Assembly (NCBI RefSeq): GCF_001983935.1
Contig: NZ_CP017641.1
Span: 7,304,001 to 7,368,000, forward strand
Direction of reading: 5' to 3'
Origin: Fuerstiella marisgermanici
GTDB taxonomy: Bacteria; Planctomycetota; Planctomycetia; Planctomycetales; Planctomycetaceae
Length of the DNA stretch: 64,000 bases
Within the stretch, counting starts at the first letter, position 1. Every line of letters begins with the position of its first letter. Both the position numbers and the translations under genes were made by a program. The notes beneath the pieces were generated by a model. It saw only the letters and a program-made list of their open reading frames with translations. It did no database searches and had not been told where the DNA came from. This document shows, piece by piece, positions 1 through 64,000 of this stretch.

Positions 1-1265
1 ACTCCGTTTCCCAGGACGATCTGAGTCGAACGGCCGCTGAATTTCACGATCTCGTTGCGCCACTGGCTCTTCAGTGACGCCGGACACACGACCAGCACTC
101 GCTTAATGTCAGCAAGTTGAGCCAACAGTTCGGCAACTCCGATGCCCTGAATGGTTTTCCCCAACCCCATATCATCCGCAAGGATCGCTCGACCAGCGCC
201 TGCGGCGAACGCGATTCCGTCCAACTGATACGGCAGCAGTTCGGCCTTAAGCAATCGTTTGCGCAGCGGGTGAGTTTTCGTGTTCTTGCGTAGTTCCTCG
301 CACTCTTTGCGGACACGCTCGCTTACCAACTTGCGTTGAATATACTGTTCAGCGTCAGGGAAGATGGTGACGCGATGCCCTGCCTCTTCCAAAGCCCGGA
401 TACGATGCACCGCATCGCTGGCGTTGGTCAGTGGAACTTGATCCGCATTGCCTACAATTTCTTCAACCTTCTCGTCTGCCTTATGAGGCAAGTTGAAGAT
501 GATTCCCTGAGCAGCCCCGTAGCTGATGCGAACCGACAGTCGTTTTCTGCGATACGGTTTCAGATTTTTCTTTGCGAAGCGTTTCTGGACTTTGGTCTGC
601 ACATGCAGAATATGTTTGCACGTGCCCAGATGATTGGTTTTGAAATCGGGACACGTGCAGTACGACTCGCCCGCCCCAAGGCCTCGCAAGGCGACTCGAT
701 AACTGCGTCCCGACTGCTGGCTGGTTACGACGTAATCGACCCATGGTTTTTCGGTGTTCATCGACCGAACCTTCATGGATTCCTTTGCGGCACGCGCCTG
801 CCGTTCAGCGACGGCTCGGTGCAGCAATTCGGATTCGGTCAGATTCTCCAACGGCACTGACATATCCGGCGGCATAGCCAGGCCGAGTTCCGACCTGGCA
901 TCCAACAGGAATTCAACTGCCGTGCCGAGATGTTCGCAGGGAACGTTGCATTGATCGCAGTTGCACTGCAGCTGTTTGGCCCGACTCGATTGAAGTGTCA
1001 TCGTCGCGATGGCCACACCACCATGAACTTCCGCATCTTCCACTCGAACCCGGAACAAATCACCACCCAGGAACACGTCTCGATCCGAAAGCACTTCGAA
1101 CTTCTGCCCGCCAGACTGAATGAGTTTCGCTCCGTCGTCGCCGAGCATTTGACAGGCTTGGTAGTATGTCAGTGAACCCAGCCGCTGATGGAATACGTTG
1201 ACCTTTTTCTTTTTGCCGCTGCCGCTGTTCTGCGATTTGGTTGATGACTTCATCCGGCCTGCCAT
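1..1265 (-). CDS. SNF2-family helicase with two SWIM-type zinc motifs (C-terminus cut by window edge)
   Basis: The frame is open from the ATG at 1265 to the left edge (421 codons seen), so this is the N-terminal part of a longer protein. Two SWIM-like Cys/His sets are visible: C101/C103/C110/H112 and C203/C205/C216/H218. The second fits the classical CxC...CxH spacing best. A SNF2 ATPase start follows: a Q-motif-like LLPYQLDGIAF at about 344-354, Walker A LADDMGLGKT at 362-371, and motif Ia VVCPASLKSQW at about 392-402. Known SWIM-SNF2 proteins are DNA-stimulated ATPases that remodel protein-DNA complexes, possibly in repair or transcription. The N-terminus is Lys/Ser-rich. The missing part should carry the DExH box and helicase C domain. 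The family call is firm; the cellular role is not known. Confidence 0.9.
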   Translation of the reverse strand, partial: MAGRMKSSTKSQNSGSGKKKKVNVFHQRLGSLTYYQACQMLGDDGAKLIQSGGQKFEVLSDRDVFLGGDLFRVRVEDAEVHGGVAIATMTLQSSRAKQLQCNCDQCNVPCEHLGTAVEFLLDARSELGLAMPPDMSVPLENLTESELLHRAVAERQARAAKESMKVRSMNTEKPWVDYVVTSQQSGRSYRVALRGLGAGESYCTCPDFKTNHLGTCKHILHVQTKVQKRFAKKNLKPYRRKRLSVRISYGAAQGIIFNLPHKADEKVEEIVGNADQVPLTNASDAVHRIRALEEAGHRVTIFPDAEQYIQRKLVSERVRKECEELRKNTKTHPLRKRLLKAELLPYQLDGIAFAAGAGRAILADDMGLGKTIQGIGVAELLAQLADIKRVLVVCPASLKSQWRNEIVKFSGRSTQIVLGNG

Positions 1266-1430
1266 GAGAGTGCTCCGTGCGTTACTGGGCGTGGTAGGTT
1301 GCCACTGTAAATCTAGCGAGCCTGTGCGTGGTTGGACAGGGTGTGAGGCTCGATTCGAACAGATCAGGTTGCGGACATTCGAAGCCGAGATTTGATCTCA
1401 GACAAACCCGCCATGCGTAGTAAGCAGCGG

Positions 1431-2450
1431 TCAGAACTTCCCGTCCCGAGTTTCGAAATGAGTCGGCTTGCCCAATGACGCTCCTCCCTGTTGCAGCCAG
1501 CCTGCCGTGGCCTGAATCATCTCGTCGAGCGACACCGACACGTCGCCGAAGTGGTCGAATGATTTTGATGCATTCGACAGCCACGCCGTATCTGCTTCTG
1601 CCCCTGTAATTTCCGGTGACACGCCGAACAATTCGCCGAACCGCATCGCGAGTTCACGAACCGAAACCAGTTCCCGACCAGTGACGTTCATCGCGGCGGC
1701 CGGTGACTCAGCATGAGCGAGACACTGCAGTGCGCGAGCGTTTGCGTCGCCCTGCCAGATGACGTTTACGTGGCCCATTGCCACATCGATCGGCTGGCGA
1801 TTCAGCACTTTTGTCGCCACGTCGTGTAACACTCCATACCGGAGATCGACGGCATAGTTTAGCCGGAACAGCAAAACGGGCGTGCCGAATTCGCGAGCGT
1901 AGTAGCTGAAGATTCGTTCTCGAGCCACGCACGAATTGGCGTATTCCCCGGGCGGCCCCAAGACATCCGTCTCCACCGATCCACCGCTGTTGACGTCGAC
2001 CAACGGGTACACGCAGCCAGTTGAAAACATGACAATCCGAGAGTCCTTGTAGCGTTCGCCCACATTCGCCGGTACGACCGCATTCATCATCCAGGTAAGA
2101 TCCGGACGATCGCCGGTTCCGAACTTATGGCCCGCCATGAAGATCACATTCGGAGCATCGGGCAATGCTGTCACTTCGTCACGGTTCAACAAATCGCAGC
2201 GGATGGTGCGGACGCCATGCTGTTCCAACTCAGCCTTCGCCGCATCATTGCTGAAGCGAGAAACGGCGATCACCTGCTGACTGTCCGGCAACGCTCGACG
2301 AACCATTCGAGCCAGCGTCGGCCCCATTTTACCAGCGGCGCCCAGCACAATTACGTCACCAAATACCGATCGCATCGATTCGCGCAGACCGTCCGTCGGA
2401 GTGCTCAGCCAGTCGTCCAGTTCCTCATTATTGATGGGTGTTTTGCTCAT
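1431..2450 (-). CDS. NAD-dependent epimerase/dehydratase family protein
   Basis: A 339-aa protein of the extended short-chain dehydrogenase type. A Rossmann nucleotide-binding loop (VIVLGAAGKMGPTLARMV) sits at about residues 34-51. A later segment, MFSTGCVYPLV, carries the Ser/Thr strand that precedes the active site, and the YANSCVARERIF segment occupies the place of the YxxxK catalytic pair. In that segment the usual Lys is replaced by Arg, so the catalytic residues may be unusual. Such proteins act on nucleotide sugars or similar substrates in the cytoplasm; the substrate cannot be read from the sequence. It is transcribed alone, with 165 bp before the helicase gene downstream. Confidence 0.8.
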   Translation of the reverse strand: MSKTPINNEELDDWLSTPTDGLRESMRSVFGDVIVLGAAGKMGPTLARMVRRALPDSQQVIAVSRFSNDAAKAELEQHGVRTIRCDLLNRDEVTALPDAPNVIFMAGHKFGTGDRPDLTWMMNAVVPANVGERYKDSRIVMFSTGCVYPLVDVNSGGSVETDVLGPPGEYANSCVARERIFSYYAREFGTPVLLFRLNYAVDLRYGVLHDVATKVLNRQPIDVAMGHVNVIWQGDANARALQCLAHAESPAAAMNVTGRELVSVRELAMRFGELFGVSPEITGAEADTAWLSNASKSFDHFGDVSVSLDEMIQATAGWLQQGGASLGKPTHFETRDGKF

Positions 2451-2565
2451 GGCGGGAGTATAGAATCGCCGGATCCGGAATGCACCCGACTTCTGATTTC
2501 GTCAGTGAACGATCAACCTTCGCTGTGAATCGTCCTCCCTGCACTTCAACTTGTAAAACGCACCC

Positions 2566-3039
2566 ATGAATAGCGCCGTCGCCTTAGCCTGGAAGACGTT
2601 CCGGCTTCAGCCCGATCTGAGGGAAGAGATTCCTCAAACGCCAACGGCCGTGTTTCATTTTTGCGACAACGAACAAGACGCCAACGAGTGCGCTGAATTA
2701 GTCGTCGCCGGTCGAAAACGGGCGACCTGCTGTTCCTTGGCAGAACTGGAAACAGAAGGAGTAGCGCTGCCCAAGCCGGGCGATTGGAACGTTGTCACGG
2801 GCTGGTCCGGCCAGCCCGTGGCCATCATTCGCACTGTGCAGATTGAATTTCTCCGATTCCGAGAAGTCACGGAAGAACATGCCGCAATGGAAGGAGAAGG
2901 AGACGGTTCGCTGCAATATTGGAGGACTGCACACGAAGCCTATTTCCGCAGAGTCCTAACCGAAACCCAGCACCAGTTTCACCCGGACATGCAGTTAGCC
3001 TTCGAACAGTTTGAATTAGTCCAGGCGATTCGTGCGTGA
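2566..3039 (+). CDS. ASCH domain-containing protein
   Basis: A 157-aa soluble protein matching the ASCH fold. It has a basic strand, GRKRATCCSLAEL, at about residues 49-61, a PGDWNVVTGWSGQPVAIIRT beta core, and the conserved tail EGEGDGSLQYWRTAHEAYF. ASCH proteins resemble PUA domains, and some members are amidohydrolases acting on acetylated cytidine or bind RNA; the substrate here is not known. It starts at ATG 2566 and is divergent from the epimerase gene, with a 115-bp shared promoter region. There is no signal peptide and no obvious operon partner. Confidence 0.82.
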   Translation: MNSAVALAWKTFRLQPDLREEIPQTPTAVFHFCDNEQDANECAELVVAGRKRATCCSLAELETEGVALPKPGDWNVVTGWSGQPVAIIRTVQIEFLRFREVTEEHAAMEGEGDGSLQYWRTAHEAYFRRVLTETQHQFHPDMQLAFEQFELVQAIRA

Positions 3040-3152
3040 CAGGCTGTGATGCCGAGTAAATAACCGGCATTCGCCACGGTGCGGTGTTGCAGACTGCTTC
3101 CAAGTCGGCTTTCCCGTTGCGATCCTGCCGGACAACGTCACAGTGAACCTCG

Positions 3153-3182
3153 CTGACTTGTGGCCGCGGAACAGGCGTTTCG
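3153..3182 (+). repeat. Dispersed 30-bp intergenic repeat, copy A
   Basis: Reading CTGACTTGTGGCCGCGGAAC and onward, this matches 29 of 30 bases of the reverse complement of 19401-19430. Both copies are intergenic and in opposite orientations, about 16 kb apart. In the two possible reading directions it encodes the same short peptide (KRLFRGHKSA), but no gene is supported at either place. Confidence 0.75.
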
Positions 3183-3456
3183 GACGATGGAGGCTGTGTC
3201 CCACGAGCCCAAGCCGTCCACAACAAGTGGGAAACGGCTCTAGCCCCCACACGATTGCTCCTGCCCAGCACGCACATCGAAAACTGCGACGCTGGACTCC
3301 GAAAGCAGGGAAATCTCGGCGTATCACCCGCATTCTTCAGCAAGCGGCGGCATTGAAAGCGGATGCCGAGGAATGCGAGGCCAAAAAGCGAATTGGGCAG
3401 GCTTAGAACCGCTAACAAAACCTGTGTGAGCCGCGACGTTTGTGGTTTCGTTTCAG

Positions 3457-3610
3457 GCAAGAAGTGAGAAGGAGGCGACAAATGTCGTCGACGACGAACG
3501 ACGCCGCCTGAGGCGGAAACACAAGCGTCCCGGAGGGTTGCGACGACAGCAGCCGATCTGCGGCGTCAGCGCTCCTCGACGACATCTGTCGCCTCGTCAC
3601 TTTTCCTTGC
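3457..3610. repeat. Imperfect inverted repeat, about 38-bp arms
   Basis: Left arm 3457-3494 and right arm 3573-3610 are near reverse complements. The inner 23 bases (3472-3494 against 3573-3595) differ at two positions; the outer parts align with small offsets. The core arm sequence is GAGGCGACAAATGTCGTCGA. A short stem (CCGCC/GGCGG) lies in the spacer. This could be a MITE, a REP-like element or a strong structured transcript. It lies about 40 bp from the inferred left end of the IS element. Confidence 0.7.
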
Positions 3611-3650
3611 ATCTCGACCACTGTCATCACAACGCGGCCACACAGGTTTG

Positions 3651-5709
3651 GTTAGCCCAACTTCGCCAACTCGAGTCACGAAGGCAGTGTTTTGTGGGGT
3701 GAGCGGCGAAAAGTTTCCACTACATTTGCTTTTGGATTATTTTTGAGGGCAGTTTGAGGCTCAGCTTTTCCAGAAGAATCTGTTGATGGTCGGAGGGCTT
3801 TGACACGCAGCGGGTGCGGATCTCCGGGCCGGTGCGAGTGGGCAGGACGACGTCCATCGAACGGATCTCCGACAGCTCCGCAAGCACACGGCGCGGTTCG
3901 TCGCCCAGCCCTGCTTTGCTGCACAGCTGGCCGAGCGTCTTCCACAACACATACGCCAGAAAACACACGAAGATGTGTGCCAGAACACGGTCCTCCTTCT
4001 GATGCCAGATCGGGCGGATCGAAAGATCGCTTTTGTGGATTCGGAACGCGGCTTCCGCTTCGGTCAGTTGGATGTACGCCTTCCAAAGTTCTTCGTCGGA
4101 CCAGTCGCTGACATTCGTTCGCAGCAGATAGCATCCGGAACTCAGAGTCGCCCAGTCACGCGTAGCTTCGATCTTTGACCATTCGATGCGTGCGGCCCCG
4201 TCATCTGTCTTCGTGACTTTCACGTCGAAGAGCTTTGCCGCTCGAGTGTTCTTTCCGAGCAGCCGGCCGATCTCACGTTCGACCTTCATCGGGTCGCGTT
4301 TCTGTTTATCGCACCGCGCCGTCATGCGGATGAGCGACTCTTCGATCTTCTTTTCGAAGCGCTGTGTGATCGCTTCTTCCTTCTTTGATCGATCGCGACT
4401 GCGACACAGGATGAATGTCTCCGGCGATGTGTTGCAGTCTTCCGATTCATCCGGATCGTCGCTGCCGGGCCACGGCACGACCTTGACTTCCAGGCCATCG
4501 CGAATGCTGGTCCAGTCTTCCTTCAGCAGCTCGTGTTCAAACTTCTTCAGCATCGATTTGGGAGTGCCGACGATGTAGCGTCGACCGCCTTCGCGCAGGA
4601 ATTCGATGTTGTCTTCCGACACCATGCCGCGATCCATGACCCAGATGCGATCGCTTTTCCCGTAGCGTGCTTCCATCGTTTCGACGATGTGTTCCACGGT
4701 AGTAACGTCGGCCGTATTGCCGGCAAACACCTTGTATCCCAGCGGCATTCCGCATCGAGACACCACCAGCCCGATGCAGACCTGCTTGCAGTCGCTGCGG
4801 TTATCGCGCGAATAGCCACGCTGAGCCAGCGGATTGCGTTCGGCCTGACCTTCGAAGTAAGTGCTGGTGACGTCATACATCAGCAGGTCGTATTCGAGAT
4901 CGAACAGATGGCCAAGGCGATTCTTCAGATGCGTTTCCAATGCGTCCTTGTGCGGCAGCAGCTGATCGAGTGTGCGGTACAGCCGATTATCGTTCACACG
5001 TTCTTCGCTCACGCCGAGCAGATCCCGCAGTGCCGTTTTCGGATACCATTGTTCGGCGGTGAAGAGTTCGCTGGCAGGTTCGAGCAGCCGCGCAATGATC
5101 AGAATCAGCGAACTCACATCCCAGCCGACCAGTTCACGACCTTCAGGGATCGCGTTGCTCAGGAACGTATCCAGTTGCAGCGTGCGAATCAGGTGCAGAG
5201 CCATCCACGGCCCGCCGAACTGTCGCAGGTTTTCCACACGAACTCCGGCGGCGTTGACTTCGACCCATCGCGGAGTCACGGCAGACGCATCATCATCGAA
5301 CTCGAATCGCATCTGTCGACTGAGCGGTTGTGACTGATCAGCGGTGACACCGGGTGCAACCTCATCGCTACCGGCCAAAACTTCCGCCGCCTGATGGACG
5401 CCCAGTCGACCGGCTTCGTCAAGCTTCCCCAGCCACGCGACCACCCGCTGCCGCGGCCCACTGGCCGAGCGATACGATTCGACCAGCGCCCAGTAGGCGT
5501 GGCGACGACCGTTTTTGATCCGATGGCATTGGCGAATGAACATGATCGCAAATGCTACCGACCGATCTCCGACCAACCAGATCAGAGGTCGTCACTACAT
5601 CGTGTTTCAGATTTCAAACGCTGGACTTTTGAAACTTCGATAACAAAAACACGAGGAATAAATTCTCTGCAACCACATTTTGTGCGGCTGCTGGGGAAGT
5701 TGGGTTAAC
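3651..5709. mobile_element. IS1634-type insertion sequence with candidate terminal inverted repeats
   Basis: The transposase at 3720-5543 is flanked by GTTAGCCCAACTTCGCCAA at 3651-3669 and, on the opposite strand, GTTAACCCAACTTCCCCAG at 5709-5691, matching at 16 of 19 positions. This gives an element of about 2.06 kb, in the size range of the family. No clean target duplication was seen, so the exact ends are inferred. Confidence 0.55.
3720..5543 (-). CDS. IS1634-family DDE transposase
   Basis: A 607-aa transposase. The first acidic residue is in [12 protein letters not shown], the second in [14 protein letters not shown], and the third in [19 protein letters not shown], followed by a helix-rich tail ([17 protein letters not shown]) typical of IS4-superfamily/IS1634 enzymes. 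The N-terminus [20 protein letters not shown] matches family starts, so ATG 5543 is preferred over the in-frame ATG at 5576. The reading frame is intact and all three acidic residues are present, so the element may be active. It moves its own DNA by cut-and-paste. Confidence 0.9.
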
Positions 5710-6125
5710 GCGGAGTGCGCAAAGACGCAGAGGACCGCAGAGAGAAATGCAGCCCCTGGCCAGCTCTGCGCCCCTCTGCATTTCAATCCGAGCGTGACGG
5801 CACTACTGCGAATGCGTTGCCGGGTGCCACTGGCCTTGCCGGTATGTGAACGGTTACGCGTTTAACCCGCAGCCGAAGGCGCAGGCGGCGCTCTGACGGT
5901 TGTTTGGTGGATTCCGGTCACGACAACGATACTGCAACCTCTGACGTTCTCAAGAAGCCTTGCCACGCACGGGACCGCGTGAGCAGCGCCTGCGCCTTCG
6001 GCTGCGGGTTAAACGATCGGGCAAGGGCTGATCGTGCGTGGGAAGCGATCTGTGTTCTGGTGCTCTGCGTTCGCGGTGGCCCGGCCGCCGTTCGTGGCGG
6101 TTGGGTGCCGCAGGCACAAGATGGA
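5710..6125. other. Intergenic repeat-bearing region between IS and RAYT gene
   Basis: No gene is recognised. It contains a GCAGAGG/CGCAGAG-rich imperfect palindrome (5726-5742 with 5764-5780, 14 of 17 paired) and the 35-bp inverted repeat at 5859-6015. Confidence 0.6.
5859..6015. repeat. 35-bp inverted repeat (REP/BIME-like) beside the RAYT gene
   Basis: Arm 5859-5893 and arm 5981-6015 are reverse complements with two mismatches; the core is TTTAACCCGCAGCCGAAGGC. The 87-bp spacer shows no gene. Paired palindromes next to a REP-associated tyrosine transposase gene are typical of REP/RAYT systems, in which the enzyme recognises such hairpins. Confidence 0.75.
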
Positions 6126-6689
6126 TCATCGTGGGCGTCGACTACAGATCGGTTGCGAACTGGTCATCTGTTCCAATCCCGGCGGCCAGCGAATCGGCAA
6201 GCCAACAGATCGATGCTCCAGATACCAGCGGGCCGAACTCCATGGCCAGTCGTTGGCTCGTTGCACCAGACCCGCCCGGACGGGATTTAGGTGCATGTAA
6301 TCCCGTTTCTCCTCCACCTTCGAGCGTGACCAAATGTTGAAGCCGTAGTAACGTGTCTGCCAGATCGGCTCGGACGAATCGATCTGCGACCAATAATTCG
6401 GGAAACGCTCACGTAGCACGGACTTCAATGTTTTGGACGTCAGTTCCTTCCACTTATTCATGAACGGATTGATTTGAAGAGGCTCGGGGAACCACACGAG
6501 AGTGTGGACGTGATCGTGCATGATGACGAATCCAAGGCACAGACCTTTCTGCACGGCCAGTCGGCTGCCCATGGTTCCAATGATAATCCTATTCGCCTGA
6601 TCATGCTGCGAGCGTTTCCGCCGCTTGTAACAGGAGAACGTCACAAAATGAATGTGTTTGTGCGCATCGTAAACGCGCCGCTTAACCAT
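6126..6689 (-). CDS. REP-associated tyrosine transposase (RAYT, Y1/IS200-like)
   Basis: A 187-aa member of the Transposase_17 family. The HUH metal-binding motif is MHDHVHTLV, and the nucleophilic Tyr lies in the conserved KRDYMHLNPVRAGLV segment. The N-terminus HIHFVTFSCYKRR is typical. ATG 6689 (MVKRRVYDAHK) is preferred; an upstream ATG at 6749 would add 20 unrelated residues. RAYTs are single-copy domesticated relatives of IS200/IS605 transposases that cut REP hairpins. A palindrome pair lies 110 bp beyond the stop codon. Confidence 0.88.
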   Translation of the reverse strand: MVKRRVYDAHKHIHFVTFSCYKRRKRSQHDQANRIIIGTMGSRLAVQKGLCLGFVIMHDHVHTLVWFPEPLQINPFMNKWKELTSKTLKSVLRERFPNYWSQIDSSEPIWQTRYYGFNIWSRSKVEEKRDYMHLNPVRAGLVQRANDWPWSSARWYLEHRSVGLPIRWPPGLEQMTSSQPICSRRPR

Positions 6690-6766
6690 ACTGGTCAGCC
6701 AGAAGGTGTGGGGTGAGTGCCTCGAAATGTTCCACTCGTATGATATCACATCTTGTCGCTACGCGA

Positions 6767-6789
6767 CCCGACCGAACAAGTCGGTCGGG
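6767..6789. terminator. Hairpin between RAYT and Gfo/Idh genes
   Basis: CCCGACCGA (6767-6775) pairs perfectly with TCGGTCGGG (6781-6789) around a 5-base loop. It lies about 80 bp past the stop of the Gfo/Idh gene and could end that transcript. There is no clear T-run, so it may instead be a REP-type hairpin. Confidence 0.45.
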
Positions 6790-6867
6790 CCACCCAGCGG
6801 TTTGCAATTCGGCTGTACACGACGCACGTTGACAGGACTTCCCGCCACATGTGCTAATGGTTTGTGA

Positions 6868-8247
6868 TCAGCCGAGTCCGGGGACGCTCCATCCGTCACG
6901 ATAGGTTCGCGAGACCAGCGCCGTGGCTTCCTTGCTGTTGGTGAATGTTTGGCTGGCGCGGTCCCAGTGAAGCCAGTCGTTGCCGATTCGGTCGGCCATC
7001 GCACCGACCAGGACGGCTTCGGTGAGCGGTCCGCCATGACTGAAATCGCCGCACGCCTTGCGGCTTTCGATGACGGCGTCCACCCAGTCATGGTAGTGGT
7101 TCTGTTTGCCCAGGTCGCTTGAAGATACGCTGGTCGCAGACGGTGAATCAGCTAACATAACTGGCTTTCCACCACGATAGTTCTTGAAAATCGCACCTTT
7201 CTCACCGATCCAGCAGGTGCCGGATTCCGGCAATTTTTCGACGTCTGACGGCAACGGAATTCGGCTCGCGTCCGGTCGCACGTCGCCATCGTGCCAAGTC
7301 AACTTGACGGTGTCGGCAGCGGTGATATCGCTTCCCGGGAAAACAAGTTCCACCTGACGCTGCTTGCCCCACAGAGGTCCGGTTGTGATTGGCGTCGTCT
7401 GCCGTACGCGAAGCGGTGCCGTCAACTTCAACGCGTCGAAACTGGTGTCGAAATGGTGGCAGCCCATGTCGCCCATTTCACCGACGCCAAACCCATACCA
7501 GCCACGCCATGTCTGCGGATGATAGGTGCTCGCAAAGTAAGGCCGAGACGCTTGTACGCCCAGCCACAGATCCCAATCGAGGCTTTTGGGGACCGCGTCG
7601 CCGGAGCCGCTGATGTCTGTGTTTTTGGGCCACCAACTGAGCTTCTTGTTTTCCCACAGAATGACTTCTTTGATCTTACCGATCACGCCGCTGCGAATGA
7701 GTTCTACCGTATGCCGACTCTCAATGCTCGAACGCCCCTGGTTGCCCAACTGAGTGACGACGCCCGCTTTGGCCGCTTCATTTGTGATCACACGGCATTC
7801 GTGCAGCGTCGTTGCCATCGGCTTTTGCAGGTACAGATGCTTCTTTGCACGAATGGCGGTGACCGCTGGGGCGGCGTGCATGTGGTCGGGCGTGCCGATG
7901 GTCACTGCATCAAACTTGTCGGCGTGGTCCGCCAGCATCTCACGCCAGTCTTTGTGTTTTGAGGCGTCAGGATGTTTGCCTGAGGCAGCAGCGAGGTACT
8001 TCGAGTCGACATCACACAGCGCGGTAATTTGCACGTTGGGATGCGACGCGACGTTGTTCATCGTGGCGCCGCCCATGCCGCCGACACCGATGCAGGCAAC
8101 CTGCAGCTTCGAATTCAGTGAAGCACTGCGGACGATCGCAGGGCTGCCGATCACTCCCACAGCGGCCGCGGTGGCGCTTTTTAGAACCTGTCGTCGGGTT
8201 AGCGATGTGCTACGGGTGGAGGGTGTGTTTGAGGCGAGATTGTTCAT
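6868..8247 (-). CDS. Tat-exported Gfo/Idh/MocA family oxidoreductase
   Basis: A 459-aa protein with a twin-arginine signal (TRRQVLKSATAAAVGVIG, about residues 17-34) and then a Rossmann fold with GVGGMGG at about 54-60. The usual EKP motif appears as LYLQKPMA. The C-terminal alpha/beta dehydrogenase part contains ENKKLSWWPKNTD and the GDMGCHHFD region typical of planctomycete members. Such enzymes act on sugars or related polyols with a bound NAD(P). The Tat signal implies export of the folded protein with cofactor. ATG 8247 is chosen because it places the signal at the N-terminus; a longer frame to 8325 adds non-family residues. Confidence 0.88.
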   Translation of the reverse strand: MNNLASNTPSTRSTSLTRRQVLKSATAAAVGVIGSPAIVRSASLNSKLQVACIGVGGMGGATMNNVASHPNVQITALCDVDSKYLAAASGKHPDASKHKDWREMLADHADKFDAVTIGTPDHMHAAPAVTAIRAKKHLYLQKPMATTLHECRVITNEAAKAGVVTQLGNQGRSSIESRHTVELIRSGVIGKIKEVILWENKKLSWWPKNTDISGSGDAVPKSLDWDLWLGVQASRPYFASTYHPQTWRGWYGFGVGEMGDMGCHHFDTSFDALKLTAPLRVRQTTPITTGPLWGKQRQVELVFPGSDITAADTVKLTWHDGDVRPDASRIPLPSDVEKLPESGTCWIGEKGAIFKNYRGGKPVMLADSPSATSVSSSDLGKQNHYHDWVDAVIESRKACGDFSHGGPLTEAVLVGAMADRIGNDWLHWDRASQTFTNSKEATALVSRTYRDGWSVPGLG

Positions 8248-8465
8248 AGCTTGCTCCGGGGAGGAAGGTGGTCGGTACGCGAAGATGCCTGATTGTTTGG
8301 GGGCACGATTATAATGCAGCAACATAGTCGCTGGCGATGCAGGGGGAGCGAAGAATTCTGATCGCTCTGATAAAGATCATGCCCGAGTTCACAGGAAAAA
8401 TCGTGGGAGCTCAAGTATCCTGCCGCCCTGAAATGCGACAACCTTCGATCAAGGATCACGCCAGC

Positions 8466-8816
8466 ATGACGACCATTTATCATAACCCTCGCTGTTCAAA
8501 GTCTCGCAGCGCATTGGAACTGCTTCAATCGCGAGGGATTCCCTTTGAGGGCGTGAAGTACCTCGATGATCCGCCCGACGAAAAGAAACTGGGCCAGATC
8601 GTGAAGTGGCTGGGGATCAAGCCGGAACAGTTGGTTCGCAAAAAGGAAAAGCTGTTTGCCGAATTGCAGCTTGGCGAAAAGTCGCTGTCCGACAAAGAGT
8701 GGATAGCGGTTCTCGCCGCCAATCCGAAATTGATCGAACGTCCGATTGTCGTCCATGGCAAAAAAGCGGCCATCGGTCGCCCGCTTGAGAACATCTCTGA
8801 GCTGCTTGACGCATAG
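8466..8816 (+). CDS. arsC: Arsenate reductase (glutaredoxin type), ArsC family
   Basis: A 116-aa thioredoxin-fold protein beginning MTTIYHNPRCSKSR, with the catalytic Cys at residue 10. The family features WLGIKPEQLVRKKEKL and the closing ERPIVVHGKKAAIGRP are present, including the Arg that binds oxyanion. It reduces arsenate to arsenite in the cytoplasm with glutathione/glutaredoxin. Some family members (YfgD, Spx-like) have other roles. No ars operon genes are adjacent, so the arsenic role rests on family membership. ATG 8466 is chosen over the upstream in-frame ATG at 8337, since residues before it are unlike the family. Confidence 0.85.
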   Translation: MTTIYHNPRCSKSRSALELLQSRGIPFEGVKYLDDPPDEKKLGQIVKWLGIKPEQLVRKKEKLFAELQLGEKSLSDKEWIAVLAANPKLIERPIVVHGKKAAIGRPLENISELLDA

Positions 8817-8878
8817 GCACATTGTCCGCAATCGGTGCTCGAAATGCTCGTTCAGCCGCGGACATGTGGGAAGGTTCG

Positions 8879-10081
8879 CTATTCCGGTCTCGGTTGCGGC
8901 TTGTGTTCGGCTTCATGCTGGACCGTGGAGGCTCGCCGCAAGGATGTGCTGCCGAAGCGGCTGCGAATTTGGTCGGCCACAGTGTCCAGCTTCGAATCGC
9001 GAGGAACCTCAACATCGTCGTCTTCGTCACCAAACAACGACTGCTGCACGGCGGTCGGTTTGTGGAAGTTGGAAACGCCCATTCCCAGCAATCGCACCAC
9101 CAACGGTCGATCGGGCAGCTGTTTCGTTAACAATTCCGACGCGACCGCCCACAGCGAATTCGTGGCGTCGGTTGGGTGAGCTAAGCTTTTTGAACGCGTA
9201 AATGTATCGAAGTTGCTGTAACGCACTTTCAGCTGAACGGTCTTCCCGTGCAGTTTGTGCTTCCTTAGTCGGCGAGCCACCTGTTCGGTGAGTTCCAATA
9301 ACCACGCCTTCAGCACGTCCAGATCCGTCACGTCTTCGGGAAACGTCGTCTCATGCGAAATCGATTTCGTCTCTCGATCGGCCACAACTTTGCGGTCGTC
9401 GATTCCGCGAGCCAACTTCCAGAAGTGGGCACCACTTTGGCCGAATGTTTCCTGAAGACGTTCCAGCGAAAGTTCACGTAACTGGCCAATCGTCTTGATG
9501 CCGATCCGGTCGAACGTTCGTTTGGTCACCTTGCCGACGCCCCAGATGCGACTCACCGATAGCGGGGCGAGAACTTCCTGAATCCGATCAGGGTGCACGA
9601 CGGTGAACCCATCCGGCTTGTCCAGGTCACTCGCCAACTTGGCCAGAAACTTGTTCGGGGCGACTCCTACTGATGCGACCAGATTCAGTTCGTCGCGAAT
9701 GGCGTCCTTGATCTCTCGACCGATTTTTTCGACCGAACCGAACAGCTTCGCACTGCCCGTTGCATCCAGAAACGCTTCGTCCAGCGACAGCGGTTCGACC
9801 AGCGGTGTGTAGCGATGGAAGATGTCGCGAATTTTCTGCGATACTGCCGAGTAGTGTTCCATCCGAGGCCGCAGGACGATTGCGTCCGGACACAGTTTTA
9901 GAGCCTTCGCCGTGGCCATCGCACTGTGGACGCCGAACTTCCGAACAGCGTAGTTCGCTGCCGCCACAACGCCGCGACCTTCCGGCGTCCCGCCGACGAT
10001 CACAGGCTTCCCGCGAAGACTTGGATCGTCGCGTTCTTCAACCGATGCGTAAAACGCATCCATGTCAACGTGCAGGATCAT
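8879..10081 (-). CDS. dinB: DNA polymerase IV (Y-family translesion polymerase)
   Basis: A 400-aa Y-family polymerase. The catalytic acids are D6 (MILHVDMDAFYASVE) and D101/E102 (LSLDEAFLD). The helix-hairpin-helix segment IWGVGKVTKRTFDRIGI and the little-finger domain with VRYSNFDTFTRSKSL follow. It copies past damaged bases. The gene is the third of an apparent operon: its start codon is 2 bp after the stop of the ABC permease gene. This is an odd partnership, because DinB is usually SOS-regulated alone. No LexA-like site was found before it. Confidence 0.93.
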   Translation of the reverse strand: MILHVDMDAFYASVEERDDPSLRGKPVIVGGTPEGRGVVAAANYAVRKFGVHSAMATAKALKLCPDAIVLRPRMEHYSAVSQKIRDIFHRYTPLVEPLSLDEAFLDATGSAKLFGSVEKIGREIKDAIRDELNLVASVGVAPNKFLAKLASDLDKPDGFTVVHPDRIQEVLAPLSVSRIWGVGKVTKRTFDRIGIKTIGQLRELSLERLQETFGQSGAHFWKLARGIDDRKVVADRETKSISHETTFPEDVTDLDVLKAWLLELTEQVARRLRKHKLHGKTVQLKVRYSNFDTFTRSKSLAHPTDATNSLWAVASELLTKQLPDRPLVVRLLGMGVSNFHKPTAVQQSLFGDEDDDVEVPRDSKLDTVADQIRSRFGSTSLRRASTVQHEAEHKPQPRPE

Positions 10082-10083
10082 GG

Positions 10084-11403
10084 CTAGTTCCGCCGCGAAA
10101 TGAGATACACGCCAACCGTTCCCGCGACGCCACCGATGATCGCCAACAGGCCGCAGGGGACCAGCATCTCACGAAAGCTGAAGCCACGCCAGATCGCTCC
10201 TTCCATGGCATACACGGCCCATTTTACCGGAACGTAGTCGCTGAGCTTCTGAACAAAGTCTGGCATGAAAACGACGGGGATCATGCCGCCGCCGAACATC
10301 GCCATCACGGTACAGATGCCCCAAACCGCGCCAGACACTGCCTGTTCTGTCTTTCCGATCAACGACATCGGCAGCATCAGGCCAACAAAGCCGATGCCGA
10401 TTGAGACGACTGCCAACGCGACCAAATCCCAGCGCAACGGTCGCATACCAAGTGCCACAGCGATCAGAATCATCGTTGAAAGCACGCATGTCAGGCAGAT
10501 GAAACACGCAACGCCCTTCCCTGCCAGCAACTGACCGCGATTAACCGGAGCCACCATCAGCCGCGTGTCTGTGCCGAGCGTCTGTTCACGAACAATCAGC
10601 GTCGCAAAGCCAGCCACGCAGGCTAAAACAGCCCACACCATCGACAGGGGAAAACTAATGTCCCAGCCGGATCGGACCTTCTTCAGAACTGCCGCTCGTG
10701 AGTTCGGATCAACCTCGCGCGACACGTCGATTTGTTCGATGTTGGCGAGTTCGAAACCGCCGAAACCAGAATTGGCCGACTGATCGCTGTCGCTGTTCTC
10801 CAGGTTCACGCGTTCAATCGAATCGAACATGTTCGTCAGCGAATCCATCAGGCCGTTCAAGACCAGACGCGTGGCCGGTGGGATCGTCTCATCACCGCTG
10901 ATGTCAGCTTTCGAATCCTCTATCACTGTTCGCATCAAGGCCGGATCCTGGAACCGAGCCATCACGAGTTGCCCCATTGATTGCATGACCATGCCCTGCA
11001 GCATGCCGGCTTCGGCTTTGCGAGAAGGGTCGAGTCCCATGCGAATCGCCGGTCCCGATTCCCACAGGATTCCTGCTGTTTTGCCAAAACCAGCGGGCAG
11101 GATGACGACACCAACATGGTCGCCTTTCCGCACGCTGTTGACGGCTTCGTCTTCCGGCATTGCCGCCACGCTGACGACATCGTTTTCTTTTAACGCCGCC
11201 ACAAAACGCTGCGACATGTCTGAATTGTCGAGGTCAACGACCGCGACCTTCAGCGAACGACTGCCGGACGCTCCGGCGTTTCCCATGATGGTTCCGAAAA
11301 ACAGAGCCATCAAAATGGGAAAGCCCAGCATGAAGAACATCCCCAACTTGTCGCGGGTGATGAGCTTCAGATCTTTGAAGGCAAGAATAAGGACGCGTTT
11401 CAT
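10084..11403 (-). CDS. ABC transporter permease (ABC-2 type)
   Basis: A 439-aa membrane protein of the ABC-2/YhgE-like export type. One TM helix lies near residues 21-42 (GMFFMLGFPILMALFFGTIM). A large extracytoplasmic domain (about 45-245) includes the typical SLKVAVVDLDNSDMSQRF. Five C-terminal TM helices end with VGTVGVYLISRRN. It pairs with the ATPase encoded 6 bp upstream. The exported substrate is unknown; drugs, lipids and polysaccharides are usual for this class. Confidence 0.88.
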   Translation of the reverse strand: MKRVLILAFKDLKLITRDKLGMFFMLGFPILMALFFGTIMGNAGASGSRSLKVAVVDLDNSDMSQRFVAALKENDVVSVAAMPEDEAVNSVRKGDHVGVVILPAGFGKTAGILWESGPAIRMGLDPSRKAEAGMLQGMVMQSMGQLVMARFQDPALMRTVIEDSKADISGDETIPPATRLVLNGLMDSLTNMFDSIERVNLENSDSDQSANSGFGGFELANIEQIDVSREVDPNSRAAVLKKVRSGWDISFPLSMVWAVLACVAGFATLIVREQTLGTDTRLMVAPVNRGQLLAGKGVACFICLTCVLSTMILIAVALGMRPLRWDLVALAVVSIGIGFVGLMLPMSLIGKTEQAVSGAVWGICTVMAMFGGGMIPVVFMPDFVQKLSDYVPVKWAVYAMEGAIWRGFSFREMLVPCGLLAIIGGVAGTVGVYLISRRN

Positions 11404-11409
11404 ATGAGT

Positions 11410-12315
11410 TCACTCATCTCGCAACCTGCGTCCCGTTAACGACAGAAACACGGTTTCCAGATCCGGCTGCCGGATTTGCAGCGTTTGAAACGAAACGCCA
11501 GCGGCTGCCAAAGTAGTCACCTGCTGAAGTGGATCGCCGGATTCGAAGCGGAAGCGTCCGTCTGCTTTTAGTCCCGGGAATTCCGCAGAATGACACTCCG
11601 GATTCAATTGCCCTTCGACCGTTGAGTCGCCGCCGTGAGCCTTCAGCAGCGAATTCACGGTATCGACCGCCAGCAACTTTCCCTGATCCATAATGCCCAC
11701 GCGATCACACAGTCGTTGAGCTTCTTCCATGTAGTGAGTTGTATAGATGATCGTTCGTCCGCCGTCTTTAAGCTGTTCGATCCGATCAAAAATATGGTTG
11801 CGCGACTGCGGGTCGACGCCGACCGTGGGTTCGTCAAACAGGATGACCTGCGGGTCGTGGATTAGCGCCACCGCCATGTTCAGCCGACGTTTCATTCCGC
11901 CGGAATAGGTCTTCACCAGATGCTGACTGCGATCCGTCAAGGCAGCAAACTCCAACGCCCATTCGATTCGTTCTGCCAGTCGTTTGCCTGAATAGTCATA
12001 CAGCTTTGCGAAGAAGCTTAGATTTTCGGCTGCCGTCAGCTCTTCGTACAACGACAGACTCTGCGGTGCGATGCCGATTCCCTGGCGAGTTGCTTTGTTG
12101 GCAGGATCGCCGCCGTTGATTCGCACGTCTCCGGCGTCCGGCGCGATGATGCCGACCAGCATACTTAGCGTCGTGGTTTTTCCAGCTCCGTTCGGCCCCA
12201 GCAACCCGAACGCTTCGCCCGGCGCAATTTCGAACGATACGCCATCAACCGCCGGAATCGCTCCGAAGGATTTGCGAACCGAATTCACGGAAATCGTCGC
12301 TGTTGCTTCAGTCAT
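11410..12315 (-). CDS. ABC transporter ATP-binding protein
   Basis: A 301-aa ATPase of the DrrA/CcmA-like class. It shows Walker A GPNGAGKT (about 40-47), Q-loop GIAPQSLSLYEEL, signature YSGGMKRR (about 137-144), Walker B VILFDEPT (about 157-164) and H-loop TTHYMEEAQ. A C-terminal regulatory extension (about 215-300) is typical of multidrug/antibiotic exporter ATPases. It is the first gene of a three-gene unit with the permease and dinB. Confidence 0.92.
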   Translation of the reverse strand: MTEATATISVNSVRKSFGAIPAVDGVSFEIAPGEAFGLLGPNGAGKTTTLSMLVGIIAPDAGDVRINGGDPANKATRQGIGIAPQSLSLYEELTAAENLSFFAKLYDYSGKRLAERIEWALEFAALTDRSQHLVKTYSGGMKRRLNMAVALIHDPQVILFDEPTVGVDPQSRNHIFDRIEQLKDGGRTIIYTTHYMEEAQRLCDRVGIMDQGKLLAVDTVNSLLKAHGGDSTVEGQLNPECHSAEFPGLKADGRFRFESGDPLQQVTTLAAAGVSFQTLQIRQPDLETVFLSLTGRRLRDE

Positions 12316-12375
12316 AAGTACCGTTCGAAACGTTCGTGCCCTCGAGCTAACGTGAGTTCGCCGACAGAACCCGCC

Positions 12376-14118
12376 TTACGTCCGCTCCAATGTCACGAAA
12401 CGCGGCGCTTGATCGCGGCGGGGATCTCCCCGGCCAATCACAACGCTGATGTCGGCTTCTCCGGTCGGGAGTTTGATGTTTGAAAATGCGACCTCTGATT
12501 CTTCAGGGCTCAGCTTGCCACGAAAGCGTGCGTCGCCGACTCGTAAAGTGACGTCATGATCGCCGATCGCCTTGTCCCAGCGAATCGTGGCGTCGTACGG
12601 CCCTTCATCTACTACGCGGACTTCCCAAACGCCATTCGCGCCCCAGCCGGCGCTGTCGCCTACTCGCCAGTCCTGAATCGAAAGATGCGAGGTGCGTTCT
12701 TTGTCGGAACCGATGATGATACGCGGCGGTGCGTAGTTGTTCGGGCGAGTCGACGAGACATCCTTTAACCATGCGTGATAGCGGCGTTTCATATCGGTCA
12801 GAAGTTCCGGATGCCGATCCGCGAGGTTGGTTGCTTCACCCGGGTCATCGCCAACCCGATACAACTCGAACGGCTTGTCCCTCGTGATTGATTCGTTGCC
12901 GAAGCCGGTCGGGTGGACCAGTTTCCATTCCTGAGTCCTCATGCCAAAGTGGTGAAATTCCACGGGCGCATCGCCTCGGTGAGTCTGCAGGAACAGGTCG
13001 CGATCGGGCCAGTCGTCAGCCTTTCCCGTGAGCAGCGGCAGCACGTTGCGTCCGTCAAGTTTCACATCGGCGGGCGTATCGACTTCAGCCGCAGCCAGCA
13101 AGGTTGGCAACACGTCGATATGGGCGGCAATGCGGTCGCTCTTGTGGCCGGGCTCAAGCTGACCAGGCCAGCGCGCAAAAAACGCGGTCCGAATTCCGCC
13201 CTCGTGAACCCACGACTTCATTTCTCGAAACGGTCCGACGTAACGATTGGTGTTCGGCCCGTTGTCCGTGAAGAACAGCACCAGCGTGTTCGGTTTTTCA
13301 CCGCTGTCGGTTAGGTATTCGTCCAGACGGCCCATGTTCTGATCGATGTTTTCGACCATCGCGAAAACTCGTGCCACGCTGTCACGGTGTTTTTCCGATT
13401 TGTTCTTTCCCAGTGCTGGAGTCAAATCGATTGATTGATAGTACTTCAGCAGGTCTTCCGGCACGTCGTGGTAAGGTCCGTGCGGGGCATTCGGTGGAAG
13501 GTACACAAAAAATGGCTTACCCGCTTTGCGGCTTTGCTTCATGAAGTCGATTGCCGCGTCGAAATACACGTCTGTGCAGTAGCCTTCTGTCTGTACCTGT
13601 TCGCCGTTGTGAAACAGAATCGGATCGGTGTAGCGGCGTTCGTTTTCGATCGGTTCGGAAGGTTGAGCCAGCCCGCCGCCTCGGTGAATCAGGACTTCAT
13701 CGAAACCCTGATCCTGCGGTCGCAGCGGATAGTTGTCGCCCAGATGCCACTTGCCAAAGATGCCCGTGGCGTAACCCGCCTGCTTCAGCCGTTCGGCGAT
13801 GGTCACTTCCTCGGGGTCCATCATCGAACGCCCTTTGAAAGTATCGACAACTCGCGTGCGATAGTTGTACCGCCCCGTCATCAGGCAGGCTCGCGTCGGT
13901 GAACACACGGGGCTCACATAGAAGTCCGTTAACTGAGCACTCTCGCTGGCCAGCCGATCCAGGTGCGGTGTTCGGATGACGGGGTTGCCCGTGCAACCCA
14001 TGTCGCCGTAGCCCATGTCGTCCGGCATGACGATGACGATGTTAGGAGGCGACTGAGCAACGCCGGTGGCGGTGGCCAGCAGGAAGAAACAAAGCGAGTG
14101 GAAGATTGGTGTGTTCAT
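12376..14118 (-). CDS. Secreted sulfatase (formylglycine-dependent)
   Basis: A 580-aa sulfatase. ATG 14118 gives a signal peptide (NTPIFHSLCFFLLATATGVAQ), followed by PNIVIVMPDDMGYGDMGC with the metal-binding Asp pair. The formylglycine site is VCSPTRACLMTGRYNYR (C-x-P-x-R type), which needs a maturase encoded elsewhere. HxxLGDNYPLRPQDQGFDE and FFTDNGPN supply further active-site residues. The last about 100 residues form a beta-rich extension beyond the usual core. Enzymes of this class remove sulfate esters from polysaccharides in the periplasm or outside the cell; the specific substrate cannot be told. Confidence 0.9.
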   Translation of the reverse strand: MNTPIFHSLCFFLLATATGVAQSPPNIVIVMPDDMGYGDMGCTGNPVIRTPHLDRLASESAQLTDFYVSPVCSPTRACLMTGRYNYRTRVVDTFKGRSMMDPEEVTIAERLKQAGYATGIFGKWHLGDNYPLRPQDQGFDEVLIHRGGGLAQPSEPIENERRYTDPILFHNGEQVQTEGYCTDVYFDAAIDFMKQSRKAGKPFFVYLPPNAPHGPYHDVPEDLLKYYQSIDLTPALGKNKSEKHRDSVARVFAMVENIDQNMGRLDEYLTDSGEKPNTLVLFFTDNGPNTNRYVGPFREMKSWVHEGGIRTAFFARWPGQLEPGHKSDRIAAHIDVLPTLLAAAEVDTPADVKLDGRNVLPLLTGKADDWPDRDLFLQTHRGDAPVEFHHFGMRTQEWKLVHPTGFGNESITRDKPFELYRVGDDPGEATNLADRHPELLTDMKRRYHAWLKDVSSTRPNNYAPPRIIIGSDKERTSHLSIQDWRVGDSAGWGANGVWEVRVVDEGPYDATIRWDKAIGDHDVTLRVGDARFRGKLSPEESEVAFSNIKLPTGEADISVVIGRGDPRRDQAPRFVTLERT

Positions 14119-14290
14119 GCCAAAAATTGTACGAACCCCGACAGAGGTTTGCATGTGAGATGGTTCGAGGATGTTCTGAGGCGTCCGTATTGGTATTTAT
14201 GCCGCTTGCTGTCAGAATAAAGTTAGTGCCGCACGAATCTGAGCAGCACCCTGCCCCGTTTTGTAAGTCGTACTGTCTGCCATTTTCGCT

Positions 14291-14878
14291 ATGTCTGAAT
14301 CTGCTGCCAGCCGGGAACTACTTCAGCGAGCGCGCGAAGGCGATCAGGCGGCACTGGGCGAATTATTGAACGCTCAAAACCGCTTGCTGCAGCAGATGGC
14401 TCAACAGGAAGTCAACGGGCGTTTGCAGGCCCGGCTAAGTGCGGCCGACATTGTGCAGCAAACGTGTTTATCTGCCATTCGTAATTTCAACGACTTCCAG
14501 GGCGACAACGAACCTCAGTTCGCGGCTTGGCTAAAAGAAGTGCATGAACGCAATGTGCGGGATGTCGTCCGTCGGCACGTAACGGCCAAAAAACGAGCGA
14601 TTTCTGCTCAACAGGCGACGGACGAAAAAACTCTTCAGGCTGATTCTTTGCACACCCCTAGCCGCAAGGCCATGCTCGACGAATCGACCGCTCAGCTGCT
14701 GCGAGCACTCGATTCACTGCCGGAAATGCAGGCCGAAGCCGTCCGACTGCGGCATCTGGAACAGCTTTCTCTGACTGAGATCGCAGAACGGATGGACCGC
14801 TCGGACGTCGCCGTGGCGTCACTGTTGAAGCGAGGGCTGGCGGCGTTAAGAGAGCGTTTGCCGGGCGATTCTGAATAA
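14291..14878 (+). CDS. RNA polymerase sigma factor, ECF type (planctomycete kinase-linked group)
   Basis: A 195-aa sigma factor. Region 2 includes LSAADIVQQTCLSAIRNFNDFQG (about 50-72) and region 4 includes LDSLPEMQAEAVRLRHLEQLSLTEIAERMDRS, with its helix-turn-helix at about 155-180. It lies 150 bp upstream of a large Ser/Thr kinase gene on the same strand. In planctomycetes such ECF factors are commonly paired with a membrane kinase that replaces an anti-sigma factor, so phosphorylation control is likely but inferred. Confidence 0.87.
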   Translation: MSESAASRELLQRAREGDQAALGELLNAQNRLLQQMAQQEVNGRLQARLSAADIVQQTCLSAIRNFNDFQGDNEPQFAAWLKEVHERNVRDVVRRHVTAKKRAISAQQATDEKTLQADSLHTPSRKAMLDESTAQLLRALDSLPEMQAEAVRLRHLEQLSLTEIAERMDRSDVAVASLLKRGLAALRERLPGDSE

Positions 14879-15029
14879 TTCTGAAAAACGCCGCCAGGCT
14901 TTTGCGGAGAATACGCCCTACAACTCGGACGCCATGTTTTGCAGTTTCACCTGCCAATTCACGTGCGAAGGGGCCAGCGTTTGGTCACACTTGTCCTGTT
15001 AGTGCAGGCGAAAATCCGGAGTGGGCCCA

Positions 15030-18000
15030 ATGGATCAGGCGAAACGAAAATCAAGCGCCTCGGTGGTGATCGCTGAGTGCATGCGCCGTGCCGATGCGGG
15101 GGAAACGGTCGAGCCGCAGCAAGTGCTGGCCGAACACCCGGAAATCGCCGACGAACTGCGCAAACACTTCGCGGCCGAACGCATGCTGGGAAATCTGCTT
15201 GATGGTTCGGTTGCCAAATCATCTAAGAAGCAATCGCCGCGCGCGAGTCGCGATACGGCATCGCCGGGCAAGGCCGATTCGGTCCCGGCGAGTGGACGTT
15301 CGTTTGAAGAACTTCCCGTCGAATTCGGTCGCTACCGGCTTCAGAAAGTACTCGGACAGGGCGCGATGGGAGCCGTCTACCTGGCTCACGACACGAAGCT
15401 TGCTCGCGAAGTTGCTTTAAAGACTCCGAAGCTGGATGTGTTCGAAGGCGACGAGATGGTCGAACGCTTCGAACGCGAAGCTCGTTCCGCTGCCACGTTA
15501 CACCATCGCAACATTTGCCCGGTCTTTGACGTGGGCGAAATTGACGGCGTGCGTTTTCTGACGATGGCCTACATCGATGGCAAGCCGCTGTCATCGTATG
15601 TGTCTGAAGAAAAGCCGATGTCGCGGCGACAGGCAGCCGTTGTCGTTCGAAAACTCGCGCTGGCATTGCAGGAAGCTCATGAACACGGTGTTGTGCATCG
15701 GGACCTGAAACCAGCCAACGTGATGATCGACAAATCGCGAGAACCGGTGGTGATGGATTTCGGACTGGCTCGCCAACTTGAAAGCGCCGACCGGAGTCGA
15801 TTAACCGGGGTGGGCGTGTTGATGGGGTCGCCGGCGTACATGTCGCCGGAACAGGTGGGTACGGATCCGAATATCGGCCCACCGTCTGACATTTACAGTC
15901 TGGGAGTGATTTTATTTGAGCTGCTGACGGGGCGACTTCCGTTTGAAGGAAGTGTGGTCGCCATTATCGGACAGATTGTGAGTACCGATTCGCCCGACGT
16001 ACGAACACTGCGCCCTGTCGTGGATGAGGGACTGGCCGCAATTTGTGCGAAGATGATGGCGAAATCAACGGCCGATCGTTACGGGTCGATGAAAGACGTG
16101 GCGGACGCTCTAAGTGACTATCTTCGGGACTTCAGGAAGAAGGCGGCGGCGAGAACCGATGAACGATCCGGCATGCAGTCTGTCGTCTCATCCGACCTGA
16201 TTTTTGACGAGTCAGCGGTCAGTACACCATCGTCAAGAGCAGCGCGTCCAAAGACCATGGCTGTGCGAAAAAAGTCGAATGGTGACACGAAGGATCTGGC
16301 AAAATGGATCGGTGGCGGACTGCTGGGCTTGGTGTTGCTGGCCGGCGTCGTTATTAAGTTTCGCGACGGCACGACAGTCGAGATTCCTGACGGCAAGACG
16401 GCAACCATCGAAACTAACAAAGACGGTTCGCTCAAGAGTCTCACGTTTACCACGGCGGATACTCGACCTGCAGGGGCCTGGGCAGAGTCCGAAACTAACC
16501 CCGCTGACGACGGCTTCGTCCCGTTGTTCAACGGCGAGGATCTGGCCGGCTGGCGGGTGGAAGGTGGGCAGGGATGGTCTGTTTCAAATGGCGAAATTCT
16601 CGGCCGCGCGGAGCAGTCGCGCCTCGTGACTTTGGACGAAGACTACAGCGACTGCGAAATTCGGGTTGAGTGTCGACTTGGTCCTGGCGTCAATTCCGGG
16701 ATCTATGCGAGGAATCGTTATGGCGAGGGACATCGCTCCGGACTTGAAGCTCAACTGAGCAATCAGCCGAACCAGAAAACACTGACCGGAGGTATCTTCG
16801 GACACACCGTCGTAAAGGAACAGTTGATCCCGGATGATCAGTGGTTTGAACTGCGTTTCTTATTGTCAGGCCGCCAACTGAAGGTCTTCGTCGATGGAAA
16901 GATGACATCTGAAACCATTGTTCCAGCAGGGGGCCCAATGAAGGGCGCTATTTCTCTGCAGTCAATGAACGGTGGGCCTGTTCGGTTTCGGAAAGTCGAA
17001 GTGCGGCGGTTGCAAGTCAACCCTGACGCGACGACCCTGGCGCTGCAACCGGATACGCCAGAAATGCTGCCGACCGGGAAGTGGGTATCGTTGTTGGAAA
17101 CGGAAGAACAACTGCAGGACTGGCAGATGCTGAATGGCGCACCGACGATTGTTAATGGCACCGTTTCACTTCGGGCAGAAGAACGACCGGGCCAACGATT
17201 GTACGGCAAGCGGCTGACGCGACCGATTTCCACAAATGCAAAACGCTTCGTGTTTCATGTTCGCCATAAAAAAGCGAATGGTTTTGCAATGGGCGAAGGA
17301 CTCATTTTCGGTTCGGCGGGGATCGGCGTTACCAACTTCATCAACGTGTTCGAACTGTGGGCTGGCCGCAGCGCCCTGCGGCTTGTGGCCAAATACAAAT
17401 CTCGGGAGGGAACCGGTAGCTACGCGGATTGCGATTATGTTGTGATCGACGATGAATATCACGCTTTCCTGAACGGAAAAAAGATGTACTCGCACCGCGT
17501 ACCGCAGCAGGCTTTCACGGCGGTAAAGCTGGACGTTCGCAAGGCGACCGCTCAATGGCGTGATGTGGCGATTATGAAGTTAAGTGATGCTCAGGTCGAA
17601 GCCTTTCAGCGAGGCGAGCTGCCAAAGTATTCCGCCGATCAGGTTGTTCAGGCGCCTTCCAGTGATTCCTTCGTCAACGCTGACGGGACCGGCCATGGTC
17701 GGACCATTTCCCCTGGCATGGCGATTCTGACCGGTGGCGACGCCAGCCAATTGGCCGTTTCGCCTGACGGCCAAAATGTGGCTGTCACGGGGAGCGATAC
17801 ACCGGGGCGATTTACGATTTGGAACATTGACACTGGCGATCAGGTCGCCCAATTCGACGACCCGTCACGGCCCGGCCATGCGACAGGCGGCCTGTCGTAT
17901 TCACCGGACGGCGCTTCGTTGTTGTATCAGACGGGAAACGAAGTTCGAGTCGTCTCAGCCGCTGACGGGACTCAGCAAGCGACGTCGGAATTTCCGGAGC

Positions 18001-19343
18001 CGCCAACTCTCACTGTGTTTCCGAAACGCTCATGGGCGATGGCACTTTATCACCAGCGTGAAATTCATCGAAAGGAGCGTGCCGACGTTCCGCAGCGACT
18101 ACGGATCTGGAATTGGAAGACCGGCCAAATCTTATTCGATGAACCCTCCCCACAAGCGGCCGCGAGATTTCCCGCCATTTCGCCAGACGAACGGTTCGTC
18201 ACACTCGCCACTCAACACCATCACATACGTTTTACGCTGGACGTCGACGGCGAAGATAAAGTCGCTTTGACGACTCCCACTCAGTTTGAATCAACCAGCC
18301 GCGTCCGCGGGCCGCTGGTGTTTTCGCCGGACGGGAAATACGCCGCAACGTCTGTGAAGAGCAAGCAATCTGTGGCAGTGATTCTGGACGTGCAAACGGG
18401 ACGCATTATCACGCAGCTTGATCCGGCAACGGCGGCGTCCCACAACGATGGCAATGAGTACGGCTGCAACCTTGGCTTCAGTCCCGACGGAACTCAGATT
18501 GTTGTGGCTGACCACACGGGACGATCGGCTTTGTGGGATGTTGTCACCGGCAGTCTTTTGTGCGAGCTTGAACAATTTCAAAAGCAGGGAAACCATAGCT
18601 CGCCGGGCGTCGTGGTGAGCCGAGACGGCAGAGCGGTGCTTGGAGGCGGGGCTGCTGATCGACGCTTTTCAGTACAGCGTTTGGATACAACGGTGCCCAT
18701 AGTTGAAGCGACATTTGCAGCGCCCGGTGTCGACGGTGCGGCAGTCACGCCAGCCGACAACTGGACGGACCTGTTCAACGGTCGTGATCTTACCGGGTGG
18801 CATGAGGTGTTTTCGAAGGACGTATGGAGTGCTGCGAACGGTGAACTCTTTAGCCGCAGCCGTCGACGCAAGGAGTCGCTTGGCTGGTTGGCCACTGATC
18901 AACTGTTTCTGAATTTTGAACTGGAGCTTGAGTACTTCATGGAACGCGACGGGAACAGCGGAATCTTTTTGCGGTGTTTGGGAGAAGACACGGCCAGCGG
19001 TGCGAATCACCTGGAGATTCAACTGCTGGATGATGGGGGACACAAATATCGCAACCTTGACGATGAGCAGCGAACGGGAGCTATCCATGGCGTGGTCGCG
19101 CCTGATCCCGGTGCCAACGTGCCCGTGCACGAATGGAATCGCATGAAGATCAAAGCGGTGGATTCAAAGATCGCCGTGTTTGTGAACGATACCCAGGTCA
19201 TCGACGCAGACCTCGACGACTACGAAAGCAAGATACGCGGCCGATTTCAATACAAGCAGGCAGGCCGGATTGGTCTGCAGTGGTATGGCACCCCCGTCTG
19301 GTTTCGCAACATACGTATTCGAGAACTGAATGCAGACGGCTAG
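15030..19343 (+). CDS. Membrane Ser/Thr protein kinase with DUF1080-type and WD40-like repeats
   Basis: A 1,437-aa protein. The kinase domain spans about residues 101-365, with GQGAMGAVY, catalytic VVHRDLKPAN, VMDFGLAR and MSPEQ, and all key residues are present. One TM helix lies near 424-442. The extracytoplasmic part has a DUF1080 (3-keto-disaccharide hydrolase/LamG-like) domain at about 490-675, a second beta-sandwich near 685-870, WD40-like blades with repeated SPDG motifs at about 895-1220, and a last DUF1080 domain at about 1240-1435. The outside part probably senses a carbohydrate or protein and signals inward to the kinase and the neighbouring sigma factor. ATG 15030 is used; a GTG at 15021 is also in frame. 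Confidence 0.9.
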   Translation: MDQAKRKSSASVVIAECMRRADAGETVEPQQVLAEHPEIADELRKHFAAERMLGNLLDGSVAKSSKKQSPRASRDTASPGKADSVPASGRSFEELPVEFGRYRLQKVLGQGAMGAVYLAHDTKLAREVALKTPKLDVFEGDEMVERFEREARSAATLHHRNICPVFDVGEIDGVRFLTMAYIDGKPLSSYVSEEKPMSRRQAAVVVRKLALALQEAHEHGVVHRDLKPANVMIDKSREPVVMDFGLARQLESADRSRLTGVGVLMGSPAYMSPEQVGTDPNIGPPSDIYSLGVILFELLTGRLPFEGSVVAIIGQIVSTDSPDVRTLRPVVDEGLAAICAKMMAKSTADRYGSMKDVADALSDYLRDFRKKAAARTDERSGMQSVVSSDLIFDESAVSTPSSRAARPKTMAVRKKSNGDTKDLAKWIGGGLLGLVLLAGVVIKFRDGTTVEIPDGKTATIETNKDGSLKSLTFTTADTRPAGAWAESETNPADDGFVPLFNGEDLAGWRVEGGQGWSVSNGEILGRAEQSRLVTLDEDYSDCEIRVECRLGPGVNSGIYARNRYGEGHRSGLEAQLSNQPNQKTLTGGIFGHTVVKEQLIPDDQWFELRFLLSGRQLKVFVDGKMTSETIVPAGGPMKGAISLQSMNGGPVRFRKVEVRRLQVNPDATTLALQPDTPEMLPTGKWVSLLETEEQLQDWQMLNGAPTIVNGTVSLRAEERPGQRLYGKRLTRPISTNAKRFVFHVRHKKANGFAMGEGLIFGSAGIGVTNFINVFELWAGRSALRLVAKYKSREGTGSYADCDYVVIDDEYHAFLNGKKMYSHRVPQQAFTAVKLDVRKATAQWRDVAIMKLSDAQVEAFQRGELPKYSADQVVQAPSSDSFVNADGTGHGRTISPGMAILTGGDASQLAVSPDGQNVAVTGSDTPGRFTIWNIDTGDQVAQFDDPSRPGHATGGLSYSPDGASLLYQTGNEVRVVSAADGTQQATSEFPEPPTLTVFPKRSWAMALYHQREIHRKERADVPQRLRIWNWKTGQILFDEPSPQAAARFPAISPDERFVTLATQHHHIRFTLDVDGEDKVALTTPTQFESTSRVRGPLVFSPDGKYAATSVKSKQSVAVILDVQTGRIITQLDPATAASHNDGNEYGCNLGFSPDGTQIVVADHTGRSALWDVVTGSLLCELEQFQKQGNHSSPGVVVSRDGRAVLGGGAADRRFSVQRLDTTVPIVEATFAAPGVDGAAVTPADNWTDLFNGRDLTGWHEVFSKDVWSAANGELFSRSRRRKESLGWLATDQLFLNFELELEYFMERDGNSGIFLRCLGEDTASGANHLEIQLLDDGGHKYRNLDDEQRTGAIHGVVAPDPGANVPVHEWNRMKIKAVDSKIAVFVNDTQVIDADLDDYESKIRGRFQYKQAGRIGLQWYGTPVWFRNIRIRELNADG

Positions 19344-19400
19344 AGCAGTTTACCTTTTGTCGTGGACGGTTCGGGCTCGTGGCAAACAGCATTGATAGTA

Positions 19401-19430
19401 CGAAACGCTTGTTCCGCGGCCACAAGTCAG
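19401..19430 (-). repeat. Dispersed 30-bp intergenic repeat, copy B
   Basis: The reverse complement matches 3153-3182 at 29 of 30 bases. It sits in the 147-bp gap between the kinase gene and the FHA operon. Confidence 0.75.
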
Positions 19431-19490
19431 CGTAATACGCTGTAAGCGGGTTGCCACGAGTACAACATTTTTCTTTGTCGAGTCGACTTT

Positions 19491-20417
19491 ATGCCTGACC
19501 CAAATCGTAAAACCGTCGTCGAAAAAATGTCGGCGGACAATATTCGCACAACAGTCATTCATCCTGCAGCAGACAACAGTCCTGCGGCCGATGGGCCTCG
19601 GCAAACCGTGCTTGAATCTGCAGCGGCGGCCCGTCGTGGGAACAGTCGAAGGACGGTCGTGGAGCGTGCAGTGACCACTGATGCCGTTTCGGCTGATCCA
19701 GTGCAGCGTCAGCCGCCCGTATTTCGCTCGGTCGTGCGTTCACCGATGGCCATGCTGACCGCCTTCGACGATGGCCGCACTGAAAGCGGTGAGGTGTGGC
19801 GATTGCGGCAGTCACGCACCACCATTGGGCGAGCGAATTGCGATATCGTTATTCCCCATGATCCGGATATTTCGGCAACGCATGCTGAAATCGTGCGGTG
19901 CGAACAGGACGGCGGTCACCAGTGGCAGTTGGTTGACCTGAACAGCACCAACGGTGTGTTTGTGCGAGTCAATAAATTGGTTCTGCGAAACGGTCGCGAA
20001 CTATGGATGGGCGGTCGACGGTACGTGTTCACCTGCCAGGACACTATTCAGGAAGGCAGTGACGCTGCCAACGGTGAACCGCGTGGGACTCTTAAACAGA
20101 CGGCACCTCGAAGCGGCCAGTTGCTAAAGCTCGGTGCACGGCTGGTCGAACAAACATCAGGCAGCCACGCTCGTGAATTTTCACTGAAGGAATCGAAGTC
20201 GTTAATCGGAACGGACAGCAGTCGCTGCGATATTTGTATCGCGGACCCGTTCTTAAACGACGTGCATGCGGAACTGTTTCAGGACAAGCAGAAGCGGTGG
20301 GTGATTCGGGATCAGAATTCGGTCAATGGTGTCTGGGTGAAAGCGGCGAACAAGGCACTTGATTCCGGGACGGAATTCCTGCTGGGAGGCCAACGGTTTC
20401 GGTTTGACACGCTTTGA
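19491..20417 (+). CDS. Double FHA-domain protein with Thr-rich N-terminal motifs
   Basis: A 308-aa cytoplasmic protein. FHA 1 lies at about residues 95-185 (TTIGRANCDIVIPHDPDISATHAEI ... LNSTNGVFV, in parts) and FHA 2 at about 225-305 (LIGTDSSRCDI ... QNSVNGVWV). FHA domains bind phosphothreonine. The first 60 residues carry four similar sites: RKTVVEK (6-12), RTTVIHP (19-25), RQTVLES (37-43) and RRTVVER (53-59), which look like kinase substrates. It is the first gene of a four-gene operon that ends in an FHA-kinase, so a phospho-switch is plausible but inferred. Confidence 0.88.
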   Translation: MPDPNRKTVVEKMSADNIRTTVIHPAADNSPAADGPRQTVLESAAAARRGNSRRTVVERAVTTDAVSADPVQRQPPVFRSVVRSPMAMLTAFDDGRTESGEVWRLRQSRTTIGRANCDIVIPHDPDISATHAEIVRCEQDGGHQWQLVDLNSTNGVFVRVNKLVLRNGRELWMGGRRYVFTCQDTIQEGSDAANGEPRGTLKQTAPRSGQLLKLGARLVEQTSGSHAREFSLKESKSLIGTDSSRCDICIADPFLNDVHAELFQDKQKRWVIRDQNSVNGVWVKAANKALDSGTEFLLGGQRFRFDTL

Positions 20418-22024
20418 GCAACCTCGCCGATTTTCACCAGAGACCCACTTCCCGCCCCTCGACGAAAGAACAAATAATGGATTGGCTGATCGGAGCGAAC
20501 TCAACCTGCCACCTTGTCGTTGACGCGCCGAGTGTTTCGTCGACACATTGCAAGGTGACTTCGGCAAACGGCCAGGTGCTGTTGAGCGATCTGAATTCGA
20601 CCAACGGCACTTACGTAAACGACCAGCGGATTTCGACAGCAACAGCGATCGGACCTGACGACACGATCCGATTAGGCCAGCAGACACCGGTGGCATGGCG
20701 GCAAATCGAACGCCTTGTTGGGAGTCGATTGATTCGCATTGGCCGAACCGCCGACAACGAAGTCGTGCTGCCCGAAGAAAACGTGTCCAGCCATCACGCT
20801 CAGTTGCTGCTGGATGCCGATCAGATGACGCTCATCGATCTGAACTCCAGTAACGGCACTTTTGTGGGGCAGCCTGATGGGAAAATCGCCCGCGCGTCGG
20901 TGTCTTTGAATGACGTCGTCTACATCGCTTCTCACCGATTCACCGTAAAACAATTACTGGAACGAGCGGGCGCTACATCGCCACGACAGGTAGCGCGACT
21001 GCACCGCCATCCGGCCGTGTGGGCGACAGTGGCCGCGCTACTGCTGATCGCCTTTGTTGTGATCCGAACTCGCAGTGTCGCGGTTCTTACACCGGACACG
21101 AATACCGAAGGCATTGATGATACAGAGCAAATCGTGGCGGAGCCGACGGTCGATCCCATGGACCGTCTACGAGGCGCACTGTACTCGGTCGTTGTCCGTT
21201 CAGCGGCCAGTGAACCGGGGATTCGCATCGGCACGGCCTGGGCCGTCGCTGATCATAAGCTCGCCACCAGCGGAAACCTCGTCCTGTTTCTGCAGCAGTC
21301 GAAGAATGACTTTCCGGTCGTCGTCGTGCAAAACCTGCTTGATGCGAACGAAACAGCTGTGATCGGTTCAACCGTCCATCCGGTCTGTCAAGAAAATGCC
21401 GATCGCATGGCGGAACTCGGTGAGAAAATTGAAGAACTACGTCGTGATTTTGATGCACTCACCGAACCCCCGCAGGACGAATCTGGGGACCCCGGCGAAT
21501 CTAATCAAGCGACGCCGGACCCCAAGGCGATTGAAGAAATCAGTGAGCAAATCCTGGATCTGGAGGATCAGTGGTTTGTCGCGGCGGAGGAAATGATTCA
21601 CTGCGATGTGGGCCTTTTGGAAACGGCTGGCTCGCCAAATTCTGACGCTGGCCGCTTTGTTCTGCAGGCCGCCGAGAAGGCTCCCGTGCGGCTGGCGGCC
21701 GTTACGGTTGTCGGCGGCGCGTTTCCTCACGATCAATCCATTACGACTGGTGAATCGGCAGTGGCGATGACAAAGCTGCCTGCCACAATTGATGCGCTGG
21801 TGCCGCGACAGGCCGATGGCGTGGTCCGCCCTGCTCTGCTTTGTTCGGCAGAACACCTCCAGCAAAACTGGATGGGTGCCGCCGTTTTAAACGCGGAAGG
21901 TGAAGCGATTGGGCTGTACTCACGCCCGACTCCATCACTTCAGCCTGACGAACCTCCTGCAGGAGATCATTGCGATATCGCGGCCGTTGAGCGGGTCAAG
22001 GACTTATTAGATCGCACGAAGTAA
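20414..22024 (+). CDS. Membrane FHA protein with a degenerate trypsin-like domain
   Basis: A 536-aa protein. Two FHA domains lie at about residues 23-95 and 102-178 (LIRIGRTADNEVVLPEENVS, then LNSSNGTFVG), then one TM helix at about 201-218, then an extracytoplasmic part. That part looks like a trypsin-type fold (GIRIGTAWAVADHKLATSGNLV; WMGAAVLNAEGEAIGLYS), but the expected His and Ser catalytic positions are not conserved. A charged helix (about 335-400) is inserted. The TTG start at 20414 overlaps the previous stop by 4 bp and suggests coupling; the ATG at 20477 is an alternative that keeps only the edge of FHA 1. Confidence 0.8.
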   Translation: MSNLADFHQRPTSRPSTKEQIMDWLIGANSTCHLVVDAPSVSSTHCKVTSANGQVLLSDLNSTNGTYVNDQRISTATAIGPDDTIRLGQQTPVAWRQIERLVGSRLIRIGRTADNEVVLPEENVSSHHAQLLLDADQMTLIDLNSSNGTFVGQPDGKIARASVSLNDVVYIASHRFTVKQLLERAGATSPRQVARLHRHPAVWATVAALLLIAFVVIRTRSVAVLTPDTNTEGIDDTEQIVAEPTVDPMDRLRGALYSVVVRSAASEPGIRIGTAWAVADHKLATSGNLVLFLQQSKNDFPVVVVQNLLDANETAVIGSTVHPVCQENADRMAELGEKIEELRRDFDALTEPPQDESGDPGESNQATPDPKAIEEISEQILDLEDQWFVAAEEMIHCDVGLLETAGSPNSDAGRFVLQAAEKAPVRLAAVTVVGGAFPHDQSITTGESAVAMTKLPATIDALVPRQADGVVRPALLCSAEHLQQNWMGAAVLNAEGEAIGLYSRPTPSLQPDEPPAGDHCDIAAVERVKDLLDRTK

Positions 22025-22038
22025 GAAGAAAGCCAGAC

Positions 22039-23190
22039 ATGAACCGTCGCACAAAATTCGTGTGCATATTCCTTTGCGGCATTCTGTGCCGCGAAGATTT
22101 TGCGAATGCCCAACGGGTGGTCGTCCCGTCCATTCAGTACCCACGTGGATATCGCCGTTACCACGGACATTACGGCTGGCATTCTCCCGGTACCGCGTTG
22201 TCTGCCCGCGTTCACGCGCAGGCGGATGTTATCCGTTCGACAGGAAAAGCGGCTGTTGACTTCGCCGCCGCGCGACGAATTCGAGCTGACGCTGTGCGAG
22301 CGGAGCTAAAGAACTCAGTCGAACGAACATGGTCCTACTGGCAACGGCGGGAGATTATCGAGACGGAACTTGCGAAACGAAAAATCGACGTCGCCGCTCG
22401 CCGAAAAAGAATCTCGGGCCGCACATGGGAAAAACTTAAACTGCATCCAGACCTAAGCCGAATTCAGATCGCGAACGGCGCCGCACTCAACTTTCTGATG
22501 TATCGACTGTCCGCAACGGCACTGGCCTGGGATCCCGCCGATCCCACTGATCAATTTGATTCGGCCGTGCTGGAATATCTCCGGATGGACCCCGACGTGC
22601 TTCACAAGCTGCGGCTTCAACAAACAGCGGGTACGTCCAGCTTTGTGTTTCGAGCTGATGAAGGGGTGCCGCTGAAAATGGATTGGTGGCCGTACCTGTT
22701 GCGACGTGATGAATTTGCGGCGCTGCGGGAGAACTTCGTTGCGAAACGTCAGGCAGTGATTGATGATGCAGCCGATGGGGAAATTACAGTCGCTTCCCTG
22801 GAAGCCCTTGAACTAGCGTCCGTGGATTTGAGCACGAAATTTCGCGAACGTTACAATCGCTTTCGCAGGCTTGCAGAAGGAGTTGCGTCGTACCGCGAAG
22901 CGAAGGACGCGGAGAACTTTCTGCGCAGTATGGATCTGGAGATAGCTCGTTTGCAGCGGACGGGTGATGCCACCGCGTTTGATCAAAGTCTGCGGTTTGC
23001 CCCGGATGAATCCGAACGACATCTCCCAGCGCTGGTTGCATTCATGGCTCGCAACGGACTGAAGTTCGCTCCGCCGCAACCAGGAGAAGAATCTGCGTAC
23101 TTCACGACGTTTCAATTGCTGCGAGATTTCTATCTGGCGTATGAAGACGACGATGAAGGAATCAAGGATCCGAAAGCGGAAAAGGCATGA
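22039..23190 (+). CDS. Hypothetical secreted protein in FHA operon
   Basis: A 383-aa protein with a likely signal peptide (KFVCIFLCGILCREDFANA, residues about 6-24). The mature part is mostly alpha-helical and charged (RIRADAVRAELKNSVERTW and similar) with no recognised domain. It lies 14 bp after the FHA/trypsin-like gene and overlaps the following FHA-kinase by 4 bp (ATGA), so it is made with them. It may be an extracytoplasmic partner of the membrane FHA protein; the function is unknown. Confidence 0.7.
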   Translation: MNRRTKFVCIFLCGILCREDFANAQRVVVPSIQYPRGYRRYHGHYGWHSPGTALSARVHAQADVIRSTGKAAVDFAAARRIRADAVRAELKNSVERTWSYWQRREIIETELAKRKIDVAARRKRISGRTWEKLKLHPDLSRIQIANGAALNFLMYRLSATALAWDPADPTDQFDSAVLEYLRMDPDVLHKLRLQQTAGTSSFVFRADEGVPLKMDWWPYLLRRDEFAALRENFVAKRQAVIDDAADGEITVASLEALELASVDLSTKFRERYNRFRRLAEGVASYREAKDAENFLRSMDLEIARLQRTGDATAFDQSLRFAPDESERHLPALVAFMARNGLKFAPPQPGEESAYFTTFQLLRDFYLAYEDDDEGIKDPKAEKA

Positions 23191-24443
23191 AGGTCGAACT
23201 GAAGGTGATCTCAGGACCTCACGAAGGTCAGGCATTTCAGTTTGACAGCCACGACACGTTCCTTGTCGGTCGTGGTCCGCAAGCTCATTTTCGACTGCCA
23301 AAGAAGGACAGTTTCTTTTCGAGGCTGCACTTTATGGTCGAAGTCAACCCGCCTCACTGCCGGCTGACCGATCTGGAAAGCACCAACGGCACTCTGGTCA
23401 ACAATCATCGGGTTGAGCAAGCGGATCTGAAGAACGGAGACATTCTGCGAGGCGGCAAGACTCAGATTCGCGTCCGCATTCAGGACGACGACATCCGAGC
23501 AACTCGCCGACAGGTCGCGCCGCCCCCGGGTTCGATTGATACTTCAGGCGAAGGGCCGAAAGTTGCTGAAGCAATCAAATCGGAGACGCCGGTTCCGACA
23601 CCCGCGTCGGTGAGCCCGTTGGAAATCGGTCCGTACCAGGTGGAACGAGAAATTGGTCGGGGAGGAATGGGGGTTGTCTATTTAGCTCGGCACAGCAGTG
23701 GTGGCGATCCGATCGCATTGAAGACGATTCGGCCCGACATTCAGGCTTCTGAACGCGACATCAAGCTGTTTCTTAGAGAAAGCCAGGTGCTGCAGTCACT
23801 TACTCATCCGCAAATTATTAGATTCATCGAGGTCGGCCAGGATCAGGGCCAGCTATATTTTGCAATGGAGTACGTGCCATTTCGCAATGCGGCGCAGTTG
23901 CTCGCGGAACGAGGGCCGCTACCGATTCCGCTGGCCGTGACGATTGCCAGTCAGGTGCTGGAGGCCCTCGAACACGCTCACGCGCAGCGATACGTCCATC
24001 GCGACATCAAGCCGGAGAACGTCCTGGTAAACGACGACGGATCGGACGTGCAAACAAAGCTGGCCGATTTCGGGCTGGCTCGCATTTACCAGGCGTCTCG
24101 GATGAGCGGCATTACAATGCAGGGCGATGCTGGAGGCAGTCTTGCGTTCGCTCCCCCAGAGCACCTGACCAACTACCGCAACGCCACGCCCGTCGGCGAC
24201 CTCTATTCTGTGGGGGCCATGCTTTATACGCTACTGACGGGAACTCTAATTTACGACTTTCCCGATTCCGTCGCGAAGGCGGTGCTCATGGTTCTACAAT
24301 CCGATCCTGTTCCGATTACCGAACGCCGTCCCGACCTGCCTTCCCGGCTGGTTGACACCATCAACAAATCACTCCAACGCGAACCCGCGTCGCGGTTTGA
24401 AACGGCCGCCGAAATGCGGGCAGCGCTGGTCGGATGGACGTAG
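23187..24443 (+). CDS. FHA-domain Ser/Thr protein kinase
   Basis: A 418-aa soluble kinase. An N-terminal FHA domain (about 1-98, with FLVGRGPQAHFRLPKKDSFF and LESTNGTLVNN) is followed by a linker and a kinase domain at about 150-415. The kinase shows GRGGMGVVY, the VAIK-type Lys in IALKTI, YVHRDIKPEN (about 269-278) and LADFGLAR, so it should be active. No TM helix is seen. It is the last gene of the operon and the likely writer for phosphothreonines read by the FHA proteins encoded upstream. Confidence 0.9.
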   Translation: MKVELKVISGPHEGQAFQFDSHDTFLVGRGPQAHFRLPKKDSFFSRLHFMVEVNPPHCRLTDLESTNGTLVNNHRVEQADLKNGDILRGGKTQIRVRIQDDDIRATRRQVAPPPGSIDTSGEGPKVAEAIKSETPVPTPASVSPLEIGPYQVEREIGRGGMGVVYLARHSSGGDPIALKTIRPDIQASERDIKLFLRESQVLQSLTHPQIIRFIEVGQDQGQLYFAMEYVPFRNAAQLLAERGPLPIPLAVTIASQVLEALEHAHAQRYVHRDIKPENVLVNDDGSDVQTKLADFGLARIYQASRMSGITMQGDAGGSLAFAPPEHLTNYRNATPVGDLYSVGAMLYTLLTGTLIYDFPDSVAKAVLMVLQSDPVPITERRPDLPSRLVDTINKSLQREPASRFETAAEMRAALVGWT

Positions 24444-24495
24444 CGTCGTTCTTTTGTACATTGGTCGGACTACATTTCACGTCGAGGAGTCTGTC

Positions 24496-25974
24496 ATGGT
24501 CGGTTCGTGCTTTCGCTTAATGCTTGCTATTGCCCTGTTCGTCCCGTTAAACGTTCGCGCGGCCGATCAGCCGAACGTGGTTTTCCTTCTGGCCGACGAC
24601 CTGGGTTATCGCGAACTGGGTAGCTTTGGGCAGGAGTTGATTAAGACTCCGCACCTGGATCGGCTGGCTCAGCAGGGTATGAAGTTGACTCAGCACTATT
24701 GCGGTAATGCCGTGTGTGCCCCGTCGCGATGCGTGCTGATGACGGGCAAGCATCCGGGGCATGCTTACATACGCAGTAACAAAAGTACTCCACCGGAAGG
24801 TCAGGAACCGATTCCCGAGAACGAAGTCACGCTGGGAGAACTCATGCAGGCCGAAGGCTATGTGACAGGGGCATTCGGCAAGTGGGGGCTGGGCGGGCCG
24901 GACAGTTGTGGTCAGCCGCTTGATCAGGGGTTCGATCGCTTCTTCGGGTATCTGTGTCAGAGTCACGCTCACAGCTATTACCCTTCGTACCTGCGCAGCG
25001 ATCGCGGCAGGATCGAACTGGATAACAATCCGGCCATCAATGGACACGCCAACTTTGCGAAAGGCGATGATCGTTCAGACCCGAAGAGCTACAACCAGTT
25101 TAAGGGCACCGATTATGCTCCGGATCGCATCAACGCGGCCGCTTTGGACTTCATCAGAGCCAACAAAGATAAACCGTTCTTCTGCTACTACCCCACGGTG
25201 ATTCCTCACGTGGCTTTGCATGTACCGGACGAGGACCTGAAGCCTTACCACGATCTCGGCTGGAACGATCCGCCGTTTACGAAAGAAGGAGGCTATGGTT
25301 ACACGCCTCACTTCACACCGCGAGCGGCCTACGCGGCCATGATTACTCGCATGGACCAGTACATCGGCAATATCCTGAATTTGTTGGACGAACTGGACCT
25401 GGCGGACAACACGCTGGTCGTGTTTAGTTCAGACAACGGGACGACTCATCTGGATAAAGAAGTCGACTACACGTTCTTCAAGAGCGTCGGAGAGCTGCGT
25501 GGTTTGAAGGGTTCGCTGTACGAAGGCGGCGTGCGAGTGCCCACGGTGGTTCGCTGGCCGGGGCGAGTGAAAGCGGGTTCGCAAAGCGACTACGTCAGCG
25601 GTTTCGAAGACTGGATGCCCACGATTTTGAAAGCCGTTGAAGCGAAGACGAAAGCTCCAGCGAACACCGACGGCGTCAGCATTCTTCCAACGCTGCTGGG
25701 TACGCAACAGCCTGAACGCCCCTTTCTGTATCGTGAGTTCGCCGGCTACGGTGGCCAGCAAACCGTTCGCGTCGACGATTGGAAGGCCGTGCGGCAGAAC
25801 CTTAACAAAAGCAAAACGATCAAGACGGAACTTTACAACATCGCCGAGGACATCGGCGAACAGAACGATGTCGCCGCCGACCACCCGGATGTGTTGCAAA
25901 AACTGGAACGCATGATGGCCGAACAGCACGTAAAGTCGAACCTGTTTCCGCTGCGAGCAATCGACGGCCGGTGA
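24496..25974 (+). CDS. Secreted sulfatase (formylglycine-dependent)
   Basis: A 492-aa sulfatase. ATG 24496 follows a GAGGAG ribosome site and begins a signal peptide (CFRLMLAIALFVPLNVRAA). The metal site is VVFLLADDLGYRELG and the formylglycine site is VCAPSRCVLMTGKHPGH (C-x-P-S-R). The GKWGLGGP, FFCYYPTVIPHVA and VVFSSDNGTTH segments supply further family residues. It is not evidently part of the kinase operon, though only 52 bp separate them. It hydrolyses sulfate esters outside the cytoplasm; the substrate is not known. Confidence 0.92.
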   Translation: MVGSCFRLMLAIALFVPLNVRAADQPNVVFLLADDLGYRELGSFGQELIKTPHLDRLAQQGMKLTQHYCGNAVCAPSRCVLMTGKHPGHAYIRSNKSTPPEGQEPIPENEVTLGELMQAEGYVTGAFGKWGLGGPDSCGQPLDQGFDRFFGYLCQSHAHSYYPSYLRSDRGRIELDNNPAINGHANFAKGDDRSDPKSYNQFKGTDYAPDRINAAALDFIRANKDKPFFCYYPTVIPHVALHVPDEDLKPYHDLGWNDPPFTKEGGYGYTPHFTPRAAYAAMITRMDQYIGNILNLLDELDLADNTLVVFSSDNGTTHLDKEVDYTFFKSVGELRGLKGSLYEGGVRVPTVVRWPGRVKAGSQSDYVSGFEDWMPTILKAVEAKTKAPANTDGVSILPTLLGTQQPERPFLYREFAGYGGQQTVRVDDWKAVRQNLNKSKTIKTELYNIAEDIGEQNDVAADHPDVLQKLERMMAEQHVKSNLFPLRAIDGR

Positions 25975-26080
25975 ACACTGGCGGGCGGTTGGCGTGGCGA
26001 ACGAGTGACGTTGCGAGCCCGGAATCGCCTGCGTTGCTCCCGCTGGTCGCTGGAACTGCAGCCTGGCACTCCGGCAGCGG

Positions 26081-26101
26081 TAGGGCAGGCTCACTGCCCT
26101 A
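26081..26101. terminator. Hairpin between convergent sulfatase and GspE-like genes
   Basis: TAGGGCAG (26081-26088) pairs with CTGCCCTA (26094-26101) around GCTCA. It lies between two convergent genes and may serve both. T-runs are weak. The remainder of the 280-bp gap shows nothing else. Confidence 0.45.
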
Positions 26102-26254
26102 TCGAATTGCAATCAGTATGCCCGCGGGGTGTGTTGCATTCCGCTGGCCGACATCGCGTGATATTTTATTTTGCCGTGAGCTCCAGCCATACAGCGTCCA
26201 TCAAGCCAGGTTGATTCTGCAAATCGGACTCATCGTGAATGGTTCGGTACCACC

Positions 26255-28213
26255 TTATTCGACGCCGATCACTCGGTCGACTTCATCGAAGGTGGTGACG
26301 CCCTTCCCGACCAGCGAATAGCCGTTCTGGCGCAGCGACGTGAAGTCTCGACTGCGAACGGCTTTGCGGAGATCGACGATGGAGGGCTTGTCGTGAATTG
26401 CGTCGCCCACCTGCTTCTTTACGTCGAGTAACTCGAAGATCGCTCGCCGGCCGGAGTAGCCGGTACCGAGACACTTTTTGCAGCCGCCCGGTTCGAAGAT
26501 GGCATCGCGTGCGCTCGCGCCGAGTCTTCGTTTGTCCTCTTTGTCCGGGCGACGGCGGACTTTGCATTCGTCGCACAGTGTTCGGAGCAGGCGTTGCGAC
26601 ATGATCAGGTCCAGAGCCGACCCGACCATGTTGGGGTCGGCGTTCAGGTCCAGCAGGCGGAACAGTGTGGACAGCGTGTCCGGAGCGTGGACGGTGGACA
26701 GCACGAGGTGCCCCGTCATGGTGGCCTGCATCGCAATTTTAGCGGATTCGGCGTCGCGAATTTCACCGATCAGCAGGACGTCCGGGTCCTGTCGCAGCAA
26801 CGCGGGCAGCATTTCTTTGAAGCCCTTGCCGTGATCTGCGTCGATGTTAATTTGAGTGATCCCGTTGATCTGGTACTCGACCGGATCTTCCAGCGTCATC
26901 ACGTTGCGGGACTTAAAGTCCACGCTTCGCAGCATTGAATACAGGGTCGTCGTTTTGCCCGAACCTGTTGGGCCGCACATCAATACCATGCCGGCGTTTT
27001 GAGTCATCACGCCGTTAATAGTGCGAACGAAGGACGACGGGGCTCCCAACTGTTTCAGAGTCTGCGGCGCGTTTTCGGCGTCGAGGACTCGGATGGCGAC
27101 TTTGTGTCCGTGAACAGACGGCGTAAAGCTGACTCGATAATCCGACCGTCGCCCGGGAGCTACCGATGAGTAGTTGCCTTCCAGCACGTCCTGCGATGCT
27201 CCCAGTTTGGTTTCGCACAGCACTTTCACGATGCCGAACAATCGCTTGACGGATTCTTTGGGGAATTCGACAAGGTGAACAAGCGTGCCGTCGATGCGCA
27301 TGCGAACGTCCACGCCGGACGCGGATGGTTCCATGTGAATGTCGGTTGTACGAGACTGGAAACCAATCAGCGTCAGCAAGCCCAGCAGGTGCGGGCCGTC
27401 GCCGGTGCCGATGTGTTCCCGCACGCTGACTTCTTCTCCGCCCGATCCCACAAATATGAGCTTGTCCAGCGAGAATCCGAGGCTCCGCAGAGTCTTGTGG
27501 ATGTGTGATAGTTTTCGCAGGTGAGGCGGTTCGGTGCTGTCGTCTTCGGCACCACCAAACAGAAAGCCCATCAGCCCGCCGCGTTTTTTCTTTTTGTTCT
27601 GTGTTGGTTCGACGTCGTCGAAGATGTTCGATGCCGGAGCCGACTTCTTTTTCTTTTTGCGAGGTGGCGGGTCGTCTGGGGCGTCGTCCGATGATGCGGG
27701 TCGTTTGCGCCGTTTTGGTGGAGCTTCTTCGTCGTCTTTGGAGCGTCGAGCTCGGCGAGAACTCGGCGCGTCTTCCGAGTCGCGGCTTCGTCGGCTAACT
27801 GCACCGCTTCTCGCGGCCGGAGTGCGTCGGCGGCGCGAACTGCCCTGCTCTGTCCCTTCGTCCTCACTGGAGCGTGAGGACCGGCGTCGAGATGTGCGGC
27901 CGCCACTGGCACTGCTTCGACCCGGCCGCCGACGCACAGGTTTGTCGTCGTCGACCAGCGGAGCGTATGGATCGAGGGGCTCGTCGTAGCTTCCGCCTTC
28001 GTCGTCGAAGTCATCGCCGAGTTCAAGGTCGTCATCGTCGTTGTCGCCCGGAAACAATTCGGGAAAGTCGTCCGCGTGCGACCAGCGTTTGCCGTCCGTT
28101 GATACTTCAAAGTGACGACCGAATCGACCGCGCTTTGCCATCGAATGCAGTTTGTCGATGGATAACGGCCCGAGCCGCTTGCCGCGATTGCGTATGAAGT
28201 ATCGAGTTGCCAC
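26255..28213 (-). CDS. GspE/PilB-type secretion ATPase with N-terminal GYF_2-like domain
   Basis: A 652-aa protein from GTG 28213, which has GGAG five bases upstream; an ATG at 28246 would overlap the previous gene by 19 bp. An N-terminal GYF_2-like part (RYFIRNRGKRLGPLS ... GKRWSHADDFPELF) is followed by a very charged, Arg/Ser- and Asp-rich linker (about 60-215). The ATPase domain has Walker A CGPTGSGKTTT, Asp box and Walker B DPDVLLIGEIRD, and a four-Cys zinc site (CDEC ... CKKC). Family members power type II secretion or type IV pili. Here it closes an operon with a GTPase and no secretion genes, so another role is likely. Confidence 0.88.
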   Translation of the reverse strand: MATRYFIRNRGKRLGPLSIDKLHSMAKRGRFGRHFEVSTDGKRWSHADDFPELFPGDNDDDDLELGDDFDDEGGSYDEPLDPYAPLVDDDKPVRRRPGRSSASGGRTSRRRSSRSSEDEGTEQGSSRRRRTPAARSGAVSRRSRDSEDAPSSRRARRSKDDEEAPPKRRKRPASSDDAPDDPPPRKKKKKSAPASNIFDDVEPTQNKKKKRGGLMGFLFGGAEDDSTEPPHLRKLSHIHKTLRSLGFSLDKLIFVGSGGEEVSVREHIGTGDGPHLLGLLTLIGFQSRTTDIHMEPSASGVDVRMRIDGTLVHLVEFPKESVKRLFGIVKVLCETKLGASQDVLEGNYSSVAPGRRSDYRVSFTPSVHGHKVAIRVLDAENAPQTLKQLGAPSSFVRTINGVMTQNAGMVLMCGPTGSGKTTTLYSMLRSVDFKSRNVMTLEDPVEYQINGITQINIDADHGKGFKEMLPALLRQDPDVLLIGEIRDAESAKIAMQATMTGHLVLSTVHAPDTLSTLFRLLDLNADPNMVGSALDLIMSQRLLRTLCDECKVRRRPDKEDKRRLGASARDAIFEPGGCKKCLGTGYSGRRAIFELLDVKKQVGDAIHDKPSIVDLRKAVRSRDFTSLRQNGYSLVGKGVTTFDEVDRVIGVE

Positions 28214-28227
28214 GGCGTCTCCGTTGT

Positions 28228-29361
28228 TTAGAAAATCACAATCCACGCAATGACCAACACCAATAATACACCAACCGCCACGCCGCCGATGGTCATCATC
28301 TTCTTCTTGTTCTGTTGCTTTTCGAAGTCGGCAATGCGAGCTTCGTATTTGCTCAGGACGGCATCGGGAATCTCGAAGTCTTCGTACTCTTCCAGCCGGT
28401 CGTAGAGGCGATAGATATCCGGCATTGTACTACTGGGAGAACGCAACACCTTCTGGAATTTTTTCACTTCGTTGGCGAACTCACGCTCTTCTTCTTCTTT
28501 CTCGCCCAACTGGCGAATCCAGCGGAACATGGGAGCCGCTTCGTCTTTGGCCTCCTGAAAGGCGTCTGATGTTTGATCGCACTTGGCAGCGGCGGCTTCC
28601 CATTGCGAGGCCAGATCGCGAGCCAGTGAACCGTTGCCGTTTTCTTTGGCGGCACGCAACTGTTCGGTCAGCTTGTTCACGACTCGGACAGCGTCCATCC
28701 GGCGCACCTGTTCCATCAGCTTGTCCAGCCGTTCAACAATGCGTCGATCCGGCTTGACGGCCCAGGGCTTATTATGAATCTCGTCCGACAAACGACGCAC
28801 GGTCGCGATATCGCGATTTTTGACGGCGTCGCGACTTTCATCCGCCAGTTGGCGAATGCGAGCCTGTTCATAGGATTTCAGATCCTCCTGCCAGTAAACA
28901 GTCGCCAGATCTCGTTTGGCGATCTGCCTCAGCAGGTCGATGCGACTTCGCAGCGGAGCCCGGCCCAGCGACATCACTCGAAATTTTCGCAGCAGCCGTT
29001 CCAGTGGCGCGTCTTCGGAATACGCTCCGTTTAAGTCCGTGGCGATGTCGATTTGTAGCTCGGGAGTGACCGTGATCCCGATCTCGGCGACGAAGTCGTT
29101 CCATTCCGCCAGTTCAGGGAAGTCGAGGATTGAGACGACTTCCAGCAGGTTTGGTTCCTGTTCGGCCAGTTGAATGGCTTCGCTACGATGACCTTCTGCC
29201 AGCAGCGCATCGCATTCCCGCAGTCGTTTGTTAGCAGCGCGGATTTCAGAATCCAGTTCGTTGTGCAGCCGTTCCAGCTCTTCACGATCCGGGTTCATGG
29301 TGCTGGCCAGAGTCACTCGGACGCTTTCCAGCAGTTCATGAATTTCAGCGATGTCAGCCAT
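28228..29361 (-). CDS. Tail-anchored helical protein of GTPase operon
   Basis: A 377-aa protein, almost entirely alpha-helical and charged with coiled-coil character, ending in one TM helix (MMTIGGVAVGVLLVLVIAWIV, in part) at the extreme C-terminus. No known domain is recognised. The stop is 15 bp before the GTG of the GspE-like gene, and the start is 10 bp after the GAP1-N2-like gene. The topology suggests a cytoplasmic scaffold anchored at the inner membrane. Confidence 0.75.
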   Translation of the reverse strand: MADIAEIHELLESVRVTLASTMNPDREELERLHNELDSEIRAANKRLRECDALLAEGHRSEAIQLAEQEPNLLEVVSILDFPELAEWNDFVAEIGITVTPELQIDIATDLNGAYSEDAPLERLLRKFRVMSLGRAPLRSRIDLLRQIAKRDLATVYWQEDLKSYEQARIRQLADESRDAVKNRDIATVRRLSDEIHNKPWAVKPDRRIVERLDKLMEQVRRMDAVRVVNKLTEQLRAAKENGNGSLARDLASQWEAAAAKCDQTSDAFQEAKDEAAPMFRWIRQLGEKEEEEREFANEVKKFQKVLRSPSSTMPDIYRLYDRLEEYEDFEIPDAVLSKYEARIADFEKQQNKKKMMTIGGVAVGVLLVLVIAWIVIF

Positions 29362-29370
29362 ATTTGTTGT

Positions 29371-30483
29371 CTACGATAATTTCTGTACTGCAAAAAAGAC
29401 GAGAACCGCGATCACTGCACCGAACAATCCGAGCACAAGCCACAGACCGGTGCGCCGATTCTGACTGCGCGCACCTCGCCGACCGCTGGATGAGTCTGCC
29501 GAGGCATTGTTACGTTCTTCGTCAACGAAGTCTTCTTCATTGTAGTCGAACGGATTCGCCGCCGTCACAGGACGCGGTCGTGCTTCCACTGGCCGTCGTC
29601 GGCGTCGTCTGGAATGCCGACCGCCGGTGGATTCTGCGGCCGGCGGAGCTCGTCGACTTTCCGAAGTCGCCGACGAATGAACGAGTTCCGGTTGGCACTC
29701 CCGGGCGGCCTGGACAAAAGGATTGGAATCCGAAAGCTCGCCCGCCGAACCAATCGGATCGACAAGTGCCCCCAGCGAACGAGCTCGCAAACGCCGCGCT
29801 TCGCCGGTGCCGTCGAGGACGAATCGCCAGTGGCATTGCGTTCCCGGTGCCAACCTCGAAAAGTACGTACTAAAGCAAAGCTTCCAGCGAAGTTCCGGGG
29901 GCACAAGCTGCAACGCTTCATTTAGAAGGTCGATCGTGCTGTCGGTGTGCGGCACGATGATCGAAACCGGCTTCATGCCGTTGACCGCCGCTTCGCCAAG
30001 CATGCCGGCCCAGCCTGCGTCGCCGAAAACAGATTCCCACGTGTCGAAATCGGTGGAAGTGCTGGCGTGACCGCTGGGGAGATTACGCGGCGGCAGTTCT
30101 TCCGGATCGTCGTCCCAGCTTTCGCACCAGAATCCGTCGTCTGTAAATAACGAAACGGGCCCATGCGGATATTGGGCCGTTTCGGAGCTCGTTAAGGCAA
30201 GGTGATGAGCGATCTTATTCGTGCGGCCGCTGCAGTCGATTCCGGCGTCGGCAATTCGTGACACAACATGGTAGATCTTCCGCTGCACTCGAACGATCAG
30301 GTGCGAATGGTTGACGGGCGGCGCACCACCGGCCGCCGCTTCCGAATGCCGATAGCCGCTTAGCGATTCCAGTTTCTCATGCAGCGCGCGAGGAATCCCT
30401 TCCGTTGCTGCGACCGTGCAGAAACCTTTGGCCCCGGTTCTGAGTCCGCGGCGAACTGATGTGTAGACAACTTCGAAACTCAC
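29371..30483 (-). CDS. GAP1-N2-like (GTPase-associated) protein with C-terminal TM helix
   Basis: A 370-aa protein. Its first about 130 residues (VYTSVRRGLRTGAKGFCTVA, LSGYRH, NHSHLIVRVQRKIYHVVSR, DCSGRTNKIAHHLAL) fit the GAP1-N2 domain, described next to prokaryotic GTPases of predicted conflict systems. The middle part is less conserved, then an Arg/Ser-rich segment and one TM helix (LWLVLGLFGAVIAVLVFFAV) near the C-terminus. It starts 11 bp after the GTPase gene stop. The domain name comes from recall of motifs; no database search was made. Confidence 0.7.
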   Translation of the reverse strand: MSFEVVYTSVRRGLRTGAKGFCTVAATEGIPRALHEKLESLSGYRHSEAAAGGAPPVNHSHLIVRVQRKIYHVVSRIADAGIDCSGRTNKIAHHLALTSSETAQYPHGPVSLFTDDGFWCESWDDDPEELPPRNLPSGHASTSTDFDTWESVFGDAGWAGMLGEAAVNGMKPVSIIVPHTDSTIDLLNEALQLVPPELRWKLCFSTYFSRLAPGTQCHWRFVLDGTGEARRLRARSLGALVDPIGSAGELSDSNPFVQAARECQPELVHSSATSESRRAPPAAESTGGRHSRRRRRRPVEARPRPVTAANPFDYNEEDFVDEERNNASADSSSGRRGARSQNRRTGLWLVLGLFGAVIAVLVFFAVQKLS

Positions 30484-30493
30484 GACTGTCCTG

Positions 30494-31840
30494 TTACACG
30501 GCCGACCGCCGGACCGATGGGATCAACCCGGTGCTGGTTTGATTCAGCAGATACAACAACGGAACTTCGGCCCACACCGGCGTCACCGCCTGAGGTCGCA
30601 CACCCAGCATGCCGGTTTCCGGATCCTCTTCCGGCGCATGCCCCAGTGCCGACACGGGAATGTACGTTACTTTCTCTGCAAAGCCTTCCGCCGCGTTGAC
30701 GAACTCAGGCGCGAGTTTCGCCATAATCGTTCGCAGCTTGTGAGATACTTCTTCAATCAGCGTATTGTCCAGCCCGGCGATGCCCTGCTTCGAATCGCGA
30801 ATGGGATCCTCCAGCTCCGTCCATTCCGGCCACAGCGTTGGCGCCCACGCGTCCATCTTTGTGATCACCACGATCAGGGGCTTGCCATATTTTTGCTGCT
30901 GAGCCAGTCCGGAATGCGTGCGAATTCGGTTGGCCGCTTCGTGCAAAATCTGGTCCTGACGGTGGCTGCGACCGGTCCCCTGAATTTGCGGGTCGCTGCT
31001 GTCTGCCTTGCATGCTTCACGAAACCGAGCGTGCTGAGTCGGGTCGAACAGGAACAGCAGCCCGCGAGAAATGTTCAGGTGCTGCGTCGCTGGACTGATC
31101 GAAGATTCACCACCTGGCAAAAAGTGTTCCCCCGCGTTGTCGTACAGGCAAATCGCTCGGGAGATCTCGTCACGCTGTTCAGTCTGCGGGTGGTCCGCCA
31201 GCGGCTGCACAACGAAGACAAACGGCCGCGGATACCAAATGGTTTCGTCGCCAAACTGCACTGGCTGATAAAGCTCGCCTTCTTTTTCCGTTTTCGGAAT
31301 CCACGCCAGCTTGTCGGGATGTTCGTTAAAGAACAACCGTTCTTCGGATTCGTTCAATTGCCGATTGGAGTCCGGGTCGGCGTCTGAAATGCTAAGCTTG
31401 AATCGCTGCCCCATCGCCTGCCGCATCTGCCATGTCGTGGTGGCCAGCATGTGCGATTTGCCCGACCCTGGCGATCCCAAAATGGAGTAGAAGATGCATC
31501 GCAGCTCGAACATTGTTCGAGGAATCACCAGGTGACACTTCGGACAGCACACTTCGCTGCAGAAGGAACCCTGGCTGTCGATCGCGTTGCCGCCGGCATC
31601 AAAACGAGTCGGCAGAAAGCGGCGCTGAACATCGGGACCCAGACGAGCGTCCCCATACAGCCGTGGATGAGCGGACGCCCACAGCGTCTCCGCCGGTTCA
31701 AAACGATGCCAGCAATGTGGACACGTGATTTGGGATAGCAATCCAGATTCGGACAAAACGGTCTTCCGTACAGCGGTCAATTCGATTGGTTGCAGTGAGC
31801 CGGAAGCCCAATGTTTCCAAAGGGCCGTAACAGGACTCAC
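30494..31840 (-). CDS. Zinc-ribbon TRAFAC-type GTPase (Double-GTPase-like)
   Basis: A 448-aa protein starting at GTG 31840. A zinc ribbon is formed by CPHC (about 40-43) and CPKC (about 99-102). The P-loop GSPGSGKS (about 120-127) is followed by a G3-like DNAGEH and a G4 motif ITKMDAW, so it is a GTPase rather than a generic ATPase. Proteins of this kind are found with GAP1-N domains in NTP-dependent predicted conflict systems; the association is from published family descriptions. It is the first gene of the operon. Confidence 0.78.
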   Translation of the reverse strand: MSPVTALWKHWASGSLQPIELTAVRKTVLSESGLLSQITCPHCWHRFEPAETLWASAHPRLYGDARLGPDVQRRFLPTRFDAGGNAIDSQGSFCSEVCCPKCHLVIPRTMFELRCIFYSILGSPGSGKSHMLATTTWQMRQAMGQRFKLSISDADPDSNRQLNESEERLFFNEHPDKLAWIPKTEKEGELYQPVQFGDETIWYPRPFVFVVQPLADHPQTEQRDEISRAICLYDNAGEHFLPGGESSISPATQHLNISRGLLFLFDPTQHARFREACKADSSDPQIQGTGRSHRQDQILHEAANRIRTHSGLAQQQKYGKPLIVVITKMDAWAPTLWPEWTELEDPIRDSKQGIAGLDNTLIEEVSHKLRTIMAKLAPEFVNAAEGFAEKVTYIPVSALGHAPEEDPETGMLGVRPQAVTPVWAEVPLLYLLNQTSTGLIPSVRRSAV

Positions 31841-32059
31841 ATGTGCTTAGTTTTTTGCAGGAGGAATCAAGAAGTGGTCCGACCTGCCACGATCTGCTCT
31901 AAGCACACCTATCCTGCTTCCAGGATGCTCCCTTAATTACAGGCGGCCCCTTATTCTGGCGTGAATGTCAGTCCAATAAAAGAGTCAGCGGGCGATTTCA
32001 GTCACACGCCCAGCACATCGGACTCGCCCCAATTTGGGATTCTGAGTCCGTCTACGAAA

Positions 32060-32090
32060 GAAGCCCGGCTTTTCGTTTCAGCCGGGCTTC
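32060..32090 (-). terminator. Strong hairpin downstream of LRR gene
   Basis: GAAGCCCGGCT (32060-32070) pairs perfectly over 11 bases with AGCCGGGCTTC (32080-32090). On the minus strand it follows the LRR stop by 36 bases and is followed by TTTCG. It is a good intrinsic terminator candidate. Confidence 0.7.
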
Positions 32091-32126
32091 GGAGGCGAAC
32101 TTGCAAAGGGTGTTCAGACGCAGTGG

Positions 32127-33221
32127 CTACTCGTTATCGACTCCACGAAAGTGATTGTCGACCACTCGGATATTCAACGCATTGTCCTGCTTTTCCAGTT
32201 CCGCCATGGTAGCTTCATCACAGATACCTTGCGACACATACAGCGCGGTGAGGCTGCCGTGGTCTTTCTTCAACAATTCGAACATGGCCGCTTCGTCCTG
32301 AATGCCGGAAATTGACAAGCTCCGTAGATTGGGTAGCGAAGCGAGGTTCTTGATTCCGTCGGCGGAGACGTGAGTGCGTGACAGCCAGATTTCCTTCAGG
32401 TCCTGCAGCTGATTCAGTTCAGCCAACCCCGCATCAGTGATCTCGGTGTCCTCAAGGTTGAGTCGACGTATGGCGGTAAGCCTGGCGAGGGTTGGCATCG
32501 AGGCGTCCGTGATTGCGGTGCCGGCCAGTCGCAGGTCTTCCAGATTCTGAAGCGTTGCCAGCTTTTGAACGCCTTTGTCTCCCATTCGAGTGAACGACAG
32601 GCCCAGCATTCTTAGTTCTTTAATCGAACTGATTGCATCCGCTGACTCATTTCCAACAGGCGTTTTCCGAAGCCGCAGCTCACGGAGCGTGGCGTGATTC
32701 TGCAGCTTGGCCACTCCTGCATTCGTGATATCGGTTTGGTTTAGGATCAGTGACTCCAGCGACGGTAGCTCCGTGATTGTGTCGATCGCTTCGTCGGTGA
32801 TCAGTGAACGTGTGAGCACTACGTTACGTAGCGAGCTGAGTGCGGCGAGATGAGCAACACCGCGGTCGGACACCTGAGAATTACCGATCTCAAGGTCGAC
32901 CAGTCGCACGCCTGAAGAAATCATCGTCAGCCCCTCATCCGTCATCTGAGATGAAATCAGCGCCGGGGTCTTTCCATCATTCACCTCATTGACCAGTTCC
33001 ATGACTCGCGACTGGTCTTCGAGCACCTTGGCGGCCTTGATGCTGCGGTCGATGTCTCTTTCGGTCGTTGTCAGCAGGTAAGTTGCGGCCGACGTTCCGG
33101 CCATCGCGAAGACCAGCGTGGCAATTCCGACGCGGCGCCCCGTAGAATGGGAGGCCGATTGCGGCCGGGAGGGCTCCGGCACAGGGCCTTGGATCGTTGA
33201 AGTTGCAACAGACATACGCAA
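32127..33221 (-). CDS. Membrane-anchored leucine-rich repeat protein
   Basis: A 364-aa protein with one TM helix at about residues 32-50 (GIATLVFAMAGTSAATYLL), then a short helical segment and about eight repeats of 23-25 residues of the pattern LxxLxLxxTxITDxGL (for example LESLILNQTDITNAGV, LEDLRLAGTAITDASM, IRRLNLEDTEITDAGL). This is the bacterial LRR class common in planctomycetes. It should face the periplasm and bind a protein or glycan. It is transcribed alone and divergently from a sulfatase gene. ATG 33221 is used; ATG 33215 is equally possible. Confidence 0.85.
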   Translation of the reverse strand: MRMSVATSTIQGPVPEPSRPQSASHSTGRRVGIATLVFAMAGTSAATYLLTTTERDIDRSIKAAKVLEDQSRVMELVNEVNDGKTPALISSQMTDEGLTMISSGVRLVDLEIGNSQVSDRGVAHLAALSSLRNVVLTRSLITDEAIDTITELPSLESLILNQTDITNAGVAKLQNHATLRELRLRKTPVGNESADAISSIKELRMLGLSFTRMGDKGVQKLATLQNLEDLRLAGTAITDASMPTLARLTAIRRLNLEDTEITDAGLAELNQLQDLKEIWLSRTHVSADGIKNLASLPNLRSLSISGIQDEAAMFELLKKDHGSLTALYVSQGICDEATMAELEKQDNALNIRVVDNHFRGVDNE

Positions 33222-33537
33222 TATCTTTCTCTATCAAGAAATCGAAAGGCCGAGCGTCCGTTGATCACTTGCGGGGTGGTCGGCACGCGAACCACAATCG
33301 GTCGCATGAACATTGAACCTGCGACGCTGAATTTAGATTCGTGAAATACTGGAAGATTTTTCGCGAACAGAACTTGAGAATTTGCCGGCCGCCCGTCCGC
33401 TCAAAATGTTCTGCCGTTGAAACCCCCGTCGTGAGATTCGTCCAAACAACACCCACTTTCTGTAGCGATCACGATTGCGGAATTCATGCCCACCTGAATG
33501 TTCAATCACGCTCTTCGCCACCCCATGGAACGACCTG
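33222..33537. other. Divergent intergenic region
   Basis: This 316-bp region separates the divergent LRR and sulfatase genes. It should hold both promoters. No clear -35/-10 pair, repeat or small gene was picked out with confidence. Confidence 0.5.
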
Positions 33538-35448
33538 ATGCACCCAAGAATCCTGACCGTGAAATTTGCCGCTGCTCTGTCAGTCGCCATCGCCCTGCCC
33601 CTGCCTATGAGTTCTGCGGTGGCGGGACCAAAGCCGAACATTGTGTACGTTATGGCCGACGAACTGGGCTATTACGAATTGTCCTGCATGGGGCATCACA
33701 ATTTTCAGACGCCCAACATTGACCGCATGGCGTCGGAAGGTATTCGGTTCACTCAGTGCCTGGCCGGATCCGCCGTGTGTGCTCCGACACGCTGCGTTTT
33801 GATGACGGGAAAGCACAGCGGCCACACGTCCGTGCGAGTCAACGGAGGTGGTACTCCGCTGCGGTCTGGCGAGGCCACAATTGCGTCTGTGCTGAAGAAT
33901 GTCGGCTACGCAACGGGCGGCTTCGGCAAGTGGGGCTGCGGCGGACGTGGTTCCACAGGGGTTCCGGAGAAGCACGGCTTCGATACATTCGTCGGCTACT
34001 ATGATCAGGTTCACGCTCATTCGTACTTTCCGCCATACATCGTGCGGAACAGCGAAGAGGTCATTCCGAAGGGTAACAAGGGCGGCAGCAGCGGTGAGAC
34101 GTATTCGCACTATGTGATCGTCGACGAAGCGATGAAGTTCATCACTGCCAACAAGGACAGGCCATTCTTCTGCTATATGCCGATCACACCGCCTCATGGG
34201 ATGTTCAACATCCCCGACGAAGATCTCGCGTGGCAGCTGTTCAAAGACAAGCCATGGCCCGAAGACGCCAAACGCTATGCCGCGATGGTTAACATGGTCG
34301 ACCGCCAGCTGGGCGACGTTTTCGCTCTGCTGAAGAAGCTGCAGCTGGAGGACAATACGCTGGTTGTCTTCTGCGGCGACAATGGCGGGATGGACTACTT
34401 CAAAAGCCCCGAACGCCCACGTGGTTTTCACGGCCCGAATGTGAACCCGGCAACTGGCCAGGAATTCCGCGGTCAGAAAGGGCAGCTTTATGAAGGTGGT
34501 TTGCGCATCCCAATGATCGCTCGCTGGCCCGGCAGGATCGCTCCCGGCCAGGCAAGCGACTTGCTGTGCTACTTCCCCGACATCATGCCGACCGTGGCGG
34601 AGCTGGCTGGCGCGAAAACGCCAGACGACATCGACGGTATTTCGATCGTGCCGGAACTTTTCGGAGTCGACGCGGCTGGTCGGAAGCAGTCACAGCATGA
34701 GTATCTGTACTGGGAAATCGGTCGCCAAACCGCTGTCCGGATGAATCACTGGAAAGCCGTTCGTCCTAAACCCGACGCACCTTGGGAATTGTACGATCTT
34801 GCGAAAGACCTGAGTGAAACAACTGACGTCGCGGCTCAACATCCTGACGTGCTCGCCCAAATGGAACGTTATGCCGCTGAAGCTCACTCGCCCGCCGTTG
34901 AGGGCACGTTTCACGACCCGGCGATCCACGAAAAGGACAGGCAGGCCAAATGGGGCAGCACGCGACCTCCTCAGAAAAAGAAAGCCGGTCGTGTGAACAA
35001 GCTCAAGAAGCAGGGGTTGCTCGATCGGGCGAAGTGGAAGCTTGTTCGAGTCAGCAGCGAATCGGTCGGCAACCGCAAACTGGCCACAAACGCTTTCGAC
35101 TCAGACCCCGGCACATGGTGGCACACGTCGTTTCAGCCGACCGCTGATAAGCACCCGCACGAATTGGTGATCGATCTTGGAACCGAACACGTGATCCGAG
35201 GCTTTCGCTATCTGGCCAGGCAGGATGGTGGTTGGAACGGAGCAATCCAGAAGTGCGAATTCTGTGTCTCATCCAGCCCGGACAACTTTGATGCTCCGGT
35301 TGCGAAGGCGACATTCACCAAAGATCGAGCGTCGCAGGAAATCACGTGCGATCCGGTCAGTGGCCGCTATGTTCTGATTCGAGCTCTCTCCGAAGTTAAC
35401 GGAGGTCCGTGGGCGTCGGCTGCCGAATTTGGCGTGGTGGGCGACTGA
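33538..35448 (+). CDS. Secreted sulfatase with C-terminal discoidin-like (F5/8 type C) domain
   Basis: A 636-aa protein. ATG 33538 gives a signal peptide (AAALSVAIALPLPMSSAVAG). The metal site is IVYVMADELGYYELS and the formylglycine site is VCAPTRCVLMTGKHSGH. A basic linker (KKKAGRVNKLKKQG) lies near 490. The final about 130 residues (SESVGNRKLATNAFDSDPGT, TWWHTSF, LVIDLGTEHVIRGFRYL) form an F5/8 type C-like domain, a carbohydrate-binding fold. It likely targets the enzyme to a sulfated polysaccharide. It differs from the other two sulfatases here by this extra domain. Confidence 0.92.
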   Translation: MHPRILTVKFAAALSVAIALPLPMSSAVAGPKPNIVYVMADELGYYELSCMGHHNFQTPNIDRMASEGIRFTQCLAGSAVCAPTRCVLMTGKHSGHTSVRVNGGGTPLRSGEATIASVLKNVGYATGGFGKWGCGGRGSTGVPEKHGFDTFVGYYDQVHAHSYFPPYIVRNSEEVIPKGNKGGSSGETYSHYVIVDEAMKFITANKDRPFFCYMPITPPHGMFNIPDEDLAWQLFKDKPWPEDAKRYAAMVNMVDRQLGDVFALLKKLQLEDNTLVVFCGDNGGMDYFKSPERPRGFHGPNVNPATGQEFRGQKGQLYEGGLRIPMIARWPGRIAPGQASDLLCYFPDIMPTVAELAGAKTPDDIDGISIVPELFGVDAAGRKQSQHEYLYWEIGRQTAVRMNHWKAVRPKPDAPWELYDLAKDLSETTDVAAQHPDVLAQMERYAAEAHSPAVEGTFHDPAIHEKDRQAKWGSTRPPQKKKAGRVNKLKKQGLLDRAKWKLVRVSSESVGNRKLATNAFDSDPGTWWHTSFQPTADKHPHELVIDLGTEHVIRGFRYLARQDGGWNGAIQKCEFCVSSSPDNFDAPVAKATFTKDRASQEITCDPVSGRYVLIRALSEVNGGPWASAAEFGVVGD

Positions 35449-35505
35449 CTGGCCGACTGACTGTGGTCGGCTTCGTTCGGCGCCTTCGCCCATGTGTCGG
35501 CCAAG

Positions 35506-38500
35506 TTAGTTGAGGACAACGGGCAGCGCGGTTGCCAGGGCGTCCTTCGGTACGAAGTACGGTGTCGTCAAACCGCCGATTTGCGTTTCAAGGTCGGCCA
35601 GCATCGACTTGCGAGTTGACTCGTTTGCATCCTGCCAAAGTTCGCCAAGGGCCATCATCGTGTCGAGTGTTGTCGACCAAACGGGATCGGACGAACCGGT
35701 GACGACCAGGCTCAGCGTTGGTGCTCCATCCTGGTCATCATCCGTTAACTGAAACACAGCAGCCTGCTTCTGATCTTCGACCCTCAAGCCATCGCTGGAT
35801 AGTCGTGCGGCGATCGCTTCCCGAATTGTCTTGCGTACCTCTTCGCCACTGTCCTTCAGCAGAACCTCAACGCTGACCGCGCGGCCGGGCGAAATCCAGC
35901 CAGCCTCGGAGTTGCTGATGATACTTAGCGACTGATTGATTGCTTCCCACGGGATTTTCCTGACGCACAGCTTTGTCGGTGCGTCAGCGAACACGCCCAT
36001 CAAGTGGTCGTTGTCGTACAGGTGAACGCGATGGTTTCGCGTGGCGTCGGCGGTCGCGACGATGCGACCGCTGGACCGATGCAGGACGTCGTCGCCGATC
36101 AGCCATGCTTCGCCGTCTGCAAACCAGCTTAACACGCCCGCATCGACGTCGGGGTTGTGGAACGAAATGCGGCCGTCCACCACGAGCTCGCCTCGATTGT
36201 TCCAGCACAGTAGCCGAGGTTCGGGGTGAGTGGCAATGCCGGCTAACTCCATGTTGTCGGCCGAAAAACTTAACGATTGCAGCGATGCATACACGAGTTC
36301 GTTGCCATCATCTCTCTTTCGGCTTTCAATCACCTTGCGAAGGCTGCTGGCGGGACGATTGGCGGGCGTCTGCATCTGCCCAACCAATTTTCCGCCCGCC
36401 GTTGTGATGACAATTAGCCGATTGTTTGCGACTGCCGCAATGAATTCGCCAGTATGATTGATCGTCGTGTTGCCTGGTGTGACGCGTGCTGATGGCAGCT
36501 TCAGCGCTTTGCGTTGATTGCCATTGGATGTGTCCCAGGTCAGTAACTCGTCCGACCAGCGACCTCCCACATTCAATGTTTTCGATGACAACAAAATCGC
36601 ATCGGAATAGCGACCACTTTCGCCCGGAGCGGTGAATTTTTTCTTGCCCGTCTGAGTATCCCAGACGTCGATGTTTGTGTTCTGTTGGTTCGGAAGTTTG
36701 TCAGCCGCTGCGAAAAGACTTCCGTCTGATGACACCGCCGTGAAAGCACCGTTTACGCGTTCGCCTTCCAGCGTTGAGATCACGATTTTGGCATTTGTGT
36801 CCCACACCCGATTGCCGACGATGATCACCGGGCAGCCTGGCGGACCTGTGGTAATCTGGTCACCCGGTTCGAATGGAATGGTCAGAACCGTGTTTGGCGG
36901 CGTGTCCCCGGCTGACAGCGCATCCACGGTCGGCTTCAGGACTGAAGTAGACTTTGAGGCGTCCGACATGCCAGTGGGGGAGCTGGAATCTGATGAAGCC
37001 GGATTCGCAGTGCTATTCGCTTCGCCAATTGGCGCCGACATCGCGACAACCGGATCGGAACCTGGATTATTCGCTTGCGGTTTTGGTGCAGGCGATTCAG
37101 CAACTTTGGCTGGCGGTTTTGTGTCGCCGGCTTTCTTCTTTCCGTTCTTCCCGTTGCCGCTCCTGGATTGGTTTTCGGGTTGCTTTGCTGCGCCATCATT
37201 TGCAAGTTCAGCGGGAGTGCCGGTTCTCGCCGCGTATTCGTTGTACTCAGCGGACAAATCGGCGGAAGCGCCCGTATTCGCCGTGTTCTGAGTATAAGCG
37301 GGCTCGGGGTCCCCTTCGGACATCGCCCATTGCACTACGACGCTTAGCAACAACGCACACAGTCCCACTGCCAGCACGACAACCAATGCGGGGTGAACGC
37401 TCTGGCCGAAGATCTGAGTATTGCTGTCACTCGCTTTTGAAGACTTCTTCTTCGCCGAACTCGCACTTTTCGCCGCGCCTCTACGCGGCGGCAACGGATC
37501 GGCTTCCAGCCGTTCGTCTGCGATGTCCAACCATTCCATATCCGGATTCGCTGCTCGCCGCGGACGAGCCTGGCCGCTGCGCGAAGAACGGTTGCGGCGT
37601 GGCTTTGAGTTGCGCCGCACAGAACTTTGAGATGACCGAGTCGAACCGGACGAAGCGGCTCGTGTGCCTCCCGATTCGTTGCTGAAATCAGCAACAGGGA
37701 CAGCCGTCTGACCCAGCGGCGCACGCAATCCTTCCAGCACGGCTTCTGCAAATTCCTCGCAACTGTCGAAGCGGTTTTCCGGCTTCTTTTCGATACTCTT
37801 GCGAACCGCCAACGCCAGTTCTCGCGGCACATCAGACCGAATGTCTGACAACAGCTGGAGGTTCTTCTGCGTCTGGTTGATCATTGTTGCCGTGGCGTTG
37901 TCACCCTGCATCGGTGCCTTGCCGAACAACGCATGGTAGACCGTGATGCCCAGAGAATATTGATCGGCTCGACCGTCGTAGGTTTTGCCCAGTACAACTT
38001 CCGGCGAAATGTAGTTCGGTGTTCCCAGAACAACTCCGGATGCCGTGTCCGACGGATCGATGTTGTCGTGATCGCCGTACATGATTTTGGTCAGACCAAA
38101 GTCGCTAACGTACGCGTTGCCGTCTTCGTCAAACAGAATGTTGGCAGGCTTCACATCGCGATGCACCATTCCCTTGCGGTAACAGAAGTCCAATGCGCGA
38201 GCCACTTCCCGCAGCCATGACTTCAGCAGATCAGGTTCCATGCCGATGCTTTTTTCGGATCCCTTCTTGATCAGATCCGTTAGTGTGCCGCCCGACAGCA
38301 ACTGCATCACAACGTAGGGCAATTCACAGTATTCGCCAACATCCAGGACCTTGACCACGTGGGGATGAGTCAACTGGACCAGCAACTGGCTTTCCCGACG
38401 AAACCGTTCGCGGATATCGTCGTCCGTCATCTTTTCCGGCTTGGGAACCTTCACCACCACGTCGGTTAAGAGGCGACTATCCGACGCTCGCAGCACGTAG

Positions 38501-39039
38501 GCCATGCTGCCTTTGCCGAGCTTGTCGATTACTTTGTAGCGACCGTTCGCCAGTGAAACGCCGATCAGATCTTCCGGCTTCGAAATCAGATCTGTCGACT
38601 TCCGCAAGTCGCGTGAGGTTTTCAGCCGCGATAGTTTGCCGGCACCGCTGCCCGCCGGCAATCTCTTCAGGCGACGGCTCTTGCGCTGTTCTGAATCGTC
38701 ATCGTCGAAGGTGTCGCTGACCATGTCGACGGATGTTTCGGACTGAGCAATCGATGCTGATTCTGAATCCGGTATGGCTGGCTTGATGATGGCAACTTCC
38801 GGCGCAATTTCTGACTCGTCGGCCGTTGCAACAACCTGTTTGGAAGTTTGCAAAGTTGCGCTATCAACTACCGCCGACATCAGCAGGCTACCCAGCTGAG
38901 CCCAGGTTTGGCCGTCATCAGGCGTGCATTCGACGGAGTCTTCCACAACGCCGGCCGCGTGCTTTTCCAGCAGCCGCTGTAACGTGTACTGTTTCGACAG
39001 ACCTCCGTCCGTCTTGATTCTGTAAGTTGGATCCGTCAT
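35506..39039 (-). CDS. Membrane Ser/Thr protein kinase with WD40-like extracytoplasmic part
   Basis: A 1,177-aa protein. Residues 1-55 resemble a GYF_2-like module (TYRIKTDGGLSKQYTLQRLL ... GQTWAQLGSLL). The kinase domain lies at about 168-430, with a G-loop LGKGSMAYV lacking the third Gly, K197 in VVVKVPK, MVHRDVKPAN (291-300) and VSDFGLTK, and it appears active. A low-complexity basic linker follows, then a TM helix at about 550-573 and a beta-propeller-like region with repeated tryptophan/Asp blades. The last part has a FLEXI-like alpha/beta stretch. It is convergent with the sulfatase gene. Confidence 0.88.
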   Translation of the reverse strand: MTDPTYRIKTDGGLSKQYTLQRLLEKHAAGVVEDSVECTPDDGQTWAQLGSLLMSAVVDSATLQTSKQVVATADESEIAPEVAIIKPAIPDSESASIAQSETSVDMVSDTFDDDDSEQRKSRRLKRLPAGSGAGKLSRLKTSRDLRKSTDLISKPEDLIGVSLANGRYKVIDKLGKGSMAYVLRASDSRLLTDVVVKVPKPEKMTDDDIRERFRRESQLLVQLTHPHVVKVLDVGEYCELPYVVMQLLSGGTLTDLIKKGSEKSIGMEPDLLKSWLREVARALDFCYRKGMVHRDVKPANILFDEDGNAYVSDFGLTKIMYGDHDNIDPSDTASGVVLGTPNYISPEVVLGKTYDGRADQYSLGITVYHALFGKAPMQGDNATATMINQTQKNLQLLSDIRSDVPRELALAVRKSIEKKPENRFDSCEEFAEAVLEGLRAPLGQTAVPVADFSNESGGTRAASSGSTRSSQSSVRRNSKPRRNRSSRSGQARPRRAANPDMEWLDIADERLEADPLPPRRGAAKSASSAKKKSSKASDSNTQIFGQSVHPALVVVLAVGLCALLLSVVVQWAMSEGDPEPAYTQNTANTGASADLSAEYNEYAARTGTPAELANDGAAKQPENQSRSGNGKNGKKKAGDTKPPAKVAESPAPKPQANNPGSDPVVAMSAPIGEANSTANPASSDSSSPTGMSDASKSTSVLKPTVDALSAGDTPPNTVLTIPFEPGDQITTGPPGCPVIIVGNRVWDTNAKIVISTLEGERVNGAFTAVSSDGSLFAAADKLPNQQNTNIDVWDTQTGKKKFTAPGESGRYSDAILLSSKTLNVGGRWSDELLTWDTSNGNQRKALKLPSARVTPGNTTINHTGEFIAAVANNRLIVITTAGGKLVGQMQTPANRPASSLRKVIESRKRDDGNELVYASLQSLSFSADNMELAGIATHPEPRLLCWNNRGELVVDGRISFHNPDVDAGVLSWFADGEAWLIGDDVLHRSSGRIVATADATRNHRVHLYDNDHLMGVFADAPTKLCVRKIPWEAINQSLSIISNSEAGWISPGRAVSVEVLLKDSGEEVRKTIREAIAARLSSDGLRVEDQKQAAVFQLTDDDQDGAPTLSLVVTGSSDPVWSTTLDTMMALGELWQDANESTRKSMLADLETQIGGLTTPYFVPKDALATALPVVLN

Positions 39040-39623
39040 ACCGCCATTCGCCTCACGCGATTGCAGCGAAGTAATTGTGTGAAGTCCGCTCAGCCAGCTT
39101 GTATTGTTCGATCCCGAAATACCGTGCCAAAGTAAGGCATCCGGATGTGCTGTTGAAGTGCTTCATCATGGTTGCGTGAAAGTTGAAGGAAATCCATGCG
39201 AAAACCGTGCCGAGCTCGTCGAACGCCGCTCCCCTGCCCGACTGGCGCATTTCTCATCTGATGGTGTCAGATCTCGCTTCAGAATTGTACACTTTTCCGC
39301 GTGAAGAGTCGGAATACTACCCAGTCCGTTCCGGATTGATGGGAGTTCAGCGATTTTTCGGTGGCATGGGCCGGGTGGGTGACTTTTAGGTCGAAACTCG
39401 GCCGACCTGACCGCTGTGAGACCGAAAATTCTAAGCATGACGGTAATCCGGCCCCCCATGGCGATTATGTGCGGCGATGAAGGCTGCGCGGGACGTTGCT
39501 GTGGCGGAGCTGGTTCCTGTGGCTCCCAGGCGTTGACCGCACTCGCTCGCTGTTCGTACATTGAACGCTGAGTCATTCTTCGTTCAGGAATTTGTTCTAC
39601 TCAAGTCCGCAGGGATCATTGCC
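39040..39623. other. Intergenic region with no supported gene
   Basis: A 584-bp region between the divergent kinase and beta-helix genes. Short open frames on both strands overlap one another and lack family features. It must hold the two promoters, but none is distinct enough to mark. Confidence 0.5.
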
Positions 39624-40961
39624 ATGCCGAAATGGAATCGACGAAGCTTTCTCGGAACCGCTGCGATTGCGTTCAGTGGCGGTGTGCCCCGCCTTTTCGC
39701 CGACGGTCGCCCACCCGTTACGAACGCTCGAGCCACCGACGGCGACGAACGCTTCGAACCTGACTGGGACGAACGCCTGACCATCAAAGTCGGCACGAAG
39801 TCCGGCGATCTGGTCGGCACGAGCGACAAGGTCATCCAGGCTGCGGTCGATTATGCAGCTCGGCTTGGCGGAGGAACGGTCGAACTCTTGCCCGGGACAT
39901 TCACGCTGCGAAACGCCATTTACCTGCCGTCGAAAATTCGACTTCGTGGCAGCGGCGACGACACAATTATTACGCGAGGAGCGTCTGAGGCGATTGCGTT
40001 GTCGGCCGATTCGGACTGGTATGATCAGGAGATCACTCTGGCGAAACCTGGCGGATTTCAGGTTGGCGACGGAGTGACACTCACTGCAAAGAATGCAGAC
40101 AATGGCAGCAACATCGTCATCAAGCGAACGTTGGTGGCAAAGTCCGGAAATCGCTTCAAACTCGACAACGGCCTGCGCAAAAATGTGTGGCTGACCGGAA
40201 TGCCGCAATGCTCGTCTCTGTTTCCGCTACTCACCAGTGAATACACGTCCGACGTCGTGATCGAAAACCTCACGCTGGACGGCAATCGAGCCAACTGCAC
40301 GAACCTGAACGGCAACTACGGTGGCTGCATTTTTCTGCAGGACTGCAATCGCTACACGATGCGAAAAGTGACGGCTCGAAACTACAACGGCGACGGCATC
40401 AGCTTTCAGATTTGTCATGACGTCGTCGTTGAAGACTGCCACAGTCACGACAATACCGATCTGGGAGTTCACCCCGGTTCGGGTTCGCAGCGACCGCTGA
40501 TCCGGAAGAACAAACTGGACCGAAATAGCCAGGGCCTATTCTGGTGCTGGGGGGTGAAGTACGGGCTGGCAGAAGGCAACCGCATCGACGGAAATCGAAG
40601 GTACGGCATTTCGATCGGCCACTGCGATACCGACAACGTGATGAGAAACAACGTGGTGACGAATAGCGGTGAAATCGGCATTCTGTTTCGCGACGACAGC
40701 CGCGGTGCCGACTTCTGGGCGAATCGCAACCTCGTTGAAAACAATCGCATCGTGAACAGCGGCGGCGACAATGGAGTCGCCATCGACATCACCGGAAAAA
40801 CGACGGACTCACGCATCCTCAACAATGAAATCGTGGAAGACCGTGCTCCTTTAAATCGCATCGGAATCCGCATTGGCGCGGACGTCGGGAAAGTTACGCT
40901 GGCCGATAACAAAGTGAGCGGCGTCAGCAGCAACGTGCAGGACAACCGCACGGCTTCATAG
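39624..40961 (+). CDS. Tat-exported right-handed parallel beta-helix protein (pectate-lyase-like)
   Basis: A 445-aa protein with a Tat signal (WNRRSFLGTAAIAFSGGV, from residue 4). The rest is a parallel beta-helix: a lid strand (VIQAAVDYAARLGGGTVELL), then many coils with the asparagine-ladder pattern (VIENLTLDGNRANC, VVEDCHSHDNTDLGVHPG, IGHCDTDNVMRNNVVTNSGE). Such folds are found in polysaccharide lyases, hydrolases and epimerases. Catalytic residues cannot be assigned, so the substrate is open. ATG 39624 is chosen as it puts the signal at the start. Confidence 0.85.
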   Translation: MPKWNRRSFLGTAAIAFSGGVPRLFADGRPPVTNARATDGDERFEPDWDERLTIKVGTKSGDLVGTSDKVIQAAVDYAARLGGGTVELLPGTFTLRNAIYLPSKIRLRGSGDDTIITRGASEAIALSADSDWYDQEITLAKPGGFQVGDGVTLTAKNADNGSNIVIKRTLVAKSGNRFKLDNGLRKNVWLTGMPQCSSLFPLLTSEYTSDVVIENLTLDGNRANCTNLNGNYGGCIFLQDCNRYTMRKVTARNYNGDGISFQICHDVVVEDCHSHDNTDLGVHPGSGSQRPLIRKNKLDRNSQGLFWCWGVKYGLAEGNRIDGNRRYGISIGHCDTDNVMRNNVVTNSGEIGILFRDDSRGADFWANRNLVENNRIVNSGGDNGVAIDITGKTTDSRILNNEIVEDRAPLNRIGIRIGADVGKVTLADNKVSGVSSNVQDNRTAS

Positions 40962-40981
40962 CGATGTCGCGCCTTGAATAA

Positions 40982-41980
40982 TTATGCGTTCGCGCCGTCG
41001 CGTCGCCCTGCCGGAAAGTCGACTACGACCTTAATTGCTCCTTCCTTCCGATCACGAAACACATCGAAGGCATTCTGGATTTTAGCCAGCGGAAATCGAT
41101 GAGTTAACAGCGGCGACAGATTGACTCGACCTTCCGCCAGCCACTGCATCGCCAGTGGGAAGGTTCGTTCAAAGTCGGGATGCAGGCTTGTTCGAATCGT
41201 GATGTTCTTCAGCATTGCTTCCTTAAACTGCAAGCCGTCCAACAGCACCGGCGGTACGCCGAAGTAGAGAATGTCTCCGTGATGTTGGGTTAGCGACACG
41301 GCGTCGTTGAATGCCTGAGCTTTATGCCCCACGGCTTCGACAACGACTTCGGGCAATCCGCCATCCAGAATGTTCGTCACGTCCGCCAGTGCTTCGCTGC
41401 CAACGCCGGTGACAACATTCGTCGCCCCCATTTTCAGCGCAAGGCTTGTCCGCTCCTCGACTGGGTCGATACCGACAATCCGGCGAGCTCCCAGATTCCG
41501 TAGTCCGGCGACGAACATCTGCCCGATCGGCCCCAGACCCAGCACAACGACATCTCGGTCGATCATGTTTGGCAGCTTTTTCAGCGCCCAGACCACAGTA
41601 CCGAACGGTTGAGCCAGCAACGCAATCTCGTCAGTCAGCCGATCATCCAGCGCGATGGCTCGTTCTTCCGAAAGCACGTACCGTTCCCACAGCCCCCGCT
41701 GCCCCTCGGGGACCGCCAGAACGCGAGTGCCCGGCTTCCAGCGAGTCCCATTCGTGGCGACGACAGTGCCCACCATTTCATGCAGCGACATCCCGGTGGG
41801 CTGAGGATAAGAAATTTCGTGGCCTTCGAATTCGCCGTCAAAAAAAGGAAGGTCCGACCCACACAGACAGGTGGTTTCGGGTTGAAAGACGATCTGTCCC
41901 GCTGCGCCGTCGGCCAATTTCGGCTCGTCGATTTCCACCAATTCAATCTTGCGGCGAGATGTAAACTGTCCGGCGATCAT
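40982..41980 (-). CDS. Zinc-type alcohol/polyol dehydrogenase (MDR family)
   Basis: A 332-aa medium-chain dehydrogenase. The catalytic zinc region is ETTCLCGSDLPFF (Cys and Asp) with GMSLHEMVGTV (His and Glu). The cofactor site is VVVLGLGPIGQMFVAGLR, followed by the acid in IVGIDPVEERTSLA. The four-Cys structural zinc loop of classical members is absent. It likely oxidises a polyol or sugar with NAD(P). ATG 41980 is selected; a frame from TTG 42058 adds 26 residues unlike the family. It is convergent with the beta-helix gene, 20 bp apart. Confidence 0.85.
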   Translation of the reverse strand: MIAGQFTSRRKIELVEIDEPKLADGAAGQIVFQPETTCLCGSDLPFFDGEFEGHEISYPQPTGMSLHEMVGTVVATNGTRWKPGTRVLAVPEGQRGLWERYVLSEERAIALDDRLTDEIALLAQPFGTVVWALKKLPNMIDRDVVVLGLGPIGQMFVAGLRNLGARRIVGIDPVEERTSLALKMGATNVVTGVGSEALADVTNILDGGLPEVVVEAVGHKAQAFNDAVSLTQHHGDILYFGVPPVLLDGLQFKEAMLKNITIRTSLHPDFERTFPLAMQWLAEGRVNLSPLLTHRFPLAKIQNAFDVFRDRKEGAIKVVVDFPAGRRDGANA

Positions 41981-42319
41981 ATTTGTCTCAACGAATGTGT
42001 GAACCAGTGGAATGGCGATGATGTCGTCCGTAACGCAGCCTGAACGCCGCTTGTTCAACGGGAGTCAGGCTTCAGAACGTACGGAAGGAGCTTTTTTTCA
42101 TCGGCCGCGCGAATGGCGTGACCCGCGTGGCCTCGTCAGAGGCTACCGATCCGTCCGAGTCGTTCCAACCCAACGCGGATGTCGACGCAAACCGAACTAC
42201 CGCGTGCCGCCCCTGAATTCTCAGCCGCCCCGTGCCGAAGACAATACCGCTGAGTTTGGTTGCAAACGCAATCTCGAAGATTGATCTCAACCGGAACGAC
42301 TGCTAAACTCTGCGCCGCC
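41981..42319. other. Upstream region of the tRNA-Val gene
   Basis: No gene is recognised in this 339-bp region. Its right end holds the tRNA promoter listed separately. Confidence 0.5.
42281..42309 (+). promoter_or_regulatory. Candidate sigma-70-type promoter of tRNA-Val
   Basis: TTGATC (42281-42286) and TAAACT (42304-42309) with 17 bp between, ending 10 bp before the tRNA. Confidence 0.6.
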
Positions 42320-42393
42320 GGACCTATAGCTCAGTTGGCTAGAGCGCCACGTTGACATCGTGGAGGTCACAGGTTCGAGTCCTGTTAGGTCCA
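42320..42393 (+). tRNA. tRNA-Val (anticodon GAC)
   Basis: The acceptor arm GGACCTA pairs with TAGGTCC. The D arm is TAGCTCAGTTGGCTAGAGC. The anticodon stem CCACG/CGTGG encloses TTGACAT with anticodon GAC. The T arm contains GGTTCGAGTCC. The discriminator is A and CCA is not encoded. A tyrosine integrase gene lies 109 bp downstream, so this tRNA is the likely attachment site of the mobile element. Confidence 0.95.
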
Positions 42394-42400
42394 CTTCAGA

Positions 42401-42433
42401 AGCCGCAGCCCTCCAAGGGTTTGCGGCTTTTTT
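42401..42433 (+). terminator. Intrinsic terminator of tRNA-Val
   Basis: AGCCGCA (42401-42407) pairs with TGCGGCT (42422-42428), and CCCT with AGGG lies within. Six T residues follow. It separates the tRNA from the integrase gene. Confidence 0.85.
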
Positions 42434-42501
42434 CGTTGACTTCGAGAACGGAAACGTAAGGCTGTACCCTTTATTCGTACCCTAAACGGAGGATAAAGGG
42501 A

Positions 42502-43527
42502 ATGGCACGTCAACCAAAACCGTACTTCCGCAAGGCCCAAAATCGATGGGTCTGCACGATCGATGGTAGACGAATTACGCTCGGCAAAGACAAAGCTGCA
42601 GCGAAGCAAAAGTTCCACGGCCTCATGTTGGACCGGCGGAACGTCACGAGCGAGATTGTTACTATCTACGATCTCTCCCAGATCTACCTCGATTGGTGCG
42701 AGGCCAACCGATCTGCCGGAACGTACAAGAATCATCGGCGGTATCTCAAGGGCTTTATCGAGTCCATCGGTCGGACGGTGAGGATCGCCGCTCTGAAGAA
42801 GCATCAAGTTCTGAAGTGGTCTGAAACAAAGGGAACCTCCACCAGCCAGAATGATGCCATCTCGGTGGTTAAGCGGATGTTCAACTGGGCAATCGAACAA
42901 GAATATCTGGAGGCTAACCCGCTTCACGGGATCAAGAAGCCACCGAGAAGGCGGCGTGACATCGTTTACACACCGCAACAATGGAGACATATCCGCGAAC
43001 ATGCGACGGAGCCATTCTTGTCCCTGATTGATTTCATCTGGTCAACAGGCTGTAGGCCCCGAGAGGCACGCACGATCGAAGCTCGCCACATTCACGGCGA
43101 TACGGCAATCTTCCCAGGCGATGAGGCCAAGGGTGAGTCAACACGGGTTATCTTTCTGATTCCACAAGCAAAGGAAATCTTGGACCGTAACACACGAGAG
43201 GATGGACCTTTATTCCTCAACACACGTGGCAACCCTTGGACGAAAGATTCAATCAAGTGTCGGTTGAATCGTATTTCAAAGCGTGTCGGGTTCCGATGCG
43301 TGGCTTACGGAGCTCGTCATTCGTTCGCCACAAATGCGCTTATCAACGAAGTCGACCCTATTTCGATATCGCATCTGATGGGGCATAAGTCGCCGCGAAT
43401 GGTTGGTGAGGTTTATTCTCACTTGGCCAGAAACCCAGCGTTTCTCAAAAGGCAGGCACAAAAGGCCGTTGTGCAGGCTTCGAGCGACCATTTGAATTCA
43501 ACAGATCACGTTGCCTGCTCCGATTAG
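42502..43527 (+). CDS. Tyrosine recombinase/integrase
   Basis: A 341-aa integrase. An N-terminal SAM-like DNA-binding part (about 55-145) precedes the catalytic domain. The catalytic set is R185 (TGCRPREAR), K210 region, R272 (YGARHSF), H295 (LMGHKS) and the nucleophile Y305 (GEVYSHL). The first His of the usual HxxR box is Tyr (Y269), as occurs in some integrases of this phylum. It should insert the element at the tRNA-Val gene just upstream. ATG 42502 follows GGAGG at 9 bp. Confidence 0.92.
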   Translation: MARQPKPYFRKAQNRWVCTIDGRRITLGKDKAAAKQKFHGLMLDRRNVTSEIVTIYDLSQIYLDWCEANRSAGTYKNHRRYLKGFIESIGRTVRIAALKKHQVLKWSETKGTSTSQNDAISVVKRMFNWAIEQEYLEANPLHGIKKPPRRRRDIVYTPQQWRHIREHATEPFLSLIDFIWSTGCRPREARTIEARHIHGDTAIFPGDEAKGESTRVIFLIPQAKEILDRNTREDGPLFLNTRGNPWTKDSIKCRLNRISKRVGFRCVAYGARHSFATNALINEVDPISISHLMGHKSPRMVGEVYSHLARNPAFLKRQAQKAVVQASSDHLNSTDHVACSD

Positions 43528-43584
43528 CTCCTAAGCTTCGTGCACGTCTACGCTGCAAAACCCGTTTGGTTTGCAGCGCGCCAC

Positions 43585-43614
43585 GTGTCAATTAGTGTCA
43601 ATTAGTGGCAATTC
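43585..43614 (+). repeat. Three tandem 10-bp repeats downstream of integrase
   Basis: GTGTCAATTA occurs twice (43585-43594, 43595-43604), followed by GTGGCAATTC (43605-43614). Period 10 places copies on one face of the helix, which fits a protein-binding array such as an integrase arm or Xis site, or an operator for the next gene. Confidence 0.65.
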
Positions 43615-43734
43615 CAAAAAAAAACATTTTCGCGCCGCCGCGCACGATTTGTTGGACCGTAAAAATGCGGCGACTTCGTTGCAGAAGTTGCTGTTCCGCA
43701 GCAACGAAACATATAGACAACCAGGAAGCAAACA

Positions 43735-44196
43735 GTGTATTCGTATTTGTCCATGAGCTACGAAAAAAACGAACCACAATTCATGTTGGTGCAGAAATGG
43801 TTTCTAAAGTATGCGGAAGATCCATATCTTCGCGCGAGGCCCAACGATGTCGTGTTGGTCTGCCAAGCTGTGTTGGAAACTGCCGCACAGACGTATCTTG
43901 GCAAGTGCAGCCATCAAATAGCGCAAGGTGTGGCGAGTGGCTTTACCGATATCTGTTGGCGACGAGAACTACACTATCGCACGGATGAAGAACTGAGAAT
44001 CAGCAACAAGTGGATGTGTGCAGCCAGTCGTTGGGTCGGACTGCTCTTTGATGCATGTAATGAGCAGGAAGAGCTTGGTGATGTACCGTCAGAGTTGATG
44101 AGGAATTTTCGGTATGCCGTCGATTATCACAACCTTGTGATGCCGGACGAGGAGCAGGTCGATTTGCAAGCCTTGCTTAACCCTGCGCTCGAATGA
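43735..44196 (+). CDS. Hypothetical protein
   Basis: A 153-aa protein with no recognised domain, mostly helical with several Cys and Trp residues (KWFLKYAEDPYLRARPND, MCAASRWVGLLFDACNE). GTG 43735 is preferred because a GGAAG ribosome site lies about 6 bp upstream; the ATG at 43753 has none. It overlaps the convergent regulator gene by 20 bp. It may be element cargo. Confidence 0.6.
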   Translation: MYSYLSMSYEKNEPQFMLVQKWFLKYAEDPYLRARPNDVVLVCQAVLETAAQTYLGKCSHQIAQGVASGFTDICWRRELHYRTDEELRISNKWMCAASRWVGLLFDACNEQEELGDVPSELMRNFRYAVDYHNLVMPDEEQVDLQALLNPALE

Positions 44197-45250
44197 AGCC
44201 TTCCGCGTCTTTGACCATCTGGTAACTATCTTTCGGATGTCTGGACACAGCGTTGAGCAGGGCTGCGACAGCATCAGTGTGGTCGGGCCCTGAGACTGCG
44301 GCAAACAGCTGGTGAATTTTTTCGAGATCGTCATAGCAGCGCTTGGCAAGTTCGTGTAGGTGTGGGAAATCGTCGGGCAGGAATATATTACGTTCTTCGG
44401 CATAACGCACCATATGAACGTACCGATGCATGACCTGCGTGTGGAATGGAAGGACAACGGCGAGAGTCGCGATGTGCTCAGGCGCGACACCTGCCCAGGC
44501 TTTGTGAAACTTGTTGTCATGATCAATGACACGCAAACCAATCTCAAATCGCTTCGGGCTAGAAAGCATCGCAATTTCTTTCGCGATGCTTTCTACAATG
44601 GTCTTGAGTTTTCGGCGGATGTCTTCTGCTTTTTCAGGGGCGTCTCTCAGGAGAGCCACAGCGTGGCGAACAACGAGAACTTCCACGCCTATGCGCAGCT
44701 GAAGTGAGGCCGCACACCGCTCTCTAGTCCATTCGCGGTAGGTGTAAATTTCGTCGCCATCAGTGTCGTGATCCTCCAGCAAACCTTCGCGACACAGTTG
44801 TTTGAACACAAGGTGCTGGTTGTTCACGGACAACTCAAGGTCATTGATGTACGGACGGTGATGCTCGTGGATGTACCCCCAGAAGTCGACTGTGAACAGA
44901 CCACCATTCGCCTGACCATAAGAGAAAAAGGCGTTTGAAAGCAGCTCGCGCCGCAGGAAGTTTTTATAGCGAGCCATTACGGGGTTGTAATTTCCTTTGT
45001 GCGTCTTGTCCGGGCGGTGGTTCAAAAGAGCCCCCTTGCTGACACCAAAGGCGGCGGCGAATGCTGAAATGGTCGGCATCGTGGCAAAACCCGTGTCACG
45101 GGCGGCTTTGACCGTTGCCCTCGCAAGCGATGCTTTCCTCGCCAGGTCCGCGACACTTTCAAACTTCTCGTAGTAGTGCATAAAGGTGTCTAGATCGATC
45201 TCTTCGCTGCGCGGGTGACCTTCATGAAGTTCTCGTGTTGACGAATTCAT
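44177..45250 (-). CDS. Predicted DNA-binding regulator with C-terminal FCD-like helical domain
   Basis: A 357-aa protein. The N-terminus (about 20-70: FMHYYEKFESVADLARKASL then TVKAARDTGFATMPTISAFA) resembles an Xre-type helix-turn-helix. The C-terminal 150 residues (IDHDNKFHKAWAGVAPEHI, LPFHTQVMHRYVH) recall the FCD ligand domain of FadR-type regulators, with His residues at FH and HTQVMH positions. This architecture is unusual and the call is tentative. It may control the element's excision or transfer genes, since it lies by the integrase. Confidence 0.5.
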   Translation of the reverse strand: MNSSTRELHEGHPRSEEIDLDTFMHYYEKFESVADLARKASLARATVKAARDTGFATMPTISAFAAAFGVSKGALLNHRPDKTHKGNYNPVMARYKNFLRRELLSNAFFSYGQANGGLFTVDFWGYIHEHHRPYINDLELSVNNQHLVFKQLCREGLLEDHDTDGDEIYTYREWTRERCAASLQLRIGVEVLVVRHAVALLRDAPEKAEDIRRKLKTIVESIAKEIAMLSSPKRFEIGLRVIDHDNKFHKAWAGVAPEHIATLAVVLPFHTQVMHRYVHMVRYAEERNIFLPDDFPHLHELAKRCYDDLEKIHQLFAAVSGPDHTDAVAALLNAVSRHPKDSYQMVKDAEGFIRAQG

Positions 45251-45678
45251 CGAAACCTCCTGAACCTGAACAATCGGAGTTCACATCGGTTGCCATTTAA
45301 CCGGCCCGGCAAAACTGACGCAACCGATGGCGGGGGCACTCAGGCTGCTGAATCTGACGCTAACTGACAGTGGCAGATAACTGGCTGAAGTTTTCAGTTA
45401 ATCGTCATGGGAAAAACATCGATGCAAACGATCATGTCCCCTAAAGGGTTTGAGATGTTGCGATTCGTCAGACTCCAGACCACTGTGTTCCGAGCGAGTA
45501 GAACAGGCATTGCTTGTTCGCATGCACACTTCGTTGCGTCAGCAGCGTGGGAACCCTGCACGCCTCTTTCACCTGGTCCACCGGCACCATTGATGTGGAT
45601 AGAGGCTGACAAACGAATCGTGCCGATGCAGTTCGGAAGCGTGCACGGGGTCCACATTTCGGAGGAAAGCTACTCGTC
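45251..45678. other. Divergent intergenic region in mobile element
   Basis: A 428-bp region between the divergent regulator and excisionase-like genes. Overlapping short frames on both strands have no family features. It likely carries the control region for excision and for the downstream genes. No repeat was resolved with confidence. Confidence 0.5.
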
Positions 45679-45915
45679 ATGACTATCGCCGACAATCACG
45701 GGCAGTCGATCGGACCGATGCTCACGGTTTCAGAAGTTGCAAATCAACTCAATGTTTCGCGCGCACTAATCTATCGCGAAGTGAAATCCAAACGTCTTTC
45801 TGCATACCGGATTAGAGGTCGCATTCGGATCTCGACGATGGATCTGTCCCACTACCTTACGCAACAGCATGACCGCAGTACTGATGTTCTGCGACCCCAA
45901 AAAAAACACTTTTAG
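45679..45915 (+). CDS. Excisionase-like helix-turn-helix protein
   Basis: A 78-aa protein of the HTH_17/excisionase type: MLTVSEVANQLNVSRALIYR, then EVKSKRLSAYRIRGRIRIS (about 14-52). The winged-helix pattern VSEVANxLxVSxxxIYRxV and the RIRGRIRIS wing are typical. It may direct the integrase toward excision or repress the element. A GGAGG lies 13 bp upstream of the ATG. Confidence 0.75.
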   Translation: MTIADNHGQSIGPMLTVSEVANQLNVSRALIYREVKSKRLSAYRIRGRIRISTMDLSHYLTQQHDRSTDVLRPQKKHF

Positions 45916-46027
45916 GGAGTGCCAGTCGTCACTGTTGGTCAACGGCTGAAGTGTCCGTTACCAGCATTTTTACTTACGCCATTTTGGCTTTTTCCCATCG
46001 CCCATTTTTGAACGAGAGGACTTTGTC

Positions 46028-46804
46028 ATGAGGAATCGATTGCTCAAACCACGGCCACGCTATTGCCATGCCGTTCTATGGCTGGCCGTAGTCTTGGCTA
46101 CCTCTGGATGTCAGGATCAAAAGAAGATTGCCGCAGAACGGAATCAGGCCATCGAAACGGCCTTGGCTAATCGGAACCTCCAGCATCAGCGGGATCTGCA
46201 GCAGGCCACTAAAGCGGCTGCAGCAGAAGCGGAGGCTGATGCGTTGAAGGCAGCTCAGCAGGCGGCAGCAGACGCGCGAACCGATGGTTTCCGGTCAGGA
46301 GAACTGGCCGGAAAGGCTGCTGTGCGAGAAGAGTTTGACACTAAGGTCGAGCTTGAGCGAAACAAAGCATTTGATCAGGGAAAGGCCATCGGACACTCGG
46401 AAGCGTCCGTGACGTACTTCGAAAAGGGAAAGCTACTGGGCGAGCAAACAGGACGCATCAATGGTAAGGCGGAAGCCGAAGAGAAACTGCGGCTTGCTTC
46501 AGAACTTGCCGTGCAAGAAGCAAAGGCGGAAGCAGAAAAACTCGGGCGGTTGGAAGGCATCGAAGAAGGACGGCAGCAGGCCAAGCGACACTCCCTGCTC
46601 GAAAAGAGCATTCTGGGAATCTGCGTCGCTGTTTTTATGACGGTCCTTGGCTTCTACCTGTTGCTTCGCCGTCAGGTGAGTCAACAGCCGTACGTCATCG
46701 TTCAATCTTCGCATCGAGTCGCTGACGAGGCACCTCTGACGTCTTACTTCATCTCTCCGGCTCCAACCGAGCAGCCGGAGATCATTGAACGAAGAGTGTC
46801 GTAG
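46028..46804 (+). CDS. Coiled-coil lipoprotein-like protein with C-terminal TM helix
   Basis: A 258-aa protein with a signal and candidate lipobox (VLATSGC, Cys 28). A long Ala/Glu/Lys-rich coiled coil runs from about 30 to 190 with repeated GK/GE turns (GELAGKAAVREEF, GKLLGEQTGRINGKAEA). A TM helix at about 194-213 (SILGICVAVFMTVLGFYLLL) and a 45-residue tail follow. A lipid anchor plus a C-terminal TM helix is an odd topology, so the N-terminus may be a plain signal anchor. It starts the membrane module with the MotA-like and VWA proteins. Confidence 0.7.
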   Translation: MRNRLLKPRPRYCHAVLWLAVVLATSGCQDQKKIAAERNQAIETALANRNLQHQRDLQQATKAAAAEAEADALKAAQQAAADARTDGFRSGELAGKAAVREEFDTKVELERNKAFDQGKAIGHSEASVTYFEKGKLLGEQTGRINGKAEAEEKLRLASELAVQEAKAEAEKLGRLEGIEEGRQQAKRHSLLEKSILGICVAVFMTVLGFYLLLRRQVSQQPYVIVQSSHRVADEAPLTSYFISPAPTEQPEIIERRVS

Positions 46805-46911
46805 CGATCCGCAATCACCACGATGTTCGTTTTGAGGCACCGCTGTTGGCGTACCAGCCAATCACAGCGGGCAGTGGTTTACGTTTTACTCTCAAGAATG
46901 AAGGAAAACTT

Positions 46912-47619
46912 ATGCAGTCGCCGTCTGAACCGTTATTCACGCGATGGAGGGCTACACACTTGTGGCAACCTTTCTCGCTCATCGTTTGTTTTGCTTTGAC
47001 AGCCGCCCTTGGCATTTGGATTGAGCAGGCAACTCTGCTGCTCACTAGCTTTCTGGTCATCTGTGCGCTTGGTGGTCAATGGGTTGTTTACAACTTCTGG
47101 TCGGGGCACAACCGCCAAATCCACGCTACAGAAATCGACATCGACCGTTGTCTGCGAATGACTGCACAACAGGTCCGGGGATTGCCGGGAGGTGAGCGAG
47201 CCTCGATCTTTCTTCAGATACTAAAACTCGTCATCAACCGTGCCGAATCCAAGCGAGGCATCGAGCATCACGCAATCCTCGCCGCCTTTCGAAATCGTGC
47301 TCTCGAAAAGCCTCGATGCATTCACCGTCTTGGCAAGACGATGGTGAGTTTCGGAATGGCAGGCACGTTAGTTGGGCTATCGATGACGATGTATGCGGCG
47401 AGTGACGTAGTTGAGAATGCAGAAAGCGTTCAGGCACTCACGGCGGCGCTCGTTCCGGCTTTCGGCGGCCTCAGCATGGCGTTCTCGACAACTCTGGTCG
47501 CTGTGTTGCTGGGCACCGTCTGGCTGGGTTCACAAGCCCAACATTGTCATGACGCGATCAATCTGTACTTCGACCAACTCGATGGCTACCTCGGCGGCTT
47601 TCAATTCGGCGACCGCTAA
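46912..47619 (+). CDS. MotA/TolQ/ExbB-like channel subunit
   Basis: A 235-aa membrane protein. ATG 46912 follows GAAGGA at about 9 bp; a longer frame from 46846 adds 22 residues. Two TM helices lie near residues 20-62. A cytoplasmic segment follows, then the MotA/TolQ/ExbB signature: helices at about 146-163 (SFGMAGTLVGLSMTMYAA) and about 180-205 (LVPAFGGLSMAFSTTLVAVL). These two helices carry the Gly, Thr and Ser residues that line proton channels in the family. It sits 46 bp before the VWA gene, whose N-terminal TM helix resembles MotB/ExbD. Confidence 0.78.
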   Translation: MQSPSEPLFTRWRATHLWQPFSLIVCFALTAALGIWIEQATLLLTSFLVICALGGQWVVYNFWSGHNRQIHATEIDIDRCLRMTAQQVRGLPGGERASIFLQILKLVINRAESKRGIEHHAILAAFRNRALEKPRCIHRLGKTMVSFGMAGTLVGLSMTMYAASDVVENAESVQALTAALVPAFGGLSMAFSTTLVAVLLGTVWLGSQAQHCHDAINLYFDQLDGYLGGFQFGDR

Positions 47620-47665
47620 TTGAATTCTCTTCACTCAATGTCCCTTTTTAACCCGGAGACCTGTC

Positions 47666-48646
47666 ATGTCAGACATCGTCGAACTTGAAGAAGATGACGG
47701 ATTCGGCCTTGTGATGGCCGACATCCTGTTCAACACAATTGGGCTGGGTGCCCTGTTGATGATGGTACTGATTGTCAATCAGGGAGAAAAAGCTAAGCAG
47801 GCGACCGACGTTGGCTCGCTGATGTCGCTTATTGTCGATCAGCGACGGCAAATCGAGATGGTGAGCAAGAATCTGCAAGAGGCCCAGAAGGAAAATGACC
47901 GCCAGCGCGAGGCCGCGAGCAAACAGCGGAAGCAGCGAAGCGATGAAACGGCGCAGTACGTACAGGACATTGAAAAGCAGCGGAGCGACGCAGAGGACCG
48001 GGCCGACGCGGCTGAGGAGACACTGGGGAAACTCAAGGAAGCTGATCAGGTGCGGCTGTACTTTCTTGTTGACACGTCAGCCAGCATGTCTGCAGGCATC
48101 GATGAGGTTCGTCACACGCTAAAAATGCTATCGAGGACGATGCCTCAGGCTCTGACATCGGTGGAAGTCGGAGTGATCGGATTCCGATCTGGAAAACTCA
48201 CCGAATTTGAACTGCATCGCATTGGCCAACACGGGCATCCAGCCGACCTCACGCAGCTTGAGACGTTTCTGGACGAGTTACAACCAGTCTCCGGTAACAC
48301 GTGTGTCGACCTCGCCATCACGAAGGCGATTCAGTCACTTGGCAGCGATCCAAATTATACGGGCAGCGAAATTATTTTGCTCTGTGCCGATGTCGGACCG
48401 GGAGACTCCGCCGGTTATCACCAGTCGGCAGGGATATCCGTGATCAACCGGGTCAGGTCATGGGCACAAGCAGCGCCGGACAGGCGTCGATTTCTGTCGT
48501 TCTACACGGCGTCAAAGGACGACACTCATCTCGCATTTTTCAAAGGTCTGGGCGGCGTAACGCCGTCCAGTCGGTTTAGCAGACAACTGGCCTCGATGTT
48601 TCCGCTGTGTTTCGAAGCCGCATTTGAACGAAAGACTCAGCTATGA
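47666..48646 (+). CDS. VWA-domain protein with MotB/ExbD-like TM segment
   Basis: A 326-aa protein. An acidic N-terminus (ELEEDDG) is followed by one TM helix at about 16-38 with a conserved-place Asp (D19 in VMADILFNTIGLGALLMMVL), as in MotB, ExbD and ZorB. A long charged coiled coil occupies about 45-128. The VWA domain has the MIDAS motif LVDTSASMSAG (D136, S138, S140) and the later Thr in SGNTCVD. A VWA fold thus replaces the usual peptidoglycan-binding OmpA domain. It overlaps the next gene by 4 bp. Confidence 0.8.
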   Translation: MSDIVELEEDDGFGLVMADILFNTIGLGALLMMVLIVNQGEKAKQATDVGSLMSLIVDQRRQIEMVSKNLQEAQKENDRQREAASKQRKQRSDETAQYVQDIEKQRSDAEDRADAAEETLGKLKEADQVRLYFLVDTSASMSAGIDEVRHTLKMLSRTMPQALTSVEVGVIGFRSGKLTEFELHRIGQHGHPADLTQLETFLDELQPVSGNTCVDLAITKAIQSLGSDPNYTGSEIILLCADVGPGDSAGYHQSAGISVINRVRSWAQAAPDRRRFLSFYTASKDDTHLAFFKGLGGVTPSSRFSRQLASMFPLCFEAAFERKTQL

Positions 48647-48852
48647 AACCCAAGAGTCGACATCGTCCCGCACCCATTGCCGTTGAAGACCCCATGCAAT
48701 CACGTGGGGTCTACCGATCTTCCCCTCCGCAATCGCGGCCGCAGAATCAGCCCGCTCGATCAAGCCGACTGGGAATTGGCGAGCAGTTGTTCTTTCTGTT
48801 TGGAGCCACGTTGGTTCTGTTTCTGGCCCTTTGGTTTTACTTCCAAGCCTGA
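48643..48852 (+). CDS. Small single-TM protein coupled to VWA gene
   Basis: A 69-aa protein: a Pro/Gln/Arg-rich N-terminus and one C-terminal TM helix (GEQLFFLFGATLVLFLALWF). The ATG overlaps the VWA stop (ATGA), which strongly suggests translation coupling. The topology is cytoplasmic tail with a terminal anchor. It may be an accessory subunit of the MotA-like/VWA complex. Confidence 0.7.
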   Translation: MKPKSRHRPAPIAVEDPMQSRGVYRSSPPQSRPQNQPARSSRLGIGEQLFFLFGATLVLFLALWFYFQA

Positions 48853-48885
48853 ATTCCACTTCCCTAGCCTAGGCAGTTCGGACCG

Positions 48886-50568
48886 GTGAGTCAGCCCTTT
48901 GAACAATCCAAGCCTCGTGCCCCCCGTCCGTGGCCCGTTAGCGCCGTTGAGGCAGGCGGCTGGGCCTATGCCGCTCAGTATCTCCATTCACTGGTGCAGG
49001 CTGGGACGGAATGGGCAATACCCGGAAGTTTGCTTGCCGCAGGACTGGCCGCAAAGAACATCATTCGCGGATTTGACGACCGTTCAAAGTTCAAGGAAGA
49101 AAACCGGAAGCGAGGACGGCTCAAGGAAACGGCACGCAAGCAGGCGGACGCCCGATTTGCAACGTCCGGGGAGATTGCGCTGGCAAACTTGTTCGCTCCG
49201 CAGGGAATTTTTCTCGGCACCTATCGCACGAAACGTGGGAAGCTTCGGGATCTCCGGTATGACGGGGACTGTAGCGTCAACGTATGCGGATTTCCGGGTT
49301 CCCAAAAGTCGCTTTCCATCGCCTTGCCGACCATCCTGCTGGATATCGGCCATTCGCGTATCGTCAACGATCCCAGTGGTGAACTCTATGCGCTTTCGCG
49401 TGACTGGCTCATTCGTCGCGGACACATAGTAAAAGTGATTTCACCGTGGGCCTCAGAGGTTCAATCGATGCTGGGCATTCCCGTTGAGGATGCTGGTTTT
49501 GATTTTTTCGCGGACTTCGATCCTGAAGCTGCTCCCTCATCAATTCGTAGCCAGATCATGCGCCGCTCGGAATTGCTTATTCCGGGTAAGCCGCAAGGTG
49601 TTGCGGATGAACGCTCAAAGTTCTTCCGCGATCACGGAAGGATCTTACTGGAGTGCCTGACGCTGATTATTGCAGCAACCGGGAAAAAGCCGACTCTGCC
49701 GATGCTACGGCGGTTGCTAATGGAAGGCCTCGCGGCGATGGAACAACGGTTCGATGCGGCAACAAGGTCGGACGCTTTTGGCGGAGTGCTGGCAGAACTG
49801 GCCGCCAGTCTGCTGGGCACAATGCAGCAGGCCCCGGAGCAGTTCGCGGGATATTTCGGAGTTGCTCAGGCGGCAACAACAATCTTCGATCATTTCGGTG
49901 AGATGGGTGAACACGCCGCAGGCAAAACGTTCGATCCCTATACGCTGAAAGACGAACAACCGACCACTGCTTTTGTCATCTATCCGAACGAAAAATCTCG
50001 AACCCACTCCGCCGGCGTCAATCTGACGCTATCCCACATTTTCGAAACCGTTGCTTCTGATCCTCGCAGGAAAAGAGTCACGGCGATTATCGACGAAGCG
50101 GCAAGTTGTGGCTTCCTTGTCAATTATCTGTCCGCATTAAACGAATACAGAAAATACGGCCTGCGTATTCTGTCTCTCTGGCAAGACCTTCTCGGTGGTC
50201 AAACAGAATCGATCTACTCTCGTTCAGGGACAAAGCAAATCATTGCGGCGGGAGAAGTGCTGGTGGTATGCGGAGCTCGCGAACCAGACACGCTCGACAT
50301 GCTTAGCAAAGCCACCGGCCAAGTGGCACTGGAAGACTTATCCCTCACTGACCGCAGCCGTTTGAGCGATGCGGTCCCGGATCAGACGATGGGACAATCG
50401 AGCAAGACTCGGCCATTGATGTACGCCGACGAAATCCGTCGCATCCCTTTTGATCAGGCTCTGATTCTGGCTTCCAACTTACGCCCCATCATCGCCTCCA
50501 AGACGCCCTATTGGACCCGCCCCGACTGGCGACACATGGTCGGGCACAATCCCTACTACAAAGGATGA
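48886..50568 (+). CDS. VirD4/TraG-like coupling ATPase
   Basis: A 560-aa protein from GTG 48886. It has a hydrophobic N-terminal stretch, then a TraG/VirD4-type ATPase: GIFLGTYRTKRGKLRDLRYD, the P-loop GFPGSQKS (135-142), DPSGELYALSRDWL, and Walker B AIIDEAASCGFL. The later SLWQDLLGG and RSGTKQIIAAG fit family motifs. In known systems this ATPase links the relaxosome to the transfer channel. The P-loop has Gln where Gly is normal (GxxGxGKS), so nucleotide use should be checked. No VirB genes are near. Confidence 0.85.
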   Translation: MSQPFEQSKPRAPRPWPVSAVEAGGWAYAAQYLHSLVQAGTEWAIPGSLLAAGLAAKNIIRGFDDRSKFKEENRKRGRLKETARKQADARFATSGEIALANLFAPQGIFLGTYRTKRGKLRDLRYDGDCSVNVCGFPGSQKSLSIALPTILLDIGHSRIVNDPSGELYALSRDWLIRRGHIVKVISPWASEVQSMLGIPVEDAGFDFFADFDPEAAPSSIRSQIMRRSELLIPGKPQGVADERSKFFRDHGRILLECLTLIIAATGKKPTLPMLRRLLMEGLAAMEQRFDAATRSDAFGGVLAELAASLLGTMQQAPEQFAGYFGVAQAATTIFDHFGEMGEHAAGKTFDPYTLKDEQPTTAFVIYPNEKSRTHSAGVNLTLSHIFETVASDPRRKRVTAIIDEAASCGFLVNYLSALNEYRKYGLRILSLWQDLLGGQTESIYSRSGTKQIIAAGEVLVVCGAREPDTLDMLSKATGQVALEDLSLTDRSRLSDAVPDQTMGQSSKTRPLMYADEIRRIPFDQALILASNLRPIIASKTPYWTRPDWRHMVGHNPYYKG

Positions 50569-50572
50569 ATCA

Positions 50573-50905
50573 ATGTTTGGCTTGTTTCGACTGGAGCATA
50601 CGAGTCCGATTGCCCGCTACTTTCGAAAGCTACGGCGACGGCTTCGCAATCTCCTGATCGTTGTCGCGGTTCTAGCGGCAATGGTTGTGTTTTGGGGGGT
50701 GCCGCACTGCCAGTGGACCTACAAGTATCCCGCCGCAGGCGGTGTTCGCGTGCCCGATGCGGATGAAAAAATGTCAGCGTGGTACTGGAACCCGGTCTCC
50801 GGGTGGAAACACGTCACGCGTGATCAGTATGGCCCGCTTACGTTCGTGTTGTTCATTCCGGTTACCGATTGCTATGGCGACGATGACAACGTTTTCAACT
50901 TTTGA
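50573..50905 (+). CDS. Small membrane protein following the coupling ATPase
   Basis: A 110-aa protein with a basic N-terminus (RYFRKLRRRLRN), one TM helix at about 27-45 (LLIVVAVLAAMVVFWGV) and a periplasmic domain rich in Trp and Tyr. It starts 4 bp after the VirD4-like gene. No domain is recognised. It may support the transfer complex. Confidence 0.65.
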   Translation: MFGLFRLEHTSPIARYFRKLRRRLRNLLIVVAVLAAMVVFWGVPHCQWTYKYPAAGGVRVPDADEKMSAWYWNPVSGWKHVTRDQYGPLTFVLFIPVTDCYGDDDNVFNF

Positions 50906-50924
50906 ATTTAGAAGGTTCCCTGAA

Positions 50925-51308
50925 ATGAGTAGCAACGGACCAAACTCCCTTGGTGGTTCTTTGGGCGGCGATTCACCGCACCAGCCACCACCGATCGACG
51001 CACTGGAACAAGGGCCAAAGAAGGTCACGACGAAGCCGATGGGGCCAAAGGAATTGAAAGGAAAGCTGGAAGATATTCGATCACGGCTGTCGAAGCTGGT
51101 CACAACGCTTGAACCAAGTCCGCTTGGTAGCACGATCCGTGGCATCAACAGCGAGCGGGATACGAAACTATCGAAAGAACTGCGTCAGGTGTCAGCAAGA
51201 CTTCAACACGCAGAGAAGCTGGGCCTACTTCGCCATAGCTTCGCAACGTCGGCAAACCACGGCGTCGCGAAACAGAAGTTCAACCGGTCCGCGAAGCGTT
51301 CCATGTAA
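50925..51308 (+). CDS. Hypothetical protein
   Basis: A 127-aa hydrophilic protein. A Gly/Ser/Pro-rich N-terminus precedes a coiled coil (LKGKLEDIRSRLSKLVTTLE, LSKELRQVSARLQHAEKL). ATG 50925 follows GAAGG at about 9 bp. It lies between two small genes, all on one strand between the VirD4-like and relaxase genes, so a transfer-accessory role is possible. Confidence 0.6.
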   Translation: MSSNGPNSLGGSLGGDSPHQPPPIDALEQGPKKVTTKPMGPKELKGKLEDIRSRLSKLVTTLEPSPLGSTIRGINSERDTKLSKELRQVSARLQHAEKLGLLRHSFATSANHGVAKQKFNRSAKRSM

Positions 51309-51354
51309 CGCAAGGTTGCGCTGCGTGAGGCAACCATGTTACTGTAATAGTGAG

Positions 51355-51624
51355 ATGACCGTTGTGACAAACCAAGAATTCCTAGAAGCCAGAGAACGAT
51401 GCACACGGCTGGTCGCATGTCCGGACGGCATGCTACGGACCGCGACGTTACCGCCGACATTCTGGGAAGCGATCCATTGGCTGGAAGCCGCTGAAGGGAT
51501 TACTCAAAAGGAAGTCGCGGGATACGCGATGGAAGAAATCTCATTGCAGGATGATATGACCTGCTTCAGCGAAGCTTTACGTTGTGTCGTGCTGTTCCTT
51601 ACCAAGCCGTGGGGCGATTGTTGA
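51355..51624 (+). CDS. Small ribbon-helix-helix-like protein
   Basis: An 89-aa protein. RTATLPPTFWEAIHWLEAAE and the following GITQKEVAGYAMEE fit a ribbon-helix-helix pattern (short strand, helix, turn, helix). Such proteins bind DNA as dimers, and relaxosome or repressor roles are common near relaxase genes. The call is tentative because the strand is weak. Confidence 0.45.
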   Translation: MTVVTNQEFLEARERCTRLVACPDGMLRTATLPPTFWEAIHWLEAAEGITQKEVAGYAMEEISLQDDMTCFSEALRCVVLFLTKPWGDC

Positions 51625-51745
51625 CGCGCGGTCCGCTTCGGCTTCTGACTCGTACGCTACGCTGATCTTCCGTGAGTTGTTCCTTCTATCACATTAATCA
51701 CCGACACGACCTTCTCTTCCAATCGTCCCGCGAAAAGGATCTATT

Positions 51746-52411
51746 ATGACACCCGCTATCGAAGCTGCTTGTGCTGGACTTGAGTCTCAGCTGACGCCTA
51801 TCCGTGAGAGTCGCGTCAAGTGGACAGCCAAACAAGCCGGACTACAAACTGACCTGCTCCAGCTAGACTCGGCTTTCCAAAAGCTGGAACGCCCGGTGAA
51901 ACAAACCGGGAAAAAGTCGTCGGGGCAAACGGCGCGCGAGGTCCATGACTCTCCTGTGCTTGAAGCGGCTCGGCAAGCGATCGAGCGGCTCCGAATGCCA
52001 GTCCGAGAGAAGTTAGAGCAGATCGCTGCAAAGGTCGACGGTCTGCGTACTCAGGAGCTTCCTTTGGAAGCCGCTATCAAAGCTCTCAAGACTCCAGCAA
52101 AGGAGCCGTCAAAGAAACGCCAGAAGCCAAGCGGGTCTAACGTAAAGCAAAAGGACGTCATTGAGGCATGCGTCAAGGTACTGAAAGAAGAGCATGCCCT
52201 GAAAGGTGCCGAGCTGGAGCAGAAAGTCCGTCTCTATCTGAAGAAGGATCGAGGGCTGAGCCTGCTCGGCTATGCCATGCGGTTTAAGGAAGCGATGAAA
52301 ACTGACGTCTTCGCTATCATCGAAGATGGTGTCGTCGTTCTATCGGAATCTGTAGCGGTGGAAGAAAACGCGGCTGTTGCCGCTTCTGCGTCTGCGACTG
52401 TTGCAAATTGA
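51746..52411 (+). CDS. Hypothetical helical protein upstream of relaxase
   Basis: A 221-aa protein. The first about 125 residues are coiled coil. A basic linker follows, and the C-terminal part (VKQKDVIEACVKVLKEEHAL, LSLLGYAMRFKEAMK) looks like a small winged-helix-type fold. It is preceded by CTCTTCCAATCGT (51713-51725), which also occurs in the long inverted repeat at 58361. It may be a relaxosome accessory or regulator; the function is unknown. Confidence 0.6.
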   Translation: MTPAIEAACAGLESQLTPIRESRVKWTAKQAGLQTDLLQLDSAFQKLERPVKQTGKKSSGQTAREVHDSPVLEAARQAIERLRMPVREKLEQIAAKVDGLRTQELPLEAAIKALKTPAKEPSKKRQKPSGSNVKQKDVIEACVKVLKEEHALKGAELEQKVRLYLKKDRGLSLLGYAMRFKEAMKTDVFAIIEDGVVVLSESVAVEENAAVAASASATVAN

Positions 52412-52482
52412 CCTGTGGATGAACCAGCTCCGCATAGCGTCTGCACCTTGATGCGACGGTTCATTTGGGTCACGCTGAAAAG

Positions 52483-52500
52483 CCTTAGGCCACTCTAAGG
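52483..52500. other. Short dyad upstream of relaxase gene
   Basis: CCTTAG (52483-52488) pairs with CTAAGG (52495-52500), within the 171-bp gap before the MobF gene. It is a possible part of an oriT or promoter region, but the evidence is only position and a 6-bp stem. Confidence 0.25.
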
Positions 52501-52582
52501 AGACAAGTCTGCTGAACTAATTTGCTATTTACTGTTACTGTCAACACTGCGTCACTTCCACCCACCTGATCCCGTTGCATTC

Positions 52583-55438
52583 ATGCTCACACTGACCCAG
52601 TCAACGAGTGCCGCAGGCACTGCCAAATACTTCGAAACGCTTTCTGCAGGGGACTATTATCTCGGTGAACGTGTCGTTGCTCTGTGGCGTGGCAAGACTG
52701 CCGGGCGGCTCGGGTTGACGGAAGGAAGTGAGCTAACCAAAGAGCAGTTCATGGCGTTGCTGGCGGGCAGGAATCCGGCCAACGGAAAGCCGCTGACACA
52801 ACGAAAGGTAAAGAATCGTAGACCTGGGATGGACATGACGCTAAGCGTCCCGAAGTCGGTCTCACTGGCATTTGCCATCAATAAAGATGAAGCCGTACTC
52901 ACGGCTTTCCGTGACGCTGTAAACACGACGATGGCGGAAGATGTCGAGCCGCTCATGCACCGGCGGGTTCGCGACGGGCAATACAGCGGCACGAAACAAC
53001 GGACCCAAACCGGCAACATGCTATGGGCCGGGTTTGAGCATAAGACTTCCCGGCCGGTCGGTGACCTCGTCGACCCCCAGCTTCATGCCCATTGTTTTGT
53101 CTTCAACGTGACAGAACAGGACGGGCAATTCTACGCAGCGGAGCTTGAAGAGATCGTGCGACGCAAAGCGAGACTCGAAGCGGGTTTCTATGCAAGGTTG
53201 GCGAAGAATCTGGAACAGAGCGGCTATCGGACCGTCCGAACCCGCAATCCTAAAACCGGACGACTGAGCTTCGAGATTGAAGGAATTGAGCGTTCGACAA
53301 TCGAGAAGTTCTCGACTCGAACAAAGCAGATCGAAGAACACGCGACCAAACACGGCATTACCGACGCTGCTCAAAAGGCTCAGCTTGGAAAAAAGCTGCG
53401 AGAAAAGAAAGACACGGGCACACCACTGGACTCGCTGCATGTTCATTGGGATAGCCGACTTACGGACGCGGAACGCGATGCGTTTCGAACGCTTCGCGGG
53501 GACGATGGGAAAAAACAAGCGGGTTTAATCTCTCCAGAAAAAGCCGTCCGCTTTGCCCTTGACCACCATTTCGAGAATGAGTCCACAGTAGAAGAGCATC
53601 AGTTGGTTGCCACGGCTCTACGCTACGCAGTGAAGCAGAGTCCTCAAGCCATCGAAGCGGCCCTGAATCATCCAGACATCATTCGGCAAGAGAAGGATGC
53701 GTTGGGAGCATCCCGTCGCTTTGTCACAACTCACGTCGTGCTTGAGCAAGAACGTTTCATGATTGAATTTGCCCGAGATGGGCGAGGAACAAAGAAAACG
53801 CTTTGTCCGGGGACACACGAATTTCAGCGAGACTATTTGAACAGTCAGCAAAGAGCAGTGGTGCAACACATCCGCGACAGCAGGGATCAAACGATCGTTG
53901 TGACTGGTGGTGCGGGTACCGGAAAAACGGCCACAATGAGTGAAGCGGCGGAAGCAATTGGCAGTGCCGGAAAGCAGGTCTTCGCTTGTGCTCCTTCAAC
54001 GTCCGCAACGGAGGTTCTCAAAGAAAGCGGGTTTGCGGAAGCAAAGACAGTTGAGCATCTGATCCGCAATACCAAATTGCATGACCGGCTTAGAGATCAA
54101 GTCATGCTGGTTGATGAAGCGGGCTTGCTAGACGCACGTTCCATGACGTCGCTCTTTCAAATCGCTGAAAAGCAAAATGCTCGCATCATCCTGGTTGGTG
54201 ACCCAAGACAACACGCGAGCCCAAAGCGAGGCGAGAGCCTCACGATCATTGAGAAGGAAGCGGGACTCAAGATTGCTCGGCTTGATAAGATCCAAAGACA
54301 GAAGGGAGATTATCGGGAGGCTGTTGAGCTGATCAGTCGTGGCAACGAAATCATTGACCAAGAGACGAAAGCGACGGGGTTACTGGCCGGCTTTGACAAG
54401 CTTTACGAAATGGGCAAAGTGATTGAGCTCAGAGACGAAGAGCGGCACGTCAAGCTTGCCGAAAGCTACATAGAGGCAAGCGAACGTGGAAAGTCCACAA
54501 TCGTCGTCGCCCCTACGCACGCTGAAGGCCGTGCGGTGACAGAAACCATTCGCGAGCGACTGCGAGAGAATGGGACGATCGCTACCGAAGAGAAACCGGT
54601 CTTGCAGTTACGGAGTCTGCATCTGACGAACGCCGAGAAGTCCGAGAGGTACAGCTACGATCAGGACGGCTTAATCGTGCAGTTCCACCAGAACGCCAAG
54701 GGAGGATTTACACGCGGCCAACGCTACCGAGTGGTCAAAACCGAGGGCACCCTTCCCGGGCTTGTTCCTTTCGATAAACCAAAAACAACGCCAAGGATCA
54801 TTCCGACTTCTCAAGCTGAAAGGTTTGAAGTGTACCGGGAAGATGCGATCGGGCTTTCTGTGGGTGATACCGTCCGCTTCACGCTTGGCGGATCTGGAAT
54901 CGATAAGAAGAGCCGCATTGCTAACGGTCGAATTGATGAAATCAAAGCGTTTCAGGTGAATGGAGATCTCGTGCTAAAGAGTGGCATTGTGGTCAGTCGC
55001 AACTATGGTCACCTGAATCACGGCTTCGTCGTAACCAGCCACTCCAGTCAAGGCCACACAAGGGACATTGCCATCGCCGCGATGGGATCGGACTCTTTGC
55101 CCGCAGTCAACGCTCGTCAAGCCTACGTGACCATCAGCCGCGGTCGCCACGACGTGAAGTTGTTTGTCGACGACAAAGCGGCCGTTCGGCGGGCAATCCA
55201 GAGAGCTGGGACGCAGCTTTCCGCTACGGAATTGATGGCGAAAGCGACCGGCCAGCAGCTTTCGCATGAGACGAAACGCACGGCGGACAGAACACTGGCC
55301 ATGGAACACCGCCGTAGAACCCTGCGGGATCGCGTGCGACGTTGGTGGCAGAGCTTTGGACCGAGAGTTGGTCAGGCTATCGCGAATAGCCGCCCTGTGT
55401 CGCCGTCCCCGGCTCCGCCTGAATTAAGGAGATGCTAA
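52583..55438 (+). CDS. MobF-family relaxase-helicase (TraI/TrwC-like)
   Basis: A 951-aa protein. The relaxase domain (about 1-300) has tyrosines near the N-terminus (Y16, Y25, Y26) and the histidine set H153 with H168 and H170 (PQLHAHCFVFN), matching the 3H metal site of MobF enzymes. The helicase part has Walker A GGAGTGKT (442-449), VMLVDEAGLLD, GDPRQHA and a C-terminal NYGHLNHGFVVTSHSSQGHT motif. It nicks oriT, stays linked through a Tyr and unwinds the strand for transfer. The gene ends 4 bp before a 127-aa protein gene. A decayed relative lies at 58931-59141. Confidence 0.92.
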   Translation: MLTLTQSTSAAGTAKYFETLSAGDYYLGERVVALWRGKTAGRLGLTEGSELTKEQFMALLAGRNPANGKPLTQRKVKNRRPGMDMTLSVPKSVSLAFAINKDEAVLTAFRDAVNTTMAEDVEPLMHRRVRDGQYSGTKQRTQTGNMLWAGFEHKTSRPVGDLVDPQLHAHCFVFNVTEQDGQFYAAELEEIVRRKARLEAGFYARLAKNLEQSGYRTVRTRNPKTGRLSFEIEGIERSTIEKFSTRTKQIEEHATKHGITDAAQKAQLGKKLREKKDTGTPLDSLHVHWDSRLTDAERDAFRTLRGDDGKKQAGLISPEKAVRFALDHHFENESTVEEHQLVATALRYAVKQSPQAIEAALNHPDIIRQEKDALGASRRFVTTHVVLEQERFMIEFARDGRGTKKTLCPGTHEFQRDYLNSQQRAVVQHIRDSRDQTIVVTGGAGTGKTATMSEAAEAIGSAGKQVFACAPSTSATEVLKESGFAEAKTVEHLIRNTKLHDRLRDQVMLVDEAGLLDARSMTSLFQIAEKQNARIILVGDPRQHASPKRGESLTIIEKEAGLKIARLDKIQRQKGDYREAVELISRGNEIIDQETKATGLLAGFDKLYEMGKVIELRDEERHVKLAESYIEASERGKSTIVVAPTHAEGRAVTETIRERLRENGTIATEEKPVLQLRSLHLTNAEKSERYSYDQDGLIVQFHQNAKGGFTRGQRYRVVKTEGTLPGLVPFDKPKTTPRIIPTSQAERFEVYREDAIGLSVGDTVRFTLGGSGIDKKSRIANGRIDEIKAFQVNGDLVLKSGIVVSRNYGHLNHGFVVTSHSSQGHTRDIAIAAMGSDSLPAVNARQAYVTISRGRHDVKLFVDDKAAVRRAIQRAGTQLSATELMAKATGQQLSHETKRTADRTLAMEHRRRTLRDRVRRWWQSFGPRVGQAIANSRPVSPSPAPPELRRC

Positions 55439-55442
55439 TACG

Positions 55443-55826
55443 ATGACACTTGATTCTGCTTCCGTTCACTTTCTGCCAAAAGCCGCGTTGCCCGACGCCG
55501 ACACTTCAGCCGCGTGGCAGCTTCTCGACACCGGTACGTCGATGCCCATGATGTTTCAGCTACATCTCAGATCGGGTGAAGTCATTTTTTTTCCCTACTC
55601 AGACTTGCGAGAAGTGCGTCTGCGTGATGCCGGATTCATCCAGCTGGCTTTGTTGGGTGTCGCACAATATCGCGTATCAATCTCCGGGCGTCTGCTCAAG
55701 GAACTGGCTACGGTCCTCGGTCTCGGGCGTGTGCGTTCGATGCACGTCGCCGATCCTCGTGATATCTCCCGCCCCGAAGACATGCCTACAATTGAAGCCA
55801 TTGACATCGAAGTCGTAACCGACTGA
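55443..55826 (+). CDS. Relaxase-linked hypothetical protein (copy 1)
   Basis: A 127-aa protein with a conserved LDTGTSMPMMFQLHLRSGEV, YSDLREVRLRDAGFIQLALL and GRVRSMHVADPRD. No known domain is recognised. The gene starts 4 bp after the relaxase stop, and a close paralog (59146-59538) lies just after a relaxase remnant, so the pair relaxase plus this protein is a stable unit. It may be a relaxase accessory. The remainder of the protein is beta-rich. Confidence 0.7.
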   Translation: MTLDSASVHFLPKAALPDADTSAAWQLLDTGTSMPMMFQLHLRSGEVIFFPYSDLREVRLRDAGFIQLALLGVAQYRVSISGRLLKELATVLGLGRVRSMHVADPRDISRPEDMPTIEAIDIEVVTD

Positions 55827-56136
55827 TATCGTGGAGATCGGATCAAACAGTGTCGCCCGCGGTGGCGTTCACTGGTCAACATAGATGAGCAGTGGAGACG
55901 ATCTTCGCCGCCGTCGCGGGCTCACCCGCTACTCAACGGGGCAATGGGAAAGAAGTCGTGTATGGTCAGCGGATCAATAGCTGGGAGTCGCCAAAGCTAG
56001 ATCTGTGACCAACACGAAGAAGTGATGTTACCAAAAAGTCAACCGTTTTTTCTCTACGGATCGTCGTTTCACCGTAGGCCCTGAAGATCGTGGATCAGGC
56101 AAAATTATCAAGAGAATTTCGGCTGCCGTGGTATTG

Positions 56137-56250
56137 CTAGTCGGACTGAAATCCGCTTCCCCATGCATGGACCGCCAACAGAAAGACATTAATCCCACGA
56201 TTCCGCTTGCCGGACTTGAGATTCAACGGCCAGTCATCACCGTGACCAGT
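56137..56250 (-). pseudogene. Fragment of an ArdC-like gene
   Basis: The minus-strand translation GDDWPLNLKSGKRNRGINVF, then LLAVHAWGSGFQSD and a stop, matches residues 38-71 of the intact ArdC-like protein (GDGWPRNLQSRKPYRGVNVF then LLAVEAMQRGFSSD). The match ends at a stop codon in place of the expected Tyr. It is the remnant of a second copy, possibly from a related element. Confidence 0.75.
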
Positions 56251-56580
56251 CAGCGTGTTGATCAAGAATGCCTCAGGACGGGGCGTTATACATCGGTCCT
56301 TTGCCCCCATGAATTTGACAAGCAGACAAAACATGCGGCATGTTGCTTGCGATGTCCCGTTATCCGAAAAAGACACTGGTCCCGCTGAAGGTGATCTTTG
56401 CTAAATTGAGCAAAGCCAAACGCAGGTCGCTGACTAGGAGTGCTCCGAGGCCGAAGGCAAAGCGGCCAAAATTCGGTGGCCGCTGCCGTCGTCGCAGGCG
56501 GTATCCTCGACCAAAAAGATAATCCGTTCCGACGCAACAAGAACAGCCCCCACCAATAGAAATTGGACGAGCCTCTCGTT

Positions 56581-56646
56581 AGGCTGGCAATCGTCAATGC
56601 TCATTTGGTCAATAGAAAGAAGCAGGACTCTCTGCAGAGAGTCAAC
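56581..56646. repeat. 66-bp diverged repeat, copy A
   Basis: Matches 60534-60599 at about 53 of 66 positions, both starting AGGCTGGCAATCG. Copy A contains a perfect 18-bp palindrome, GACTCTCTGCAGAGAGTC (56626-56643). Both copies lie on the upstream side of minus-strand genes or fragments, so a shared regulatory leader is possible. Confidence 0.6.
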
Positions 56647-56713
56647 CCGGCATGTGTGACATCTTGGGACCGCAACGCCGTAGACACGGAAAACCGTAGA
56701 GGCTGATCGTCGT

Positions 56714-57703
56714 TCAAGACAGCTCGAGTTGCTTCGTCGTCGGCTGTTGCACAAGATCGATTTTGATAGGACAAGGCAGATTTGGCTCCGCATCTGTCGG
56801 TGGCGGATTCGTCGCTTCAGGGAAACGTGTCCCAAGGATCCAGTCGGCCGCTTTTTGAGCCGCTCCTGCCGCTTTGATGACGAGACGCTTGTCACCTTTG
56901 AGCTGCTTTCTCCAGTTGTCAATATATGAGGCAGCTGGTTGAATGGTTGATTCACTGATTCCGGCGGTTGCCGCGAGAAACGCGGCAGACATTTCAGCCA
57001 CAAGCTCCTCGCGACTGTAGTCCGGGCTACCAAAGGCTGTCAGGTTGGTATCGAGACCGCGATTTAAACGACTGCTGTGTCCAGTGCTGTGGGAGATCTC
57101 GTGAAACAAAGTCGCGTAGTAGCTTTCAGGACTTTCAAATCGATCGGGTTCTGGCATCACGACCTGATCGGTCGAGGGGCGATACAGAGCCTGAGTTCCC
57201 TTGAACTTGACGTCTGGCCCCTCGCAGTAGCCGGTGATGATATCTTCCGCCGCCTTCAATGGCTCGAACGGAGGTGTGTTGGGATCGGGTTTGGCAACGT
57301 CCGGCGGATCGATTCCATCGCACTGTTCGGCGTTGAAGACGTTATAATGACGCAGTACTGGCGGATTGGTTTTTTCGCCGGTCTCCTTGTCTTCCTTCTC
57401 AATCTGCTTCCAGAGAACAACAAGCGAAGACGTTTCGCCTTTGCGGACATTTCCACCTTTGGCCAAAGCTTGTTTAAAGGTCAGCCAGTAATCTGACGAA
57501 AAGCCGCGTTGCATCGCCTCGACGGCCAACAAGAAAACATTCACCCCGCGATAGGGTTTCCGGGACTGCAGATTTCTCGGCCACCCGTCCCCTCCTCTGC
57601 GTCGGATCGGGCTTCGCCAAGGAACGGTTCCAGCATCCATGAGCTCGAGAATTCGGTCGGTGACTTCCTGATAAATATCACGACGCTGTTTTCGTTTTGC
57701 CAT
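56714..57703 (-). CDS. ArdC-like antirestriction protein (zincin metallopeptidase domain)
   Basis: A 329-aa protein. The N-terminal domain (about 8-125: DIYQEVTDRILELMDAGTVP, NVFLLAVEAMQRGFSSDYWL) matches the ArdC single-strand DNA-binding domain. The zincin domain has LFHEISHSTGHSSRLNR (H201, E202, H205) and a later EELVAEM. ArdC proteins protect incoming mobile DNA from host restriction. ATG 57703 is chosen over an in-frame start at 57829, since the added 42 residues are unlike the family. A CAGTCTT/AAGACTG dyad lies just upstream. Confidence 0.88.
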   Translation of the reverse strand: MAKRKQRRDIYQEVTDRILELMDAGTVPWRSPIRRRGGDGWPRNLQSRKPYRGVNVFLLAVEAMQRGFSSDYWLTFKQALAKGGNVRKGETSSLVVLWKQIEKEDKETGEKTNPPVLRHYNVFNAEQCDGIDPPDVAKPDPNTPPFEPLKAAEDIITGYCEGPDVKFKGTQALYRPSTDQVVMPEPDRFESPESYYATLFHEISHSTGHSSRLNRGLDTNLTAFGSPDYSREELVAEMSAAFLAATAGISESTIQPAASYIDNWRKQLKGDKRLVIKAAGAAQKAADWILGTRFPEATNPPPTDAEPNLPCPIKIDLVQQPTTKQLELS

Positions 57704-57726
57704 CGCTCCTCTCAAAGTCTGACCGG

Positions 57727-57747
57727 CAGTCTTATCACTAAAGACTG
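57727..57747 (-). promoter_or_regulatory. Candidate operator upstream of ardC-like gene
   Basis: CAGTCTT (57727-57733) and AAGACTG (57741-57747) form a perfect 7-bp dyad with a 7-base centre, starting 24 bp before the ArdC-like start codon. Direct AGTCTGAC repeats flank it. Confidence 0.45.
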
Positions 57748-57832
57748 TGACAGTCTGACGGTTGGATTGTTGCAGTGCCTCGTTGTGCCACAACGGCGGC
57801 GACTGCGTCAACACAAAATCGGTGACCACCTT

Positions 57833-58321
57833 TCACGGTTGATCCGCAAGTTGATCTCGGAGTAACCCCAGAGCTTGGTTCACTGCAGTCGTGATTTGTT
57901 GGCAACTCGAGCAGCCCTCCTCTGACTCGACACCGAGGATGACCTCGCCGGTGTGAATGCACTGGACCGTCCAAGTTGGTCTTGAGGTGATACGTCCTCC
58001 GGTTTCTGGGAAGAAGCGGGTGCGGAACGGGCCAGGAGTCATCTGTATGAACTGACGGACTGTTTGAGTCTCGGCCTCTGTGAGAGCTGTTTGGGCTTTC
58101 GACTGTCGTGCTGACTCCAGTGCGATGCAAATCGTCCGGGCATTGATTTTGGCCGTTTGCTGATCTTCCCAGTAGCTCAGCCCCAAGATGAATTGCTGCG
58201 TAGACTTGCAAAAGAGATCGACGGTCCGATCGACGCTATCGACTCCATGTGCCAAGCTGTAAGGACCGGGAAAGTCTGTGAAGAACTTTGAAAGTGTGTC
58301 TGTTGAGGTTTGTTGTGTCAT
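57833..58321 (-). CDS. Hypothetical protein
   Basis: A 162-aa soluble protein with no recognised domain. It includes GLSYWEDQQTAKINARTI and a C-terminal GCSSCQQITTAVNQ with a Cys pair. ATG 58321 follows GAAGGA at about 6 bp and is preferred over ATG 58348. It lies upstream of the ArdC-like gene on the same strand and may share its regulation. A 26-bp inverted repeat lies 40 bp upstream. Confidence 0.6.
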   Translation of the reverse strand: MTQQTSTDTLSKFFTDFPGPYSLAHGVDSVDRTVDLFCKSTQQFILGLSYWEDQQTAKINARTICIALESARQSKAQTALTEAETQTVRQFIQMTPGPFRTRFFPETGGRITSRPTWTVQCIHTGEVILGVESEEGCSSCQQITTAVNQALGLLRDQLADQP

Positions 58322-58930
58322 AATGTTTCCTTCTGTTTGATTGACCATGCAGACCTACTTCTGCTCTTCCAATCGTGTCGCAAGGGTCTTCGCGGAACGC
58401 GATTTGTTGAAGCTGGCGTTCTTCACGTCGGCTGCAGACAAACCCTTGCGACACGATTGGAAGAGCAGGAAACTGCGTGGATCGTCAGTCAAATAGAAGG
58501 AACAGACTCTCAACAGCAAACTCGCTTGCTCATAATAGTTAGATGGTTCTCTACGAATGGCCCAGCAGGTGACGGCAGCCCAGCGATAGTCATACAGCAA
58601 CGCAGTGATTTCGCCGTTGGTTGTGGATCAGCGATCAGGTCACGTTGCGTAGAACACGGTTTCTTGTTGCACAGAAGGATATCAGTGGTCCATAACTGCA
58701 CCGCAATGGATGCGATGCAGTATTGGATATGCCGTTCAAAATGACATCGCTGAAACACGTCCGAGCCGTCCGCGTGGTGGTGAAGAATCGGTATCCAATC
58801 TTCGCGTGTTTCGGCTTTCGAAAATCAGGCACCGATCGTGAAGCCCGGGAATGAAACTGGATTCGTACGTTTTTCGACCGGATGTGTTTCCATGCAGCAG
58901 CCGCACGATCTCGGTACAAGCCATTCGTAG
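58322..58930. other. Intergenic region with perfect inverted repeat
   Basis: No gene is supported in these 609 bases. The notable content is the perfect 26-bp inverted repeat at 58361-58468. The right part runs into a relaxase remnant. Confidence 0.55.
58361..58468. repeat. Perfect 26-bp inverted repeat
   Basis: 58361-58386 (CTGCTCTTCCAATCGTGTCG, then CAAGGG) is the exact reverse complement of 58443-58468, with a 56-bp spacer. A shortened relative, CTCTTCCAATCGT, occurs at 51713-51725 before another element gene. It may be a recombination or protein-binding site, or mini-element ends. Confidence 0.85.
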
Positions 58931-59141
58931 AGCTATGATCGCGATGGCTTGGTTGTACAGTTTCACCAAAATGCCAAAGGCGGGTTTGTTCGCGGCCGCC
59001 GCTACCGCGTCCTGACGAGCGAATGTGCGGGAACGGGTGCGTCGGTGGTGGCAGAATTTCGGGCCTCAGGTCCGCCAACGCCTCACGAACAACCGCCCAA
59101 TTTCGCCGGTCCCCACTCCGCCCGGATTAAGGAGAAGCTAA
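58931..59141 (+). pseudogene. Remnant of a MobF relaxase gene
   Basis: The translation begins SYDRDGLVVQFHQNAKGGF and matches the intact relaxase near residue 695 (YSYDQDGLIVQFHQNAKGGF, in part). It then shifts frame and continues as RVRRWWQNFGPQV to PTPPGLRRS and a stop, matching the last about 35 residues of the relaxase. A deletion of about 200 codons plus a frameshift joined the two parts. The stop is 4 bp before the paralog of the relaxase-linked protein, the same spacing as in the intact pair. Confidence 0.85.
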
Positions 59142-59145
59142 CGCC

Positions 59146-59538
59146 ATGTCACCCAATTCTGCATCGGTTCACTTTTTGCCGAAGGCTGGCCTTCCGAAGG
59201 TCGACGATTCAGCCGCATGGCAGATTCTCGACACCGGGGCTTCAATGCCCATGATGTTTCAACTGCATCTGAGATCGGGCGAAGTTGTTTCTTTTCCCTA
59301 TTCAGATTTGCGGGAAGTCCGACTTCGAGATGCCGGCTTCATCCAGCTGGCCCTGCTGGGAGTGGCACACTACCGAATTTCGATTTCCGGTCGCCTGCTA
59401 ACAGAACTGGCCACGCTGCTCGGCCTCGGTCGCGTGCGTTCGTTGCATGTGGCCGACCCCCGCGACGTCTCTCGGCCTGAAGAAATACCTACGATTGAAG
59501 AGATCACCATTGAGGTCATCGCAGACGAGATGGTGTAG
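59146..59538 (+). CDS. Relaxase-linked hypothetical protein (copy 2)
   Basis: A 130-aa paralog of the 127-aa protein at 55443-55826, with LDTGASMPMMFQLHLRSGEV, YSDLREVRLRDAGFIQLALL and GRVRSLHVADPRD shared. Copy 2 lies behind a relaxase remnant, yet its own frame is intact and well kept, which argues that the protein remains under selection. The function is unknown. Confidence 0.7.
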   Translation: MSPNSASVHFLPKAGLPKVDDSAAWQILDTGASMPMMFQLHLRSGEVVSFPYSDLREVRLRDAGFIQLALLGVAHYRISISGRLLTELATLLGLGRVRSLHVADPRDVSRPEEIPTIEEITIEVIADEMV

Positions 59539-59565
59539 GCCACTGCAAACATAATACGGGCTGAC

Positions 59566-59675
59566 GCGGGGCAATGGGAAAAGAGTTGCTGTTTGTCCCT
59601 GCCGCTCGGCGTGAGGCGCCACGGTTGCAGGGCACGAATCAAAGTAATCGGCTCGCCCCTTTCCCATCGCCCCGC
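59566..59675. repeat. 110-nt imperfect hairpin element
   Basis: GCGGGGCAATGGGAAAAG (59566-59583) pairs with 59658-59675 at 16 of 18 positions, and shorter CCCTGC/GCAGGG arms occur inside. It lies between convergent genes and may end both transcripts or be a MITE-like unit. The left arm motif recurs at 55937-55955 after copy 1 of the accessory gene. Confidence 0.6.
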
Positions 59676-59694
59676 TCCGAATTTCGCTTATCAG

Positions 59695-59952
59695 TCATTC
59701 AATCGCCGGACGAGGCCATCGAACAGGCATGTCTGGATCTAAGTCGACGATCTCTTCGTCGCTGATCCATGCTGTGGCTGGTCGCGATTCGAGGAACGAC
59801 CATTCGTAGCGGGCCGGTGTCCATCCGGTGGATTCGGTGAAGACTTCGATTAGTGATCCGGCGTGGACGGGCTGGCCGTCGAGATAGTGCCGCAGCCCAC
59901 TGGATTCGTGCTGTAGTTCTAAATGGCCCGTGAGTTTGGTTTGATCGTTCAT
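59695..59952 (-). CDS. Small conserved hypothetical protein (DUF5348-like)
   Basis: An 85-aa protein: GLRHYLDGQPVHAGSLIEVF, then TGWTPARYEWSFLESRPATA. The pattern of a short hydroxylated strand, a HAGS turn and a WxPxRYEW strand recalls DUF5348-type proteins of mobile elements. Function is not known. It is transcribed in the same direction as the next small gene, with 165 bp between. Confidence 0.55.
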   Translation of the reverse strand: MNDQTKLTGHLELQHESSGLRHYLDGQPVHAGSLIEVFTESTGWTPARYEWSFLESRPATAWISDEEIVDLDPDMPVRWPRPAIE

Positions 59953-60083
59953 CGGCGTCCCTCCTCCGCATTCGTGTTGCGGTGATGCTTTGTCTCAGAG
60001 GTAGCACGGACAAGCGAAAACTACAACAACCGATCCACTCACGATTTCGCATCGCTGTGGGTGTGCAGTGCCACGGGTGAAAG

Positions 60084-60108
60084 AGCGTACCGAAGCTGGT
60101 CCGGTACG
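60084..60108 (-). terminator. Hairpin terminator after small gene
   Basis: GCGTACCG (60084-60091) pairs with CGGTACGC (60101-60108). On the minus strand it begins 10 bases after the stop of the 85-aa gene and is followed by TCTTTC. Confidence 0.6.
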
Positions 60109-60117
60109 CCCTGAAGG

Positions 60118-60375
60118 TTATGACTGATCGGAATCGGCATCGTCCTGAATCTGTCCGCAGATCCATGTGTGTGCCAGATCGCTCAGCTTGGCGAGAACCA
60201 GCAGATCGTCCCTGCGGAAACTTTTCGTGTGTTTCCAGTCGTCTCCGTCACGGTAGGCTCGCTCGAACGTCGTGTTGAAGAAATCCTGACCTTCGGACGA
60301 AGTATTCCGGAAGATCGCGGCACTGACGAGGCCGAAGCGAATGCGGTGAACGGGTTGATTATTTTGCTGTGACAT
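60118..60375 (-). CDS. Small conserved planctomycete hypothetical protein
   Basis: An 85-aa protein: MSQQNNQPVHRIRFGLVSAA, then IFRNTSSEGQDFFNTTFERA, DGDDWKHTKSFRRDDLL and LAHTWI. The pattern of an N-terminal strand pair and a DGDxWKxxxSFxRDDLL segment is familiar from small proteins near mobile elements in this phylum, seemingly a beta-sheet single-strand-binding-like fold. The role is unknown. A TCCTTT ribosome-site complement lies just upstream of its start. Confidence 0.65.
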   Translation of the reverse strand: MSQQNNQPVHRIRFGLVSAAIFRNTSSEGQDFFNTTFERAYRDGDDWKHTKSFRRDDLLVLAKLSDLAHTWICGQIQDDADSDQS

Positions 60376-60883
60376 AACTGTCTCCTTTGTTGTTGGTTAA
60401 ATGAGGCTCGCTTTTGCCAGCCGTACGCGCCCGAAGCCAGCTTGGAACAGCGGCGTCATGGACCACACGTTTGTGCGGGCAGGCCATTGATGACGATGGG
60501 CCAAGCTGGCATTCAGCGAATCGAGGCTGGCAATCGCCAGAGCTCATTTCTCCAATGGAAGGAAGCAGGAATCTTTGCAGGAAGTCAATCCCTTCACCGA
60601 CAATCGCAAAACGGTATTCATGATGCGGACTGCTCCGGTCGCCATCCGCCGATGGTTGACACTTGTTCAAGCGTGGTTGGGGCGACTGGACGCACCAATT
60701 TCGGAGAAGAGATGGACCAACGTGCCGCTGGATCGTCACTGGTGTGGCTTAGTCGTCATTGACCTGTGTGGAAATGTGTAGCTGTGATCGCTTCGTGGGA
60801 TTCGATCCAGGAAGGCGACGGTCATCTCGCTTTGAGATTTTTTTCCGCCGATCAATGAACCCGCGTTGACTTTGGACAGTAAG
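60376..60883. other. Intergenic region between element genes and blaI
   Basis: No gene is supported. It contains copy B of the 66-bp repeat (60534-60599) and, at its right end, the blaI promoter. The true right boundary of the mobile element may lie here. Confidence 0.5.
60534..60599. repeat. 66-bp diverged repeat, copy B
   Basis: Pairs with 56581-56646 at about 53 of 66 positions. It lies about 160 bp upstream of the small minus-strand gene at 60118-60375. Confidence 0.6.
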
Positions 60884-60895
60884 TGGCAGTACATT
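60866..60895 (+). promoter_or_regulatory. Candidate blaI promoter
   Basis: TTGACT (60866-60871) and TACATT (60890-60895) lie 18 bp apart. The -10 box falls inside the first operator copy, so a bound repressor would block RNA polymerase. Confidence 0.6.
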
Positions 60896-60933
60896 GCCAT
60901 TGGCAGTACATTGCCATTGGCAGTGCATTGCCA
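60884..60933 (+). promoter_or_regulatory. Three tandem BlaI-type operators
   Basis: TGGCAGTACATTGCCA occurs at 60884-60899 and 60901-60916, and TGGCAGTGCATTGCCA at 60918-60933. Each is a TGGCA/TGCCA dyad, with a 17-bp period. The set ends 38 bp before blaI, as expected for an autorepressed regulator pair. Confidence 0.8.
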
Positions 60934-60971
60934 CGCCCCCGCAGCTACCAACCAATCACGGAAAATTGACT

Positions 60972-61355
60972 ATGGGCAAAAAGAAGCAAAAAGATCTGGG
61001 TGCTAGGGAACGTCAGATAATGGACGTAATCTTCGAACTTGGCGAAGGTTCGGTCACCGACGTTCTCAGGAAGCTCGCCGACCCGCCCAGTTATTCCGCC
61101 GTGCGGACAATGATCCGGCTGCTCGAAAGCAAGGGGTTTCTGAAACATCGGCAGGAAGGCACGAAATATGTCTATCGGCCGACTCAGTCACCAACCGTCG
61201 CTCGGAAGTCTGCATTGAAGCATGTCATGCAGACGTTTTTCGGCGGGTCGGCTCCTGATGCTGTCGCGGCGATTTTCGATTCGGAAAAACTGTCCCCGGA
61301 AGATCTCAAACGCATCGAAAGACTGATCGATGACGCTCGAAAGGAGGGACAGTAA
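60972..61355 (+). CDS. blaI: BlaI/MecI/CopY-family transcriptional repressor
   Basis: A 127-aa repressor. The winged helix is at about 8-75 (LGARERQIMDVIFELGEGSV, PSYSAVRTMIRLLESKGFLK), with the wing HRQEGTKYVYRP. A C-terminal dimer and cleavage region follows. BlaI-type proteins repress their own operon and target genes until cleaved by the partner BlaR1 protease. ATG 60972 is used; an upstream in-frame ATG at 60894 lies inside the operators. The stop overlaps the blaR1-like start (TAATG). Confidence 0.9.
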   Translation: MGKKKQKDLGARERQIMDVIFELGEGSVTDVLRKLADPPSYSAVRTMIRLLESKGFLKHRQEGTKYVYRPTQSPTVARKSALKHVMQTFFGGSAPDAVAAIFDSEKLSPEDLKRIERLIDDARKEGQ

Positions 61356-64000
61356 TGAGTCAATTCCTGAAAACTACGGTTGAGTTCATTCCCAACGGCA
61401 CGGTTGTTCTGTTTGCCGACATTGCGATCAAAGCGACGGCCGTGCTGTTGTTGGCCGTCTTTGCAAACATCCTGCTTCGTCGTCGTTCCGCAGCCGTCCG
61501 GCATCGAGTCTGGAGTCTCGCGTGTTGTGGACTGCTGAGTTTGCCGTTGCTCACAACGATGCTGCCAGGTTTGCGTTTACCGATCCTGCCACCACTTGCG
61601 AAAAACACTGTTGCGCCGCTGTTGCCGCGTTCAGAAATTGGCGGCGAACCAGAAGAACTAACGGACGATCACCTTCCGGAACATCTATCGCTTCTTCCGG
61701 ACCGGATCGGGAAGGCATCTGCGGAACTGGGGAATGACATCGTTCAACAATCGCCGAATCCCTCCATGAACTTCGACGAAGACATACCATCGCTGGACGA
61801 TTCAGAGACGACAGTCGGAGCCGGAACAAGAGCATCTGCGACTGCAAAAAACAGCGCCAGAGAATCCGCTTTGCTTTCCGATGCATCGGGGTTTGTCGTG
61901 TGCTGTCTGTGGGGCATTGGCTTTCTGTTCACCGTTTGGCCGCTGGCGATCGGATTCAGTCGAAACGCGGCGTTGCAAAAAGGGGCTCAGTCTGTTGATG
62001 ACGCGCCTCAGTTGACTCGACTGCAAAGACTCAGCTTAAACCTGGGCCTGCGGCGACAGGTCACTCTATTGGAAACCCATCGCGCCATTGTTCCCATCAC
62101 CTGGGGAATCCTGCGGCCGGTCGTGCTGTTCCCCGTTGCCTGGCGAGAATGGACCGCTGAACGCCGCGAACTGGTGCTGCTCCACGAATTGGCTCACGTA
62201 AAAAGACTGGATGTCGCCTGGCAACTCGTCGCGCGACTGGTCTGCGCGTTGTACTGGTTTCACCCGTTGTCGTGGTACGCGCTGCGGCGACTGCGAATTG
62301 AACGAGAACTGGCCTGCGATGACTGCGTGCTGATGACCGGTGCACGGCCGTCGGAATACGCTCGCGAACTGGTCGAGATGGCTCGCAGTTACCAGTTCCT
62401 TGTATTGCCCACGGCCATAGCCATGGCGCAAACGACAAACCTTGAACAACGCATCCGGTCGTTGCTGGACCAGGCAGGTTCGCATGTCCCGGTAGGCCGA
62501 ATGGCAGGTCGATTGTTACTGGCGCTGGCGATTCTGGTTGTCACCGGCATTGCGATCGTGAGACCGGCGGCGAAGGCGTCCGAGCTGGCCGTTACCGCAC
62601 AGAGCAACGACAACAATCCGACAGATCCGGCAGTGCAAACACCTGCTGACGGAGATGATGAAAACGCTGCAGACGCAACAGCGAAACCTGTCGCCGCCGA
62701 CCTGCCGGACGTGACGCTGGAATACGAAGGCCGGGTTGTTTCCCCGACTGGCCAACCCGTTCCTGATGCAAAGATATTCTTCGTCTATTGGTCGCCGGGT
62801 GGCTACGCAGCCCGGAAGCACATGGAACCGATGGCGGCAACCGACGCCGATGGGCGTTTCGAATTCCATTCAGAGCGAAGTGACTTCATATCCGATAGCG
62901 CGTTCTACATGTGCAGTCTGGTGGCGGTCGCCGAAAACTACGGATTTGCAAAAGACTGGTCGATCGCGTTTGAAACGACTGGTCGAGCCGCGAAGCATTC
63001 ACCGATGCTGTCGAAGGCATCAGCCGATGCGAAACAGCAGAATCCCACACGAGAGTTCCAACTGGTCTACGATGACGTGCCTCTCACCGGCCGAGTTGTC
63101 TCGACGGAAGGTCAGCCGGTTGCAGGCGTACGCATTCGAATTGATCGAATGTGGTTCAACAGAACGGGCAGTCTAGATTCCTGGGAAGCGGCGTCGAAAG
63201 CCGACAAGGCCGATTCCTATTCACTGCGGAAAGAAACTCCACTGGCAACCAACGGCGCTCAGCTAGCGGCAGCTATCCCGGACGTGCAGACCGACAAGGA
63301 CGGTCGTTTCGTGATGAAGGGAATTGGTCGGGAACGAGTCGTTCAACTGCTGGTCGGCGGAGCTGGTGTCGAGGCAAAGATGATCAAGGCCCGGACACGA
63401 AAGGGCAAGACGTTCGAAGTCCCTAATTCCTGGAGAATGGGAGACCGCCCGAACAACAGAGATATCTACTATCCGGCCGAGTTCACACATGTGGCCGGAC
63501 CATCTAAACCTGTCGTCGGACGCATTACGGATGCTGATACGGGTGAACCGATATCAGCCGTATCTATTGCAGCCGGAGCCAGCACGACGTTTACGATTGG
63601 TGGCAAACCGTGGATCACTACGACGACCGATGCCGACGGAAGATATCGGCTGGAAGGGCTGCCGGTTGGCGATCACCAATCGATCTACATTCAACCCCAA
63701 TCGATAACAGCCTACGTTCCGGCTGGTGCTCGGATTCAAACGAAAATAGATGCCGCCCAGATTGAGAAAGACATCCGACTGAAGAAAGGTATCTGGGTTC
63801 GAGGAAAAACGCAGGACGATCGGACGGGCAAACCCCTGTCAGGGTCTGTGGAATACTTTGCAGACAATGGCAACGAGCTGCTTAAAAAGTTCCCACAGTT
63901 TCGCCGAGCGTTCAGCTATGAACGGCGTTCTGATTCGCAGGGCCGATTCGCGATCGCAGTTCCCCCTGGTCGCGGAATACTAACATTCAGGCCGGACGAT
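61355..64000 (+). CDS. BlaR1/M56-family metallopeptidase with carboxypeptidase-regulatory-like domains (cut by right edge)
   Basis: The frame is open from 61355 to the edge (882 codons). TM helices lie near residues 17-38, 48-66, 192-215 and 385-405. The M56 zinc site is LLHELAHVKRLD (H277, E278, H281) with a downstream ERELACDD. After the last TM helix come repeated carboxypeptidase-regulatory-like beta domains near 452, 576, 720 and 812 (EGRVVSPTGQPVPDAKI, TGRVVSTEGQPVAGVRI, VGRITDADTGEPISAVS). No penicillin-binding sensor domain is seen. The protease should cleave BlaI after an outside signal; what is sensed is unknown. Confidence 0.88.
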   Translation, partial: MSQFLKTTVEFIPNGTVVLFADIAIKATAVLLLAVFANILLRRRSAAVRHRVWSLACCGLLSLPLLTTMLPGLRLPILPPLAKNTVAPLLPRSEIGGEPEELTDDHLPEHLSLLPDRIGKASAELGNDIVQQSPNPSMNFDEDIPSLDDSETTVGAGTRASATAKNSARESALLSDASGFVVCCLWGIGFLFTVWPLAIGFSRNAALQKGAQSVDDAPQLTRLQRLSLNLGLRRQVTLLETHRAIVPITWGILRPVVLFPVAWREWTAERRELVLLHELAHVKRLDVAWQLVARLVCALYWFHPLSWYALRRLRIERELACDDCVLMTGARPSEYARELVEMARSYQFLVLPTAIAMAQTTNLEQRIRSLLDQAGSHVPVGRMAGRLLLALAILVVTGIAIVRPAAKASELAVTAQSNDNNPTDPAVQTPADGDDENAADATAKPVAADLPDVTLEYEGRVVSPTGQPVPDAKIFFVYWSPGGYAARKHMEPMAATDADGRFEFHSERSDFISDSAFYMCSLVAVAENYGFAKDWSIAFETTGRAAKHSPMLSKASADAKQQNPTREFQLVYDDVPLTGRVVSTEGQPVAGVRIRIDRMWFNRTGSLDSWEAASKADKADSYSLRKETPLATNGAQLAAAIPDVQTDKDGRFVMKGIGRERVVQLLVGGAGVEAKMIKARTRKGKTFEVPNSWRMGDRPNNRDIYYPAEFTHVAGPSKPVVGRITDADTGEPISAVSIAAGASTTFTIGGKPWITTTTDADGRYRLEGLPVGDHQSIYIQPQSITAYVPAGARIQTKIDAAQIEKDIRLKKGIWVRGKTQDDRTGKPLSGSVEYFADNGNELLKKFPQFRRAFSYERRSDSQGRFAIAVPPGRGILTFRPDD

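Follow-up and report, generated by a model that had tools for sequence, protein, structure and literature searches.

The closest described relatives of the gene pair reported here are motors that combine a TolQ-like protein with an Asp-bearing 'TPH-vWA' protein (PMC12204202, Mol Biol Evol 2025). As described there, these motors are without tolR or exbD, are detected widely, occur predominantly in Proteobacteria and Verrucomicrobia, and are left without an assigned function; their VWA genes form predominantly heterologous pairs, which are not obligatory. The paper also reports AF3 models of such motors and gives Thr/Ser residues of TM3 and TM4 their role in the pore. Other systems of related build are MotAB, ExbBD and TolQR, and the ZorAB complex of Zorya defence, where a MotA-type subunit is likewise combined with a TM partner.

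Here we describe a MotA/VWA gene pair in a mobile element of a planctomycete, Fuerstiella marisgermanici, and in six related loci; the window is the whole stretch of DNA that was analysed, 64,000 nucleotides. As in the TPH-vWA motors of PMC12204202, a TolQ-type pore gene adjoins (in 7/7 loci) the gene of a VWA protein, its VWA fold lying behind an ExbD/TolR-like TM helix with a conserved Asp, no tolR/exbD gene is seen alongside, and Thr/Ser residues occur in the pore; unlike in those motors, each planctomycete locus has a single VWA gene by profile (that of L179 being split over two frames) and a VirD4-type coupling protein (T4CP) gene alongside, again in 7/7. With MotAB, ExbBD and TolQR the pair shares the pore signature of TM3 and TM4 and an Asp placed early in the TM helix of the partner, where ExbD, TolR and MotB have theirs, but here the partner is a coiled coil plus a VWA domain and the genes sit in a mobile element. 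The preliminary description of this DNA had presented the architecture as a candidate novelty; it is not new, as TolQ-like plus TPH-vWA motors had already been described in general form in 2025 (PMC12204202). What is new is the association with relaxase/T4CP elements lacking a recognised T4SS, and a literature search found no paper tying a VWA/TolQ motor to conjugation.

The MotA-like and VWA proteins

Positions 46028-48852 of the window hold four tightly spaced ORFs in the same direction. The preliminary description had named them as a coiled-coil lipoprotein-like protein, a MotA-type channel subunit, its Asp-bearing VWA-headed partner with an intact MIDAS and a coupled small TM protein, lying between excision genes and a VirD4-like ATPase of a mobile element, and all of this was borne out by the ORFs, profile matches and neighbouring genes listed below.

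42350..42393, + strand: attL, a 44-bp direct repeat, the 3' half of a tRNA-Val (tRNA 42320-42394), from repeat comparison
42502..43527, + strand: tyrosine-recombinase integrase (Pfam Phage_integrase 3.1e-13)
45679..45915, + strand: Xis-like HTH_17 protein, upstream of the module (Pfam HTH_17 1.7e-12)
46028..46804, + strand: coiled-coil lipoprotein-like protein with a C-terminal TM helix (ORF list, sequence features)
46912..47619, + strand: MotA/TolQ/ExbB-type subunit, probable, 235 aa when started at the likelier ATG; the ORF opens at 46846 (profiles, alignment)
47666..48646, + strand: VWA protein with an Asp-bearing TM helix (D19), a coiled coil and a VWA domain with MIDAS DTSAS (Pfam, predicted model)
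48643..48852, + strand: 69-aa single-TM protein (ATGA overlap with the VWA stop codon)
48886..50568, + strand: VirD4-type coupling protein, T4CP (Pfam T4SS-DNA_transf 5.8e-35)
50573..50905, + strand: 110-aa TM protein, recognised by sequence in five related loci, there too after the T4CP
51746..52411, + strand: 221-aa helical protein, with related proteins in nine further loci
52583..55438, + strand: MobF (TrwC/TraI-type) relaxase-helicase (Pfam TrwC 2.8e-65; NCBIfam MobF 4e-60)
55443..55826, + strand: 127-aa protein, which also follows the relaxase in related loci

The MotA-like ORF (46846-47619) starts with TTG, and we consider the ATG at 46912, preceded by GAAGGA, the likelier start because the resulting 235 aa agree with most homologues (234, 235, 235 and 235 aa, with 261 aa in L182 and L179 cut by its contig end). 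As judged from sequence, the protein probably belongs to the MotA/TolQ/ExbB proton channel family. Against Pfam MotA_ExbB it scores 19.4 bits (E=8.9e-4), below the cut-off of 22.9, while 3/6 homologues lie above it (39.4, 42.5 and 33.7 bits), two reach 12.6 and 13.6 bits and one has no match. MotA-family chains (MotA, PomA, ZorAB-complex) made up 11/12 of the matches at E<=1 when a three-sequence profile was compared with the PDB, the top match (E 5.3e-4) being a 696-aa chain of 8vvn, a ZorAB complex. The predicted model is poor (pLDDT 61) and its top Foldseek matches, to TolQ chains, reach E 0.014 with a TM of about 0.46. In an alignment with E. coli K-12 TolQ and ExbB the TM3 motif [GA]-x-x-G-[TS] is present in 7/7 proteins, ending in Thr in four and Ser in three, and the column of the TolQ TM4 Thr holds Thr in 5/7 and Ser in 2/7, both of the latter with a Thr one position earlier. 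Sensitivity of the searches varied: the MotA profile at default filters missed the MotA-like gene of L182, which was recovered with filters off (E 1.5e-5) and from its build, and when the MotA protein alone was searched against the phylum, most matches were to other members of the MotA family, aligned in the TM3-TM4 region.

The VWA protein matches Pfam VWA_2 (8.9e-10), and its predicted model (overall pLDDT 64) consists of a helix at 13-38, a long helix at 49-120 and an alpha/beta domain, with Foldseek matches to VWA domains from 5.4e-8. D19 is the sole acidic residue of the predicted TM stretch, and the MIDAS comprises DTSAS together with T212 and D242. A conserved Asp had been expected in homologues and was found throughout: in 7/7 loci the only acidic residue among the 19 residues predicted as TM is an Asp, close to the beginning of that stretch; in L179 this Asp comes from the first of the two frames. 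The VWA ORF of L182 is over-long at its start, and its start was placed, by judgement, after about 115 residues. Conservation of the MIDAS, which had also been expected, holds in part, as the core D-x-[ST]-x-S and the third-motif Asp are kept in 7/7 proteins while the MIDAS Thr is missing from L077 and L179. No second ExbD-like ORF was noticed by eye beside the module among the listed ORFs of the loci.

The surrounding element and related loci

The module-bearing region is an integrative element, marked by an integrase and by direct repeats at its tRNA insertion site. The 44-bp repeat occurs twice in the genome, its second copy lying beyond the window at G000:C1:7403788-7403831 (about 99788-99831 in the window frame), so the integrated region spans about 57 kb and reaches some 36 kb past the window; it may be a single element or a tandem of several. 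Farther along, where seven proteins were scanned by Pfam, it carries two ArdC, a Piwi-domain protein, a Toprim/DUF3991 protein and an RPA-type replication initiator. The closest named relatives of the MobF relaxase are planctomycetes, and the VWA protein had a match in 0/7 genomes of the same genus, which fits horizontal gain. In tRNA insertion, integrase, relaxase and T4CP the region resembles integrative mobilizable or conjugative elements with MobF and VirD4; unlike them, it has a motor module adjoining the T4CP and a host in which no VirB4-type gene was found.

The gene pair, for which a search of other planctomycete elements had been suggested, was found in six further loci. In 7/7 pair-bearing loci (the window, L077, L070, L179, L180, L181 and L182), which span at least three families (labels f1, f106 and f7), the order is MotA, VWA, small TM gene, T4CP, sometimes with one or two additional small genes between the last two. 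A MobF relaxase is present in the window, L070, L077, L180 and L181, and a MobA/VirD2-type relaxase in L182 (Pfam Relaxase 1.6e-12); the contig of the seventh locus is too short. With two relaxase types, the module thus goes with the T4CP and not with one relaxase.

These loci were reached along several routes. T4CP and VWA searches within the family pointed to G095 and G064. The VWA profile matched 27 of 397 genomes of the class at E<=1e-6, five of them strongly (E<1e-40; the window, G064, G694, G625 and G668), and all five have a MotA-like gene before and a T4CP after the VWA gene; the expected pairing therefore holds in that a MotA-type gene precedes every strong VWA homologue found. The T4CP profile matched four of 392 genomes of the phylum at E<=1e-30 (the window, G095, G260 and G317), G260 being the genome of L182, with the module and the MobA/VirD2-type relaxase. 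A locally built T4CP profile missed the T4CPs of L068, L074 and L076, which were found by Pfam. A single-protein search of genome contigs with the window VWA protein gave no relatives, viral contigs searched with the relaxase alignment gave none, and plasmids searched with VWA and MotA gave no match.

The slot before the T4CP is not always filled in the same way. In L183 (G317), whose T4CP is of the same kind, it holds a different VWA-containing exported protein (profile E 3e-8, yet no Pfam match) plus a 4-TM protein, and the slot of L064 (G095) resembles it, with a 4-TM protein and an exported protein whose VWA-like C-terminus shows DTSAS and scores 19.9 bits in Pfam, below the cut-off, with no match to the VWA profile. 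L067 and L071 have the same T4CP type and instead carry a related lipoprotein, with no MotA and no recognised VWA domain (Pfam on L071 only), so elements of this kind can do without the module or replace it, and the idea of a VWA gene before every T4CP of the window type was dropped. Of 38 more distant T4CP places, 27 were inspected over short flanks, and neither a MotA nor a VWA gene was seen there. From the relaxase side, the best 80 of 134 loci from the relaxase alignment search, many of them cut by contig ends, included the module in 2/80, also with filters off, namely L070, whose contig is that of G064, and L077, from Roseimaritima sediminicola; the module was accordingly dropped as a property of all such MobF elements.

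Divergence among the pairs is high, identity to the window proteins in five relatives (L182 left out) being 16-24% for MotA and 20-28% for VWA. Between L180 and L181, dN/dS is 0.096/0.677 (about 0.14) for MotA and 0.070/0.716 (about 0.10) for VWA, which indicates purifying selection and therefore that both genes are maintained.

VirB4-type genes in the host genomes

A self-transmissible element would be recognised by a VirB4-type ATPase and channel genes, and searches of the hosts with PF19044 and PF03135 found none. PF19044, which we take to cover VirB4/TraC-type ATPases, matched 0/14 hosts (0/6, then 0/8 further hosts of related elements), six of which carry the module (G000, G064, G625, G668, G694 and the host of L077), and PF03135 matched 0/8, the L182 host being covered by PF03135 only. 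As controls, PF19044 was positive in 7/14 genomes and PF03135 in 1/14. Across the phylum PF19044 exceeded its cut-off in 19/392 genomes, showing that the model is able to detect such genes there, and the 25 genomes with PF19044 matches are all labelled 'same phylum', none being of the same class or family. Given this rarity in the phylum, absence from the 14 hosts is only suggestive and weak alone.

Possible roles of the module and its outer genes

The reading we favour, at a probability of roughly 50%, is that the pair is a proton-driven inner-membrane motor that works with the adjacent T4CP in the DNA transfer of the element; it may be an energised unit that assists the DNA-transfer apparatus or stands in for it. 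The recurrent slot before the T4CP, with two relaxase types, suggests the transfer role, and the same gene set in distantly related elements suggests that the module may help DNA move between cells. Synteny is no proof of joint function, and the module is rare.

A motor of this sort would have MotA-like subunits forming a pore, of the MotA/ExbB/TolQ kind, around the helices of the VWA subunits, possibly in a 5:2 assembly. Protonation of Asp19 inside the Thr/Ser-lined pore would rotate or pull the VWA stalk; such proton-driven movement is suggested by the combination of a MotA-type pore lined with Thr and a helix that bears an Asp, by analogy with MotAB, ExbBD and TolQR and with the AF3 models of PMC12204202. 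The periplasmic VWA heads, having a MIDAS, may hold a protein partner through their metal site, candidates being the recipient envelope, an outer membrane partner or the T4CP complex, and the motor might act by steadying the mating contact, by opening the envelope passage or supplying it with energy, or by powering the complex of T4CP and relaxase. TPH-vWA motors, which are without an assigned function in PMC12204202, would then gain a concrete setting in mobile-element DNA transfer.

The preliminary description had left the choice between transfer and defence; transfer is now better supported because the module accompanies a T4CP with two relaxase types. That the pair is instead a Zorya-like defence or exclusion device, its motor detecting the arrival of phage or of a related element at the envelope and setting off an effector, seems unlikely. 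PADLOC ZorA models are the top library match of the MotA-like protein, weakly (E 2.4e-5) and over the TM3-TM4 region only, the ZorAB chain of 8vvn heads its PDB matches, and genes of defence type, those of the Piwi-domain protein and two ArdC, lie elsewhere in the 57-kb element. Yet ZorA models run to 648-1063 positions whereas this protein has 235 aa and no long cytoplasmic tail, no peptidoglycan-binding domain was found on its partner, and the PADLOC scan of the four module proteins and the T4CP gave no match for the other three module proteins. Within that scan no effector was recognised alongside, and the neighbour conserved in 7/7 loci is the T4CP. Exclusion systems can themselves be linked to transfer genes, so an exclusion role may still apply.

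It is improbable, too, that the module is an ordinary host-type TPH-vWA envelope motor carried as cargo, next to the T4CP by chance or through co-transcription. Such motors were detected widely and are without assigned function (PMC12204202), and MotA-type genes with an Asp-helix partner do occur elsewhere in planctomycete genomes: weak VWA-profile matches adjoin a MotA hit in L005, L006, L009 and L018, the partners in L006 and L009 having the Asp-bearing helix but a different outer region, with no T4CP noticed within the 3.5-kb stretch. The position of cargo would be expected to vary, whereas here the identical slot recurs across two relaxase types and three or more families, with identities of 16-28%.

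How planctomycete elements with a relaxase and a T4CP move, when the tested hosts show no VirB4-type gene, is a question that these loci raise. A bolder form of the transfer reading, in which relaxase, T4CP, proton-driven MotA/VWA rotor and small membrane proteins replace the T4SS and DNA passes without a VirB4-type channel, is in our view quite unlikely. Mobilizable elements can encode a T4CP and borrow the channel of another element. That this is a plain mobilizable element using a visiting conjugative channel, to which (or to the planctomycete envelope) the module adapts the T4CP, appears very unlikely, for although integrase, relaxase and T4CP without a channel suit that class and VirB4-like genes exist in the phylum, PF19044 matched none of the tested hosts and its matching genomes are of other classes and families.

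Unlike the MotA/VWA pair, the first gene of the module is not conserved across loci. Its window product, coiled-coil-like, with a Cys after TSG in a non-canonical lipobox and a TM helix at 190-208, had no match among the related loci; L077 has a similarly built protein in the same slot with no detectable sequence similarity, in L070, L180 and L181 its place is taken by a soluble helical protein, L182 has no gene of this type at that place, and the L179 contig begins inside MotA. The small one-TM gene follows the VWA gene in 7/7 loci and overlaps the VWA stop codon in L179 as it does in the window, where the T4CP starts 33 bases past it.

Duplicated relaxase end and the spread of MobF relaxases

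Part of the MobF relaxase region occurs twice in the window.

58949-59538: relaxase end with the 127-aa gene behind it, repeated here in truncated form

Positions 59026-59500 are 77% identical in DNA to 55323-55797 (window coordinates), and the truncated copy is, judging by this sequence, the remnant of a related element. The MobF relaxases of the best 80 of 134 loci (L067-L146) share 34-54% identity with the window relaxase, and their hosts, by record title, are mostly planctomycetes, with Bacteroidota also present at the lower-identity end.

Other genes of the integrated region

Coordinates are those of the window, its frame continued past the right edge, or L190, a stretch that reaches beyond that edge.

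56714-57829 (-): first of two ArdC-type antirestriction genes
L190:10771-11763 (-): second ArdC-type gene
L190:14738-17143, window frame about 73738-76143 (-): Piwi-domain protein, 801 aa (Pfam)
window frame about 85251-98978 (-): ORF of 4575 aa, close to the region's right end

The Piwi match (29.4 bits) is barely above the cut-off; the gene lies within the integrated element and possibly encodes a prokaryotic Argonaute.

The slot before the coupling protein and MotA-type pairs elsewhere

At two related loci (L064:13273-16080 and L183:11661-14424) the slot before the VirD4-type coupling protein holds an alternative set, an exported protein with a VWA-like C-terminus and a 4-TM protein, the latter with no Pfam matches in L064. 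Related lipoproteins precede the coupling protein at L067:3374-4825 and L071:3583-5166; their C-terminal region differs and they have no recognised VWA domain. In two planctomycete loci (L006:1441-3577 and L009:60-2205), near which no coupling protein was seen within the fetched stretch, an Asp-helix partner with a different outer region stands beside the MotA-type gene.
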